48,766 nt of DNA from positions 1 through 48,766 of the forward strand of contig JANLFV010000011.1 in NCBI GenBank assembly GCA_024653345.1. The letters run 5' to 3'. Source of the stretch: Candidatus Acetothermia bacterium. Lineage in GTDB: Bacteria > Bipolaricaulota > Bipolaricaulia > RBG-16-55-9 > JANLFV01. Under the pieces are notes generated by a model, which saw only the letters and a program-made list of their open reading frames with translations, did not search any database and had not been told where the DNA came from. Below are positions 1 to 48,766 of this stretch, one piece after another (the stretch's first letter is position 1; the number at the start of each line of letters is the position of its first letter). The position numbers and the translations under genes were made by a program.

Positions 1-440
1 GCCCGGTATTCCCGAAGGGGATGTCCACCAATGTCCCGGCCTCCTCACCTCCTGAGCCCTCCATCCCCAGGGCCTGGGCCGCCGCTTCGCTCTCCTCGGT
101 GGTGATGACCTCGTAAGCCTCAGCCTTCCCCAGCCTCATCTTCAATCCCAAAGAGGCCAATCTGGTCCTGAGAAGAGCGAAGTCCTCATCGCTTTTGACC
201 TCCTTGAGCGCCGCCTTCCGCTCCTTCCCCGAAAGGGGGACCACGTCAGCCTCGCCCGTCCCTTCAGAATCATCGGACCCCTCCGAGTCGAGGGCTGTCA
301 CGCCTCCATCCTGGCTAACTCCTCCTCGATCCAAGCCGATGAGCTGCTGGATGGCAGAGGTGCAGCCCGTTGTGGCGAGGGCGAGGAGGGCCAGGACCGC
401 CAAGACCGAAAGACTCCTAACTACCCCCCCCCTTAAACAT
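1..440 (-). CDS. Secreted lipoprotein, partial, out of frame at a G9 tract
   Basis: Reading leftwards, an open frame runs without a stop to the window edge. It encodes a hydrophobic signal segment (SVLAVLALLALATTGC) ending in a lipobox-like TTGC, then a low-complexity acidic Ser/Gly/Asp stretch and a charged domain, as in an exported lipoprotein. The best start is ATG at 440-438, behind the strong SD AAGGAGG (457-451). That ATG is one base out of frame with the lipoprotein because of nine consecutive G (424-432 on the plus strand as C). With eight G it would read MFKGGVV-RSLSVLAV. A GTG at 451-449 is in frame as the sequence stands, but it overlaps the SD and is a poor start. The protein family is not recognised, and the C-terminus lies outside the window. 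Confidence 0.6.
424..432 (-). repeat. G9 homopolymer just after the lipoprotein start codon
   Basis: Nine C on the plus strand are nine G in the coding strand, starting at the third codon after ATG 440. Loss of one G would join the ATG to the lipoprotein frame. The tract is either a slipped-strand switch or an assembly homopolymer error. Confidence 0.8.
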
Positions 441-464
441 CCTCCCTTCACCTCCTTCCAAGCC

Positions 465-494
465 TTTATACACCTAAGACCCCCTGCCTGTCAA
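465..494 (-). promoter_or_regulatory. Sigma70-type promoter of the lipoprotein gene
   Basis: On the minus strand a perfect TTGACA (494-489) is followed after 18 nt by TATAAA (470-465). The predicted transcript start lies near 458, right at the SD AAGGAGG before ATG 440. The untranslated leader would therefore be only about 18 nt. Confidence 0.7.
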
Positions 495-624
495 GAGGGG
501 AGGGCGAGAATCCTCTGGGAAAGGGCATGTATAGTCAGTCCCATCCAGCATCTATCGAGAGGGACCGAGTAATCCTCAATTCGGGCGGAAGGTCACCGCA
601 TGTTTGGAAGCGAGCCGATGAACC

Positions 625-653
625 TTGATCTTCTAGCCCTAACCGGTTATACT
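625..653 (+). promoter_or_regulatory. Upstream promoter candidate for tRNA-Arg/rqcH
   Basis: TTGATC (625-630), a 17-nt spacer, then TATACT (648-653). Both boxes are close to the sigma70 consensus and point towards the tRNA. Confidence 0.4.
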
Positions 654-717
654 GAGTTTTACCAAGCGAAGCTTGACAAGTGTCCAGCTCATAGCTTAGA
701 AATTGCTTTGCTGCTCA

Positions 718-726
718 TGGTATAAT
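718..726 (+). promoter_or_regulatory. Extended -10 promoter of tRNA-Arg
   Basis: TGG-TATAAT is a perfect extended -10 box 26 nt before the mature tRNA 5' end. No good -35 lies 17 nt upstream; a TTGACA at 673-678 is too far away to pair with it. Confidence 0.55.
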
Positions 727-752
727 CCTAGGTGGTGGCAGGAAAGCAACTT

Positions 753-829
753 GCGCCTGTAGCTCAGTTGGATAGAGCGAGGGGTTCCTAACCCCTAGGC
801 CGGGGGTTCGAGTCCTCCCAGGCGCACCA
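753..829 (+). tRNA. tRNA-Arg (anticodon CCU)
   Basis: A full cloverleaf can be folded. The seven-base acceptor GCGCCTG (753-759) pairs with CAGGCGC (819-825). The D-arm contains AGCTCAGTTGG. The anticodon stem AGGGG/CCCCT encloses the loop TTCCTAA, giving anticodon CCT (CCU). The T-arm loop is TTCGAGT with a five-base stem that includes one G-U pair. The discriminator A and an encoded CCA follow (826-829). CCU reads the codon AGG, which is common in this window. rqcH begins only 25 nt downstream, so the two are probably co-transcribed. Confidence 0.97.
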
Positions 830-853
830 CCAGGCTCCGCCTGGAGCGTTATC

Positions 854-2551
854 ATGAGCCTCGATGGAGTCACGATCAGATGCCTCTGCCATGAACTGCG
901 GAGCCTCAGCGGCGCAACCGTCCGCCAGGTCTACAGCCCCAAGCCGGGGCTCTTGACCTTCCACCTCTGGAAGGGCGAGGAAGCGGTCTTGCTCATCTCT
1001 CCCGCCGAGGGCCGGCTCCACCTTACCTCCCAGAGATTCACAAACCCCGCTGAGCCATCGCCGTTCGTCATGCTCCTCCGGAAGCACCTTCGGGGCGGGA
1101 GGCTCGCTGGGCTCGAGCAGCCGGGCTTAGAGCGGCTGGTCCGGATCACACTCGAGCGCGGGGAAGGGCGATCCGAGCTGGTCTGCGAGCTCTTCGGCCG
1201 GGGGAACATCATCTTGATCAAGGACGGCCTGATCCTGGGCGGGCTCCATCCCGGCCAGCCGGAGCGGCCGATCCTGCCCCACCGGGAGTATCGCCCTCCC
1301 CCCAGTCAAGGGAAGCTCGACCCCTTCAGCCTGAGCGCGAACGAGGCGGGCTTCGCCGCCCTTCTCCAAGAGGGCGAGCTCTGTGAGGTCCTGGTGAGAG
1401 GAATTGATGGGCTCGGGCCGCGGCTGGCAAGGGAGCTGGTGCTCCGGGCCGGGCTCGAGCTCGAGAGCCAGGCCAGTGAGCTGACACAGGAGGCGCGGGC
1501 GGCCCTCTTCAGGGAGTTTCGGGCGATCTTCGCCGAGATCGAGCAGGGCCGGTTCGCGCCGACGATCTACTTCGACGGCGAGCGGCCCGTCGAGGCCACG
1601 CCCTTCCCCTTCAAGCTCTATGAGGGCCTGCGGGCCGAGCCCCGCTCCTCCCTCTCCCAGGCCCTCGATGAGCTCTTCAGCGCTAGCGAGGCCCAGGCCG
1701 CCTTCGCCGCGGAGCAGGCCCATCTCCTCAGGCTCGTCCGGGAGGGGATCAATCGGCTCGAGCGGGCGCTCGACCATGTCCGCGAGGATCGGGCTAAGGC
1801 CGAGGAATATGAGCACTATCGCCGCTTGGGCGAGCTGGTCCTGGCGAACCTCGACCGGCTGGAGCGGGGCCAGCGGGAGGCCGAGCTCCTCGACCCGCTC
1901 ACCGGCCAGGCCGAGCCGGTCGCGCTCGACCCTCGGCTCTCCCCGGCGGAGAACGCCCAGGCCCTCTTCACAAGATACAAGAAGCTCAAGCGCGGGATGG
2001 AGAAGCTCCTCGAGCGCGCGCGGGCGCTCGAGGAGGAGCTAGAGCATCTCCGGGCCGTCCAGCTGGCCCTGGAGCAGGCCGAGGGGCCCGCGGACCTCGC
2101 AGAGCTGGCGGAGGAGCTGCGGGCGGAAGGCTACCTCAAGGACGAAGAGAGGGCCAGGCCTCTCGCGGTCGGCCCGGCCGGCCCAAGGGAGTTCCTCATC
2201 GATGGCTTTCGGGTCTTGGTCGGGCGGAGCGGGCGGGAGAACGACCTTTTGGTCCGCGAGGCCCACCGGGAGGACCTCTGGCTCCACGCCCGCGGGCTCC
2301 CCGGGGCCCATGTCCTGATCAAGTCTGCGGGGCGGAAGGTCCCCGAGGCGGTCCTCGAGCGGGCCGCGAGGCTGGCGGCCTACTACTCGAAGGGGCGGAC
2401 GGGCACGAAGGTCCCGGTGAGCTACACCGAGGTGAAGTATCTCCGGAAGCCGCGGGGGGCCAGGCCCGGGGCGGTCCTGGTCCAGCACGAGGAGGGGACT
2501 CTCCTCGTCCCCCCGGATCTGGAAGGGCTGGAACTTGACAGGGCTAGCTGA
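854..2551 (+). CDS. rqcH: NFACT family ribosome quality control protein RqcH
   Basis: The 565-residue product has the length and layout of bacterial NFACT proteins (RqcH/FpbA). An NFACT-N domain fills the first ~200 residues, followed by helix-hairpin-helix and long coiled-coil segments rich in Glu/Leu/Arg (about 270-430). The C-terminal NFACT-R domain carries the hallmark DLWLHARGLPGAHVLI near residues 473-488. In Bacillus, RqcH binds obstructed 50S subunits and recruits charged tRNA-Ala to add C-terminal alanine degron tails. The ATG at 854 has only a weak SD. The gene follows tRNA-Arg by 25 nt, and its 3' end overlaps the next gene's TTG start by 17 nt, suggesting one transcript. The older fibronectin-binding label of the family is less likely to be the main role. 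Confidence 0.93.
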   Translation: MSLDGVTIRCLCHELRSLSGATVRQVYSPKPGLLTFHLWKGEEAVLLISPAEGRLHLTSQRFTNPAEPSPFVMLLRKHLRGGRLAGLEQPGLERLVRITLERGEGRSELVCELFGRGNIILIKDGLILGGLHPGQPERPILPHREYRPPPSQGKLDPFSLSANEAGFAALLQEGELCEVLVRGIDGLGPRLARELVLRAGLELESQASELTQEARAALFREFRAIFAEIEQGRFAPTIYFDGERPVEATPFPFKLYEGLRAEPRSSLSQALDELFSASEAQAAFAAEQAHLLRLVREGINRLERALDHVREDRAKAEEYEHYRRLGELVLANLDRLERGQREAELLDPLTGQAEPVALDPRLSPAENAQALFTRYKKLKRGMEKLLERARALEEELEHLRAVQLALEQAEGPADLAELAEELRAEGYLKDEERARPLAVGPAGPREFLIDGFRVLVGRSGRENDLLVREAHREDLWLHARGLPGAHVLIKSAGRKVPEAVLERAARLAAYYSKGRTGTKVPVSYTEVKYLRKPRGARPGAVLVQHEEGTLLVPPDLEGLELDRAS

Positions 2552-3194
2552 GCTCATCCCCGAGCTGGCGGTCGTGGTCCTGGCCGCCGGGCTCTCGATC
2601 ATCCTCCACGAGGTAGCCCACGGCTGGGTGGCCTACAGGCTGGGGGACCCCACGGCCAAGCTGGCCGGCCGGCTCACCTTGAACCCGCTGGCCCACATCG
2701 ACCCCGTGGGGACGCTCCTCGTCCCGGGGCTGCTCCTCCTCCTCGCTACGGTCACCAAGGCCCCGATCATCCTCTTCGGCTGGGCCAGGCCGGTCCCGAT
2801 CAATCCCCTCTATTTCCGCCGGCCATATCGCGACCTGATGCTCGTCGGGCTCGCCGGGCCGCTCCTAAACCTCTCTCTCGCTGGACTCGGGCTGGCCGCC
2901 TGGCAGCCCCTGAGCCGCTCGAGCCAGCCCCTCCCGGAGCTGCTCGGCCTCTTCTTGGCCGCGCTCATCCTGATCAACCTCATCCTCGCCTTCTATAACC
3001 TCATCCCGATCCCGCCGCTCGACGGCTCGAGGGTCCTGGCCTACTTCCTCCCGCCCCGGGGGCGAATGCTCCTCCATCGGCTCGAGCCGTTCGGCCTCTT
3101 CCTCGCCTTGGGAGTGCTCTTCCTGCTCTGGCAGAGCAAGCTCCTCGAGCGGCTCCTCGAGCCCCTCCTCCGCTTCTTGGGATTGGGGCCCTAA
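2535..3194 (+). CDS. Site-2 protease family (M50) membrane metalloprotease
   Basis: The 219-residue polytopic membrane protein carries the zinc motif HEVAH in its first transmembrane helix (about residues 26-30). The typical M50 block LNPLAHIDPVGTLLVPG follows, and near residue 155 the second conserved motif NLIPIPPLDGSRVL supplies the third metal ligand Asp. The small size without a PDZ domain fits the compact site-2 protease subfamily rather than RseP. These enzymes cut transmembrane segments; the substrate here is unknown. Translation starts at TTG 2535, preceded by GGAAGG, inside the end of rqcH (17-nt overlap). It ends 12 nt before a convergent gene. Confidence 0.9.
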   Translation: MTGLAELIPELAVVVLAAGLSIILHEVAHGWVAYRLGDPTAKLAGRLTLNPLAHIDPVGTLLVPGLLLLLATVTKAPIILFGWARPVPINPLYFRRPYRDLMLVGLAGPLLNLSLAGLGLAAWQPLSRSSQPLPELLGLFLAALILINLILAFYNLIPIPPLDGSRVLAYFLPPRGRMLLHRLEPFGLFLALGVLFLLWQSKLLERLLEPLLRFLGLGP

Positions 3195-3206
3195 CGGCAA
3201 GAGCCT

Positions 3207-4691
3207 CTAGAATCCGATCCTCAGGCTGGTCAGCACATACTCCAAGCCAGTGGGGGTGAACCTCGCGCTCAGGAGGAAGCCGAGCTCAGCGGGGGCGAGC
3301 TGGAGCGCGAACTCCGTCGATTGGAGCTGCCCCTGGCCGAAGACCGTGAGGTTGCTCAGCTCCCAAGGGCCGGCCCGCACGACCGCGCTGAGGAGCTGGC
3401 CTATCTCCTCCCCCGGGACTATCGTCGTCGTGCTCCTCACGGAGAGCCCCGGTGAGAGCGGCAAGAGGAGGGTTACCGTCGCGCGGGCGAGCTCGAGCTG
3501 GGGATCATAGTTCAGGACGATGCCCCAAAGATCGTTGGTGGCGGTGAGGGCCACCGAGCTGACCAGCAGGGCCGGCCAGAGCTCGAGGGAGGCGTTCACC
3601 GTCGCCAGCTCGGCCAGCTTGAACTGGAGGGCCAGCCGGGCCTCGACCGGCTCGGCCGGCCTGAAGGTCGTGCCGCTCCAGAATGTGACGCCTCCAATGG
3701 AGATCCCCGAGATGGTGACCCGCTCGTAGGAGAGGGGGTGGTCGCAGCCTGGCCCGAGGCAGAGCCTGGTCTCCGAGGTGACCGTCGCCCCGGCGGCCGT
3801 CCTGCCCCGGACCGTGAGGGTGTCGTCGAACCGCGACGGGGTGGCAGCCGCCCAAGCGAGAAGGTTCCGGAGCTCCAGCCCTTGGAGCTGGCCTGCGAGG
3901 CTGAAGACCTTCCTTTGGAAGGTAAGCTCGCCAGGGCCCGGCCCTCGGGCGAAGATGAGCAGATCGCTGATCTGGAGCCAGCCCAGACTCGCGCGGAGGG
4001 TCAGCGCCTCATACTCCAGCCCGGCCAGGTCGAGCCTCCCCAGGCTGCTGACTGTCAGGCCCGAGAGGGTGACGGTGAAGTTCGCGTAGACCCGGAGGCC
4101 GAGGTCGAACTTAGTCGTCTGGGCCGCGGTGCTCTCAGGGTAAGCCGTGAGCGAGGCCGAGAGGGACCCGCTTATCTCGGGGGCCGGGCGCGGGCGGGGC
4201 ACAATCGTCACCTGGCTGAGATCGTCCTCCCCGAGGCGGCCATTGCCGGGGGTCGAGTCCGGATCGGCCTGATCGGCCTTAGCGACCTCGGCGGTGTTCA
4301 CGATCGCCAAGCCGGCGGTGCCGTTCTCCACCAACGCGGTGATCTCGAGCTTCGCGCTCGCCGAGGCGGCTAGCGAGCCGACGACCCACCGGCCGGTAGC
4401 AGGCTCGTATGAGCCCTGGCTCGCCCGATGCCAGACATAGGTTAGCCCGGCCGGGAGGGGGTCGCTGACCTCCACGCCCGTCGCGTCGTCCGGGCCCCGG
4501 TTGGCCAGGGTGATGGTATAAACGAGGGTCTCGCCCTCGTAGGGCGCGGGGCTGTCCGCCCTCTTGGTCAGCTCCAGGTCGGCGGTCTCACATCTTGCGA
4601 GCGCTGAGCAGATGCAGATAAACAGCAAGAAGGCCCATGATGACCAGAAGAACCGGCCCTCTGCTCTCGGAAGAGCCCCTCTCACCTCCAT
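3207..4691 (-). CDS. Exported DUF11-domain surface protein
   Basis: The ~494-residue product begins with a signal peptide: charged n-region, hydrophobic core FFWSSWAFLLFICICSALA. A DUF11 domain follows (about residues 35-130 of the mature part) with the family pattern TITLANRGPDDATGVEVSD and LPAGLTYV. The remaining ~330 residues are beta-rich, with many Thr/Ser/Leu strands, and not recognisable. No C-terminal anchor is seen. ATG 4691 is preferred over 4706 because GGGGGTGAG lies at SD distance before it. The start lies about 100 nt inside the end of the giant upstream gene, in another frame, so the DNA that encodes the giant protein's membrane anchor also encodes this signal peptide. It is probably translationally coupled and works in the same surface layer. 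Confidence 0.75.
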   Translation of the reverse strand: MEVRGALPRAEGRFFWSSWAFLLFICICSALARCETADLELTKRADSPAPYEGETLVYTITLANRGPDDATGVEVSDPLPAGLTYVWHRASQGSYEPATGRWVVGSLAASASAKLEITALVENGTAGLAIVNTAEVAKADQADPDSTPGNGRLGEDDLSQVTIVPRPRPAPEISGSLSASLTAYPESTAAQTTKFDLGLRVYANFTVTLSGLTVSSLGRLDLAGLEYEALTLRASLGWLQISDLLIFARGPGPGELTFQRKVFSLAGQLQGLELRNLLAWAAATPSRFDDTLTVRGRTAAGATVTSETRLCLGPGCDHPLSYERVTISGISIGGVTFWSGTTFRPAEPVEARLALQFKLAELATVNASLELWPALLVSSVALTATNDLWGIVLNYDPQLELARATVTLLLPLSPGLSVRSTTTIVPGEEIGQLLSAVVRAGPWELSNLTVFGQGQLQSTEFALQLAPAELGFLLSARFTPTGLEYVLTSLRIGF

Positions 4692-7600
4692 ACCTCTCAC
4701 CCCCATTACTGCCGAAAGAATACGGTTGGTCCGTTGAATCCAGAGCTGTCCCCGCTGATCCCGCTAGCACGGCCACAGGCTGACCGGCTGTCCCTTCCAC
4801 AGGCCGGAGGCAGACCCGCCGGGCCAGGACTTCCGCGAAGAAGCCGGAAGGCGCGCCCGCCCCCGCCCCGGCCCCGCTTGACTGCCACCACATAGTCGGG
4901 GGCAGTTGCATCTTCGCCCCGTCCGCGACCCGATCGAAGAAGGCCCCCAGCCGCCCACGGATGAAGACCGCCCGCTCTCGCTCGGAGAGATCAGTGAGTC
5001 GCTCCAGAGCCCCCACGGCCAGGCCGAGCTCGAGCGGGGTGTAACAGGATCTTTGCTCCCCCAGAGGGTTGGAGTAGCACTCCAATCCCGCGCAGCTCGC
5101 GATCATCGCTTGCCAGAACCGCTCCAGGGAATCGAAGGCCTCCTGGGCCAAGGAGAGATACCCTGGCTCTCCGAGCGACCGGTAAGCCGCGAGCAGGGCC
5201 CGGATCGCCGCGAGCTGGCTCGCGAGGCCCCTTGGGCGCTCGATCTCTGGCCTACCGGCAAGGATGCTGTAGCTATCGAAGTAGCCGCCGCGCCCGTCGG
5301 CAAGCCTCCTGATGAGGAACTCGACCTCCTTGCGCATCAGGTCGAGGGCCCTCTCCCGGATGGCCGGCAGGTCGGCCATCTTCTCGATCGCGCTCTCCAG
5401 GGCCGCCACCGCCAGGCCGAGGTTCGCGGTGGTGACCTCGTCGCCTCTTCTCCAGCCGCTCGGGCTGAACTCCGCCCGGTCGACGAGCCCGCCCAGGCCC
5501 TCATCGAGATGGAGCTCAAGGAGGTTGTCCAAGACCTGTGCGGCGAGTCGGGCCACCACCTCCGGCTTATCGGGGCCGAAGAGCGCCTCGAATTGCCGAT
5601 CCCGGGCGAGGCTGTAGGCCTCGCTCAGGCCCCAGAGCAAGGCGAGCTGGTCGAACAGCTCGCTCCCCGGGTCGAGGACCTCGTAGGCCAGCCTACCCTC
5701 GCGCAGGGCCGCCCCGACCGCGTGCGGGATGTAGGCCCGCCCGGTCGCCCCCAGCCGCTCTTGGGCCACTTCCTCGAGGAAGGCCAGCTTCCGCTCGATC
5801 GCCCCGAGGAGCACAAAGCCGTAGAACCTCTCGACCGGCTCGCGGCCGGCCTCCAGGAGCTCGGCGGCCTCCTGGGCCTCTCGCAGGAGCGTCATCCCGA
5901 TGGCCGAGCCCACAAGCCGCTCATCGAAGGTCCCTTCGTCCCACCTCCGGCTTGTGGGGTCCCGCAGCCTGAGGCTCCCGGAGTAGAACTCCAGCGCCAG
6001 AGGGCGCACCTCAGGAGGCTCCTCCAGCCCGGCCTCCGCGGCGTAGCGCTGCACCTCCGCGCCGTCGAGCGGGAGCCCCATCCCCGAGTAGAGCACCAGG
6101 TTCGTCAGGTTGGAGTCAGCGTAGTCCTCCGCCCAGGGGGCTACCTCCTCCATCTCGTAGGCCGCATACATCGCGATATCGGTCTGGAACCACGGCTCAG
6201 GCTCGGCCGAGAGCCCAAGGCAGGGCTCATCCGAGACGGTTAAGTCCAGGCAGAGCCGCTGCTGGAGGACCGGGGCCACTCCCCAGGGGCTCTCGATGAC
6301 CACGAGCGGGGCGATCTCGCCGAAGCCGTTCCCGTGGAAGATCTCGCAAGACCTCTCCGCGGTCGCCCCCGTGAGAGTCAGGGCTTGGGAGAGCTGCAAC
6401 GCCGCGGCATCGACGACCGCGCGGAAGGAGCGGCCCAGCCGCTCGAGGATCAGCTCGGCCCTCTCTCGTTCGGAGACCCGCGCGAGCTCGCGGAACGCCC
6501 CCACGAGGAGCCCTACCTCCAAGGGGGTATAGCAGTATCGCCTCTCCCGGCCGTCGGTCCAGGCGGCGTAAAGGCCGAGCCTCTCGTCCCAGAAGGAGCT
6601 CTCCAGGTAGGCGAAGGCCCCCTCCGCCGCCTCGAGGTAGCGCTTATCGGAGGTGAGCTGATAGGCAACCAATAGCCCGCGGACGGCCGCGAGCTGGGCG
6701 GCCAGGCTCTGGGCTGGGCCCAGCCCTCCCGGGGTCAATTCATCAGCGAACCCGCCCGAGGGGAGCCGGCGCGCAAGGAGCGCCTCCCCGAGCGCGGGGA
6801 TCAGGGGGGCCGCCTCCGGCAAGATCATCGCATGAGCCCGCTCGAGCGCGACCAGGAGGAGCCCGAGGCTCACCGTCGAGCTGGTCCGGGCAGGCTCCAT
6901 CCCCGGATTGTAGAGATCCCAAAGCCGGCCCTCCCCATCGCGATGGAGGGCCAGGATCGCGGCCAAGACCTCCTTCCCGAGCTTGAGCGCCTGTTCGTGA
7001 AGCTCGGCGGGGAAGAGCTGGCCCGCGCCGAAGAGCTCATTGCCCGCGGGGTCGGACCAGGCCACGAACTCCGCCAGCCCCCAGAGGAGCGTGAGCTGGT
7101 CGAAGAGCTGGCTCGACCGGTCGGTCGGCTCGTAGGCTACGGGCCGCCCCTGGCCGTCGAACCGCGGCTCGTAGGCGTGAGCGAAGTAGCGGATGCCCTT
7201 CTCCGGTAGCTCGAGCGCCAGCTCGCGGTCGAGCAGGAGGAGCTTGTTGACCATCGCCTCAGTGAGGACGAGCGCGAGGTAGCGGTCGAGCGGCCGGCCG
7301 GTCCCAAGGCGGGCTCGGGCCTCCATCACCTGTTTCACCAGGCTCATTCCCAGGGCGCTGGGGAGGATCCGCCGATCGTAGGCCGGCCAGGCCCCGCCGG
7401 GCCAGAGGTCGTCACTCCGCTCGCGATAGCGCGGGTCCCCGCCGGCGAACTCGACGAAGACCCAGCGCTCGTTCTCCGGCCGCTCGCCCGGCGCCAGGCC
7501 CACGAGCTGGGCATAGCTCGAGAGGCCCTCCTCGAGCGCCGCCTCGGGGGCGAGGCCCCTCTCCTCTGCTCGCTCCAAGATTCGCGGCCCAGAGGCGAGG

Positions 7601-10600
7601 GCTATCCCCACCTGGGAGGCCACGCTCACCTGGATCAGGTTAGCGATCGCATATTCCCTGGCCTCGGCCTGGGCCGTCCGGACCCAGCTCGGGAGGAGCG
7701 TCTCCAGCCGGAAGGGCCATAGCTTGGGAGAGGCCGCTAGAAGTTGGAACTCGCTCGCGGCGAACATGGCGATGTCCGTCTGGAACCAGACCGGCTCGGC
7801 TACGGCGTGGGCCTTCTCGCAGGGCAGTCCTGCCGGGGCCATCGGGATGTGGGCAGGGAGGCAGGCGGCGGAGCTATCGTCAGGATCGATATCATCGGGG
7901 ATATACCAGCTCTGGTCCGGCGGGATCGCCCGGCCGGTCACATCGACCCCGGTGGCCCGCATCACATCGCAGTAGGTCTCGCCATCCCGGACCGCGGCCG
8001 TGACGGTGGCCTCGAAGGTCAGGACCAGCGTCTCCCCGGGCCGGAGCGTCGCCCCGACAGCCCAGGAGAGGAGCGGGCCCGGGGCCCCGAGAGGGTCGAG
8101 GGTATAGAACCCGCCCGGCCACTCCGCGAATGTCGTCCCGGAGAGATAGGCGAACCCCTCGGGGAGGACATCGGTGAGGTTCACATCGTAGGCCGGGGCA
8201 TTCCCCACATTCGTGACCGTGAGCCTGAAGGTCACGGTCTCCCCCGGCTCGACCGGCGGGTTGACCCCGACCGCTTGGCCGGCCCTGGTGATCCCGACCA
8301 CGGCCTTCTCCGTCACTAGGGCCGGCATGGCCACGAGGAGGGTCACCGAGCTCGAGTCATCGGGATCGGTATCAGCGGGGACATCCTTGCCCCGATCGGG
8401 CAGGATGGGGTTCCCGGCCCCATCATTCCCCCGGGCTTGCATCACATTATCGTGGAAGCCGGGGAGCACATCCTCCAGCACGCTCGCGCTGAAGCTCAGG
8501 GTGAGCGCCTCCCCGGCATGGAGGGTGGCCCCGAGGGCCCAGGTGAGGGCCTGCCCCGCGATCGCCGGGTCGGCGGTCGAGCTCCCGCTCGGCCAGCTCG
8601 CGCTCGTCGAGCCCGGGATGTAGGCGAACCCCTGGGGGAGGAGGTCGGTGAGCTCCACATTGTAGGCTGTCCCGCTCCCGACATTCCGGACCATAAGCTC
8701 GAAGGTGATGATGTCCCCGGGCAGGAGGGGCTGCTCGGCCGGCTGGCCCCTCCTCTCGATGGCCGTGACCGCCTTTTCTGTCACCAGCGCCGGGACCGCG
8801 GCGGGGTGGACCGCCGAGCTGCAATCGTCGGGGTCCGTGTCCTGCGGGACGAGGGTGCTATTGTCCGGCGGGATCGGGTCGTTATTCCCCTCCCGGCCAG
8901 TTGCACACATCCGGTCGGTATAGCTCTTCAACTCCTCGACCGCCGAGGTCACGGCCGCCTGGAAGGTCAGGGCAAGGGCCTCGCCCGGGGCGAGCTCAGC
9001 GGAGAGGTCGAAGAAGAGGTCCGGCCCGGGGGCCCCCGCGGGGTCGGCTGTCGAGCTCCCGCTCGGCCAGACGGCTTGGGTCGTCCCCGGGAGGTAGGCG
9101 AACTCGACCGGCAGGGTATCGCTCAGGTCGACATCGAAGGCCCTTCCCTGGCCGACATTCGTCACTGTCAGCCGATAGCTGACGATGTCACCCGGCTCGA
9201 CCGGCTGGTCGGGCGAGATCGGCCCGCCGCCGCGGCGGAGCTCGAGGATCTCCTTATCGGTCACGAGGGCCGGGCAGGGGCAGGCCGCGCTCGTCTCGGC
9301 CACATTGTTCGCCTCATTGCACTCGCAGATCGCCCCTTCCTCGTCGAGGACGAGCCTGAAAGCATGAGTGATCCCGCACTTCAGCGGGACGGTGGTGAAC
9401 TCGAGGTGGTAGGCCCCGCCCGCGGGGATGTCCCGGACTTTGCTGTAGATCAGGTTGCCGTCGGCGTAGACCCGGATGGTCGCACTCTGGGCCGCTTCGC
9501 CCCCGAGGTTCCGGATCTCCGCGGTTATGGTGAAGGTGTCGTCCCCGTTGCAGACCGCGCTGAAGGCCAGCAGGCTGAGGTCAGGGTCGACCACGGAGAA
9601 GGAGGCGGCCCGGGCCTGGTTCTGGCCATTGCATTCGCAGACCTGGCCGTCGGGGTCAGCCGTGGCCGTGACCTGGTAATCGCCACAGGCGAGGACCTCG
9701 TCCAGCTTGACTTTAAGGGTCTGGGATTCGCCGTGCCCGAGCGGGACCGTGGTGACGGCCTCGCCTGTGGCGCCGCCGGTGATCCGCACGACTGTCCCCG
9801 CCGGAGCGGTGCCACAGCCCGCGTTCTCCACGGTCACGAGCACGGTCCCCTTGGTGCAGGCATCCGGGACATCGGGCACGGCCGCGGTGACCCTCAGATC
9901 GGGGAGGCTAGAGGTGTAAGTCTCGGAATAGCTATTGGCGCTCGAGCACTCGCAGGTCTGATTCAGGGGATCGACCGTGGCGGTGAAGGTGCAGCTACAG
10001 TCCGCGCAGTCGGCCCAGGGGCCGGTGATGGGGAAAGTTACCGTAGTGCTGGCGCCGGCCGCCAGTCCTGGCACGGTCTGGTCCGCGAAGCTCAAGCAGC
10101 CGTCGGTCAAGAGGCGGACCGCAAACGGCCCGGCCGGGCCGCAGCCCCGGTTCTCCACCATTACGGCCACGCTCCCGGAGATGCCGTCCCCGACGCAGCT
10201 CACTCCGCTGAAGTCGATGTCCGTCACTGCGAGATCAGGGTAGGTGATCTGCTTGGTGGCGCTGCACCTTGCGTTGTTTGTCCCGTCGCACTCGCAGATC
10301 GAGCCGGTGTAGTCTGCCTCGACATTGAGGGAGACGCCGCAATTGGCAGCGAGCTGGCATAGGTCCGCATTGATGGTATGGGGCGCGATGGTGAAGGTCT
10401 GGCTCCCGCCCGCGGGTATGTTCACGCCGGTGAAGGTTTGAGCCCACTGGTCGAGCTGGCTACCGCCGCAGCTCGGGACGCTGTAGAGGGTGAACCGGAC
10501 GGGGATGTTGGCCGTGAGGGCGCTCCCGCAGCCGCTGTTCGCTAAGGTCACCGTCCCGGAGACGAGGCTCTGGCCGTCGTCGAGGCAGGTGACGCTCAGG

Positions 10601-13600
10601 GCCTCCGCGCTCACCTCGATGTCCGGGATGGTGATCGTATAGCTCCGGCTCGTCGAGTTGTTGTTCTCCCGACACTCGCAGACCTCGCTAGCGGTGTCGA
10701 GGGTGACGGCGAAGGAGTAATTGCAGTGGGCGCAGCTCACCGGCCAGCCGGGGATGGTGATCGTCCTGGAGGAGCCGGCGTTGATCGGCAGGGTCCCGCC
10801 CAATCCGGTGAAGCTGCCCGAGACGGTCCAGCCGGTGGTGCTCTCGGTGAGCGTGAGCAAGAAGTCCTTGGTGACCGGCCCATCGCCGTTGTTCCGGATG
10901 CGGACTCGGACCAGCCCCGAGTAGTTCCCGTCCGCGGCGCAGGTGAGGCTCGGCATGATGTCGCTCGGGCTCAAGGTGAGGTCGGGGATCGCGGCCCGCG
11001 CGGTCCCCTGAGCCAATATTCCGCCTTCGCAGGTGTGCTCCCCGCTCGTGTTGGGGTCGCCGTCGAACGGCCCGCAGCCCCAGGCGGCCTGGGCGGTCTC
11101 AGTCCGCAGGGCCGAGGAGCAGTCGTTGTTCGGCTGGAGCAGCCGCGCGGTGAGATAGAAGCTCCGCGTCTCGCCCTGGGCCAGCGGCCCGAACTCCCAG
11201 CCCCACTTCTGGCCACCCATCGGGGTCGCGCTCGGGTCGGAGGAGACATATTCCAAGCTCGGCCCGATTGTATCCTCGAGCCTCACCCAGTCGGCCGCGG
11301 CCCCGGTGTTGGTCACATCGATCCGCCAGGTCACCCGGTTGCTCGGGTCATTGCAATCGGCCGGCTGGCCGGCCGACGGCTCGACCTGGGCCTTGCTCAC
11401 CGAGATGCTCGGGAGGCGGACCCCGAGGTAGAATCCACCCGCGGCCGAGCTGTAGAGAGCGCCGCAGACATTCCTGTAGACCGTCTGGGCCGAGAGGTTC
11501 CCTCCGGCGAAGGCGCACCCCGCGCGGATGCCGAACTGGGTCTCGATCGTCTCCCGGGCTCGCAGCTCGGCCAGCCCGGATATCTCATCTCTAGTCCAGG
11601 TGAGGGTGGAGCCCGCGATCGCCGGGTCCGAGCCGGGAGTCCAGGGGGCGCTCCCCTTCCGCCACTGGGTCGAGCCGGGGACATAGCTGATCCCGCTCGG
11701 GAGGGTCTCGCTCGCCTCGAGCTCGTAGACCGCGGAGTCGCCCGCGTTCTTGATCGTCAAGGTGGCCGGCTGGGTAGCGCACATATCGATCGGCGAGGCC
11801 GTATAGGAGGTGCTGACCACATTAGGGGTGGGGATCAGGACCCTCGAGCTATCGCTGGCCGGAGGCCGGCAGTCCTCCCCGCCGCAGCCGCAGCTGGTCC
11901 TGACCTCGTCGGTCAGGCCGGCGCAGGTCACCAAGTCCGCGGTCAGGCCGATCGTCCGGGTCTCCCCGGGGGCCATGGCCGCGATGAGCCAGGAGACGCC
12001 GTTGATCGGAGCGCCGGTGTGGTCTTGATTAGGGTTAGTCGTGACCCCACCTGAAGGCGTGACGGTAGAATCGGCATAGGCCAGTCCGCTCCCCAGGAGA
12101 TCATCGACCGAGACATCGTAGGCCCAGCCGGAGCCGCTGTTCACGACATAGATCGTCCAGCTCACCTGGTTCCGGGTGGCGTAGACCACCTCCGGGGTCT
12201 TGTAGACGAAGAGGTTCGCGGTCCGCATTAAGGAGGGTGTGTTCGTGGCCCCGACGGCGCAGCTCCCGCCGCAGAGGTCCTCGAAGAGGGCCGTGGCGGT
12301 CAGGTCCAGCCCGCGGTCGCACCGCTTCCTCAGCTCGGCGGTGATCACGGACCTGGCTCCATCTGGCGCGGCCGCGAAGAGGTCGCCGTAGCTCCACTCA
12401 TAGTAGGTCCCGAAGTCGGCAGGCGAGTTGCAGTCCGGGGGCAGGACATCCCCGCTGCAGACGATCGAGGATAGGTCCACGATGTAGTAGTTGAGGTTCG
12501 CGACCTGGAGCCGGACATTCCCGGGAGTCCCGCGGGTCTTGGTGAGGGTGATCGTGACGGGGTAGGTGCCGCACTCATCGATCATCGCCGCTAGGCCAGT
12601 GAGGCCCACGGCCATCGCGGGCGTGGTGGCCTCGACGAGGAGGGCATCATATTTCACGCATTCCCCGAGCTGGTCTGGATCGCAGTCCGGCCCGAGGTCG
12701 AGCGAGGACCAGGAGTAGAAGCTCTCCGAGCCGGGGCAGGAGGAGGGCTGGGACCCCGCGGTGACCTCCAGTTGATATGAGATCACCAGGGTATGGCCCC
12801 AGACGGGGGTTCCGCCCCAGGTCCCGTCGATAGCCTTGACCTGCAGTGTCCCTCCCGGGGTAGTGTCAATGATCGTGGCCGTGGCGGGACTCCCGTCAAT
12901 GGTGATCGAGATCGTCCCCGGCATATACTGCTGCTCATTGTCGGCATATTCGGTGAAGACCAGGTCGCCGAAGGTGATCTCGTCGAGGACCACACCCGCG
13001 GCGAAGCTGTAGGTGTTCGTATAATTGAACTCCGCGCACTTCTCTGCGGAGGAAGGCGAGGCCGCCTTCTGGGAGCCCACCAGCTCGCGGCATTGGATGG
13101 CGGTGGTCGTCGAGCTCGAGGCCGTCTTCTCGCAGCCGCAGCAGTCGGTGCCCCTCGCGGTGAGGGAGGCCGTGGCCGTGGTGTAGCAGTAGGCCACGGC
13201 CGGGACAGTGAGGATCACATCCACATCCAGGGGTGGCCCGGAGGCGGGGATAACCCAGGTGATCGTCCCTCCGGTCCCGTCCCCTCCGGGGGTCCAGGTC
13301 CCCCCGCCTGAATCCTCGACGGTGAACCCGGCGGGGACATCCATCGTCACTTGGACATCGCTCGTCGAGCCGCCGTCGCAAGAGGAGAGGCCGGAAGCGC
13401 CCGCTGAGACATGGTAGGTGGCACTCGTGAGGATATCCACCTCCACCGGCCCGGAGATGGAGGCAGAGACCGCGGGCGGCCCTTGCGGGCCGTAGTCTGT
13501 AGAGTAGCTCCCGAAGGCCACGGGCGGGCGGAACTCCTCGCCGCAGTCGTTCAAATAGATCGATTGATAGAAGAGCCTCCCGCTCGAGGCCCCGGCGCAC

Positions 13601-14736
13601 CAGTCCCCAGGGTAGCTCAGATCGAAGGCCAAGTCGAAGGACTCGCCCGGCCCGAGGTCGGTGAGGTGGAAGCAGGAGCCGTCGTAGCTCGCCCCGCCCT
13701 GGACATTCGAGACGACCAGGGGCGAGAAGTCCACGCAGATCCGGACCTCCCTGGCATTCCCGTCGCCGGTGCTGGTGACAGGTATGGCTACTGTCGTTCC
13801 GGCCGGCTCGCAGTAGGGCAGGGCGATGGCCGGCGGGGTGAAGTCCAGCAGCGGCTGGCCCAAGAGGAGGAGGATCGAGCCCGTGGCCGTCCCGCCCTGG
13901 AGGGCGGTGTCATAGCAGGTCTGGCCGTCGCAGCCGAAGCGGGCATCGGCCTTGTTCTCCAAGCCGGCGCAGGCCGCCACCCGGGCGGTGAGGCCGATCT
14001 CGACCTTCTCTCCTGGTTCCATTCCGGCGAGCGCGGGGATGTTCGTCTTGTCCCAGATGACGGTCTGGCCGAGGTTCGAGCCGGGCGGGCTGGAGGAGAC
14101 ATAGGCCAGCCCCGGGCCTAGGGCATCAGTTACCACCACATTGTGGATCGGCCCGAGGCCGGTGCTCTCCACGGCGATCGTCCAAGTGACCTCGTCCCCC
14201 ACCCTTGCGGAGATGACGGCTGGCTCCTTCGAGATGGTCACTGCCCCCGGCAGGACCTCGACTGACATGGAATCAGTGGCCTGCCCCGGACTCCCGCTCG
14301 CGCAATCCCTGAAGTCGACCCTCACTTGATCCGTCCCCGAGATGGCATCGCACGAGGTAGCCAGGTCGAACCGGACTGTGAGGCTCTCCCCCGGAGGGAG
14401 CTTATAGGGCGGCGATTGAACGATCCCATCGATGGCCCAGATGAGGTCCAGGCCGGCCTCCTGGGGGTCCGCATAGTAGTGCTCTCCGTTGGGGAGCGTG
14501 ACCTCGGATGTGCCGGCCACATAGGAGAAGCCCGCGTTGGGCCTGGTGCTGGTGACCACGATTTCACAGGCCTCCTCCGGCCCGTTATTGGTGAAGGTGA
14601 TCGTGAAGCTCCCTTGCTCGCACCAGCCGAGCGCGCTCGGGCCGGTGACCCCGACCTGGCCCTGCTGGGCGAGCGCGCTCGAGCCGAGGAACGCCAAACC
14701 CGCAAGCAGGGCCGAGACGACCACTCGCTCTAGCAT
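4588..14736 (-). CDS. Giant 3,382-residue DUF11/CARDB/helical-barrel surface protein
   Basis: ATG 14736 is chosen over the longer frame because AGAGGAGG sits 8 nt upstream and a clean signal peptide follows (VVVSALLAGLAFLGSSALAQ). Residues ~30-1240 hold repeated DUF11-like Ig-fold domains with many cysteines. Residues ~1240-1815 hold five CARDB-like repeats, each ending in Cys-Glu-Cys. Residues ~1820-2295 are three closely similar DUF11 units of about 160 residues. Two related alpha-helical domains follow (~2315-2800 and ~2847-3285), each beginning WFQTDIAM and carrying a CYTPLE motif, resembling the (alpha/alpha) barrel folds of glycan enzymes. A Gly/Ser linker, one membrane helix (VLLVIMGLLAVYLHLL) and a basic tail SARKM end the protein. 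It is probably a cell-surface stalk or adhesin presenting the helical domains near the membrane; function and substrate are unknown. Confidence 0.85.
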   Translation of the reverse strand: MLERVVVSALLAGLAFLGSSALAQQGQVGVTGPSALGWCEQGSFTITFTNNGPEEACEIVVTSTRPNAGFSYVAGTSEVTLPNGEHYYADPQEAGLDLIWAIDGIVQSPPYKLPPGESLTVRFDLATSCDAISGTDQVRVDFRDCASGSPGQATDSMSVEVLPGAVTISKEPAVISARVGDEVTWTIAVESTGLGPIHNVVVTDALGPGLAYVSSSPPGSNLGQTVIWDKTNIPALAGMEPGEKVEIGLTARVAACAGLENKADARFGCDGQTCYDTALQGGTATGSILLLLGQPLLDFTPPAIALPYCEPAGTTVAIPVTSTGDGNAREVRICVDFSPLVVSNVQGGASYDGSCFHLTDLGPGESFDLAFDLSYPGDWCAGASSGRLFYQSIYLNDCGEEFRPPVAFGSYSTDYGPQGPPAVSASISGPVEVDILTSATYHVSAGASGLSSCDGGSTSDVQVTMDVPAGFTVEDSGGGTWTPGGDGTGGTITWVIPASGPPLDVDVILTVPAVAYCYTTATASLTARGTDCCGCEKTASSSTTTAIQCRELVGSQKAASPSSAEKCAEFNYTNTYSFAAGVVLDEITFGDLVFTEYADNEQQYMPGTISITIDGSPATATIIDTTPGGTLQVKAIDGTWGGTPVWGHTLVISYQLEVTAGSQPSSCPGSESFYSWSSLDLGPDCDPDQLGECVKYDALLVEATTPAMAVGLTGLAAMIDECGTYPVTITLTKTRGTPGNVRLQVANLNYYIVDLSSIVCSGDVLPPDCNSPADFGTYYEWSYGDLFAAAPDGARSVITAELRKRCDRGLDLTATALFEDLCGGSCAVGATNTPSLMRTANLFVYKTPEVVYATRNQVSWTIYVVNSGSGWAYDVSVDDLLGSGLAYADSTVTPSGGVTTNPNQDHTGAPINGVSWLIAAMAPGETRTIGLTADLVTCAGLTDEVRTSCGCGGEDCRPPASDSSRVLIPTPNVVSTSYTASPIDMCATQPATLTIKNAGDSAVYELEASETLPSGISYVPGSTQWRKGSAPWTPGSDPAIAGSTLTWTRDEISGLAELRARETIETQFGIRAGCAFAGGNLSAQTVYRNVCGALYSSAAGGFYLGVRLPSISVSKAQVEPSAGQPADCNDPSNRVTWRIDVTNTGAAADWVRLEDTIGPSLEYVSSDPSATPMGGQKWGWEFGPLAQGETRSFYLTARLLQPNNDCSSALRTETAQAAWGCGPFDGDPNTSGEHTCEGGILAQGTARAAIPDLTLSPSDIMPSLTCAADGNYSGLVRVRIRNNGDGPVTKDFLLTLTESTTGWTVSGSFTGLGGTLPINAGSSRTITIPGWPVSCAHCNYSFAVTLDTASEVCECRENNNSTSRSYTITIPDIEVSAEALSVTCLDDGQSLVSGTVTLANSGCGSALTANIPVRFTLYSVPSCGGSQLDQWAQTFTGVNIPAGGSQTFTIAPHTINADLCQLAANCGVSLNVEADYTGSICECDGTNNARCSATKQITYPDLAVTDIDFSGVSCVGDGISGSVAVMVENRGCGPAGPFAVRLLTDGCLSFADQTVPGLAAGASTTVTFPITGPWADCADCSCTFTATVDPLNQTCECSSANSYSETYTSSLPDLRVTAAVPDVPDACTKGTVLVTVENAGCGTAPAGTVVRITGGATGEAVTTVPLGHGESQTLKVKLDEVLACGDYQVTATADPDGQVCECNGQNQARAASFSVVDPDLSLLAFSAVCNGDDTFTITAEIRNLGGEAAQSATIRVYADGNLIYSKVRDIPAGGAYHLEFTTVPLKCGITHAFRLVLDEEGAICECNEANNVAETSAACPCPALVTDKEILELRRGGGPISPDQPVEPGDIVSYRLTVTNVGQGRAFDVDLSDTLPVEFAYLPGTTQAVWPSGSSTADPAGAPGPDLFFDLSAELAPGEALALTFQAAVTSAVEELKSYTDRMCATGREGNNDPIPPDNSTLVPQDTDPDDCSSAVHPAAVPALVTEKAVTAIERRGQPAEQPLLPGDIITFELMVRNVGSGTAYNVELTDLLPQGFAYIPGSTSASWPSGSSTADPAIAGQALTWALGATLHAGEALTLSFSASVLEDVLPGFHDNVMQARGNDGAGNPILPDRGKDVPADTDPDDSSSVTLLVAMPALVTEKAVVGITRAGQAVGVNPPVEPGETVTFRLTVTNVGNAPAYDVNLTDVLPEGFAYLSGTTFAEWPGGFYTLDPLGAPGPLLSWAVGATLRPGETLVLTFEATVTAAVRDGETYCDVMRATGVDVTGRAIPPDQSWYIPDDIDPDDSSAACLPAHIPMAPAGLPCEKAHAVAEPVWFQTDIAMFAASEFQLLAASPKLWPFRLETLLPSWVRTAQAEAREYAIANLIQVSVASQVGIALASGPRILERAEERGLAPEAALEEGLSSYAQLVGLAPGERPENERWVFVEFAGGDPRYRERSDDLWPGGAWPAYDRRILPSALGMSLVKQVMEARARLGTGRPLDRYLALVLTEAMVNKLLLLDRELALELPEKGIRYFAHAYEPRFDGQGRPVAYEPTDRSSQLFDQLTLLWGLAEFVAWSDPAGNELFGAGQLFPAELHEQALKLGKEVLAAILALHRDGEGRLWDLYNPGMEPARTSSTVSLGLLLVALERAHAMILPEAAPLIPALGEALLARRLPSGGFADELTPGGLGPAQSLAAQLAAVRGLLVAYQLTSDKRYLEAAEGAFAYLESSFWDERLGLYAAWTDGRERRYCYTPLEVGLLVGAFRELARVSERERAELILERLGRSFRAVVDAAALQLSQALTLTGATAERSCEIFHGNGFGEIAPLVVIESPWGVAPVLQQRLCLDLTVSDEPCLGLSAEPEPWFQTDIAMYAAYEMEEVAPWAEDYADSNLTNLVLYSGMGLPLDGAEVQRYAAEAGLEEPPEVRPLALEFYSGSLRLRDPTSRRWDEGTFDERLVGSAIGMTLLREAQEAAELLEAGREPVERFYGFVLLGAIERKLAFLEEVAQERLGATGRAYIPHAVGAALREGRLAYEVLDPGSELFDQLALLWGLSEAYSLARDRQFEALFGPDKPEVVARLAAQVLDNLLELHLDEGLGGLVDRAEFSPSGWRRGDEVTTANLGLAVAALESAIEKMADLPAIRERALDLMRKEVEFLIRRLADGRGGYFDSYSILAGRPEIERPRGLASQLAAIRALLAAYRSLGEPGYLSLAQEAFDSLERFWQAMIASCAGLECYSNPLGEQRSCYTPLELGLAVGALERLTDLSERERAVFIRGRLGAFFDRVADGAKMQLPPTMWWQSSGAGAGAGAPSGFFAEVLARRVCLRPVEGTAGQPVAVLAGSAGTALDSTDQPYSFGSNGGERYGGERGSSESRGPVLLVIMGLLAVYLHLLSARKM
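4880..7790 (-). repeat. Duplicated helical (alpha/alpha barrel-like) domains in the giant protein
   Basis: Two homologous ~450-480-residue copies share an opening WFQTDIAM(F/Y)AA, a middle block with FDQL(T/A)LLWGL, a run of the type GLASQLAAIRALLAAY (copy 2) or AQSLAAQLAAVRGLLVAY (copy 1), and a closing (R/S)CYTPLE or YCYTPLE followed by SERERA. The copies have diverged well beyond simple recent duplication. The helical periodicity resembles six-hairpin glycosidase or epimerase-like toroids, but catalytic residues cannot be assigned by eye. Confidence 0.7.
7850..9285 (-). repeat. Three tandem DUF11 repeats of about 480 nt
   Basis: Units begin near 9273, 8793 and 8325 with PALVT(D/E)K and contain TNVG or RNVGSGTAY, LPEGFAYL-type and DTDPDD(S/C)S motifs. 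Two units share the ten-residue string WPSGSSTADP with near-identical DNA, so unequal recombination could change copy number. Confidence 0.8.
9290..11010 (-). repeat. Five CARDB-like repeats with a conserved Cys-Glu-Cys
   Basis: CEC codons lie at 10672-10680, 10288-10296, 9946-9954, 9631-9639 and 9319-9327, a period of 312-384 nt. Each follows an Asp-Pro or Asp-rich turn and precedes an N-rich segment (RENNNS, DGTNNA, SSANSY, NGQNQA, NEANNV). This is the place where ordinary CARDB domains have an acidic E-x-N-E-x-N-N motif. The cysteine pair is probably oxidised outside the cell. Confidence 0.75.
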
Positions 14737-14766
14737 TTCCGATGCCTCCTCTGTGGACCCTGGTCT

Positions 14767-14796
14767 CTTATAGCACGACTCCCCCCCCCGAGTCAA
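14767..14796 (-). promoter_or_regulatory. Promoter of the giant gene with a G9 tract in its spacer
   Basis: Minus strand: TTGACT (14796-14791), an 18-nt spacer C-G9-AGTCGTGC, then TATAAG (14772-14767). The predicted start near 14760 gives a leader of about 24 nt that carries the SD. Nine G occupy half of the spacer, so gain or loss of one G changes box spacing (17 nt with G8). Homopolymer spacers of this kind control phase-variable surface genes in other bacteria. Confidence 0.75.
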
Positions 14797-14904
14797 GTCC
14801 CCACCCCGCTCGAGCTTGCCCGGTAGCGCGACAGCCTCAGCTTAGCCACCCCGGCCCGGAAAGTCGGTGACCCCGATGACCCCGCTCGTCTGTGGAGGCT
14901 AAAG

Positions 14905-14933
14905 TTGCCCCCGGCTTGCGGTTGTGTTATACT
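14905..14933 (+). promoter_or_regulatory. secG promoter
   Basis: TTGCCC (14905-14910), 17-nt spacer, and an extended -10 TGT-TATACT (14925-14933). It lies 24 nt before the secG ATG and is divergent from the giant gene's promoter. Confidence 0.6.
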
Positions 14934-14957
14934 TGCCCCCGGCAAGGTCGATGTTCA

Positions 14958-15185
14958 ATGCTTAGGGCGATAATCATCGTGCTGTTCGTGCTCGATGCCG
15001 TGGCCCTCACGGGGATCATCCTCCTCCAGATGAGCCGCCACGCTGGGCTCGGGGGGGCCTTCGGCGCGGGCGGGAGATACACTGTCTTCGGCCGGGATGA
15101 GACGAAGGACCCCAAGAGGACCGCCACGGCCTGGCTCGCGGGGGGATTCCTCTTCCTGGGGTTCCTCCTGTCGATCATCCGTTAG
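14958..15185 (+). CDS. secG: Preprotein translocase subunit SecG
   Basis: The 75-residue protein has the SecG plan. An N-terminal membrane helix (IIIVLFVLDAVALTGIILLQ) is followed by a Gly-rich cytoplasmic loop (GLGGAFGAGGRYTVFG) and a second helix (WLAGGFLFLGFLLSII). SecG sits beside SecYE and assists SecA-driven export. The start at ATG 14958 is chosen over the longer frame because the added 22 residues are not SecG-like and lie across the promoter. AAGG stands 10 nt upstream. The gene is followed at once by the SD of the ABC ATPase gene, so the two are probably co-transcribed. Confidence 0.9.
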   Translation: MLRAIIIVLFVLDAVALTGIILLQMSRHAGLGGAFGAGGRYTVFGRDETKDPKRTATAWLAGGFLFLGFLLSIIR

Positions 15186-15196
15186 AGGAGGTCAAG

Positions 15197-16186
15197 ATCG
15201 CTGAGACCCTCATCGAGCTGAAGAACCTCAAGACCTACTTCTACACTGAGGACGGGGTCGTCCGGGCGGTCGACGGGGTGAGTTTCTCCATCGAGAAGCA
15301 GAAGACCCTCGGGGTCGTGGGTGAGTCCGGCTGCGGGAAGTCCGTGACCGGGCTCTCGATCCTCGCGCTCATCCCGATGCCGCCGGGGAAGATCGTCGCC
15401 GGCGAGATCCTCTACCACCGGAACGGGAATATGATCGACATCACCAAGCTCAACCCTAAGGGGAAGGAGATCCGCGCGATCCGGGGGAACGAGATCGCGA
15501 TGATCTTCCAGGAGCCGATGACGAGCCTGAACCCGGTCTACACCGTCGGGAACCAGATCATGGAGGCGATCATCCTCCACCAGAAGGTGAAGAAGCGGGA
15601 GGCCCGCGCGCGGGCGATCGAGATGCTCGCCGCGGTCGGGATCCCCTCCCCCGAGCAGCGGATCGACGAGTATCCTCACCAACTCTCCGGGGGGATGCGC
15701 CAGCGGGCGATGATCGCCATGGCCCTCTCCTGCAACCCCTCGCTGCTGATCGCCGATGAGCCGACCACGGCGCTCGATGTGACAATCCAGGCCCAGATCC
15801 TCGATCTCGTCCGTGGCTTGCAAGACCGCTACCGCATGGCGGTGATGTGGATCACCCACAACCTGGGGGTGGTCGCGGAGCTGGCGGATGACATGGTCGT
15901 GATGTATATGGGAAAAGTCGTGGAGCACTCCGATATCCGGCGGGTCTTCCACGAGCCGAAGCACCCCTACACTCAGGGGCTGATGCACTCGATCCCCTCG
16001 CTGGCCAAGCGGAAGGAGCGGCTCGAGCCGATCAAGGGCGTCGTCCCCGACCCCTACGATCTCCCGCCCGGCTGCCTCTTCGCCCCTCGCTGCCCCCATG
16101 TGATGGAGATCTGCGGGAAGGAGGAGCCGCCGTTCTTCACCGTCACGGAGGGCCACCGGGCCCAATGCTGGCTCTACGCGCCCTAG
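15197..16186 (+). CDS. oppD: Oligopeptide/dipeptide ABC transporter ATPase (OppD/DppD type), apparent ATC start
   Basis: The product carries Walker [10 protein letters not shown]-loop [13 protein letters not shown], signature [15 protein letters not shown], Walker [14 protein letters not shown] and the C-terminal oligo_HPY extension with its cysteine set ([19 protein letters not shown]). It binds and hydrolyses ATP to drive peptide uptake. The first conventional start (GTG 15278) would remove the first strand and leave only about 16 residues before Walker A. Homology-like sequence ([13 protein letters not shown]) begins upstream. The SD AGAGGAGG (15184-15191) sits 5 nt before ATC GCT GAG at 15197, the exact analogue of TTG GCT GAG in the next gene. 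I therefore place the start at ATC 15197 (329 residues); a sequencing change from ATG would look the same. No permease or binding-protein gene is in the window. Confidence 0.88.
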
Positions 16187-16201
16187 CGATGGAGGTTGAG
16201 A

Positions 16202-17218
16202 TTGGCTGAGGCAAACCTGCTCCTGGAGGTCAAGAACCTGCGGAAGTATTTCCCCGTCCGCCGAGGGGTCTTCCGCCGGACGGTCGGGCATGTGAAGGCC
16301 GTGGACGATGTGAGCTTCTACATTAAGGAGGGGGAGACCCTCGGGCTGGTCGGGGAGTCCGGCTGCGGGAAGACGACCTGCGGGCGGACGATCCTCCGCC
16401 TCATCGAGCCGACCGGCGGGCAGGTCCTCTTCCATAAGGACGGCCGGGCCACCGATGTGGCGAAGCTCCGCGGGCGACAGCTCAAAGAGCTCCGGCGGGA
16501 GATGCAGATCATCTTCCAGGACCCCTATTCCAGCCTCAACCCGCGCATGACGATCGGGGACATCGTCGGGGAGCCGCTGGTCGTGCACCATGTCGGGCGG
16601 GGGAGGGAGATCCGGGAGCGGGTCGCCGAGCTGCTCGAGGCCGTCGGACTCAACCCCCAATACATGAAGCGCTACCCCCACGAGTTCTCCGGGGGCCAGC
16701 GGCAGCGGATCGGGATCGCTCGAGCCCTGGCCCTCGAGCCGAAGCTGATCATCGCCGACGAGCCGGTCTCGGCCTTGGATGTCTCGATCCAGGCCCAGGT
16801 CCTCAACCTGCTCGAGGACCTGCAGAAGCAGTTCGGCCTCACTTATCTGTTCATCGCCCACGACCTCTCGGTCGTGAAGCACATCTCCGACCGCGTGGCC
16901 GTGATGTATCTGGGGAAGATCGTGGAGATGGCCTCGACCGACGACCTCTTCGCCGACCCGAAGCACCCCTACACCGAGGCGCTGATGTCCGCGGTCCCCG
17001 TCCCCGACCCCGACTTCCAGATGGAGCGGATCATCCTCCAGGGGGATGTCCCCAGCCCGGTCAATCCCCCTTCGGGCTGCTACTTCCACCCTCGGTGCTC
17101 TTATGCCAAGGAGATCTGCTCCCAGGCCGCGCCGGAGTTCCGCGACCTCGGGGGCGAGCACTTCGCCACCTGCCACTTCGCCGAGGCGCTCGAACTCCAC
17201 GGCCTCCGCGGCCAGTAG
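16202..17218 (+). CDS. oppF: Oligopeptide/dipeptide ABC transporter ATPase (OppF/DppF type)
   Basis: This 338-residue partner of the preceding ATPase has Walker [13 protein letters not shown]-loop [14 protein letters not shown], signature [15 protein letters not shown], Walker [15 protein letters not shown] and the C-terminal oligo_HPY block ([20 protein letters not shown]). OppD and OppF normally form the heterodimeric motor of one transporter. TTG 16202 is preferred, with GGAGG 6 nt upstream; an in-frame TTG at 16196 would overlap the SD. The gap from oppD is 15 nt, and rdgB follows after 11 nt, so secG-oppD-oppF-rdgB looks like one unit. The permeases must be encoded elsewhere. Confidence 0.92.
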
Positions 17219-17229
17219 GGCCCAGCTCG

Positions 17230-17814
17230 ATGGAGCTCCTCCTGGGGACGAAGAACCCGGGGAAGATCGCGGAGATCAAGGAGATACTCCAGGCTCTCCC
17301 AGAGCTGAGGCTCCTCACCTGCGAGGAGATCCCCTTTTCGGAAGTGGCCGAGCGGGGCGGCTCTTTCGCGGAGAACGCCCGACTGAAGGCCCGCCGGATC
17401 TCACAGGAGACGGGGCTGCCGGTCTTGGCCGAGGACTCGGGACTGGAGGTCGAGGCCCTCGGCGGCCAGCCGGGGGTTCGCTCCGCGCGGTTCGCCAGCG
17501 AGCGGGCGAGCGATGAGGAGAACATCGCCAAGCTCCTCCGGCTCCTGGAAGGGGTGGCGAATCGGCGGGCGCGGTTCCGGACTGTGGCCGTCTTGCGCTT
17601 CCCCAACGGGCGGGAACTGACGGCTGAGGGCCAGCTCGAGGGCGAGATCACTGTGGCTCCCAGGGGGGAGTTCGGGTTCGGCTATGACCCGGTCTTCATC
17701 CCTCGGGGCTTCTCGCAGACCCTGGCCGAGCTGGGGCCCGAGGTCAAGAACAAGATCTCCCATCGCCGGCGGGCACTGGAGAGGGTGGTGGAGCTACTCC
17801 GCGAGGCTCAATAG
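17230..17814 (+). CDS. rdgB: XTP/dITP diphosphatase (HAM1/RdgB family)
   Basis: The 194-residue enzyme hydrolyses non-canonical purine triphosphates (dITP, XTP) to monophosphates, cleaning the nucleotide pool. Family motifs are all present: TKNPGK at residues 7-12, GGSFAENARLKA, AEDSGLEVEALGGQPGVRSA, GFGYDPVFIP and the closing KNKISHR. ATG 17230 gives the usual family length; the longer frame adds 45 residues of out-of-family sequence inside oppF. Its stop overlaps by 7 nt the stop of the convergent Uma2 gene. Confidence 0.95.
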   Translation: MELLLGTKNPGKIAEIKEILQALPELRLLTCEEIPFSEVAERGGSFAENARLKARRISQETGLPVLAEDSGLEVEALGGQPGVRSARFASERASDEENIAKLLRLLEGVANRRARFRTVAVLRFPNGRELTAEGQLEGEITVAPRGEFGFGYDPVFIPRGFSQTLAELGPEVKNKISHRRRALERVVELLREAQ

Positions 17815-18371
17815 CCGAGCAGGTCGGCCACGGCCAGTTCAAGCTCGGGTAAGGACTCGAGGGCGATCCGCTGGTTGCGACCGGCCCGGCGAACTTCACC
17901 ATATCCCTGAGCGGAGGGCCTTCGATAGACCTCGATGGCCTCTGCCTCGAGGTCTACCAGCCAGGCTTCCGGGATCCCGGCCCGGGCATAGAGGGGGATC
18001 TTGAGCTCCCGGTCGTAATCGGGAGAGGTTTCAGCCACTTCGATCACCAAGAGCACATCCTCCGGCCGAGGATACGTCGAGGCGTAGAAATCGGGCGCGG
18101 GCTTGAGCAAGGCCAAATCGGGCTGGGGCTCCGAGCGCTGGCTCAACCGGATAGGATTCTGAACGCTCACGATAGCCTGACCTCCCGCCCGATCCGAGAA
18201 GAGCCGGTTCAGCCGATTCACACAGGCTGCATGGCGGCTCCCTATCGGCGTCATCTCCACAATCTCCCCTTCGAGGAGCTCTACCCGATCATCTTCGGAG
18301 AGAATACCGGCCTGGGCCATCTTATGATACTGCTCTACGGTAAAGCAACGCCTAAGGAGCCGGACAGGCAC
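17808..18371 (-). CDS. Uma2 family endonuclease (DUF820)
   Basis: The 187-residue protein fits the Uma2/DUF820 family of PD-(D/E)XK-like proteins. An N-terminal segment DRVELLEGEIVEMTPIGS is followed by PQPDLALLKP (acidic core), VLLVIEVAETSPDYDRELK (E and K of the nuclease motif) and ARAGIPEAWLVDL. These proteins occur in many copies in cyanobacteria and Chloroflexota; their biological job is poorly known and may relate to selfish or defence elements. GTG 18371 has a strong SD, AGGAGGTG, 5 nt upstream, and its own promoter. Confidence 0.85.
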   Translation of the reverse strand: MPVRLLRRCFTVEQYHKMAQAGILSEDDRVELLEGEIVEMTPIGSRHAACVNRLNRLFSDRAGGQAIVSVQNPIRLSQRSEPQPDLALLKPAPDFYASTYPRPEDVLLVIEVAETSPDYDRELKIPLYARAGIPEAWLVDLEAEAIEVYRRPSAQGYGEVRRAGRNQRIALESLPELELAVADLLGY

Positions 18372-18418
18372 CCTTGCACCTCCTGCTTGGGCTCGAATGC
18401 CCTGATTCAGGCCTTTCC

Positions 18419-18448
18419 ATGATAGTGTCGAGGCCCTCAGCTCGTCAA
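18419..18448 (-). promoter_or_regulatory. Promoter of the Uma2 gene
   Basis: Minus strand: TTGACG (18448-18443), 18-nt spacer, TATCAT (18424-18419). It lies in the gap between the dnaJ stop and the Uma2 start. Confidence 0.55.
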
Positions 18449-18468
18449 ATAGGCGAGCCTTCGCCTCT

Positions 18469-19572
18469 CTAGAGCGTTCGATCTAGTTCTTCTAGCAGCC
18501 GGCGCTGCTCCCGAGTGAGGGAGGTGGGGAGAGAGACCTTCACCTGGACGAACTGGTCCCCCCGCCCGGAGCCGCGCAGGTGGGGGATCCCTTTCCCCCT
18601 AAGCCGGAAGACCGTCCCCGGCTGGGTCCCCGGGGGGATCTTGATCTCCTCCTCTCCGTCGAGGGTCGGGACCTTGAGGGTGGCCCCGAGGATCGCCTCG
18701 GTGAACTTGAGCGGGACCTCGCAGTAGATGTCGTCTCCCTTCCGCGTGAAGGTGTCGTGGGGCTTGACCTCGACGATGATGTAGAGGTCCCCCGGCGGGC
18801 CGCCACCGGTCCCGCTGTTCCCCTCCCCGGCCAGCCTCAGCCGCGAGCCGGTATCGACCCCTGCGGGGATGGTGATGGAGATCTTGCTCTCCTCCTTCAC
18901 CCGGCCCCGGCCGTGGCACCTAGTGCAGGGCTCGGGGATGATCTCGCCCGTCCCGCCGCAGCGCTCGCAGCTCCGGACATTGACGAAGCTGCCGAGCATC
19001 GACTGGTAGCGATACTCGACCTGGCCCGTGCCCTTGCAGGCCGGGCAGGTCTGGACGCGCGAGCCGGGCTCGAGTCCCTGGCCGGCGCACCGCTCGCAGG
19101 CCACATACCGAGGGACGGTGACGCGGAGCTTGGTCCCCGAGGCCACATCTTCCAGGGTGAGCTGGAGGCGATACTCGAGGTCCTCGCCCCGCTGGGCCCG
19201 GCTCTTCCGGCGGGCGCGGGTCCGGCTCGTCCGGAGCCCCTCGCCGAAGAACATGTCGAAGATCTCGTCGAACGCGCTCCGGCCGAAGCCGAACTCCTCC
19301 CAGGCCTCTCGTGCGCGGTGGAAGTCGGCCGCCCCGAAGTCGAACATCTGCTCCGGCCCCGCATGGCCGAAGCGGTCATACTGCGCCCGCTTCGCCGGGT
19401 CGGAGAGGACCTCGTAGGCCTCGGTGACCTCCTTGAACCGCTCCGCGCTCCCCCCGTCCTTGTTCAGGTCGGGGTGGTATTGCTTCGCCAGCCGGCGATA
19501 GGCCTTCTTGATCTCGTCCGGCGTGGCATCGCGGGAGATGCCTAGGACTTCGTAGTAGTCGCGTTTAGCCAT
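18469..19572 (-). CDS. dnaJ: Chaperone DnaJ
   Basis: The 367-residue type I DnaJ has an N-terminal J domain with HPD at residues 33-35, which stimulates DnaK ATPase. A Phe/Gly-containing linker (about 65-112) is shorter in Gly than usual. The zinc domain has four CxxCxGxG motifs (159-166, 176-183, 202-209, 216-223). C-terminal substrate-binding domains end with the acidic-hydrophobic tail [14 protein letters not shown]. It is the last gene of hrcA-grpE-dnaK-dnaJ, 35 nt after dnaK, with a weak SD. Expression should follow the CIRCE/HrcA control of the operon. Confidence 0.97.
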
Positions 19573-19607
19573 CTCATCGTCATGGCTCCGGGGCCTGGGC
19601 GGTCAAG

Positions 19608-21470
19608 CTAGTTGTCGTCCTTCTTCTCATACTCCGCGTCGATGTAGTCGCCCTTCCCCGGCTCGCGATCGTTCCCGCCCGGCTCGGCCGAGCCCGAGCC
19701 GCCCGGCTGAGCTTGGGCCTGCTGGTAGACCTGCTGGGCCAGCTCGAACGAGGCCTGGCGGAGCTCCTCAATCCCCCGGCGGAGCTCGGCGGGATCGGCG
19801 TCCCGGGAGAGGCTATCCTTGAGGTTTTTCAAGGACCTCTCGATCTCGGCCCGCTTGGCCGAGGGGACCTTCTCGCCCAGCTCGCGGAGGCTCTTCTCCA
19901 CGGAGTAGACGAGCTGATCGGCCTGGTTCCGCACCTCGACCTTCTCCAGCCGCTTGCGATCCTCCTCGGCATACTGCTCGGCCTCGCGGCGCATCCGCTC
20001 GACCTCCTGCTCACTGAGCCGGGAGGAGTCCTTGATCACGATCCCGGCCTCCTTCCCCGTAGCCTTGTCCTTGGCCTTGACGGAGAGGATCCCGTTCACA
20101 TCGATGGAGAAGGTCACATCGATCTGGGGGACGCCTCTTGGGGCGGGCGGGATCCCGGTGAGCTGGAACCGGCCGAGGCTCTTGTTGTCCGCGGCCATCT
20201 TCCGCTCGCCCTGGACGATGTGGATGTCGACCGCGGTCTGGCCGTCCTCGGCCGTGGTGAAGGTCTTCGTCTTCTCCACGGGGATGGTCGTGTTCCGCTC
20301 GATCAGCGGCGTGGCCACCCCGCCGAGGGTCTCGATGGAGAGCGTGAGCGGGGTGACATCGAGGAGGACGATCTCGTCGATCTCCCCGGCCAGGACCCCG
20401 CCCTGGATCGCCGCGCCGAGGGCCACGACCTCGTCGGGGTTGATCTCCTTGTTGATCTTGGCCTTCCCGAAGAGCCCCTCGACCAGTTCCTGGACCTTGG
20501 GGATTCGGGTCGAGCCGCCGACGAGCACCACCTGGTCGATGTCCTTGGGGCTCATCTTCGCGGCCGCGAGGGCGTTCTCCGCGATCTGGATCGTCCGCTG
20601 GAGGAGATCGTCGATCATCGCCTCGAACCTCGCCCGCGTCAGGGCCATCTGGAGGTGCTTCGGCCCGCGGGCATCGGCGGTGATGTAGGGGAGATTGATC
20701 TCCGTCTCCCGCTTGGTGGAGAGCTCCTTCTTCGCCATCTCCGCGGCGTCCCGGAGCCGCTGCATCGCGCTCAGGTCGTGCGAGAGATCGATTCCCGTCT
20801 CCTTCTTGAACTCCGCGATCAGCCAGTCCATGATCCGCCGGTCGAAGTCGTCACCCCCGAGCTGGGTGTCCCCGTCGGTGGCCACGACCTCGAAGACCCC
20901 CTCCCCGATCGAGAGGATCGAGACATCGAAGGTCCCGCCCCCGAGGTCGTAGACGAGGATCGTCTGATCGCCCTCCTTGTCGAGGCCGTAGGCGAGCGAG
21001 GCGGCCGTCGGCTCGTTGATGATCCGCTCGACCTGGAAGCCGGCGATCCTGCCGGCGTCCTTGGTCGCCTGGCGCTGGCTGTCGTTGAAGTAGGCCGGGA
21101 CGGTGATCACGGCCTTGTTGATCTTCCCCCCCAGCCGCTCCTCCGCGTCCTTCTTCAGCTTCTGGAGGATGAACGCCGAGATCTCCTCGGGGGTGTATTC
21201 CTTTACCTGGCCGTTCAGCTTGATTCTCACCCGGTGGCTCGTCCCCATCTTCCGCTTGATGGAGTAGACGGTCCGCTCGGGGTTAGTGATCGCTTGTCTG
21301 CGGGCGATCGTCCCGACCAGCCGCTCCCCGTCCTCGGTGAAGGCCACGACCGACGGGGTGATCCTTTCCCCTTCGGCGTTCACGATGATCTCCGGCTTGC
21401 CGCCCTCGAGGACGGCGATCGCCGAGAAGGTCGTCCCTAGGTCTATCCCTACAATCCGCTCCTTAGCCAT
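19608..21470 (-). CDS. dnaK: Chaperone DnaK (Hsp70)
   Basis: The 620-residue Hsp70 begins [19 protein letters not shown] (phosphate 1 loop). It carries [20 protein letters not shown], the second phosphate loop [14 protein letters not shown] and [13 protein letters not shown], then the substrate-binding domain ([16 protein letters not shown]) and a helical lid. The end is a Gln/Ala/Gly-rich linker and an acidic tail ([10 protein letters not shown]). It folds client proteins in an ATP cycle with DnaJ and GrpE. The ATG overlaps the grpE stop (ATGGCTAA), with the SD AAGGAGGAG inside grpE, so translation is coupled. Confidence 0.98.
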
Positions 21471-21993
21471 GTTGCTCCTCCTTCATCTTCGGCTTGCTCA
21501 CCTTGACCCGGCTGGGGCGGAGGACCCGGCCCCAGCGGAGATAGCCACGCTCGAACTCCTCAAGGATGGTGTTCGGCTCATGGTCGCTCTCCACGACGAA
21601 GAGCGCCTCGTGGAAGGCCGGGTCGAACGGCCTTCCCAGGGCCTCGATCGGCTCGACGCCCTCCTTCTCCAGGAGAGCCCGGAACTGGGCGAAGACCTGC
21701 TCCAGCCCCTCGATGAATGAATCCTTGTCATTGTTCCGGTTGAAGCTCCTGAAGGCCCGCTCGAGGTTGTCGTAGACCGGGATGAACTTGAGGATCACCC
21801 GGTCCTCGACGAGCCGCTCGAACTCCGCCCGCTCGCGGGCTACCCGCTTCTTGTAGTTCTCGAAGTCGGCCTGGAGGTGCTTGAGCCGGTCGATGTATTC
21901 CTCGACCCGAGGCCGCGCCTCCCCCTCGGGCGGGGCCGAGGGCTGCTCTTCTACCCTGGACTCCACACTCTCTTTCCCTTCCATCTCTTTCAA
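21463..21993 (-). CDS. grpE: Nucleotide exchange factor GrpE
   Basis: The 176-residue protein has an acidic disordered N-terminus, a long coiled coil ([20 protein letters not shown]) and the beta-wing head with the family signature around [20 protein letters not shown]. It releases ADP from DnaK. TTG 21993 is preferred: the SD AAGGAGG sits 7 nt upstream in the end of hrcA, and the TTG overlaps the hrcA stop (TTGA). An ATG nine bases further in (21984) has no good SD. Confidence 0.95.
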
Positions 21994-23018
21994 TTGTCTA
22001 CCTCCTTCCGTTCAGCGGAGGAGAGGATCGCCCGGAGCCGGTTCCCCACATAGAGGGTGGTGGAGAAGGCCTTGGAGTAGTCCATCCGGAGCGGCCCGAG
22101 GCCGCCGAGGACCCCGTAGCCGTAGCCCATGGTGATGACGCTCCAGCCCTGCAGCTCGGGGAGAGGATTCTCGCGCCCGATGAGGACCCTCACCTCGCCC
22201 TCGCGGGCCACCTCGGAGAGGAACTGGGCGAACCGCCGCTCGTCGCTCAAGAGCTTGATCACCCCCAGCCGATCGCCCTGGTCCCGGCCCTCGAGGACCG
22301 ATTCGAGCAGGCTGAGTATCCCCTCGATGTAGAGCCGCTGGCGGCTCTCCCGCGCCAGCACCTCGCCCAGGATCGCCAGCGAGTTCCGGAGCGCCGGCTC
22401 GATCCAGCCCTCCTCCTCCAGCTCGAAGAACTGGCGGATCTCCTTCAGGGGCTTGCCCCTGAGCCGCTCGTTGAGGAGCGCGCTGATCTCCGCCAGCTCG
22501 GCCGGGGTGAACTGGGCCTCGAGCACCTGGCTCTCCACCAGCCCCAGGTTGGAGACCAGCACCACCAGGAGCTGCCGCGGGCCGAGCGGCGTGAGGGTGA
22601 TCTGCTCCAGCTCGGTCTCCTCCAGCCGGGGCGAGAGGACGAACCCCACGAGGCCCGTGACATTCGCCAGCAAGAAGGCGGTCTTCCGCAGGAGCCGCTC
22701 CAGCTCCTGCCGGGGGAAACGGTAATACTCGATGAGGGCGTGCTGATCGTGGAGGCGGGCCTCCTTGGCCAGGTCGGACAGGTCGAGGAGCCAGTCGACG
22801 AAGAAGCGGTAGCCCTTCTCCGTGGGGACCCGCCCGGCGGAGCAGTAGGGCTTGGCGATGTAGCCCTGCTCCTCGAGGTAGCGCATATCGTTCCGGATCG
22901 TGGCCGAGCTGACGCCGAGGCCATACTCCTCCAGCAGGGTCCGGGAGCTGACCGGCTCGCCGCTCTTGATGTAGCGGCTCACGATCTGCTTCAGAACGAG
23001 CCTCTTCCGCTGATCCAT
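21990..23018 (-). CDS. hrcA: Heat-inducible transcription repressor HrcA
   Basis: The 342-residue repressor has an N-terminal winged helix (GVSSATIRNDMRYLEEQGYI, then GRVPTEKGYRFFVD) and a GAF-like central and C-terminal part ending in the conserved block MGYGYGVLGGLGPLRMDY. HrcA binds CIRCE elements and represses its own operon until heat stress withdraws GroEL support. ATG 23018 lies 4 nt beyond the CIRCE element. Its neighbours grpE, dnaK and dnaJ form the classical operon. Confidence 0.96.
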   Translation of the reverse strand: MDQRKRLVLKQIVSRYIKSGEPVSSRTLLEEYGLGVSSATIRNDMRYLEEQGYIAKPYCSAGRVPTEKGYRFFVDWLLDLSDLAKEARLHDQHALIEYYRFPRQELERLLRKTAFLLANVTGLVGFVLSPRLEETELEQITLTPLGPRQLLVVLVSNLGLVESQVLEAQFTPAELAEISALLNERLRGKPLKEIRQFFELEEEGWIEPALRNSLAILGEVLARESRQRLYIEGILSLLESVLEGRDQGDRLGVIKLLSDERRFAQFLSEVAREGEVRVLIGRENPLPELQGWSVITMGYGYGVLGGLGPLRMDYSKAFSTTLYVGNRLRAILSSAERKEVDN

Positions 23019-23022
23019 CTCT

Positions 23023-23049
23023 TTAGCATTCGCTCCAGTTGACTGCTAA
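23023..23049 (-). promoter_or_regulatory. CIRCE operator for HrcA
   Basis: Plus strand: TTAGCATTC-N9-GACTGCTAA. Each arm differs from the CIRCE consensus (TTAGCACTC-N9-GAGTGCTAA) at one position. It covers the predicted transcript start and ends 4 nt before the hrcA ATG. Confidence 0.92.
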
Positions 23050-23052
23050 GAC

Positions 23053-23081
23053 ATGATACCGACGGCGGTGGGGGCTGTCAA
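23053..23081 (-). promoter_or_regulatory. Promoter of the hrcA-grpE-dnaK-dnaJ operon
   Basis: Minus strand: perfect TTGACA (23081-23076), 17-nt spacer, TATCAT (23058-23053). The start would fall near 23046, inside CIRCE. It lies in the 81-nt gap after the secA stop. Confidence 0.8.
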
Positions 23082-23099
23082 GGGAAGGGGGGATGGGGC

Positions 23100-25574
23100 C
23101 TACTTCCGCTTCGCTTTTCGGGCGGGCTTGTCCTGCTTCGTCTTGAACCGCTGGGCCAGCCGCCGCTCGCGGCGGGAGAGGGGGCGGGGTGCGCCCTCGC
23201 GGCGCTCGCGCAGCTCCAGCCGGGGCTTGAAGAGGTAGCTGATGATCTGCTCCTGGCAGCGGGCCAGCATCTCCTGGAAGAGGAGGAAGGCCTCCCTGGT
23301 GAACTCGACCAAGGGGTCTCGCCCGGCGTAGCCCCGCCAGCCGATCCCCTCGCGGAGCTCGTCCAGCTCCCAGAGGTGGCGGCGCCAGTTCTCGTCGATG
23401 ATGTTCAGGATCATGTAGCGGCTCACCTCGGGGAAGTGCTCGCCGAGCCGGGCGGCCTGGGCCCGGTAGTTCTCGAGCAAGAACTGCTCGATGATCTGCT
23501 GATAATCCTCGCGCCGGCGGCTATCGAGGCTGAGCTGGGCCGGGTCGAATGGGGCGTTCTGGAACTCGGCGAGCGCCCGCCCGAGCCCGGCGAGGTCCCA
23601 CTCCCCCCGCTCGGGAAGGAACCGCTCGACCAGCCCCGCGGCGTGCTCCTCGAGGATCCCACGCAGGTATTCCTCCAGTTCCTGCTCGTCCGCCTCCCGG
23701 CCGAGGAGGAACCGGCTCCGCAGGCTATAAATGACTTCGCGCTGGCGGGCCATGATCTGGTCGTATTGGAGGAGGCGCTTGCGGATCTCGAAGTTCCGCT
23801 CCTCCACTCGCTTTTGGGCCCGGCGGACCGCGCGCGTCAACAGCTCGTGCGTGATCGCCTGCCCCTCCTCCATCCCGAGGCGGTCCATGATCGCCCCGAT
23901 CCGTTCCCCGCCGAAGAGCTTGATCAGCTCGTCCTCCAGCGAGATGAAGAACTGGGAGGAGCCGGGGTCGCCCTGCCTTCCCGCCCGCCCGCGGAGCTGG
24001 TCGTCGATCCGCCGGGACTCGTGCCGCTGGGCCCCGATGATGTGGAGCCCGCCGAGCGCGGCCACCCCCTCGCCGAGCTTGATGTCTACCCCTCTTCCGG
24101 CCATGTTCGTGGCCACCGTAATGGCCCCGCGCTGGCCAGCGTCCTTGATGATCTCGGCCTCCTTCTCGTGGTATTTGGCGTTCAGGACATTGTGCTTCAG
24201 CCCGCGCCGCTTCATGAGCGCCGAGAGGCGCTCGGAGCGCTCGATCGAGTTCGTCCCGATCAGGACCGGCCGGCCCTCCTTGTGGAGCCTTTCGACCTCG
24301 TCGACGATCGCCTTGAACTTCCCCTCCTCGGTCCGGAAGAGGATGTCCGCGGCGTCGGTCCGGATCATCGGCTTGTGCGTGGGGATCACGACCACATCCA
24401 TCCCGTAGATCTCCTTGAACTCGTCCTCCTCGGTCTTGGCCGTCCCGGTCATCCCCGCGATGCCCTTATAGAGTCGGAAGTAGTGCTGGAGGGTGATCTG
24501 GGCCAGGGTCTGGGTCTCGCGGCGAATCTCGAGCCCCTCCTTGGCCTCGAGGGCCTGGTGGAGCCCGTCGGAGTAGCGCCGGTCGGGCATGAGCCGCCCG
24601 GTGAACTCGTCGACGATGATGACTCTGCCGTCCTTGACGATGTAGTCCACATCCTTGTGGAAGAAGAGCCTCGCCCGGAGAGCCACCTCGAGGTGATGCA
24701 ACAGCTCGATGTTCTCCGGGGAGTAGATATTATCCTGGTGGAGGAGCTCCTCGGCTTTGCGGACCCCGGCCTCGGTGAGGACCACGCTCTTGACCTTCTC
24801 GTCCGTCTCGAAGTCCTGCCCCTCCTTGAACAAGGGGGCGAGGCTCGCAAATTTCTTGTAGAGCCGGGCCGACTCCTCGGTCGAGCCGGAGATGATCAGC
24901 GGCGTCCGGGCCTCGTCGATCAGGATGTTATCGACCTCGTCGATGATCGCGTAGTCCAGGGCTGTCTGGACCTGCTGCTCGACCGATACGGCCAGGTTGT
25001 CTCGGAGGTAATCGAACCCGAACTGGTTGTTGGTCCCGTAGATGATGTCACACTGGTAGGCGGCCTTCCGCTCGGGGATCTCCAGCCCCTCCTGGAGGAG
25101 GCCGACCTTCAGGCCGAGGAACTCGTAGATCGGGCCCATCCAGTAGCGGTCCCGCTTGGCGAGGTAGTCGTTGACCGTGACGATGTGGACCTTCCCGGCG
25201 AGGGCATTCAGGTAAGCCGGCATGGTCGCGACCAGGGTCTTCCCCTCGCCGGTCCTCATCTCCGCGATCCGGCGCTGGTGGAGCACGACCGCCCCGAGGA
25301 CCTGGACATCGAAGGGGCGCATTTCCACCTGGCGGTCGGCCACCTCGCGGACGACGGCGAAGGCCTCGGGCAAGAGATCGTCCAGGGTCTCGCCGGCCGC
25401 GAGCCTAGCCCGGAACTCCGGGGTCTTAGCCGCCAGCTCGGCGTCGGAGAGGCCCTTGATCTTGGGCCCGAGGGCGTTGACCGCCTCGAGATAGGGCTGG
25501 AGCCGGCGGAGCTTCTGCTCGTTCGTCTCCCCGAAGAGCCACTCGACCGCGTGCTTGAGAAACGGCAAAGCCAT
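23100..25574 (-). CDS. secA: Preprotein translocase ATPase SecA
   Basis: The 824-residue motor has Walker A MRTGEGKT at residues 106-113, the DEVDNILIDEARTPLIISG Walker B region, the preprotein cross-linking domain, the second ATPase half with ATNMAGRGVDIKLG and RGRAGRQGDPGSSQFFISLEDEL, and the helical scaffold (NIIDENWRRHLWELDELREGIG). It drives protein export through SecYEG, needed by the exported surface proteins here. The C-terminus is a Lys/Arg tail, with no SEC-C zinc motif. The promoter places the transcript start only a few bases before ATG 25574. Confidence 0.97.
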   Translation of the reverse strand: MALPFLKHAVEWLFGETNEQKLRRLQPYLEAVNALGPKIKGLSDAELAAKTPEFRARLAAGETLDDLLPEAFAVVREVADRQVEMRPFDVQVLGAVVLHQRRIAEMRTGEGKTLVATMPAYLNALAGKVHIVTVNDYLAKRDRYWMGPIYEFLGLKVGLLQEGLEIPERKAAYQCDIIYGTNNQFGFDYLRDNLAVSVEQQVQTALDYAIIDEVDNILIDEARTPLIISGSTEESARLYKKFASLAPLFKEGQDFETDEKVKSVVLTEAGVRKAEELLHQDNIYSPENIELLHHLEVALRARLFFHKDVDYIVKDGRVIIVDEFTGRLMPDRRYSDGLHQALEAKEGLEIRRETQTLAQITLQHYFRLYKGIAGMTGTAKTEEDEFKEIYGMDVVVIPTHKPMIRTDAADILFRTEEGKFKAIVDEVERLHKEGRPVLIGTNSIERSERLSALMKRRGLKHNVLNAKYHEKEAEIIKDAGQRGAITVATNMAGRGVDIKLGEGVAALGGLHIIGAQRHESRRIDDQLRGRAGRQGDPGSSQFFISLEDELIKLFGGERIGAIMDRLGMEEGQAITHELLTRAVRRAQKRVEERNFEIRKRLLQYDQIMARQREVIYSLRSRFLLGREADEQELEEYLRGILEEHAAGLVERFLPERGEWDLAGLGRALAEFQNAPFDPAQLSLDSRRREDYQQIIEQFLLENYRAQAARLGEHFPEVSRYMILNIIDENWRRHLWELDELREGIGWRGYAGRDPLVEFTREAFLLFQEMLARCQEQIISYLFKPRLELRERREGAPRPLSRRERRLAQRFKTKQDKPARKAKRK

Positions 25575-25583
25575 CTTAAGCCC

Positions 25584-25612
25584 ATTGTAAGCACGCGCTC
25601 GGGGAGTTGCAA
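25584..25612 (-). promoter_or_regulatory. secA promoter, near-leaderless
   Basis: Minus strand: TTGCAA (25612-25607), 17-nt spacer, TACAAT (25589-25584). Only 9 nt separate the -10 box from the ATG, so the leader would be about 2-3 nt. No SD is present. Confidence 0.6.
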
Positions 25613-25616
25613 CAGC

Positions 25617-28013
25617 TCACTTGGGAAGCTCCTGGAGGAGCTTCTCGATCGAGCTCTTCTCCCCGTCCAGCCGGGCGATCTCGTTCGTCAGCTCGGCATA
25701 CTTCTCGGGGGTGAGGAGCCCTTGCTCCTTCAGCCGGGTGAGCGTGCTCCAGTTGCTATCGCGCTTCCTCACCACAATCTTGTGAGCCTCCTCCAAGTCG
25801 AGCCGTGCCAAGGCCGCGTTCCCCCGGTCGAGGTAGATCCTGGCCCGGATGATGTAGGCCCGTTCGTAGTCCCGCTGCTGGGCGAGAAGCTCCTTGAGCT
25901 GCGACAGAGCGCCATCGGGGTCCCCCTCCTGCCAGGTGATCACCGCCTCGAGATAGCGGGCGTCGAGGACCTGGTCGGGCCTCGGGGCCGTGGCCAGCAG
26001 TCTATGGACATGCTCTCTGGCCTTCTCGAACTGCCCCAGGTTGAGGTAAAGCTGGGCGAGCTGGAAGTAGGTCGACTCGACCGGGAAGCTCGAGAGCGAT
26101 CGCTCAAGGAGGCGCAAGCTCTGCTCGAGGAGGGCCGGGTCGGCCTGCTCATCTCCCAGCTTGTGATAGATCGAGCCGAGCCAGTAGAGGCTGCTCGCGG
26201 GGGCGAAGTCGAGCTGGAGACTCTTCTCGAGTTGCTCCCTCGCTTCCTCTATCTGGCCCCGCTTCAGGGCCTGCTCCCCCCGGTCGAGAAGGGTGTCGGC
26301 CACCCAGTCGCGGTAGGCCAGGGTCGTGACCGAAAGGCCCAGCACCAGGACAGCGGCCAGAATAGCCCAGCTTGTCCGAGGGCTAAGGCTCGTCCTCCGT
26401 CCGCAGGGCCATGTGCGCACATGCGCACCTTCCAGAAGCCACCTGGAATTGAGCAGCCCGAGGAGGAGGACGAAGGCCAGGGCCGAGGCGGGGAGGTGGA
26501 AGGGGAAGCTCACCAGGGCATCGGCGAGGGAGGCCACCACTCCGGCGAGGAGCCCGAGCGCGCTCAGTTTGTCCCTGGCCTCAGCGCGGCCGATGAGCCG
26601 AAGCCCGCTCCAGAAGAGCATCATCAGCGCAAAGCCCCCGGCCAGGATCCCCAAGCTCCCCATCTCCGCCGCGACCTGGACATACTCGTTGTGGGCCTGG
26701 GCTGCCCGCTGGATGTAGAAGGTATAGCGCTTGCCTTGGGGGGTGGCCAAGAACTTGGCCTTATATGGGAGGAACTGGACCTTGTAGTGCCCGATTCCCA
26801 CACCCAAGATGGGGTGGGCCTTGAGCATCTCCCAGCCGACCCACCAGTCCCAGGCCCGGGTCCGCCCGGAGTTCTTCTCCCAGAGCTTGATCAACTGGTC
26901 GATCACCGGGATCGCCAGACTGCCTGTCCACGAGCCCCCTTCCCCCTCGATGGGGGAAGGGGGGGATGAGGGTGATTCAGTCCTCTCCCGCCAGGGGAGA
27001 GGAAGGTTCCCATCAAAGGATGGTTGACGGAGCGCTAGAGCGGGGTCCGAAGCGGGAGAGGAGAAGGTCGCTGGTAAGCTCATCAGAAGGACTGCGAACA
27101 ACGCTGCCCCAATGATCGGCCAGCCTCTCCCAAATCTGAAGGCCCGATAGATCCGGAAGTAAAAGAGCCCCCCGAGGAAGAAGCCCCCGGAGAGGCCGAC
27201 CGCGAGCCAGGCCCCGTCGGAGTCGACCAGCTTGAGGGCGTAGACGATGATCGCCAGGGCAAGGAGGCCTAAGGCCCTTAGCGGCCAGCGCCTCAGCCTG
27301 AGCGTCAGCATCAGCGAGGGGAGGACCAGGCAGGCGAGGAACCCCCCGAGGTAGTTCTTGTTCCCCATCGTGGAGATGATCGCCCCTGAGCCCTTGGGGA
27401 CGCCTGGGGTTCCGGGGAGGACCCCGTAGTATTGCAGGGCCCCGTAGGCCGAGGCGAGGACGGCCGAGCCGAGGATCACGCTCAGGTAAAGGTTCATCTC
27501 CCACTCCCGCTCGACGGTGTTGGCGAGGAACATGTAGAAGGCGAAGAAGTAGAAGAGCTGCCCCAGGCTCTGCAGGGCCGTTCCCAACGAGGTGGCGTTG
27601 ACCGTCGAGAGCGCGCCGGCTGCCAAGAGCGCCAGCCCTGGGAGGAAGAGCGGGGTAAGGTTGAGCCGGTATGCCCGCCTCAAGACCATCTCCAGGGCCC
27701 AGAGGACCAGGAGGAAGGAGATGACGAAGAGGGCGAAGATCGACTTAGTGTAGCCGTATTCGGTGTTCCCGAGGTAGATGAGCAAAGGGAGGGTGAAGAT
27801 GAGGAACGCCGTGACGGCCCGCCTCACCGAGGGGATGGCCGTGGAGACGGCCCGGGCGATGTCCGCGAGCTTGAGGCCCGCCTTTCGCCTGGCCCGCCCC
27901 TTCGAGCGAGGCTGGGCCCGCACCTCGGTCCCGGGGCGGGCCTTAGCCCTGGCCTTAGCCTGTGACCGGCCCTGGCCCTTCTTCCCCCGATCTCGACGCG
28001 CGCTCTTGCCCAT
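25617..28013 (-). CDS. O-antigen ligase/polymerase-like membrane protein with TPR tail
   Basis: The ~798-residue protein opens with a very basic cytoplasmic segment rich in Lys/Arg/Ala and about 11-12 membrane helices follow. A large extracytoplasmic region holds the Wzy_C-type motif region (GVGIGHYKVQF; QAHNEYVQVAAEMGSLG). The C-terminal ~250 residues are tetratricopeptide-like repeats (e.g. LLERSLSSFPVESTYFQLAQ). Such proteins join or polymerise lipid-linked glycans outside the membrane, consistent with the polysaccharide genes to the right. Residues about 336-360 are encoded by an in-frame copy of a hairpin repeat. ATG 28013 is preferred: the promoter places +1 at that ATG. A TTG at 28049 is the -35 box itself. 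Confidence 0.82.
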   Translation of the reverse strand: MGKSARRDRGKKGQGRSQAKARAKARPGTEVRAQPRSKGRARRKAGLKLADIARAVSTAIPSVRRAVTAFLIFTLPLLIYLGNTEYGYTKSIFALFVISFLLVLWALEMVLRRAYRLNLTPLFLPGLALLAAGALSTVNATSLGTALQSLGQLFYFFAFYMFLANTVEREWEMNLYLSVILGSAVLASAYGALQYYGVLPGTPGVPKGSGAIISTMGNKNYLGGFLACLVLPSLMLTLRLRRWPLRALGLLALAIIVYALKLVDSDGAWLAVGLSGGFFLGGLFYFRIYRAFRFGRGWPIIGAALFAVLLMSLPATFSSPASDPALALRQPSFDGNLPLPWRERTESPSSPPSPIEGEGGSWTGSLAIPVIDQLIKLWEKNSGRTRAWDWWVGWEMLKAHPILGVGIGHYKVQFLPYKAKFLATPQGKRYTFYIQRAAQAHNEYVQVAAEMGSLGILAGGFALMMLFWSGLRLIGRAEARDKLSALGLLAGVVASLADALVSFPFHLPASALAFVLLLGLLNSRWLLEGAHVRTWPCGRRTSLSPRTSWAILAAVLVLGLSVTTLAYRDWVADTLLDRGEQALKRGQIEEAREQLEKSLQLDFAPASSLYWLGSIYHKLGDEQADPALLEQSLRLLERSLSSFPVESTYFQLAQLYLNLGQFEKAREHVHRLLATAPRPDQVLDARYLEAVITWQEGDPDGALSQLKELLAQQRDYERAYIIRARIYLDRGNAALARLDLEEAHKIVVRKRDSNWSTLTRLKEQGLLTPEKYAELTNEIARLDGEKSSIEKLLQELPK
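26936..27003. repeat. Double-hairpin GC-rich repeat, copy inside the ligase gene
   Basis: An 11-bp perfect stem CCCCTTCCCCC/GGGGGAAGGGG (26936-26962) and a 9-bp stem TCCTCTCCC/GGGAGAGGA (26981-27003) flank GGGATGAGGGTGATTCAG-like sequence. The same arrangement occurs, inverted, at 41082-41168. Within the ligase frame it encodes a Pro/Ser/Glu-rich insert (LPLPWRER ... SPIEGEGG). Confidence 0.85.
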
Positions 28014-28020
28014 CAGGTCG

Positions 28021-28049
28021 ATTATCCCCTTAGCTCGAGGGTGAGTCAA
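28021..28049 (-). promoter_or_regulatory. Promoter of the ligase gene, leaderless
   Basis: Minus strand: TTGACT (28049-28044), 17-nt spacer, GATAAT (28026-28021). Seven bases separate the -10 box from ATG 28013, so transcription should start on or next to the start codon. Confidence 0.65.
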
Positions 28050-28063
28050 ACCGCGGATTTGGA

Positions 28064-28069
28064 TATAAT
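28064..28069 (+). promoter_or_regulatory. -10 box of the cysD operon
   Basis: A perfect TATAAT 35 nt before the cysD ATG. The -35 region (28041-28046) is poor and overlaps the divergent ligase promoter, so the two may be co-regulated. Confidence 0.45.
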
Positions 28070-28104
28070 CCTCGGGAGCCCGGGCTCAGCTCGAAGGGAA
28101 ATCG

Positions 28105-28905
28105 ATGGACCATCTCGAGAGGCTAGAGAACCAGAGCATCTACATCATCCGCGAGGCCTACTACCAGTTCAAGGATGTGGCCCTCCTCTGGTCGGTCGGG
28201 AAGGATTCCACCACCCTTTTATGGCTCGCCAGGAAGGCCTTCTTCGGGAAGATCCCCTTCCCGATCGTCCATTTGGACACGAGCTACAAGTTCCGGGAGA
28301 TCTACAAGTTCCGGGACAGATACGCGAAGGAATGGGGGCTGGACCTGATCGTCTGGCGGAATGAGCGGGCCCTGGCCGAGGGGATGGGGCCCGGCCTGGG
28401 GAGGTTCCAGTGCTGCACCGCCCTCAAGACCGAAGCCTTGAAAGAGGCCATCGCCTTCCACGGCTGGAAGGCCCTTTATCTGGGGATCCGGCGGGACGAG
28501 CACGGGATCCGGGCCAAGGAGCGGTTCTTCTCCCCCAGGAATGAGGACTTCACCTGGGACTACCGCGACCAGCCGCCGGAGCTGTGGGACCAATACAAGA
28601 CCAAGGCCGCGGGGGAGGAGCACTTCCGGGTCCACCCGCTTTTAGGCTGGCGGGAGCTCGATGTCTGGGAATACATCAGGCGGGAGGGCATTCCCATCGT
28701 CTCGCTCTACTTCGCCCGAAATGGCCAGCGTTACCGCTCGATCGGGTGCGAGCCCTGCTGCCGCCCGATCGCCTCAGAGGCGGATACGGTCGAGAAGCTG
28801 ATCGCGGAGCTCCGCGCGAGCCGGATCTCAGAGCGGAGCGGCCGGGCTCAGGACAAGGAGGAGGCCCAGATGATGCAAAAGCTCCGGGCCCTGGGCTACA
28901 TGTAA
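28105..28905 (+). CDS. cysD: Sulfate adenylyltransferase subunit 2 (CysD)
   Basis: The 266-residue PP-loop protein has [17 protein letters not shown] (nucleotide-binding loop), [26 protein letters not shown] and the CysD closing block [10 protein letters not shown] ... [12 protein letters not shown]. With CysN it makes adenosine 5'-phosphosulfate (APS) from ATP and sulfate. It is ~35 residues shorter than the E. coli enzyme, lacking an internal insert, and has extra cysteines GCEPCC. ATG 28105 follows AAGG. cysN begins 1 nt after its stop. No APS reductase is present in the window, so assimilation or a sulfation role cannot be separated here. Confidence 0.88.
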
Positions 28906-28906
28906 A

Positions 28907-30148
28907 ATGAGGGAGAGCCTCCGGTTCGTGCTCGTCGGCCATGTGGACCACGGGAAGTCGACCCTGATCGGCCGGCTCCTCTGTGATACGGGCGCGCTCG
29001 CGCTCGATCGCCTCGAGGAGGCCAAAGCGGCCGCAAGGGCGCTCGGGGCCGAGGCCGGGGCGGAGCTCGCCTTCCTCTTGGACCACCTCCAGGAGGAGCG
29101 GGAGGGGGCCCTCACGATCGACACAGCCCAGAGCTTCTTCTCCACCCCCGCGCGGGACTATGTGCTCATCGATGCCCCGGGCCATGCCGAGTTCTTGAGG
29201 AACATGCTCACGGGGGCCTCGCAGGCGGACGCGGCGGTCTTGATCGTCGATGTCAGCCGGGGTGTGCAAGAGCAGACCTGCCGCCATGCCTACCTCCTCG
29301 CGTTCCTCGGCGTGAAGGAGGTGATCGTGGCCCTGAACAAGATGGACCTCGTGGGCTACGCCGAGGCCCCCTTCCGCCGGCTCGAGGGGGAGGTCGAGGC
29401 CCTCCTCCAGGCCGTGGGCCTGGCCCCCAAATTCTCGGTCCCCATCTCGGCCAGGGCGGGGGAGAACATCGCCTCCCCGTCGAGCCTCATGGGGTGGTAT
29501 CGCGGCCCGAGCCTGCTCGAGGCGCTCGACGCCCTCCCCGGCCCCGTCCCGCCGGAGGATAAGCCCTTTGTCTTCCCGATCCAAGATGTCTACGACCTCG
29601 AGGGGAAGAGGGTCGCCGTCGGACGGGTCGAGGCCGGGGTCCTGCGGCCGGGGGCGAAGGCCCGGCTCCTCCCAGGAGGAGCGGTCGTGAAGATCAGCTC
29701 CATCGAGCGATTTGAGGAGCAGCCGGCTGCGGCCCACCCCGGCGAAGCCGTCGGGGTCACCCTCGAAGGGCCCGCACCAGCGGCGCTAGCCCGCGGGCAG
29801 GTCCTCTGCCCCCCTGGGGCCGAGATGGCGGTAACCACCAGCTTTGAAGCCCGCCTCTTCTGCCTGGCGGAGGCGGGGCTAAAAAAGGGCGAGGAGCTGA
29901 CCCTGAGGCTCGCCACCCAAGAGGTCCCGGCCCGGCTGGAGGCGATCTCGGCCCGGCTCGACTCGGCCTCGCTGGAGGTCGTGGAGCGGGACGCGACGGT
30001 GTTGGGGAGCCTAGAGGCGGGCCAGGCCCGGCTCGCCACGGCCGAGCCGCTCGTGGCCACGAGGTTCTCAGATCTCCAGCCGCTCGGGCGGTTCGTCTTG
30101 GCCCGCGGGGAGGAGATCTGCGCTGGAGGGATCATCACCGGGCTATGA
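28907..30148 (+). CDS. cysN: Sulfate adenylyltransferase subunit 1, GTPase (CysN)
   Basis: The 413-residue EF-Tu-like GTPase has G1 GHVDHGKS (11-18), the G2-like segment LTIDTAQ, G3 DAPGH (89-93) and G4 NKMD (144-147), then two beta-barrel domains. GTP hydrolysis by CysN drives APS synthesis by CysD. It is single-domain: no fused APS kinase (CysC) follows. It starts 1 nt after the cysD stop and its own stop overlaps the next ATG (ATGA). Confidence 0.9.
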
Positions 30149-31437
30149 GACGGGCCGTGATCATCGGGCTCGACGGGATGCCCTACAGGCTGATCGCGGA
30201 TTTGGCGGGGCAAGGAGTGATGCCCAATATGAGGGCCCTCATCGCTGAGGCTGAGGGGGCCTTCACGCCGATGGAGTCCACCATCCCCGAGGTCTCCTCC
30301 GTGGCCTGGAGCTCGATCATCACCGGGAAGAACCCCGGGGAGCACGGGATCTTCGGGTTCACCGACCTTCGGCCCGGAACATACGAGCTTTTCTTCCCCA
30401 ACTTCAACGACCTTGGGGCTCGCCCATTCTGGGAGCGGCCAGGGAGCGGAAGAGCGGCGATCATCAACATCCCTTCCACCTACCCCGCCCGGGCCATGAA
30501 CGGGGTCCTGATCGCGGGTTTCGTGGCCCTCGAGCTGGAGAGGGCGGTCTATCCCCCCACACTAGTCCCTGAGCTCGAGCGGCTGGGCTACCGCTTGGAT
30601 GTGGACTCCGCTAAGGGCCATAGGTCAATAGAGCTCTTCCTCGAGGACCTGGAGAGGACCCTCGAGTCCCACATCGCCGCCGCGCGGTGGCTTTGGGAGG
30701 AAGGGGCCTGGGAGACCTTCATGCTCGCCTTCACCACCACCGACCGGCTGGCCCACTTCCTCTGGGAGGCCTACGAGGACGAGCAGCATCAGTATCATTC
30801 GGCCTTCCTGGGCCACCTCCACAAGATCGATCGGGCCATCGGCGAGCTCGCGGATAGGCTCGATGAAAGAGACCTTCTGGTCGTCCTCTCGGACCACGGC
30901 TTCGAGCGCTTAGAAGAGGAGGTCTATGTCAACCTCATCTTGAAAGAGGAGGGCCTCCTCGAGCTAGAAGAAGCCCCTTCCGCCCCGGACCTGGAGGCCA
31001 TCTCCCCCAAGACGCGGGCCTTCGCACTCGATCCCGCGAGAATCTACCTCAACTTGAAGGGCCGGTTCCCCCGCGGGAGCATCGAGCCCGAGGATCGCGA
31101 GAAAGTGCTGGCCGAGCTCATCGCCCTCTTTTCAGAGCTGAGACGAGCGGGCCGGCGGGCGGTCCGCCGAGTCTGCCGGAAGGAGGAGATCTACCGCGGC
31201 CCTTGGCTCGACCGGGCCCCGGACTTGGTCCTCCTCCCCGAGCGGGGGTTCGCCTTCCGGGCCAGGCTCAAGCTCGAGCTTGAGGCCCCCTCCGAGGAGA
31301 GGGGGCCGTTCACCGGGAAGCACACCCAAGAGGATGCCTTCCTGCTCGTGAGGTGCGAGGAGGCCGATGAGCTCATGCCGTCGCGACCGACTGTGGCCGA
31401 TGTGGTCGGGCTGATCGACCGCTGGCAAAGGCTATGA
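30145..31437 (+). CDS. Alkaline-phosphatase-superfamily phosphodiesterase/sulfatase-like protein
   Basis: The 430-residue protein has the metal-site features of the type I phosphodiesterase/nucleotide pyrophosphatase family. These are GLDGMPYRL near the N-terminus, the nucleophile region [36 protein letters not shown], and [10 protein letters not shown]. No signal peptide is evident, so it is probably cytoplasmic. It could be a phosphodiesterase, phosphatase or sulfatase. Its ATG overlaps the cysN stop, so it belongs to the cysDN operon and may act on a sulfated or nucleotide-linked metabolite (inference). Confidence 0.8.
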
Positions 31438-31465
31438 GGCTGATCTCGGGCTGCGGGGGCTTTTG

Positions 31466-31491
31466 GCCCTCTCCCCTCGAGGGGAGAGGGC
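31466..31491. repeat. 26-nt perfect palindrome (single-hairpin repeat copy)
   Basis: GCCCTCTCCCCTC followed by its exact reverse complement, then CTAGGGTGATGAG. It is related to the hairpin repeats at 26936 and 41082. The tail supplies the wecB start region, and the hairpin ends 7 nt before the wecB ATG. Confidence 0.9.
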
Positions 31492-31498
31492 TAGGGTG

Positions 31499-32620
31499 AT
31501 GAGAGCCCTTGTGCTCTTCGGGACCCGGCCGGAGGCGATCAAGCTCGCCCCGGTGATCAAGGAGCTTAAGCGGCGGGGGCGAAAGCCCCAGGTCTGCGTG
31601 ACCGCCCAGCATCGGGAGATGCTCGATCAAGTCCTCCGCCTTTTCGAGATCCGCCCGGACTGGGACCTGGGGATCATGCGGCCAGACCAGAGCCTCTTCC
31701 AGATCACTACCAGGGGCCTGGGGGCGATCGAGGGGGTCCTCGAGGCCGCCCGGCCCGAGCTGGTCCTCGTCCAGGGGGACACGACCACGGCCTTCGTCGG
31801 GGCCCTGGCGGCCTTCTACCGGAAGATTGGGGTCGGGCACATCGAGGCCGGCCTGCGGAGCGGGGATAAGCTCGCCCCCTTCCCCGAGGAGATGAACCGC
31901 CGCCTGGCGGACGAGCTCTCCGACTGGCTCTTCGCCCCCACGGAGAAGGCGAAGGCGAACCTCCTCCGCGAGGGCTTCCCCAAGGAGAGGATCTTCGTGA
32001 CCGGGAATACCGTGATCGACGCCCTCCTCTGGATGGCCGAGCGGCTGAAGGCCCCCGCGGCCCAGGCCCGCCTGGAACGGAAGTTCGCCGAGCTCGGGCT
32101 CGATCCTGAGAAGAGGCTGATCCTGGTGACCGCCCATCGGCGGGAGTCTTTTGACCGGCTCGGGGCGATCTGCCAAGGGCTGAGGCTGATCGCGGAAAAT
32201 AACAGGGATGTCGAGCTCGTCTACCCCGTCCACCTCAACCCCAGGGTCCAGGGGCCGGTCCGGCGGGCCCTTCAGGGCCTGGAGCGGGTCCACCTCCTCG
32301 AGCCGCTGGACTACGAGGCCTTCGTCTGGCTGATGAGCCGGGCTTATCTCATCTTGACCGACTCCGGAGGGCTCCAGGAGGAGGCCCCCTCACTGGGGAA
32401 GCCGGTCCTGGTAATGCGGGAGCGGACCGAGCGGCCGGAGGCCCTGGCCGCGGGGACGGCCAAGCTCGTGGGCCTCGACCCTCAGGAGATCTTTCAAGAG
32501 GCCCAGCGGCTCCTTAGCGATCCCGCGGAGTATGCCAAGATGGCCCGGGCGGTCAACCCCTTCGGGGACGGCCACGCCGCGGAGAGGATCGTCGCGATCC
32601 TCGAGGAGCAGCTAAGCTGA
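31499..32620 (+). CDS. wecB: UDP-N-acetylglucosamine 2-epimerase (non-hydrolysing)
   Basis: The 373-residue enzyme interconverts UDP-GlcNAc and UDP-ManNAc. It begins LFGTRPEAIKLAPVI and carries VQGDTTTAFVGALAAFY, HIEAGLRSGD, PFPEEMNRRLADELSD, TGNTVIDAL, LVTAHRRESF and DSGGLQEEAPSLGKPVLVMR, all family marks. ATG 31499 is preferred: the 12 codons before it translate the hairpin repeat. The gene lies 61 nt after the phosphodiesterase and its end overlaps the convergent dehydratase by 9 nt. UDP-ManNAc could feed the dehydrogenase at 46-47 kb to give UDP-ManNAcA. Confidence 0.94.
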   Translation: MRALVLFGTRPEAIKLAPVIKELKRRGRKPQVCVTAQHREMLDQVLRLFEIRPDWDLGIMRPDQSLFQITTRGLGAIEGVLEAARPELVLVQGDTTTAFVGALAAFYRKIGVGHIEAGLRSGDKLAPFPEEMNRRLADELSDWLFAPTEKAKANLLREGFPKERIFVTGNTVIDALLWMAERLKAPAAQARLERKFAELGLDPEKRLILVTAHRRESFDRLGAICQGLRLIAENNRDVELVYPVHLNPRVQGPVRRALQGLERVHLLEPLDYEAFVWLMSRAYLILTDSGGLQEEAPSLGKPVLVMRERTERPEALAAGTAKLVGLDPQEIFQEAQRLLSDPAEYAKMARAVNPFGDGHAAERIVAILEEQLS

Positions 32621-34507
32621 GCCCGCGGGCTTGTAGGTCGGGACCAGCTCCCTTAGGAGGGCAATGATCTCCTCCCGGCTCCCGCTGGCGGCCAGTCGCT
32701 CCAGCTCTTTCAAGTAGGAGGCGAGCTGCTCTCCTGTTGGCCCGGGCAAGAGCTTGGCGATGAAGATCTTCCGATGGGCCGTGGCGGTCGTCCCCTCCTC
32801 CGCCAAGAGGAGGTCCTCGAAGAGCTTCTCCCCCAGCCTCGGGGCGGTGAAGACGATCGGGATGTCCTTGTCCGGCTCGAGGCCGTGGAAGCGGATCAAT
32901 TCCCTCGCCAGGTCCACGATCCTGATCGGCTGGCCCATGTCTAGGACGAAGACCTCCCCGCCCTGCCCGAGCGCGCCGGCCTGTAAGACCAACAGGACAG
33001 CCTCGGAGGTAACCATGAAGTAGCGGCGCATCTCGGGATGGGTGACAGTCACCGGCCCGCGCCGCTTGATCTGCTCCTCGAAGAGCGGGACGACGCTTCC
33101 CCGGCTCCCCAGGACATTCCCGAACCGGACGGCCACGAACTTCGTCGGCCCTGTTGACGCGCCACGCCGGTTGAGGTCGAGGCAAACCAGCTCCGCCACG
33201 CGCTTCGTGGCCCCCATCACCGAGGTGGGGTTGACGGCCTTATCGGTCGAGATCAAGATGAACTTCTCGGCGGCGTGGGCTAGGGCCGCCTCCCCTACGA
33301 TCAGCGTCCCGAAGATGTTGGTCTTCACCGCCTCCTCGGGGTGGGCCTCCATCAGCGGGACATGCTTGTAGGCCGCGGCGTGGAAGACCACCTCCGGGCG
33401 GTGGGCGGCAAAGAGCCGCTCGACCTTCGCGCGATCGAGGATGTCCCCCACTACCGGGAAGAGACACCCCTCCTGGTGAAGCCTGGGGAACCGCTCGGAG
33501 AGCTCGTTCTCCAAGTGGTAGATCCCCGTCTCATCTTGATCGAGCAGGATCAGCTTGGCCGGCTCGAACCGGAGGAGCTGACGGGAGAGCTCGCTCCCGA
33601 TCGAGCCGGCCGCGCCGGTCACCAAGACCCGCTTCCCGCGGAGGTAGCCCGCGATCCCCTCAGTGTCGAGCTCGACCGGCTCCCTCCCCAAGAGGTCCTC
33701 GAGCCGGAGGTCGCGGATGTCGCCCAGCCCGACCCGGCTGGTGAAGAGCTCGCTGAGGAACGGCAAGACCTTGACCTTCGCCAGGCCGGCCTGCCTCGCC
33801 AGCTCGACCGTCTCGCGGATGGCCGCGGCGGGGGCCGAGGGCATGGTGATCAGGAGGCTCTCGACATTGTGGTCCCTGATGAGCCTGGGGAGCTCCCGCC
33901 GCGGGCCGAGGACCCTCAAGCCGTGGATCGAGAGCCCCTGCTTGGCCGGGTCGTCGTCCACGAACCCCAGGGGGAGATAGGGCGAGCGGCGGTCCTGGAG
34001 CATCGCCCGGGTGATCTGCTCCCCGGCGTCGCCGGCCCCGACGATGAGGGTCCGCTCGCCCTCGACCGGCCCGCGTCGCCTGAGCATCAGCCAAATCCTT
34101 CGGCTGGCCCGGAAGCCACCGACCCCCAGGAGGGCCAGGAAGTAGTCGATGAACAAGACCGAGCGGGGGAAGAGGGCAAAGAGCCGGACCTCCCGCAGCA
34201 GGAAGAGGGCGGCCGCGAAGAGGAGCGAGCCGTAGGTGATCCCCTTGAGGACCACCCACAGCTCGCGGAGGCTGACATAGGCCCAACTGAAGCGGTAGAA
34301 GCCCAAGAGGTAGAAGATGGGGAGCTTCACCCCCCACGAGACGAGGATGTAGGCCCAGAGGGCCCCGAGGTAGCGCCCGGGCAGGGCGAAGTCGAACCTC
34401 AGAAGGAAGGCGAGGGCGATGGCCCCCGCCAGGATCAGGCTATCCCCGGCGAGGAAGAGGATCAGCCGCCGCCGGTTGACCTGCAATAGCTTTGAGAGGG
34501 CCTTCAT
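32612..34507 (-). CDS. Membrane-anchored nucleotide-sugar 4,6-dehydratase (WbpM/CapD/PglF type)
   Basis: The 631-residue protein has four N-terminal membrane helices, a first Rossmann fold (LIVGAGDAGEQI at 155-166) and the catalytic SDR domain (VTGAAGSIGSEL at 296-307). In place of the usual Tyr-x3-Lys it has Met431-x3-Lys435 in the segment VMGATKRVAE, as in WbpM-type UDP-GlcNAc 4,6-dehydratases. STDKAVNP precedes it. It makes the keto-sugar used by the aminotransferase next door. The ATG overlaps the aminotransferase stop (ATGA). Confidence 0.92.
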   Translation of the reverse strand: MKALSKLLQVNRRRLILFLAGDSLILAGAIALAFLLRFDFALPGRYLGALWAYILVSWGVKLPIFYLLGFYRFSWAYVSLRELWVVLKGITYGSLLFAAALFLLREVRLFALFPRSVLFIDYFLALLGVGGFRASRRIWLMLRRRGPVEGERTLIVGAGDAGEQITRAMLQDRRSPYLPLGFVDDDPAKQGLSIHGLRVLGPRRELPRLIRDHNVESLLITMPSAPAAAIRETVELARQAGLAKVKVLPFLSELFTSRVGLGDIRDLRLEDLLGREPVELDTEGIAGYLRGKRVLVTGAAGSIGSELSRQLLRFEPAKLILLDQDETGIYHLENELSERFPRLHQEGCLFPVVGDILDRAKVERLFAAHRPEVVFHAAAYKHVPLMEAHPEEAVKTNIFGTLIVGEAALAHAAEKFILISTDKAVNPTSVMGATKRVAELVCLDLNRRGASTGPTKFVAVRFGNVLGSRGSVVPLFEEQIKRRGPVTVTHPEMRRYFMVTSEAVLLVLQAGALGQGGEVFVLDMGQPIRIVDLARELIRFHGLEPDKDIPIVFTAPRLGEKLFEDLLLAEEGTTATAHRKIFIAKLLPGPTGEQLASYLKELERLAASGSREEIIALLRELVPTYKPAGSA

Positions 34508-35634
34508 CTCAATCCCGAGAGGAGCTCCTTCAAGCTCCGGACGACATAGTCGACCTCCCGCTCGGTCAAATTATTGTGGAACGGGAGGGCGATCGTCCGG
34601 GCCGCGACCCGCTCAGTGACCGGGAAGTCGCCCTCGCGGTAGCCCAACTCGCGATAGACCGGCTGGAGGTGGATCGGCGGGAAGTAGTTACTACAGCCGA
34701 TCCCGCGGGCCTTGAGCCCCTGCAACATCCGGTCACGATCCTCGGGGGAATACTCCTCCGAGAGCCGGACCACATAGACGAACCAGCTCATCCTCACATC
34801 CGGGGAGATGTAGGGGCTCTCCACGCCATCGATATCTCTTAATCGGTCGTTATACATCTGGGCCACGCGCTCCCGCTTCTCCAGGATCTCCTCGAGCCGC
34901 TCGAGCTGGGCCAGCCCCAAAGCGCAATTGAGCTCGCTCAGGCGGTAGTTGTAGCCCAGCCGCTCGTGCTGATGCCAGCCCTGGCCCTCGTGGCGCGCCA
35001 CGCCGCGGCCCTGGTTCCGCAGGCTCCGGCAGAGCCGGGCGAGCCCATCATTATCGGTCAGGATCATCCCGCCCTCGCCGGTGGTGATCTGCTTGTTGGG
35101 GTAGAAACCGAAGACCGCCGCCTCGCCGAATGAGCCGGCCTTCCTCCCCTTGTATTCCGCCCCGAGGGCCTCGGCGGAGTCCTCGATGAGCAAGAGGCTA
35201 TGCCTCCTCGCGATCCCCTCGAGCCGGTCCCAGTCCGCCGGCTGGCCGAAGACATCGACCGCGAGGATGGCCTTGGTCTTGGGCGTGATCGCCGCTTCGA
35301 TCCTGCCGGGGTCGATGTTCAGCGTCCGGGGGTCGATGTCCACGAAGACCGGCCGGGCCCGCTCGAAGAGGATGCAATTGGCCGAGGCGATGAAACTAAA
35401 GGGGGTGGTGATCACCTCGTCCCCCTCGCTAATGCCTAAAGCCTTGATGATCAGGTGCAGCGCCGAGGTCCCGGAGTTGGTGGCCACACCGTGCTTGACG
35501 CCCACATAGGCCGCGAGCCGGCGTTCGAACTCCTCCAGCTTCGGCCCGAGGCTCAGGTAAGGCGTCCGCAAGACCTCGACGACCGCCGCGATCTCCTTCT
35601 CCGTAATATCCGGCCTAGCGAGCGGGACCTCCAT
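34504..35634 (-). CDS. DegT/DnrJ/EryC1 family sugar aminotransferase
   Basis: The 376-residue PLP enzyme has the N-terminal PLARPDIT, the phosphate loop region NSGTSALHL, VDVFGQPADW, IEDSAEALGAEY and the Schiff-base lysine K181 in GFYPNKQITTGEGGM. It transfers an amino group to a 4-keto sugar, which fits the flanking 4,6-dehydratase and the PglD-like acetyltransferase (a UDP-bacillosamine-type route, by analogy). ATG 35634 begins 1 nt after the HEPN stop. Confidence 0.93.
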   Translation of the reverse strand: MEVPLARPDITEKEIAAVVEVLRTPYLSLGPKLEEFERRLAAYVGVKHGVATNSGTSALHLIIKALGISEGDEVITTPFSFIASANCILFERARPVFVDIDPRTLNIDPGRIEAAITPKTKAILAVDVFGQPADWDRLEGIARRHSLLLIEDSAEALGAEYKGRKAGSFGEAAVFGFYPNKQITTGEGGMILTDNDGLARLCRSLRNQGRGVARHEGQGWHQHERLGYNYRLSELNCALGLAQLERLEEILEKRERVAQMYNDRLRDIDGVESPYISPDVRMSWFVYVVRLSEEYSPEDRDRMLQGLKARGIGCSNYFPPIHLQPVYRELGYREGDFPVTERVAARTIALPFHNNLTEREVDYVVRSLKELLSGLR

Positions 35635-35635
35635 A

Positions 35636-36037
35636 TCATCCCTCTGCCAGATGCTCTTCCACGAAGCTCACGACCTCCGCGGCGAGCTCGACCGCCCTCT
35701 CCGCAGCCTCCCGATTGTAGACCCGCGCGGGGATGCTCGCCGGCAGGCTATTGGGGTATCGCGTCGGCACATAATAACCATCGAGGATGGCCCAGTGCTC
35801 CGCTCTTGCTCGGAACTCCGGAAGGTAGCGGGCCGCCGCGGTTGAGAGCCGCTCGATTGAATGGCCGGTGACGATCTCCTCCCCCTGGGCATAGAGGAAG
35901 GCCATGAGGCCCTTCTCTGCCACCTGCTGGGCGAGGAAGCAGGCCAGATGGTAGCCACCCTCGCGGGCGAGGAGCTGGGCCCACCGCAGGTCCTCCTTGG
36001 CCTGCTCCAGCCACCTTTGGCCTTCAGCCTCTCTCAT
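35636..36037 (-). CDS. HEPN domain protein (toxin of an MNT-HEPN pair)
   Basis: The 133-residue all-alpha protein matches the HEPN family: [39 protein letters not shown], and a C-terminal helical part [20 protein letters not shown] proteins next to minimal nucleotidyltransferases (MNT) act as RNases or toxins that the MNT partner modifies and silences. In the repaired frame the upstream MNT gene overlaps this ATG by 14 nt. It sits between the nucleotidyltransferase and the sugar aminotransferase. Confidence 0.85.
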
Positions 36038-36102
36038 AAAGGATCTGACCCTCTCTTAGGGCCTTCTGGAGGAACCCTCCCCGGGAGAGCCGCTCGGCCT
36101 CC

Positions 36103-36348
36103 TCAGGGCCTCCCCCCGAGCCGACCATAGAGCCTAGCGAGGCGGCCGAGGAAATCCTCCTCGCTATCCATGATTACCACTAGGTCGAGGTCGGTGAACA
36201 GGTCTCGGCGCCTGCGGGCATAAGAGCCGAAGATGATGACCTTCCGGACCTCAGGGAGGGCTGCGAGCAGCTCGACCGCCTTCCGCAGGGCCTGCTCCAG
36301 CTCCACCTGGTGCTGGAGGCGCCTCTCCTCCCAGCAGTCATTCATCAT
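36103..36348 (-). CDS. Minimal nucleotidyltransferase (MNT antitoxin), frameshifted near its end
   Basis: The frame encodes the MNT core VIIFGSYARRRRDLFTDLDLVVI, with the GS-x-AR and D-x-D catalytic residues. It ends early after RLYGRLGGRP. In the next frame the typical MNT tail continues (EEAERLSRGGFLQKAL, then [10 protein letters not shown]) to a stop at 36024, overlapping the HEPN start. The switch point is a run of six G (36112-36117, C on the plus strand); five G would restore a 107-residue protein. MNT proteins AMPylate HEPN toxins. ATG 36348 or TTG 36354 may start it; AGAGGTGG lies upstream. Real slippage, decay or a read error are all possible. Confidence 0.75.
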   Translation of the reverse strand: MMNDCWEERRLQHQVELEQALRKAVELLAALPEVRKVIIFGSYARRRRDLFTDLDLVVIMDSEEDFLGRLARLYGRLGGRP

Positions 36349-36442
36349 GTTCAAGGTTACCACCTCTCAGGGGCCCGAGGCCAGGGGAGCCAAACGGGCC
36401 TAGCCCTGATGGGCCTTAATCACCCGCGCCGGGGCCACTAGG

Positions 36443-36727
36443 TCAGTAAACCTCCTCGTGCGAGCCCATTGTCAGCAACAGAATCTCTTCCTCCCCTGTC
36501 TTTGGATCCCGGACGAATTCAAAGAGGATGCGATTCTCATAATCCACGGTGCAGGCCCAGGCGCCGGCCAACTCGCCCTTCAGCTTGTGACTGTGCAAAG
36601 TAGGATGAAAGGGGTCTTCAGCAAGTTGCTGAAGGGTGTTCTCGATTCTTGCTCTCAAGCCAGGATGGTGCCGAACCGCCCGCTTGACGGCCCGCACGAA
36701 GGCCGGACTCCAGACAAGGGTCTTCAC
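36443..36727 (-). CDS. RelE/ParE-superfamily toxin
   Basis: The 94-residue protein has the RelE/YafQ-like pattern: SPAFVRAVKRAVRHHPGLR, a middle helix pair, LKGELAGAWACTVDYENRILFEF and a C-terminal strand EEILLLTMGSHEEVY. Such toxins cut mRNA on the ribosome. Its ATG overlaps the antitoxin stop (ATGA), the normal antitoxin-first order. Confidence 0.85.
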   Translation of the reverse strand: MKTLVWSPAFVRAVKRAVRHHPGLRARIENTLQQLAEDPFHPTLHSHKLKGELAGAWACTVDYENRILFEFVRDPKTGEEEILLLTMGSHEEVY

Positions 36728-36948
36728 TCCATGAGCTCTTTCATCAGATCGGCCGCTGTGCCCCGGCAGACCTCGCCCCGCAGATAGGCCGCGCGCGCCT
36801 CCTCAATCTCCGCGGCCAATTCGGCCCGTCGTTGCTGGATCAGGCGCCTGTGGATGAGCTCGATCAGCAATGCTTGGTCACCAGGAGGCAAGGTCTCAAT
36901 CAGCTCGATGACCTCCTGGAAACGAGGAGCAACTTTCTCCTTGGCCAT
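36724..36948 (-). CDS. Antitoxin partner of the RelE-type toxin
   Basis: A 74-residue mostly helical protein (QEVIELIETLPPGDQALLIE, then an Arg/Glu/Ala helix AELAAEIEEARAAYLRGEV). The sequence is not a classic RelB, but size, position and coupling fit an antitoxin. It has its own promoter with a palindrome in the spacer. ATG 36948 has AGGTAGGAC upstream. Confidence 0.75.
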   Translation of the reverse strand: MAKEKVAPRFQEVIELIETLPPGDQALLIELIHRRLIQQRRAELAAEIEEARAAYLRGEVCRGTAADLMKELME

Positions 36949-36967
36949 TCAAGTCCTACCTCTTGGC

Positions 36968-36996
36968 ATTATACTCCCCGATCGGGCGGGTCACAA
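36968..36996 (-). promoter_or_regulatory. Toxin-antitoxin promoter with palindromic operator
   Basis: Minus strand: TTGTGA (36996-36991), 17-nt spacer, perfect TATAAT (36973-36968). The spacer holds the perfect palindrome CCCGATCGGG (36977-36986), a good candidate operator for autoregulation. The -35 box overlaps the stop codon of the acetyltransferase gene. Confidence 0.65.
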
Positions 36997-37635
36997 ATCG
37001 GCGTGCCCCTTGATCACCTTCGCCGGGACGCCCACGGCCGTGACATTATCGGGGATATCCTCGAGCACGACCGCCCCGGCGCCGATGATGGCGTTCCTGC
37101 CGATCTTGATCCCCTGGATGACGCTCGCCCCGAGCCCGATATGGCTCAGCTCGCCCACATAGACATTCCCTGCTAGGTGAGCCCCCGGAGAGATGTGGAC
37201 ATAGTCCCCGATCACGCAGTCGTGGTCGACGGTCGCCCCGGTGTTGATGATTGCGTTCTCGCCGATCCTACTCCCAGAGTTGATCGCCACGGCGGCCATG
37301 ACCACCGTCCCCGGGCCGAGTGTGACATCCCTAGCGAGCTGGGCCGAGGGGTGGATCGCGCAGGCCAGCTTGTAGCCCAAGGGCCTGATCCTCTCCCAGA
37401 GCCTCTTCCGAGCGAGGTTATCCCCGATAGCCAGGATGAGCTGGCAATCGTGATAGGCCCCTTCATTGAGGAGCTCGAACCCCCCGAGGACCGGATAGCC
37501 GAAGAAAGTCTGCCCCTGGACCGCGGGGTTATCGTCGAGGAGCCCGACGATCTTGTATCTCCCCTCCCGCTCCATAATGTCGATGATGACTTTCCCATGG
37601 CCGCTGGCGCCGTAGATCAGGACCTTATCAGCCAT
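36991..37635 (-). CDS. PglD/NeuD-type sugar acetyltransferase
   Basis: The 214-residue protein has an N-terminal Rossmann-like PglD_N domain (VLIYGASGHGKVIIDI) and a C-terminal left-handed beta-helix of hexapeptide repeats. The catalytic His region is TGATVDHDCVIGDYVHISPG, and it closes with VGVPAKVIKG. It N- or O-acetylates an amino sugar using acetyl-CoA, as PglD does on UDP-4-amino-sugars. The start overlaps the end of the PglC-like gene by 8 nt. Confidence 0.93.
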   Translation of the reverse strand: MADKVLIYGASGHGKVIIDIMEREGRYKIVGLLDDNPAVQGQTFFGYPVLGGFELLNEGAYHDCQLILAIGDNLARKRLWERIRPLGYKLACAIHPSAQLARDVTLGPGTVVMAAVAINSGSRIGENAIINTGATVDHDCVIGDYVHISPGAHLAGNVYVGELSHIGLGASVIQGIKIGRNAIIGAGAVVLEDIPDNVTAVGVPAKVIKGHADL

Positions 37636-38275
37636 CTTGCTTTGTGTCTCCCATCTTGGGCAGGGTGCCGGTGAAATCCTCGTTGATCCCCCCGGGGCCG
37701 TAGACCCCCTCTCGCTTGATCAGGACCACCCAGACCGTCTTGAGCAGGATCCAGAGGTCCAAAGGCAAGGACCAGTGCTCGGCATACCAGACGTCGTATT
37801 TGATCCGCTCCTCCCAGCTAAGCAAGTTCCGGCCGTGGATCAGGGCCCAGCCGGTGATCCCCGGCTTCACCGAAAGCCTTCGGCGCTGGAACTCATTGTA
37901 GCGCTCGACCTGGTATTTCAAGGTGGGCCTGGGGCCGACGAGGCTCATCTCGCCCCGGAGGACATTGATGAGCTGCGGCAGTTCATCTAAGCCCCACTCC
38001 CGCAAGAACCGCCCGACCCGAGTGATCCGGGGGTCATCTTCGGCCACATTGTAGCCCAGGCCCTGCTCGACCGCCCCCTCGACCATTGTCCGGAACTTCC
38101 ACGGCCTAAAGATCCGGCCTTGCCGCCCCACGCGCTCCTGCCTGAAAAACACAGGCCCTTTGGAATCGAGCTTGATCGCCAGGGCAATGAGGGCGAAGGG
38201 CACGGCCAGGAGGATGAGCCCGATAAGGCTTGCAGCAAAGTCCAGCGCTCGCTTAAGGAACAACCTGCCCCTCAT
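37628..38275 (-). CDS. Initiating sugar-phosphate transferase (PglC/bacterial sugar transferase)
   Basis: The ~215-residue enzyme has one N-terminal membrane helix (LDFAASLIGLILLAVPFALI) and the bacterial sugar transferase core: DSKGPVFFRQERVGRQGRIF, WKFRTM, WGLDELPQLINVLRGEMSLV, GPRPTL and the Pro-rich SVKPGITGWA. It moves a sugar phosphate onto undecaprenyl phosphate to start glycan assembly. ATG 38275 is chosen; the 35 codons before it are basic and not family-like. It heads the minus-strand glycan operon with the acetyltransferase, aminotransferase and dehydratase. Confidence 0.93.
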   Translation of the reverse strand: MRGRLFLKRALDFAASLIGLILLAVPFALIALAIKLDSKGPVFFRQERVGRQGRIFRPWKFRTMVEGAVEQGLGYNVAEDDPRITRVGRFLREWGLDELPQLINVLRGEMSLVGPRPTLKYQVERYNEFQRRRLSVKPGITGWALIHGRNLLSWEERIKYDVWYAEHWSLPLDLWILLKTVWVVLIKREGVYGPGGINEDFTGTLPKMGDTKQDG

Positions 38276-38399
38276 CTTGACAAGCCCCCGTCTTTTCTTC
38301 TGGCGATCGCCCGAGAGACCCCGTAGGCGCGCCTTCCCAGTCCCCGATCTCTCACCTCGAAAGACCCCAAGCCAGAGCAACGCTACGCGGCAGGCCGGG

Positions 38400-38924
38400 T
38401 CATACGATACCTGTTTCAGTAATGAGGTCTACAAGGTCGAGATTGAGGGCCTTAGCCAGGCGGCGTAGCGTTGCGGTGTGCGCATACATCTTCCCATTCT
38501 CGATGCGACTGATGGTCGCTCGGCCTACCTCGGCCTTGGCAGCGAGCTCGTCCTGCGTTAACCCGGCCCTCTCCCGCAGCCGCCGGAGACGCGCCCCCAA
38601 TGCACGCCGAGATAGCTCGTCTCTCCTCTGCTCCGAGCGGGAGAACTCCGCATCGCAATAGCGCCGGATAAGATCCCAGGGAACCTCTTCGATGCCCCCC
38701 TCAGTGTTAGCAATAAGGATAACATAGGGGTCCAAGAGCTTGACCTGGCTAAGGTCTAGACTAACCGGCCTGCCGGCCCTTTCGATCTCCTCTGCCGGGA
38801 CAACGGCTGAGAGTCCGTCGGCAAACCATACCCGCAGCCAACGGTGCTCTTCATCCACATCGACACGGGTCATCATCCGTGTCGCCTCTGGAAGCACGAT
38901 GCTCTTGAGATCAGTGATGGCCAT
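38400..38924 (-). CDS. DUF2442 and XRE helix-turn-helix fusion protein
   Basis: The 174-residue protein joins an N-terminal DUF2442 domain (LRVWFADGLSAVVPAEEIER, then LDLSQVKLLDPYVILI) to a C-terminal XRE-type HTH (LRERAGLTQDELAAKAEVGR, then ATISRIENGKMY). DUF2442 and DUF4160 proteins often occur as paired toxin-antitoxin-like modules; here the HTH would bind and repress the shared promoter. The DUF4160 gene lies 31 nt upstream. Confidence 0.85.
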   Translation of the reverse strand: MAITDLKSIVLPEATRMMTRVDVDEEHRWLRVWFADGLSAVVPAEEIERAGRPVSLDLSQVKLLDPYVILIANTEGGIEEVPWDLIRRYCDAEFSRSEQRRDELSRRALGARLRRLRERAGLTQDELAAKAEVGRATISRIENGKMYAHTATLRRLAKALNLDLVDLITETGIV

Positions 38925-38955
38925 CTAGCTCACCTGCCGCCTCATCACCGGGCTT

Positions 38956-39186
38956 TCAAGTCGCATGATATTCCTCCCATGCCTTTCTGATCGCCTCCAC
39001 ATATTTCCTGTGGGCTTGCTCAATCTCCACCCCCTTACCCCTGGGAATCGGGTCCATAAAGCCGCCACCGTTCAGATTGATTCGCACCTCCTTGCCATCC
39101 GGTAGCCTCACATGGACATGGGGTGGATCGTGATCGCGCGTATGCACCATGAACTGAATCCCTCCCTCTGTTGCCACCCTGGGCAT
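38956..39186 (-). CDS. DUF4160 domain protein
   Basis: The 76-residue protein has the DUF4160 hallmark DHDPPHVHVRLPDGKEVRI near its middle. ATG 39186 is preferred over the TTG 39 nt upstream because AGGTAGG precedes it and the family normally begins MPRV or MPT. With the next gene it forms a two-gene unit of the toxin-antitoxin kind; its biochemical function is unknown. Confidence 0.85.
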   Translation of the reverse strand: MPRVATEGGIQFMVHTRDHDPPHVHVRLPDGKEVRINLNGGGFMDPIPRGKGVEIEQAHRKYVEAIRKAWEEYHAT

Positions 39187-39301
39187 CGGCCTACCTACTG
39201 TATCACATATGATCCGGGGGAGCAAGTTAAGATGGCCTCCGCCGACGGGAGTTTACCGAGTTCTGATCTGAAGGCGGCGATGGGGGTGCCTCCTTCTGAG
39301 G

Positions 39302-39810
39302 CTAGGGCAGGGACCAAGCCGCCAACTCCTCGACCGCACGGGCAAAGACCTCCTCGGGGCTCAGATGGGTGGTGTCGATCTCGATCTCCGCCGCCAAAGC
39401 GGCGAAGAGATCAAAGAACTCCCGGATGAACGCCTCCCGGTCGGGGAGTGTATCTCGGTAGACCCAGGGCTCCGCCTCCTCCTCCAGGGGCTTCAGCTTC
39501 ACCCGCCGGAATAGCTCCTCCGCGGAACAGACGAGCTTCAGGGTCAGAATCTGGCCTGGGGCAGCGCTTGGTAGAGGAAGGAGAGCCGCCCGTTCAGCCC
39601 TATGGTCTCCAAGATGACTCGGTCCCAACTATGCTTTGAGATCTCCCGGTAGAGGGCCAACCAGGCGTCGGCCTCACCCTCTGCTGTGGGCGGGAAGAGC
39701 CTGCGGAATTGGCCGATCCGCAGGACCTCCCAGCCGAGATGCGGGCCGAGCCGCGCGGTGAGCGTGGTCTTCCCCGCCCCTGGCAGCCCCATCACATGGA
39801 GGATGGCCAT
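39302..39810 (-). pseudogene. P-loop nucleotide kinase, split by a one-base frameshift
   Basis: The first half starts at ATG 39810 and carries the P-loop LHVMGLPGAGKTTLTARLG, then IGQFRRLFPPTAEGE and WDRVILETIGLNGRLSFLYQ, stopping at 39544. The second half continues in another frame with ILTLKLVCSAEELFRRVKLK and a helical end to 39302. One added base near 39553 (GGCC to GGCCC) would give a continuous 169-residue small kinase of the cytidylate/deoxynucleoside/shikimate-like fold. The reaction is unknown. The break is not at a long homopolymer, so decay is as likely as a read error. Confidence 0.7.
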
Positions 39811-39819
39811 ATCGTTCCA

Positions 39820-39849
39820 AGTATAAGACCGCTTCCCGAAGCCAGCCAA
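39820..39849 (-). promoter_or_regulatory. Promoter of the kinase gene, near-leaderless
   Basis: Minus strand: TTGGCT (39849-39844), 18-nt spacer, TATACT (39825-39820). Nine bases separate the -10 box from ATG 39810, giving a leader of about 2-3 nt and no SD. Confidence 0.5.
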
Positions 39850-39900
39850 TCGCGCCCCGGGAAGTTCCAGCGGGGCACCGCTAGAGTGCATTCCCCATCA

Positions 39901-39929
39901 TTGTCTGCTTGCCCGATTCTTGCTACAAT
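39901..39929 (+). promoter_or_regulatory. Promoter of the 39937 gene, leaderless
   Basis: TTGTCT (39901-39906), 17-nt spacer, extended -10 TGC-TACAAT (39921-39929). Seven bases separate it from ATG 39937, so the transcript should begin at the start codon. It is divergent from the kinase promoter. Confidence 0.6.
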
Positions 39930-39936
39930 TCCTGCA

Positions 39937-41049
39937 ATGAGAGATATCAGCAAACGGCTGACCATCGCCCGGCTGGAGGTCCGCCACCGCATGGAAGGGA
40001 AATACCAGCTCGGGCTTGTGGAACTGGGAATATGGCCCGAAGTCGAGTCCACACTGACCCTAACAGAGCATGACATGATCCGCTTCGGCCTGGACCCTAG
40101 CGAGGGGCTGGTGGGGGCCACGGTGGAGGTCACGCTTAAGGCCATTCCCTACCCGCAGGAGGCCCCCTCGCCCGATACGGTCCTCCTCACGCGCCTGACC
40201 AGATCAACGGAGGTGCACCAACACTACGGCCTGATCACGCCCGATAAATCTGAGCAGCGCACCTTCCGGCTGGAGGCGAAGACCCCGGTCCCCGGCGGCA
40301 CCCTCGTCGTCTTGCCGCCGACATACTATGAACTGAACCTGCCCCTGACTGAGGGCGAGTATCGTCGCCTGCGGGGGCTCCCGGCGGGCACCGCCCTCAA
40401 GGTGAGGTTGCGACGCGTTGGACGAGGTTTCCGCGATGTGGTGCTCACCTACCGCGGCACTCTAGAAGACCCACGGGTCTTCCCCCAGGACTACGTCGCC
40501 CTAATGGTCCCGCTGATCCGGGCGATGATCGCCTACTTCGACGACGATGTGGACGTGGTGGGGCACTACTGCGGCCTGGAAGTTGAGGAAGAGAACGCCC
40601 AGCCAGGCACCGATCCGCGTCTGGGAGCGCGGGCCTGGCGACGCCAGTATTTTGCGGTGGACCCGCTCCCACCCGGCGACTGGGAGGCGGCCTTTGCGGA
40701 GAGCGTGGCCCGGATTGATGCCGTCCTGAAGGAGCGCTATGGCAATCGCCTGCCCATGAGCGGCGTCCAGGAGTTCTACGATAACATCGAGACGAGCGCC
40801 TGGGAGAGCAAGGAGCCCCACCCCATCGAGGAGCTATCCGTGGGGCTGCAGGCCAAATATGTCTTCCGCGAGGGCTACCACCTCCCCTCCATCCTCATCG
40901 AGGCCCGCTCGGTAACCGGCAACCGCAAGGCCTGCCAGGCCGCCTGTGAAGCGCTGAGCCGCGAGGCCGTCGCCCTGTTCGGGGTCCGCTTCGACCATAC
41001 CTCACTGGAGATCGAGGAGATGGGCGAGACGGGGGCGCCGCCAAGCTAG
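39937..41049 (+). CDS. Uncharacterised protein, first gene of a radical SAM region
   Basis: The 370-residue soluble protein is not recognised. It begins RDISKRLTIARLEVRHRME and has a beta-rich N-terminal half (VELGIWPEVESTLTL, LRGLPAGTALKVRLRRVG). A helical middle has an acidic cluster (MIAYFDDDVDVVGHYCG), and a C-terminal part carries FDHTSLEIEEM. No signal peptide or membrane helix is seen. ATG 39937 is supported by the promoter immediately upstream. Two further genes follow after a 484-nt gap; whether they share a transcript is unclear. Confidence 0.75.
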   Translation: MRDISKRLTIARLEVRHRMEGKYQLGLVELGIWPEVESTLTLTEHDMIRFGLDPSEGLVGATVEVTLKAIPYPQEAPSPDTVLLTRLTRSTEVHQHYGLITPDKSEQRTFRLEAKTPVPGGTLVVLPPTYYELNLPLTEGEYRRLRGLPAGTALKVRLRRVGRGFRDVVLTYRGTLEDPRVFPQDYVALMVPLIRAMIAYFDDDVDVVGHYCGLEVEEENAQPGTDPRLGARAWRRQYFAVDPLPPGDWEAAFAESVARIDAVLKERYGNRLPMSGVQEFYDNIETSAWESKEPHPIEELSVGLQAKYVFREGYHLPSILIEARSVTGNRKACQAACEALSREAVALFGVRFDHTSLEIEEMGETGAPPS

Positions 41050-41081
41050 CGCTCTGTCAACCATGCTTTGATAAGGAGCCC

Positions 41082-41168
41082 TCCTCTCCTCTGGAGGGAG
41101 AGGATTGAGGTAAGGGGGATTAGAACCATCATCACCCTCATCCCAGCCTTCCCCCTCAAGGGGGAAGG
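41082..41168. repeat. Double-hairpin GC-rich repeat, intergenic copy
   Basis: A stem TCCTCTCC/GGAGAGGA (41082-41104) and a 9-bp perfect stem CCTTCCCCC/GGGGGAAGG (41147-41168) flank sequence containing TCACCCTCATCCC. It is the inverted equivalent of the copy at 26936-27003, with a somewhat longer middle. Confidence 0.85.
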
Positions 41169-41245
41169 AGATTTTCAAACCAGCCGTAGCGGAGCAGCGG
41201 CTCTGGAGATCGTTTGGGCGAGTATGGACGATCCAATAACGGTCG

Positions 41246-41291
41246 CAAGTTCCAGGTTCAAGGCTCAGGAACTTGGAACCTGCTAACCTGG
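41246..41291. repeat. Nested inverted repeats
   Basis: CAAGTTCC (41246-41253) pairs with GGAACTTG (41268-41275). CCAGGTT (41252-41258) pairs with AACCTGG (41285-41291). The pairings are mutually competing, as in a small palindromic repeat element. Confidence 0.6.
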
Positions 41292-41354
41292 AGCTTGTAA
41301 CCGGTGCTTTGAGGAAGCCGTCCCCGACCGGTGGGCCTGGCCCTTGCCGGAGGT

Positions 41355-41522
41355 GTGGCATTCGGCTATCCTCGCCAGTTGGGAGGCGCGCCTCCCTGGG
41401 GATTCGACCTGGAGGCCCTGGCCGCCTCCGAATACTGGCATGGCGAGCGCTAGATCCAGGCCGCCTTCGAGGTCCTCCGCCTGGCCGATGTCTGCTGGGT
41501 GAGGCCTTTTTTGGCCCGCTAG
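41355..41522 (+). pseudogene. Short decayed frame with one internal TAG
   Basis: GTG 41355, with GGAGG upstream, opens a 55-codon frame (LGGAPPWGFDLEALAASEYW) interrupted by TAG at 41451 and continuing IQAAFEVLRLADVCWVRPFL to TAG at 41520. Codon use looks protein-like on both sides of the stop. It is probably a remnant; no family is recognised. Confidence 0.4.
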
Positions 41523-41533
41523 AAAGGAGCACG

Positions 41534-42502
41534 ATGCGGCAACTGTTGGTGGAATGCAGTGATCCCGGCCTGGTGGTCACCCTGGCCGAGGAGTTCGAGC
41601 ATGTGCTCCGGCATGTGGACTTCGCCCGCGCTCAGGAATTGAAGAGCAAGCTGGGCGAACTGGCCCGCGAGCTCGGCCCGGAGTTCGAAGAACTTTGGCA
41701 GAATTTCCGCGTGGAGACGCCGAATGAGGTCGGCTACCGCCCGCTAAATTTCGGGAGTCGGGAGGCCGTGGATGAAGAGCGGCTGCGGGAACTCCTGGCC
41801 CAGGCGAAGGAGCGAGCTATCGGCCAGTTCGAGTTGAGCCGCACTCTCCTATTGCCCCAGGATGGCCCGGCCCCGGAGACGCGGGAGCAGTATGTCCACG
41901 ACCTGGCCGACGGCATCCGCGGAGCCCCCTGGGATGAGCTGGGGGTGTTTCAGATGCCGGTGAACCTGCCGGATCAGATGGCTGCCCACCGCCTCAAGCT
42001 CATGGAGGAATATGCCGGCGAGGTCTTGCGCGCCCGGGCTCGCTTCCCGACCGTAGGCCACCGCTGGGTCCGGGATTCGGCCGAGCGGCTGGAGAAGGCG
42101 TTAGAAGAGGTGAGCACTCGGGCCGAGGCGGTGATGACTTATGAGCTGGCCCGACTGAGTCCGAAAGATGTGGAGCCCGAGGAGCGCCTCCGCTGGGCCG
42201 CCCTGGCCGCCCGGCTGGGGGAAGAGGTCGAGAAGTGGTATGCGGCCGCGGAAGAGCAGATGAGTTACATCTACCAACGGGCCGCGTTGGCCTACCTCTT
42301 GTGGACCGAATGCTCCGGCTTCGGGCCGGCACGGTCGTTCCTGGAGAAGCGGCTGCAAGCCCTCATCGCGGAGGCCGAGGCGGTCTACACGGCCGACGGA
42401 GTCGCGGCCCTGCGAGAAGTGTATGATGAGCTGCGTCGCCCGCCGTGGGCCAGGCTGGGCAGCACGAGAGCTAAAGATGAACGCACCGATACAAGCGGCT
42501 GA
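41534..42502 (+). CDS. Uncharacterised alpha-helical protein upstream of a radical SAM enzyme
   Basis: The 322-residue protein is largely helical with heptad-like stretches (RAQELKSKLGELARELGPEF; SAERLEKALEEVSTRAEAVM) and lacks a signal peptide or membrane helix. A central segment (LPLP-free, DGPAPETREQYVHDLADGIR) is not recognisable. ATG 41534 is chosen: AAAGGAG lies 5 nt upstream, and the longer frame runs through the repeat region. The next gene starts 26 nt before this one ends, so the two are translationally linked and probably work together. Confidence 0.75.
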   Translation: MRQLLVECSDPGLVVTLAEEFEHVLRHVDFARAQELKSKLGELARELGPEFEELWQNFRVETPNEVGYRPLNFGSREAVDEERLRELLAQAKERAIGQFELSRTLLLPQDGPAPETREQYVHDLADGIRGAPWDELGVFQMPVNLPDQMAAHRLKLMEEYAGEVLRARARFPTVGHRWVRDSAERLEKALEEVSTRAEAVMTYELARLSPKDVEPEERLRWAALAARLGEEVEKWYAAAEEQMSYIYQRAALAYLLWTECSGFGPARSFLEKRLQALIAEAEAVYTADGVAALREVYDELRRPPWARLGSTRAKDERTDTSG

Positions 42503-43187
42503 CCGGCTCTGGCTGGCCTCGGTGGAGATCACCCGGCGGTGCAACCTCCACTGCCCCTATTGTGACCAGGCCAAGTCCGACCGGGACATGCCTGTGGCCC
42601 AATTTATCGAGCTGCTCGGCGAGCTGGCAGAGGAGGGGCTGGAGGCGGTGGCCCTGGGCGGCGGGGAGCCGACGCTCCACCCGGACCTCCCCGCCCTGCT
42701 GGAGGCCACTCATGACCGGGGCCTGCGGGCGGGGCTGACCACCAACGCCCGCGACCCCGAGATGGTGATGGGCCTGGCCGATGCCCGGTTACTAGAGAGC
42801 TTCGGCGTCTCGGCCGGGAAGGGGGAGTGGACCGCGCTGGTGGCCCACCCCTGCGCCGTGGTGAACCTGCTCTTGCTGCGCGGGGGCCTGACGGAGATCA
42901 CAACCCAGGCCGGCGAGGCCGTCCGACGGGGCGCGCGCCGGCTGCTGCTGTTAGGCTACAAGGGCGATCGGCCCGAATTTGCCCCCTCCACGGCCGAGTT
43001 GGCCGAGGCGTTCGGCTTGCTCACTATGCTAGGGCGCAGGATGGGCTTGGTCGTGGCCGCCGACGACTACACCCGCCGCCGGCTGGGGCTGGCTGAAAGA
43101 TGCGGCGATGGCTTCCTGCGCGTGAACCTGGACGGGACCCGCGATCGGTGCTGCTTCCCGGCCTGCGAGTATCGGATCCGCCCATAG
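42477..43187 (+). CDS. Short radical SAM protein
   Basis: The 236-residue protein carries the radical SAM cluster motif C22-x3-C26-x2-C29 (RRCNLHCPYCDQ), the SAM-binding GGGEP motif (ALGGGEPTLHPDLPALLE) and the strand GLTTNA. The C-terminus has an extra cysteine group CCFPAC, possibly a remnant or short form of a SPASM/twitch auxiliary site. It is shorter than most radical SAM enzymes (300-400 residues). The substrate may be the coupled 41534 protein or a small molecule; nothing in the window names it. It overlaps the upstream gene by 26 nt. Confidence 0.88.
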   Translation: MNAPIQAADRLWLASVEITRRCNLHCPYCDQAKSDRDMPVAQFIELLGELAEEGLEAVALGGGEPTLHPDLPALLEATHDRGLRAGLTTNARDPEMVMGLADARLLESFGVSAGKGEWTALVAHPCAVVNLLLLRGGLTEITTQAGEAVRRGARRLLLLGYKGDRPEFAPSTAELAEAFGLLTMLGRRMGLVVAADDYTRRRLGLAERCGDGFLRVNLDGTRDRCCFPACEYRIRP

Positions 43188-43239
43188 CCGGGCCTGCCGA
43201 TTGGGCTGGTCGTCGTCGGGCCAGTCGAGCAGGGCACTA

Positions 43240-43325
43240 TCACTCCCGGAAGAACTCTTCTATGGCCCTCACTACCTGTTGAAGCTCCTCCTCGCTCAGC
43301 TCGGGAAAGATCGGGAGCGAGAGGA
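43240..43325 (-). pseudogene. Relic C-terminus of a DegT-type aminotransferase
   Basis: The minus-strand frame ending at stop 43242-43240 reads NVLSLPIFPELSEEELQQVV and then RAIEEFFRE, the usual final helix of DegT/DnrJ/EryC1 aminotransferases. The rest of that gene is missing. The upstream glycosyltransferase reads into the same DNA in another frame, ending with ERDLQTSSRSRSFPS. A deletion or recombination junction near 43325 is inferred. Confidence 0.65.
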
Positions 43326-44489
43326 CGTTTGAAGATCTCGTTCCACCAGCCGTTGATAAACCTTTATCTGCCTCTCCAACACGAACCGTTCATCAAACTC
43401 TTCCACAGCCCGCTTCCGGCCAGCTTGTCCCATCCGCCGCGCGAGGTTCTCATCGGATAGGACTCTGATGATCGCCTGAGCAAGTGCCTCTGGATCTTTG
43501 ACTGGAACCAGGAGTCCGGTAACCCCACCGACGACCTCCTCGCGGCAGCCGCGGATGTTCGTGGTCACTACCGGCTTCCCCGCGGCCATCGCCTCCAAGA
43601 TCGTCCGGGGCATCCCCTCGCGATGAGAAGGGAGCACGAACAGGTCCATGATCGAGAGCAGCCCGGGGATATCCTCGCGAAACCCGGTGAATTTGATCCT
43701 GTCTTCCAGATTATTTCGCCGGATGAGCTGCTGCAAGCGCTCCGTCGCCCGCCGGTCTCGATCGCTCTCCAGTGTATCGCCCACGACCAAGAGCTTAGCT
43801 CTGGGGATCTCCTCGATTACTTGACCCAGCGCCTCAAGCAGCTCTTCGACGCCCTTCTCTCCTACCAGGCGCCCGATGAAGCCGATCACCTTATCTTCAG
43901 GGTCCAGTCCTAGCTCTGTCCTCAAGCTTGGCTTGGGAGAGATAGTGAAAGCTTGGGTATCGACGCCATTGCCGATCCAGATGGCCCTCTCTTCAGTGGC
44001 AATTCGTTCCTTGATTGCCGTCCCCCGATCTTCACCGCTCTGGGTGAAGAGCATATCGGTGCAGTATCTCCCTAACAGCCGCTCCACCCAGATGATCAAA
44101 CGCCTCTTCCAGGGAGCCATCAGCTCGTGGAAGTAGAAGCCGTGGGCCGTGTAGATGATTATCGGCACGCGAGCGAGCTTGGCCGCCACCCGGCCTAAGA
44201 CGGCAGCCACCGGCGTGTGCACATGGACGATGTCAAAGCGCTCGCGGCGCATCAGCCGATAGAGCTGCCAGAGCGATTTCAAGTTAGAGAGCGGGGATAT
44301 CCTCCGAGCAATCGTGATGGGATGGACTGTATAGCCTAGCTCCGCCAGCTCTCGCAGGTGTCGGCCTGGGGAGCAGGCGATATGGACTTCATAGCCTTCT
44401 TGGATCAAGCGATCGATTAGTGGCAGCAGAAGAAACTTGATCGTGACATCGACGGCCGCTGACTGGAGGACTTTGATCTTCCAGCTCAT
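43296..44489 (-). CDS. GT4-family glycosyltransferase
   Basis: The 397-residue GT-B enzyme has an N-terminal acceptor domain (DIVHVHTPVAAVLGRVAAKL) and a C-terminal GT4 donor domain: IGFIGRLVGEKGVEELLEAL, LFVLPSHREGMPRTILEAMA and GKPVVTTNIRGCREEV. It adds a sugar from a nucleotide donor to a lipid-linked glycan. The last ~14 residues (ERDLQTSSRSRSFPS) are encoded over an aminotransferase relic, so the native end may have been replaced. The ATG overlaps the epimerase stop (ATGA). Confidence 0.92.
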   Translation of the reverse strand: MSWKIKVLQSAAVDVTIKFLLLPLIDRLIQEGYEVHIACSPGRHLRELAELGYTVHPITIARRISPLSNLKSLWQLYRLMRRERFDIVHVHTPVAAVLGRVAAKLARVPIIIYTAHGFYFHELMAPWKRRLIIWVERLLGRYCTDMLFTQSGEDRGTAIKERIATEERAIWIGNGVDTQAFTISPKPSLRTELGLDPEDKVIGFIGRLVGEKGVEELLEALGQVIEEIPRAKLLVVGDTLESDRDRRATERLQQLIRRNNLEDRIKFTGFREDIPGLLSIMDLFVLPSHREGMPRTILEAMAAGKPVVTTNIRGCREEVVGGVTGLLVPVKDPEALAQAIIRVLSDENLARRMGQAGRKRAVEEFDERFVLERQIKVYQRLVERDLQTSSRSRSFPS

Positions 44490-45436
44490 ACCAGGTAGTC
44501 TCTTTTATACCACTCCACTGTCCGCTCCAGGCCCTCGCGGGTATTCACCTTAACCTCGTAACCCAAGAGCTCTTGCGCTTTGGAGATATCGGCCAGGGAG
44601 TGGCGCAGATCCCCGGGCCGCGCCAGGGCATACTTCGGCTTCAGTTTGGGGTTAACCCCGACGATCTCCGTCAGAAGACGTGCCAGCTCGTTGACGGTGA
44701 TCCGCTCCCCGCAGGCGATGTTGAAGACCTCCCCGGCCACGCCGGGAGCCTTAGCCGCAAGGAGATTGGCCTCGACCACGTTTTCTATGTGCGTGAAGTC
44801 CCGCGACTGCTCGCCGTCGCCGAAGATCGTCGGCGGCTCGCCCTGAAGAAAGGCAGTGATGAACTTGGGGACTACTGCGGCATACTGCGACTGGGGGTCC
44901 TGCCGTGGGCCGAAGACGTTGAAGTAGCGCAGAGCGACCGTCTCCAGGCCGTAGACGTGAAAGAAGACCTGGCAGTAGAGCTCCCCGGCAAGCTTGCTGA
45001 CAGCATAGGGAGAACGCGGCTCCGGCTTCATCCCCTCATGCTTGGGCAAGGTAGGAGTATCACCATACACCGAGGAGGAGGAGGCATAGACGACCCGCTT
45101 CACCCCGGCGTCACGGGCGGCGATCAGGATGTTGAGCGTCCCCTCGACGTTGACCGAGTTGCTCGTCATCGGATCCTTCACCGAGCGCGGGACCGAGGGC
45201 ACAGCCGCCTGATGGGAGACATAATCCACGCCTTCCATTGCCTCCCTTACCAGCCCAAGATCGCGGATATCACTCTCGATGAACTCGACCTCTCCCAGAA
45301 ACGGCTCGATATTCTCCCTCTTCCCGGTGGAGAGGTTATCGATCACTCTGACCCGCTGGCCTTCGCGGACCAGCCGCTCAACGATGTGTGAGCCGATGAA
45401 CCCCGCTCCACCGGTGACCAGGAATAGTTTGGACAC
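44486..45436 (-). CDS. Nucleotide-sugar 4-epimerase (SDR, WbpP/GalE-like)
   Basis: The 316-residue SDR has the NAD motif GGAGFIGSH, the catalytic Ser/Tyr/Lys (ASSSSVYGDTP, and Y144-x3-K148 in SPYAVSKLAG) and RYFNVFGPRQDPQSQYAAVV, typical of UDP-GlcNAc/GlcNAcA 4-epimerases. GTG 45436 has GGGAGG 5 nt upstream. Together with the dehydrogenase at 46-47 kb it could give UDP-GalNAcA, as TviB/TviC do (by analogy). It is preceded by the VapC-type gene. Confidence 0.9.
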   Translation of the reverse strand: MSKLFLVTGGAGFIGSHIVERLVREGQRVRVIDNLSTGKRENIEPFLGEVEFIESDIRDLGLVREAMEGVDYVSHQAAVPSVPRSVKDPMTSNSVNVEGTLNILIAARDAGVKRVVYASSSSVYGDTPTLPKHEGMKPEPRSPYAVSKLAGELYCQVFFHVYGLETVALRYFNVFGPRQDPQSQYAAVVPKFITAFLQGEPPTIFGDGEQSRDFTHIENVVEANLLAAKAPGVAGEVFNIACGERITVNELARLLTEIVGVNPKLKPKYALARPGDLRHSLADISKAQELLGYEVKVNTREGLERTVEWYKRDYLV

Positions 45437-45450
45437 TTAATCCTCCCTTA

Positions 45451-45834
45451 CTAGATGACCTTCACTGAGTATTGAGCGATCTGCAGATCGGCAGTTAGGA
45501 TTGGCAAGTTTTCCAATTGAGCCTGCGCGATGAGTAAGCGATCAAAGGGATGTCGATGGTAGCCGGGGAGAGCATGCACATGCAGAGCGTGGCTCATCTG
45601 GACGGGCAAGCTCTCAATGGCGTTGAGGGTCATCCGCTCGGGAATAAACCGCTCAGGAGCATCGGGCAACTGCAGTCTGCCAAGCTTGGCCTTGATCGCT
45701 ATCTCCCAACCGCTGGCAGCGCAGAGGAACAGCTCATTCTCCCCATCACTAATGATCTCGCGAGCTCCCTCGGACAGCCGGGGATCGTCGGTAATCCACC
45801 ACAGGAATGTATGGGTATCTAATAGAGCCCTCAT
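45451..45834 (-). CDS. PIN-domain toxin (VapC type)
   Basis: The 127-residue PIN domain has the acidic active-site residues: D6 in LLDTHTFLWW, Glu in the ASGWEIAIKAKLGRLQLP helix, and Asp in HPFDRLLIAQAQLENLPILT. These are Mg-dependent RNases. The start overlaps the antitoxin stop (ATGA). The partner antitoxin is shortened at its N-terminus, so toxicity control is uncertain. Confidence 0.92.
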   Translation of the reverse strand: MRALLDTHTFLWWITDDPRLSEGAREIISDGENELFLCAASGWEIAIKAKLGRLQLPDAPERFIPERMTLNAIESLPVQMSHALHVHALPGYHRHPFDRLLIAQAQLENLPILTADLQIAQYSVKVI

Positions 45835-46025
45835 TCCTCGAATTCCCTAAGAATGGCTTCAGGCAGCGGCGCGTCGAAATGAGGCGCGATGGTCACTTTC
45901 CCGTTAGTGCTTCCGGGGAGGTGCCACGCCGGCCGCTCCACCATTGGAACCAGACGGGCAATGGGCTTACCGGCCTTGGCGATGATGATCTGCTCGCCCT
46001 CCCTCACCCGATTTACTCCACTCAT
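45831..46025 (-). CDS. Phd/YefM-type antitoxin, N-terminally truncated
   Basis: The 64-residue protein aligns from residue ~3 with the middle of the Phd/YefM family (NRVREGEQIIIAKAGKPIAR) and then a toxin-binding tail ending ILREFEE. The usual first ~14 residues, which build the DNA-binding strand and helix, are missing. The ATG lies exactly in the stop of the dehydrogenase (ATGA). An upstream genuine start is excluded by the intact dehydrogenase end. Toxin binding may persist, but autorepression probably does not. Confidence 0.8.
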   Translation of the reverse strand: MSGVNRVREGEQIIIAKAGKPIARLVPMVERPAWHLPGSTNGKVTIAPHFDAPLPEAILREFEE

Positions 46026-47302
46026 AATAGATAGACATTCCTATATTTACCCCTTATCCCCTTCGTCGCATTCCGTGTATCGAAGATCAGCTTTGCATTC
46101 TTAGCGATGAACTCCCAGTTGTAAGAAGAATGATCGGCCACGATGAGGACGCAGTCCTGCGAGGCTAGTAACCTCTCGTTCAGCTCCTGGGACCGCCACT
46201 CTCTATTCAAGTATTCTAAGCGCGGCACATGGGGGTCATTATAGGCGACCTCGGCGCCTTTCTGCAGGAGCAGGCCGATGATGTCCAGCGCGGGCGATTC
46301 CCGGATATCGTTGACATCGCGCTTGTAGGCCACACCCAGGATCAAGATCTTCGAGCCTTTGAGGGGCTTGCCCTGCTGGTTTAGAAGGTCGGCTACTCGC
46401 TCCACCACATAGCTCGGCATCTGGCTATTTACCTTATCCGCCAGATCGATGAAGCTTGTGTCAGCCCTGTAGGTTTTGGCTTTCCAAGAGAGATAGAACG
46501 GATCGATCGGGATGCAATGTCCTCCCAAGCCGGGCCCGGGATAGAAGGCCATGAAGCCGAAGGGCTTGGTCTGCGCCGCCTCGATCACGTTCCAGATGTT
46601 GATCCCCATCCTATTAGCCACAAGGGCCAACTCGTTGATCAGCCCGATGTTGACCGCCCGGAAAGTATTCTCCAGCAGCTTGGCCATCTCAGCCTCGCGG
46701 GCCGAACCCATGGGAATGACTTGCCTGAAGACCCGGGCATAGAGCTCGACCGCGCGCTTCGTGCATCCCTCAGTCACCCCGCCAACAATCTTCGGGATCT
46801 CCCTTATGCCATACTGCTTATTCCCCGGATCGACCCGCTCAGGGGAGAAGGCCAGATAAAAATCCCTGCCGACTTTGAGGCCGCTCTGCTCCAAGATGGG
46901 AGCGATCAGCTCCTCGGTGGCTCCGGGGTAGACGGTGCTCTCTAGAATGATGACTTGTCCGCGCTGCAGGACCCTGGCGATGCTCTCTGCGGCATCGATG
47001 ACATAGGACATATCGGGGTCCTTGGTCTTGCGCAGCGGCGTGGGGACGCAGATGCTGATCGCCTCGACCTTTGCCAGAAGATCATAATCTGACGAAACAT
47101 GAAATGTTCCATCATTCAGACACCGTTGAAGAGCAGCCTCGCTTATGTCGCCAACATAGCTTCGGCCTTTCCTCAAGAGCTCGATCTTCTCGGGGGCTCG
47201 ATCGATGCCGTAGACACTGAACCCGCTTCGGCAGAACTCGATAGCCAGCGGGAGGCCGACATAGCCGAGGCCGACGATGCCAACTGACGTCTGATCGCTC
47301 AT
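46022..47302 (-). CDS. UDP-N-acetylhexosamine dehydrogenase (WecC/WbpA/TviB type)
   Basis: The 426-residue enzyme oxidises C6 of a UDP-HexNAc with two NAD. It has the N-terminal NAD motif VGLGYVGLPLA, ESTVYPGATEEL, FSPERVDPGN, KLLENTFRAVNIGLINELA and the catalytic C263 in GLGGHCIPIDPFYLSWKAK. The C-terminal domain closes KLIFDTRNATKG. Its partners could be WecB (giving UDP-ManNAcA) or the 4-epimerase (giving UDP-GalNAcA). The ATG overlaps the upstream glycosyltransferase stop. Confidence 0.93.
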   Translation of the reverse strand: MSDQTSVGIVGLGYVGLPLAIEFCRSGFSVYGIDRAPEKIELLRKGRSYVGDISEAALQRCLNDGTFHVSSDYDLLAKVEAISICVPTPLRKTKDPDMSYVIDAAESIARVLQRGQVIILESTVYPGATEELIAPILEQSGLKVGRDFYLAFSPERVDPGNKQYGIREIPKIVGGVTEGCTKRAVELYARVFRQVIPMGSAREAEMAKLLENTFRAVNIGLINELALVANRMGINIWNVIEAAQTKPFGFMAFYPGPGLGGHCIPIDPFYLSWKAKTYRADTSFIDLADKVNSQMPSYVVERVADLLNQQGKPLKGSKILILGVAYKRDVNDIRESPALDIIGLLLQKGAEVAYNDPHVPRLEYLNREWRSQELNERLLASQDCVLIVADHSSYNWEFIAKNAKLIFDTRNATKGIRGKYRNVYLL

Positions 47303-48453
47303 GGATTCTCGCTTTCCACTAATGCTCTATATAGGGCTTGGTGCTGCTGGACCATTCTCTCCAAGGAGAAGTGCTCCCTAACCCTATCTGCGCTTGCCTC
47401 ACCCAGTCTATTCCGCAGCGCTGGATCTTGCAACAAGAGCTCCAACCTCTCCGCGAGCGCCCCTGGGTCGCCGGGGGGCACCAGAAAACCTGTCTCGCCC
47501 TCGATCACCAGTTCGGGCATGCCCCCGACAGCCGTTCCAACCACTGGGCAGCCGGCAGCCATCGCCTCGATGATGGCGGTCGGCAACCCTTCCCACAAAG
47601 AGGGGAGCACGAATACATCAGTGATGGCCAAGATGGTCGGGATCTCGTCGTGATCCCTAGAGCCAAGGAAGCGGACTTGTTCCGTGAGCTTCAGCGACTG
47701 AACGGACTCCTCCAGCCTCTCCCGGAGCGGGCCATCTCCGACGAGGAGCGCGACGAATTCCAGGCCCCGCTCTTTCAATTCGCGTAAAGCCTCGATGAGA
47801 TACTCATGCCCCTTGGGGGGACGTAGATTGGCCACGCAGGTGATGATCGGCTTGTCAGGGGGCAGGGCATAGTGCTGCCTGAGCGCGCCCTTCTCTTCTG
47901 CAGAGCGGTCACAGAATGGCCTGGTATCAATGCCGTTGTGGATGAGCCAGAACTTGCGGCGGCCATAGCCATGAGAAGCTAGGAAATCGATGGCCGCTTG
48001 GGAATTGCTCACGTATCCCAGGGAGAGCCTGAAGGTGAGGCGGTCCAGCAAGAGCGTCCACTGCTCCTTCCTCCCAGAGGGATACGCGCTGCGGAGGCCG
48101 CCTAAGACCCTCCGCTGACCCAATATCCGGCCGAGGAGACGGCCTAGCAGGTTGGCCTTCAGCCCGTAGAGGTGCAGGATGTCGTAGCCCCCGGATCGGA
48201 GCAGGCCCGAAAGGCGGAAGACTACCGGAAGGAGAGCCCAAGGGCTCCTCAGGGGCAAGTAGTGCACCTTCAGTCCAGCGTGCTCCAGTTCTTCCCCTAC
48301 AGGGCCTTTGCGGTCAAGAAAGCAGAGCTCATTCTCAAAGCCAGGTCCCATGTGGCGGACCAAGAGCGAGGTCATTGTCTCGGTCCCGCCCCGGCTCGCT
48401 GATCCCAGCAGATGGAGGATCTTCACTGGCTCCGGGTTCTTAACATTCATCAT
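47299..48453 (-). CDS. GT4-family glycosyltransferase
   Basis: The 384-residue GT-B enzyme begins KILHLLGSASRGGTE and carries DILHLYGLKANLLGRLLG, HNGIDTRPF, the donor domain (VANLRPPKGHEYLIEALREL, FVLPSLWEGLPTAIIEAMAA) and GCPVVGTAVGGMPELV. It transfers sugars in surface polysaccharide assembly. Start at ATG 48453 or 48450. It begins a four-gene minus-strand run with dehydrogenase, antitoxin and toxin, all overlapping by ATGA. Confidence 0.92.
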   Translation of the reverse strand: MMNVKNPEPVKILHLLGSASRGGTETMTSLLVRHMGPGFENELCFLDRKGPVGEELEHAGLKVHYLPLRSPWALLPVVFRLSGLLRSGGYDILHLYGLKANLLGRLLGRILGQRRVLGGLRSAYPSGRKEQWTLLLDRLTFRLSLGYVSNSQAAIDFLASHGYGRRKFWLIHNGIDTRPFCDRSAEEKGALRQHYALPPDKPIITCVANLRPPKGHEYLIEALRELKERGLEFVALLVGDGPLRERLEESVQSLKLTEQVRFLGSRDHDEIPTILAITDVFVLPSLWEGLPTAIIEAMAAGCPVVGTAVGGMPELVIEGETGFLVPPGDPGALAERLELLLQDPALRNRLGEASADRVREHFSLERMVQQHQALYRALVESENP

Positions 48454-48766
48454 CCCGTCTTGTAGAGACTGCGATCACTGCCCATCTCCGTGGGGCAGCG
48501 CAGGTGAGGCTCGCTCCCAGCTAGCATGATAATAAGTTTACGCGATCAGGGGGCCTTGCTTCAATGGGCGTCCATCCCTGGCACGCACCCAGTTTGAGGA
48601 AGTAAAGAACCCCCTGAACTCCATCTCTTAGCTTTGGTAAGCTGGGGCTCAGGAGGTCGAGCAACAATGGTGAGGGAATGATATCCTGCCTTGGTGCGGT
48701 TCGTCAACTCTGTGTAGTGGACCCCTCGGATTGGACACCTCTGTTAGGGAGGGGTAAGGTCCAAGG
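48454..48766. other. Intergenic region with terminal inverted repeat
   Basis: No gene is seen to the right edge. Upstream of the glycosyltransferase the minus strand has an AT-rich box TTATTATCAT near 48531-48522 but no firm -35. The last 46 bases form an imperfect inverted repeat: TGGACCCCTC (48718-48727) against GAGGGGTAAGGTCCA (48749-48763), possibly the end of a mobile element or a terminator. Confidence 0.4.

Follow-up and report, generated by a model that had tools for sequence, protein, structure and literature searches.

A poly-G promoter spacer upstream of a giant, putatively surface-located protein as a probable phase-variation locus in an uncultured Bipolaricaulota bacterium

What is the function of nine consecutive guanines between the -35 and -10 boxes of a gene for a giant exported protein? 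This question is raised by a stretch of 48,766 nucleotides (here called the window) that represents contig C2 of the assembly for a Candidatus Acetothermia bacterium (G000; 1.71 Mb, 31 contigs, GC content ~65%). On the minus strand, TTGACT (-35 box, 14791..14796) is followed by C, GGGGGGGGG, AGTCGTGC and TATAAG (-10 box, 14767..14772), with the G run located at 14781-14789. The complete spacer, consisting of C, G9 and AGTCGTGC, measures exactly 18 nt (14773-14790), such that a homopolymer of more than eight residues resides between recognisable boxes at near-canonical spacing. Boxes, spacer length and the number of G residues had all been proposed in a sequence-only reading and are confirmed. 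The trinucleotide TGC directly 5' of TATAAG (14775-14773) is a motif of the extended -10 type (TGn). As judged from the position of the -10 box, transcription is predicted to start at 14760, ~7 nt past the box, and a Shine-Dalgarno sequence, AGGAGG (14745..14750), is present 8 nt 5' of the ATG at 14736. The gene (4588..14736, minus strand) encodes a protein of 3,382 aa, in which an N-terminal signal peptide was recognised by inspection. The protein contains DUF11 and CARDB repeats, and its C-terminus is hydrophobic. The promoter thus belongs to a gene for an exported protein with a putative location at the cell surface. The protein shares up to 80% identity with a protein of Ca. Acetothermia bacterium RSWS19, and most of its further relatives carry the label Ca. 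Bipolaricaulota. The intergenic region is bounded by the divergently oriented secG gene (14958..15185, plus strand; PF03840, E 3.6e-14), for which a sigma-70 scan yielded a promoter-like site at 14905-14933 on the plus strand. The focal promoter was not listed in a standard sigma-70 scan of the window because TATAAG lacks the final T. The C-terminal part of the giant protein (4591-7869, minus strand) contains an internal duplication with two copies of the motif WFQTDIAM, and gave a weak match, below the cut-off, to the C-terminus of D-glucuronyl C5-epimerase (E 2.5e-4).

We consider it likely that the G9 tract constitutes a transcriptional contingency (phase-variation) locus, which would operate by slipped-strand mispairing in the promoter spacer. 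A run of nine G in this position should be prone to such mispairing, and each G gained or lost would shift the distance between the boxes around the optimum of 17-18 nt. This would alter the engagement of both boxes by a sigma-70-type RNA polymerase and result in a range of expression levels for the giant protein within a population. The 18-nt spacer in the assembled consensus may then represent an active state, and the 19-20-nt spacers of other tract-bearing promoters in this genome may represent weak states. The TGn motif suggests that the effect is graded, as in a rheostat, rather than a strict ON/OFF switch, and changes in spacing may be cushioned by this extended -10. Loss of mismatch repair was rejected as a source of instability since MutS is present in G000, as it is in 42/60 genomes. 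Slippage at the focal tract would therefore have to occur despite MutS.

Promoters of this architecture are established elsewhere. In Neisseria, the lengths of the spacer homopolymers of porA (poly-G) and fetA (poly-C) set box spacing and transcription (PMC5320596; porA also PMC7864442), and the parallel to Neisseria homopolymer spacers drawn in the sequence-only reading is taken up here in the form of these two genes, which show the same architecture (PMC5320596). As in porA and fetA, the focal homopolymer lies between the -35 and -10 boxes of a gene for a surface protein, which is a putative one here. In contrast to them, the genes concerned are unrelated and belong to a distant, uncultured phylum, and variation at the focal tract and its effect on expression are predictions here. 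In Treponema pallidum, several poly-G promoter tracts precede genes for putative outer-membrane proteins, tp0126 and tpr, and a spacing of 17 nt is optimal for tp0126 (PMC7864442). The occurrence of several poly-G promoter tracts in one genome is shared with this organism. However, T. pallidum is a host-restricted pathogen, its genes are unrelated, and length variation within an isolate has been measured there while it is predicted for the focal tract.

Conservation of the tract was assessed in a second species of the same genus (G001). The single run of eight or more G in its 1.2 Mb is the G9 in the promoter of the orthologous giant gene (TTGACC-G9-CAGGTGTGC-TATTAA), where the spacer is again 18 nt long. 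In the alignment of the two loci, TTGACT is paired with TTGACC (congener locus L055) and the counterpart of the -10 box is TGCTATTAA. The flanking intergenic DNA has clearly diverged, whereas the core consisting of box, tract and box has diverged much less. The orthologue of the giant gene in L051 and the FG-GAP orthologue in G054 are devoid of a tract, so the spacer tract is not obligatory. For the giant-gene homologues in L050, L052, L053 and L054, either the contig ends or no tract is present at the promoter.

In principle, these observations could also be explained by a static promoter element, i.e., a fixed run that sets promoter strength without any switching, be it via DNA shape or as a site for a regulator or an alternative sigma factor. 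The identity of both G9 and the 18-nt spacer in the two congeners is in line with this explanation. We nevertheless regard it as unlikely. At sibling loci, the tracts change in length while their flanks stay identical, the spacers harbouring tracts in the phylum vary from 14 to 21 nt, and no specific base motif is kept because poly-G and poly-C versions both occur. Two species-level genomes, G020 and G044, share a block of ~4.8 kb with 2 substitutions. The sole indel is located in a promoter spacer (G10 vs G9), and the FG-GAP protein encoded behind it is 100% identical. Over a shared stretch of about 3.2 kb, G006 and G010 are 96.5% identical. Here, C11 vs C9 is the sole indel of the first ~2.3 kb and changes the spacer to the TATACA box from 19 to 17 nt. 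In G012, promoters of paralogous lipoprotein genes carry C7, C9, C7 and C8. In a draft genome, a difference of one base might in principle stem from errors in the sequencing or assembly of homopolymers. Differences of two and four bases are less easily explained in this way. Differences in length between near-identical copies are thus seen at sibling loci. At the focal promoter, the two species compared both carry G9, with no difference seen. Near a contig end in G042 (C1; L117:1675-13300), a series of related promoters with the poly-G spacers G7, G8, G11 and G11 was observed together with small exported proteins.

Alternatively, the tract could vary in length as we propose but act by another route, for example by altering a regulator site instead of box spacing, as has been described for opc in Neisseria. 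Precedents have been described (PMC7864442), and the TGn extended -10 beside TATAAG could lessen the importance of the -35 box. On the other hand, the boxes directly flank the tract at a near-canonical distance, which is most simply interpreted in terms of spacing. We judge action by another route to be distinctly improbable and prefer a slippage-dependent change in spacing as the explanation.

Long G/C runs are scarce in the source genome. Eleven runs of 8+ and five of 9+ were found in 1.71 Mb, compared with ~362 and ~130, respectively, expected from a first-order Markov model of the window scaled to the size of the genome. This corresponds to an about 25- to 30-fold depletion. Four of the five 9+ runs are situated in -35/-10 spacers and the fifth at the start of a lipoprotein coding sequence. 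In addition to the focal tract (C2:14781, G9, TTGACT-18-TATAAG), the spacer runs comprise G10 in front of a gene for an FG-GAP protein (C4:4328, TTGACA-20-TATAAT), G9 at C9:25828 (TTGACA-20-TAGCAT) and C10, where the G run is on the opposite strand, in front of a lipoprotein gene (C30:26853, TTGAAA-20-TATAAA). A G8 spacer precedes the gene for a small exported protein (C11:195091, TTGACA-19-TATAAT). The focal locus would then be one of a set together with those on C4, C11, C30 and C9. Pairs of the type TTGAC-N14-21-TANNNT occur 226 times in the genome, as opposed to 84 times for the reversed pattern. By chance, 0.015 of the 11 tracts would be expected in a spacer, or 0.15 if only 10% of the genome were open to any of the tracts and promoters. 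Three tracts match a strict promoter pattern (P = 5e-7; 5e-4 under 10% confinement), and the focal tract (TATAAG) and that on C30 (TTGAAA) match a looser one. All of these counts rest on pattern searches and depend on the box definitions used. Among the listed promoter pairs without tracts, the spacer is 17 nt in 46/94 and 18 nt in 26/94, with G runs of at most 6. The focal spacer of 18 nt falls within this norm of 17-18 nt, and the other tract-bearing promoters have 19-20 nt.

The survey was extended to 100 genomes of the Bipolaricaulota, with one genome per species. It yielded 18 spacers with G8+ and nine with C8+ (27 in total), and the reversed-pattern controls gave 0 matches in either search. 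When G8+ runs were instead sought upstream of the -35 box as a control for position, six matches were obtained, 1 of them longer than 8, compared with 12 spacer matches for G9+. Runs of exactly 7 were left out as a mixed signal, as many are found 5' of housekeeping genes at normal spacing. According to a simple home-made predictor, an exported product is encoded downstream of 9+ runs at 15/21 loci, vs 2/15 distinct loci with non-tract promoters. Note that the loci include several orthologues or paralogues and are thus not all independent. The products encoded behind tract-bearing promoters include FG-GAP repeat proteins, a laminin-G/DUF11 protein and lipoproteins. Some runs of exactly 8 and one C9 precede genes for cytosolic proteins, such as hpf, at a normal spacer of 17 nt. 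The GC content of ~65% and the exact-8 runs in front of housekeeping genes might suggest that the homopolymer is neutral or arose by chance in intergenic DNA rich in GC. This explanation is hardly tenable and was rejected on the basis of the Markov expectation and the reversed-pattern and upstream-position controls: long runs are depleted genome-wide, yet the longest sit in promoter spacers or at a lipoprotein start, the reversed patterns gave no matches, and the focal G9 is conserved in the congener, which has no other G8+ run. The proposal of the earlier reading that this is a promoter tunable by slippage is supported by conservation in G001, recurrence in the phylum, the bias towards exported products and tract-length differences at sibling loci, from which we infer variation of the focal tract itself.

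The window contains two runs of G8+, both on the minus strand, and the second one (424..432) is also a G9. As a second G9 in the window, on a lipoprotein, it had been cited as an argument against chance. The tract is real and the argument was right in spirit, but the run is located in the start of the coding region, covering codons 3-6, and not in a promoter spacer. The gene (1..440, minus strand, ATG at 440) runs past the contig end and is frameshifted in the assembly. With G9, translation yields MFKGGGS followed by a stop, and the signal peptide and the lipobox (ATTGC) lie in the shifted frame. In-frame lengths are G5, G8 and G11. Its promoter (TTGACA-N18-TATAAA, 465..494, minus strand), which has G5 in the spacer, is almost identical in a paralogue in the same genome (C11:1361, minus strand). 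The promoter and start regions of the two genes are nearly identical base by base and differ by G9 vs G5. The G5 copy is in frame (MFKGVVRSL, followed by a lipobox). A GTG at 451, which would be in frame at G9, was rejected as the true start for two reasons: it would overlap with the Shine-Dalgarno sequence, and the reading frame of the paralogue begins at the downstream ATG. The tract in the 5' coding region thus sets the reading frame, with one copy in frame and one out of frame, these copies being paralogues and not alleles. No long G/C run was detected in the regions around the lipoprotein homologues of G005, G008 and G013. Translational phase variation through frameshifts in a homopolymer of the 5' coding region is known from Neisseria, Campylobacter and Helicobacter. 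The pair of an out-of-frame G9 at codons 3-6 and an in-frame G5 paralogue resembles these systems. It differs from them in that it is known from assemblies and in that a frameshift and a spacer-type locus are combined in one window. The lipoprotein tract would accordingly act by frameshift as a second, translational contingency locus, at which changes in length may be reversible at the population level, and would represent the frameshift version of the same strategy.

The arrangement itself is already known. What is new is its place, an unexpected phylum. Bipolaricaulota are a deep-branching phylum from geothermal and anaerobic environments, and most of its members are uncultured. Homopolymer switching in promoter spacers has mainly been described in pathogens adapted to a host, in which it is usually explained by immune escape. 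Judging from the genomes, it is very probable that these bacteria raise and lower the expression of surface genes through slips during DNA copying. We are inclined, with less assurance, to go further and propose that genome-wide poly-G/poly-C promoter-spacer switches, i.e., a phasome, allow them to vary their surface proteins and lipoproteins. The benefit may lie in resistance to phages or in attachment and not in the evasion of host immunity. If true, phase variation by simple repeats would extend far beyond bacteria that live with a host. The phylum is uncultured and apparently free-living, and the existence of such a set in it argues for other uses of stochastic variation at the cell surface, relating to phages, attachment or community interactions. 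A search of open-licence papers returned no report of phase variation in Bipolaricaulota or Acetothermia, which is a lead on novelty and not proof of it. On the practical side, the consensus of a lone metagenome-assembled genome conceals ON and OFF states, and genes such as that for the lipoprotein in the window may look broken.

Some features of the other tract-bearing loci of the source genome deserve mention. The lipoprotein gene behind the C10 promoter on C30 (L113:3908-6392) ends in a TGA, after which an ORF of 651 aa follows. It looks interrupted, because several homologues in other genomes consist of one continuous ORF of about 740-960 aa. On C9 (L116:6846-7235), a DDE transposase fragment ends just 5' of the promoter-like site with G9, and no clear gene is present within 200 nt downstream of this site. 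On C11 (L115:4194-6881), a gene for a DnaB helicase carries an intein and a LAGLIDADG domain.
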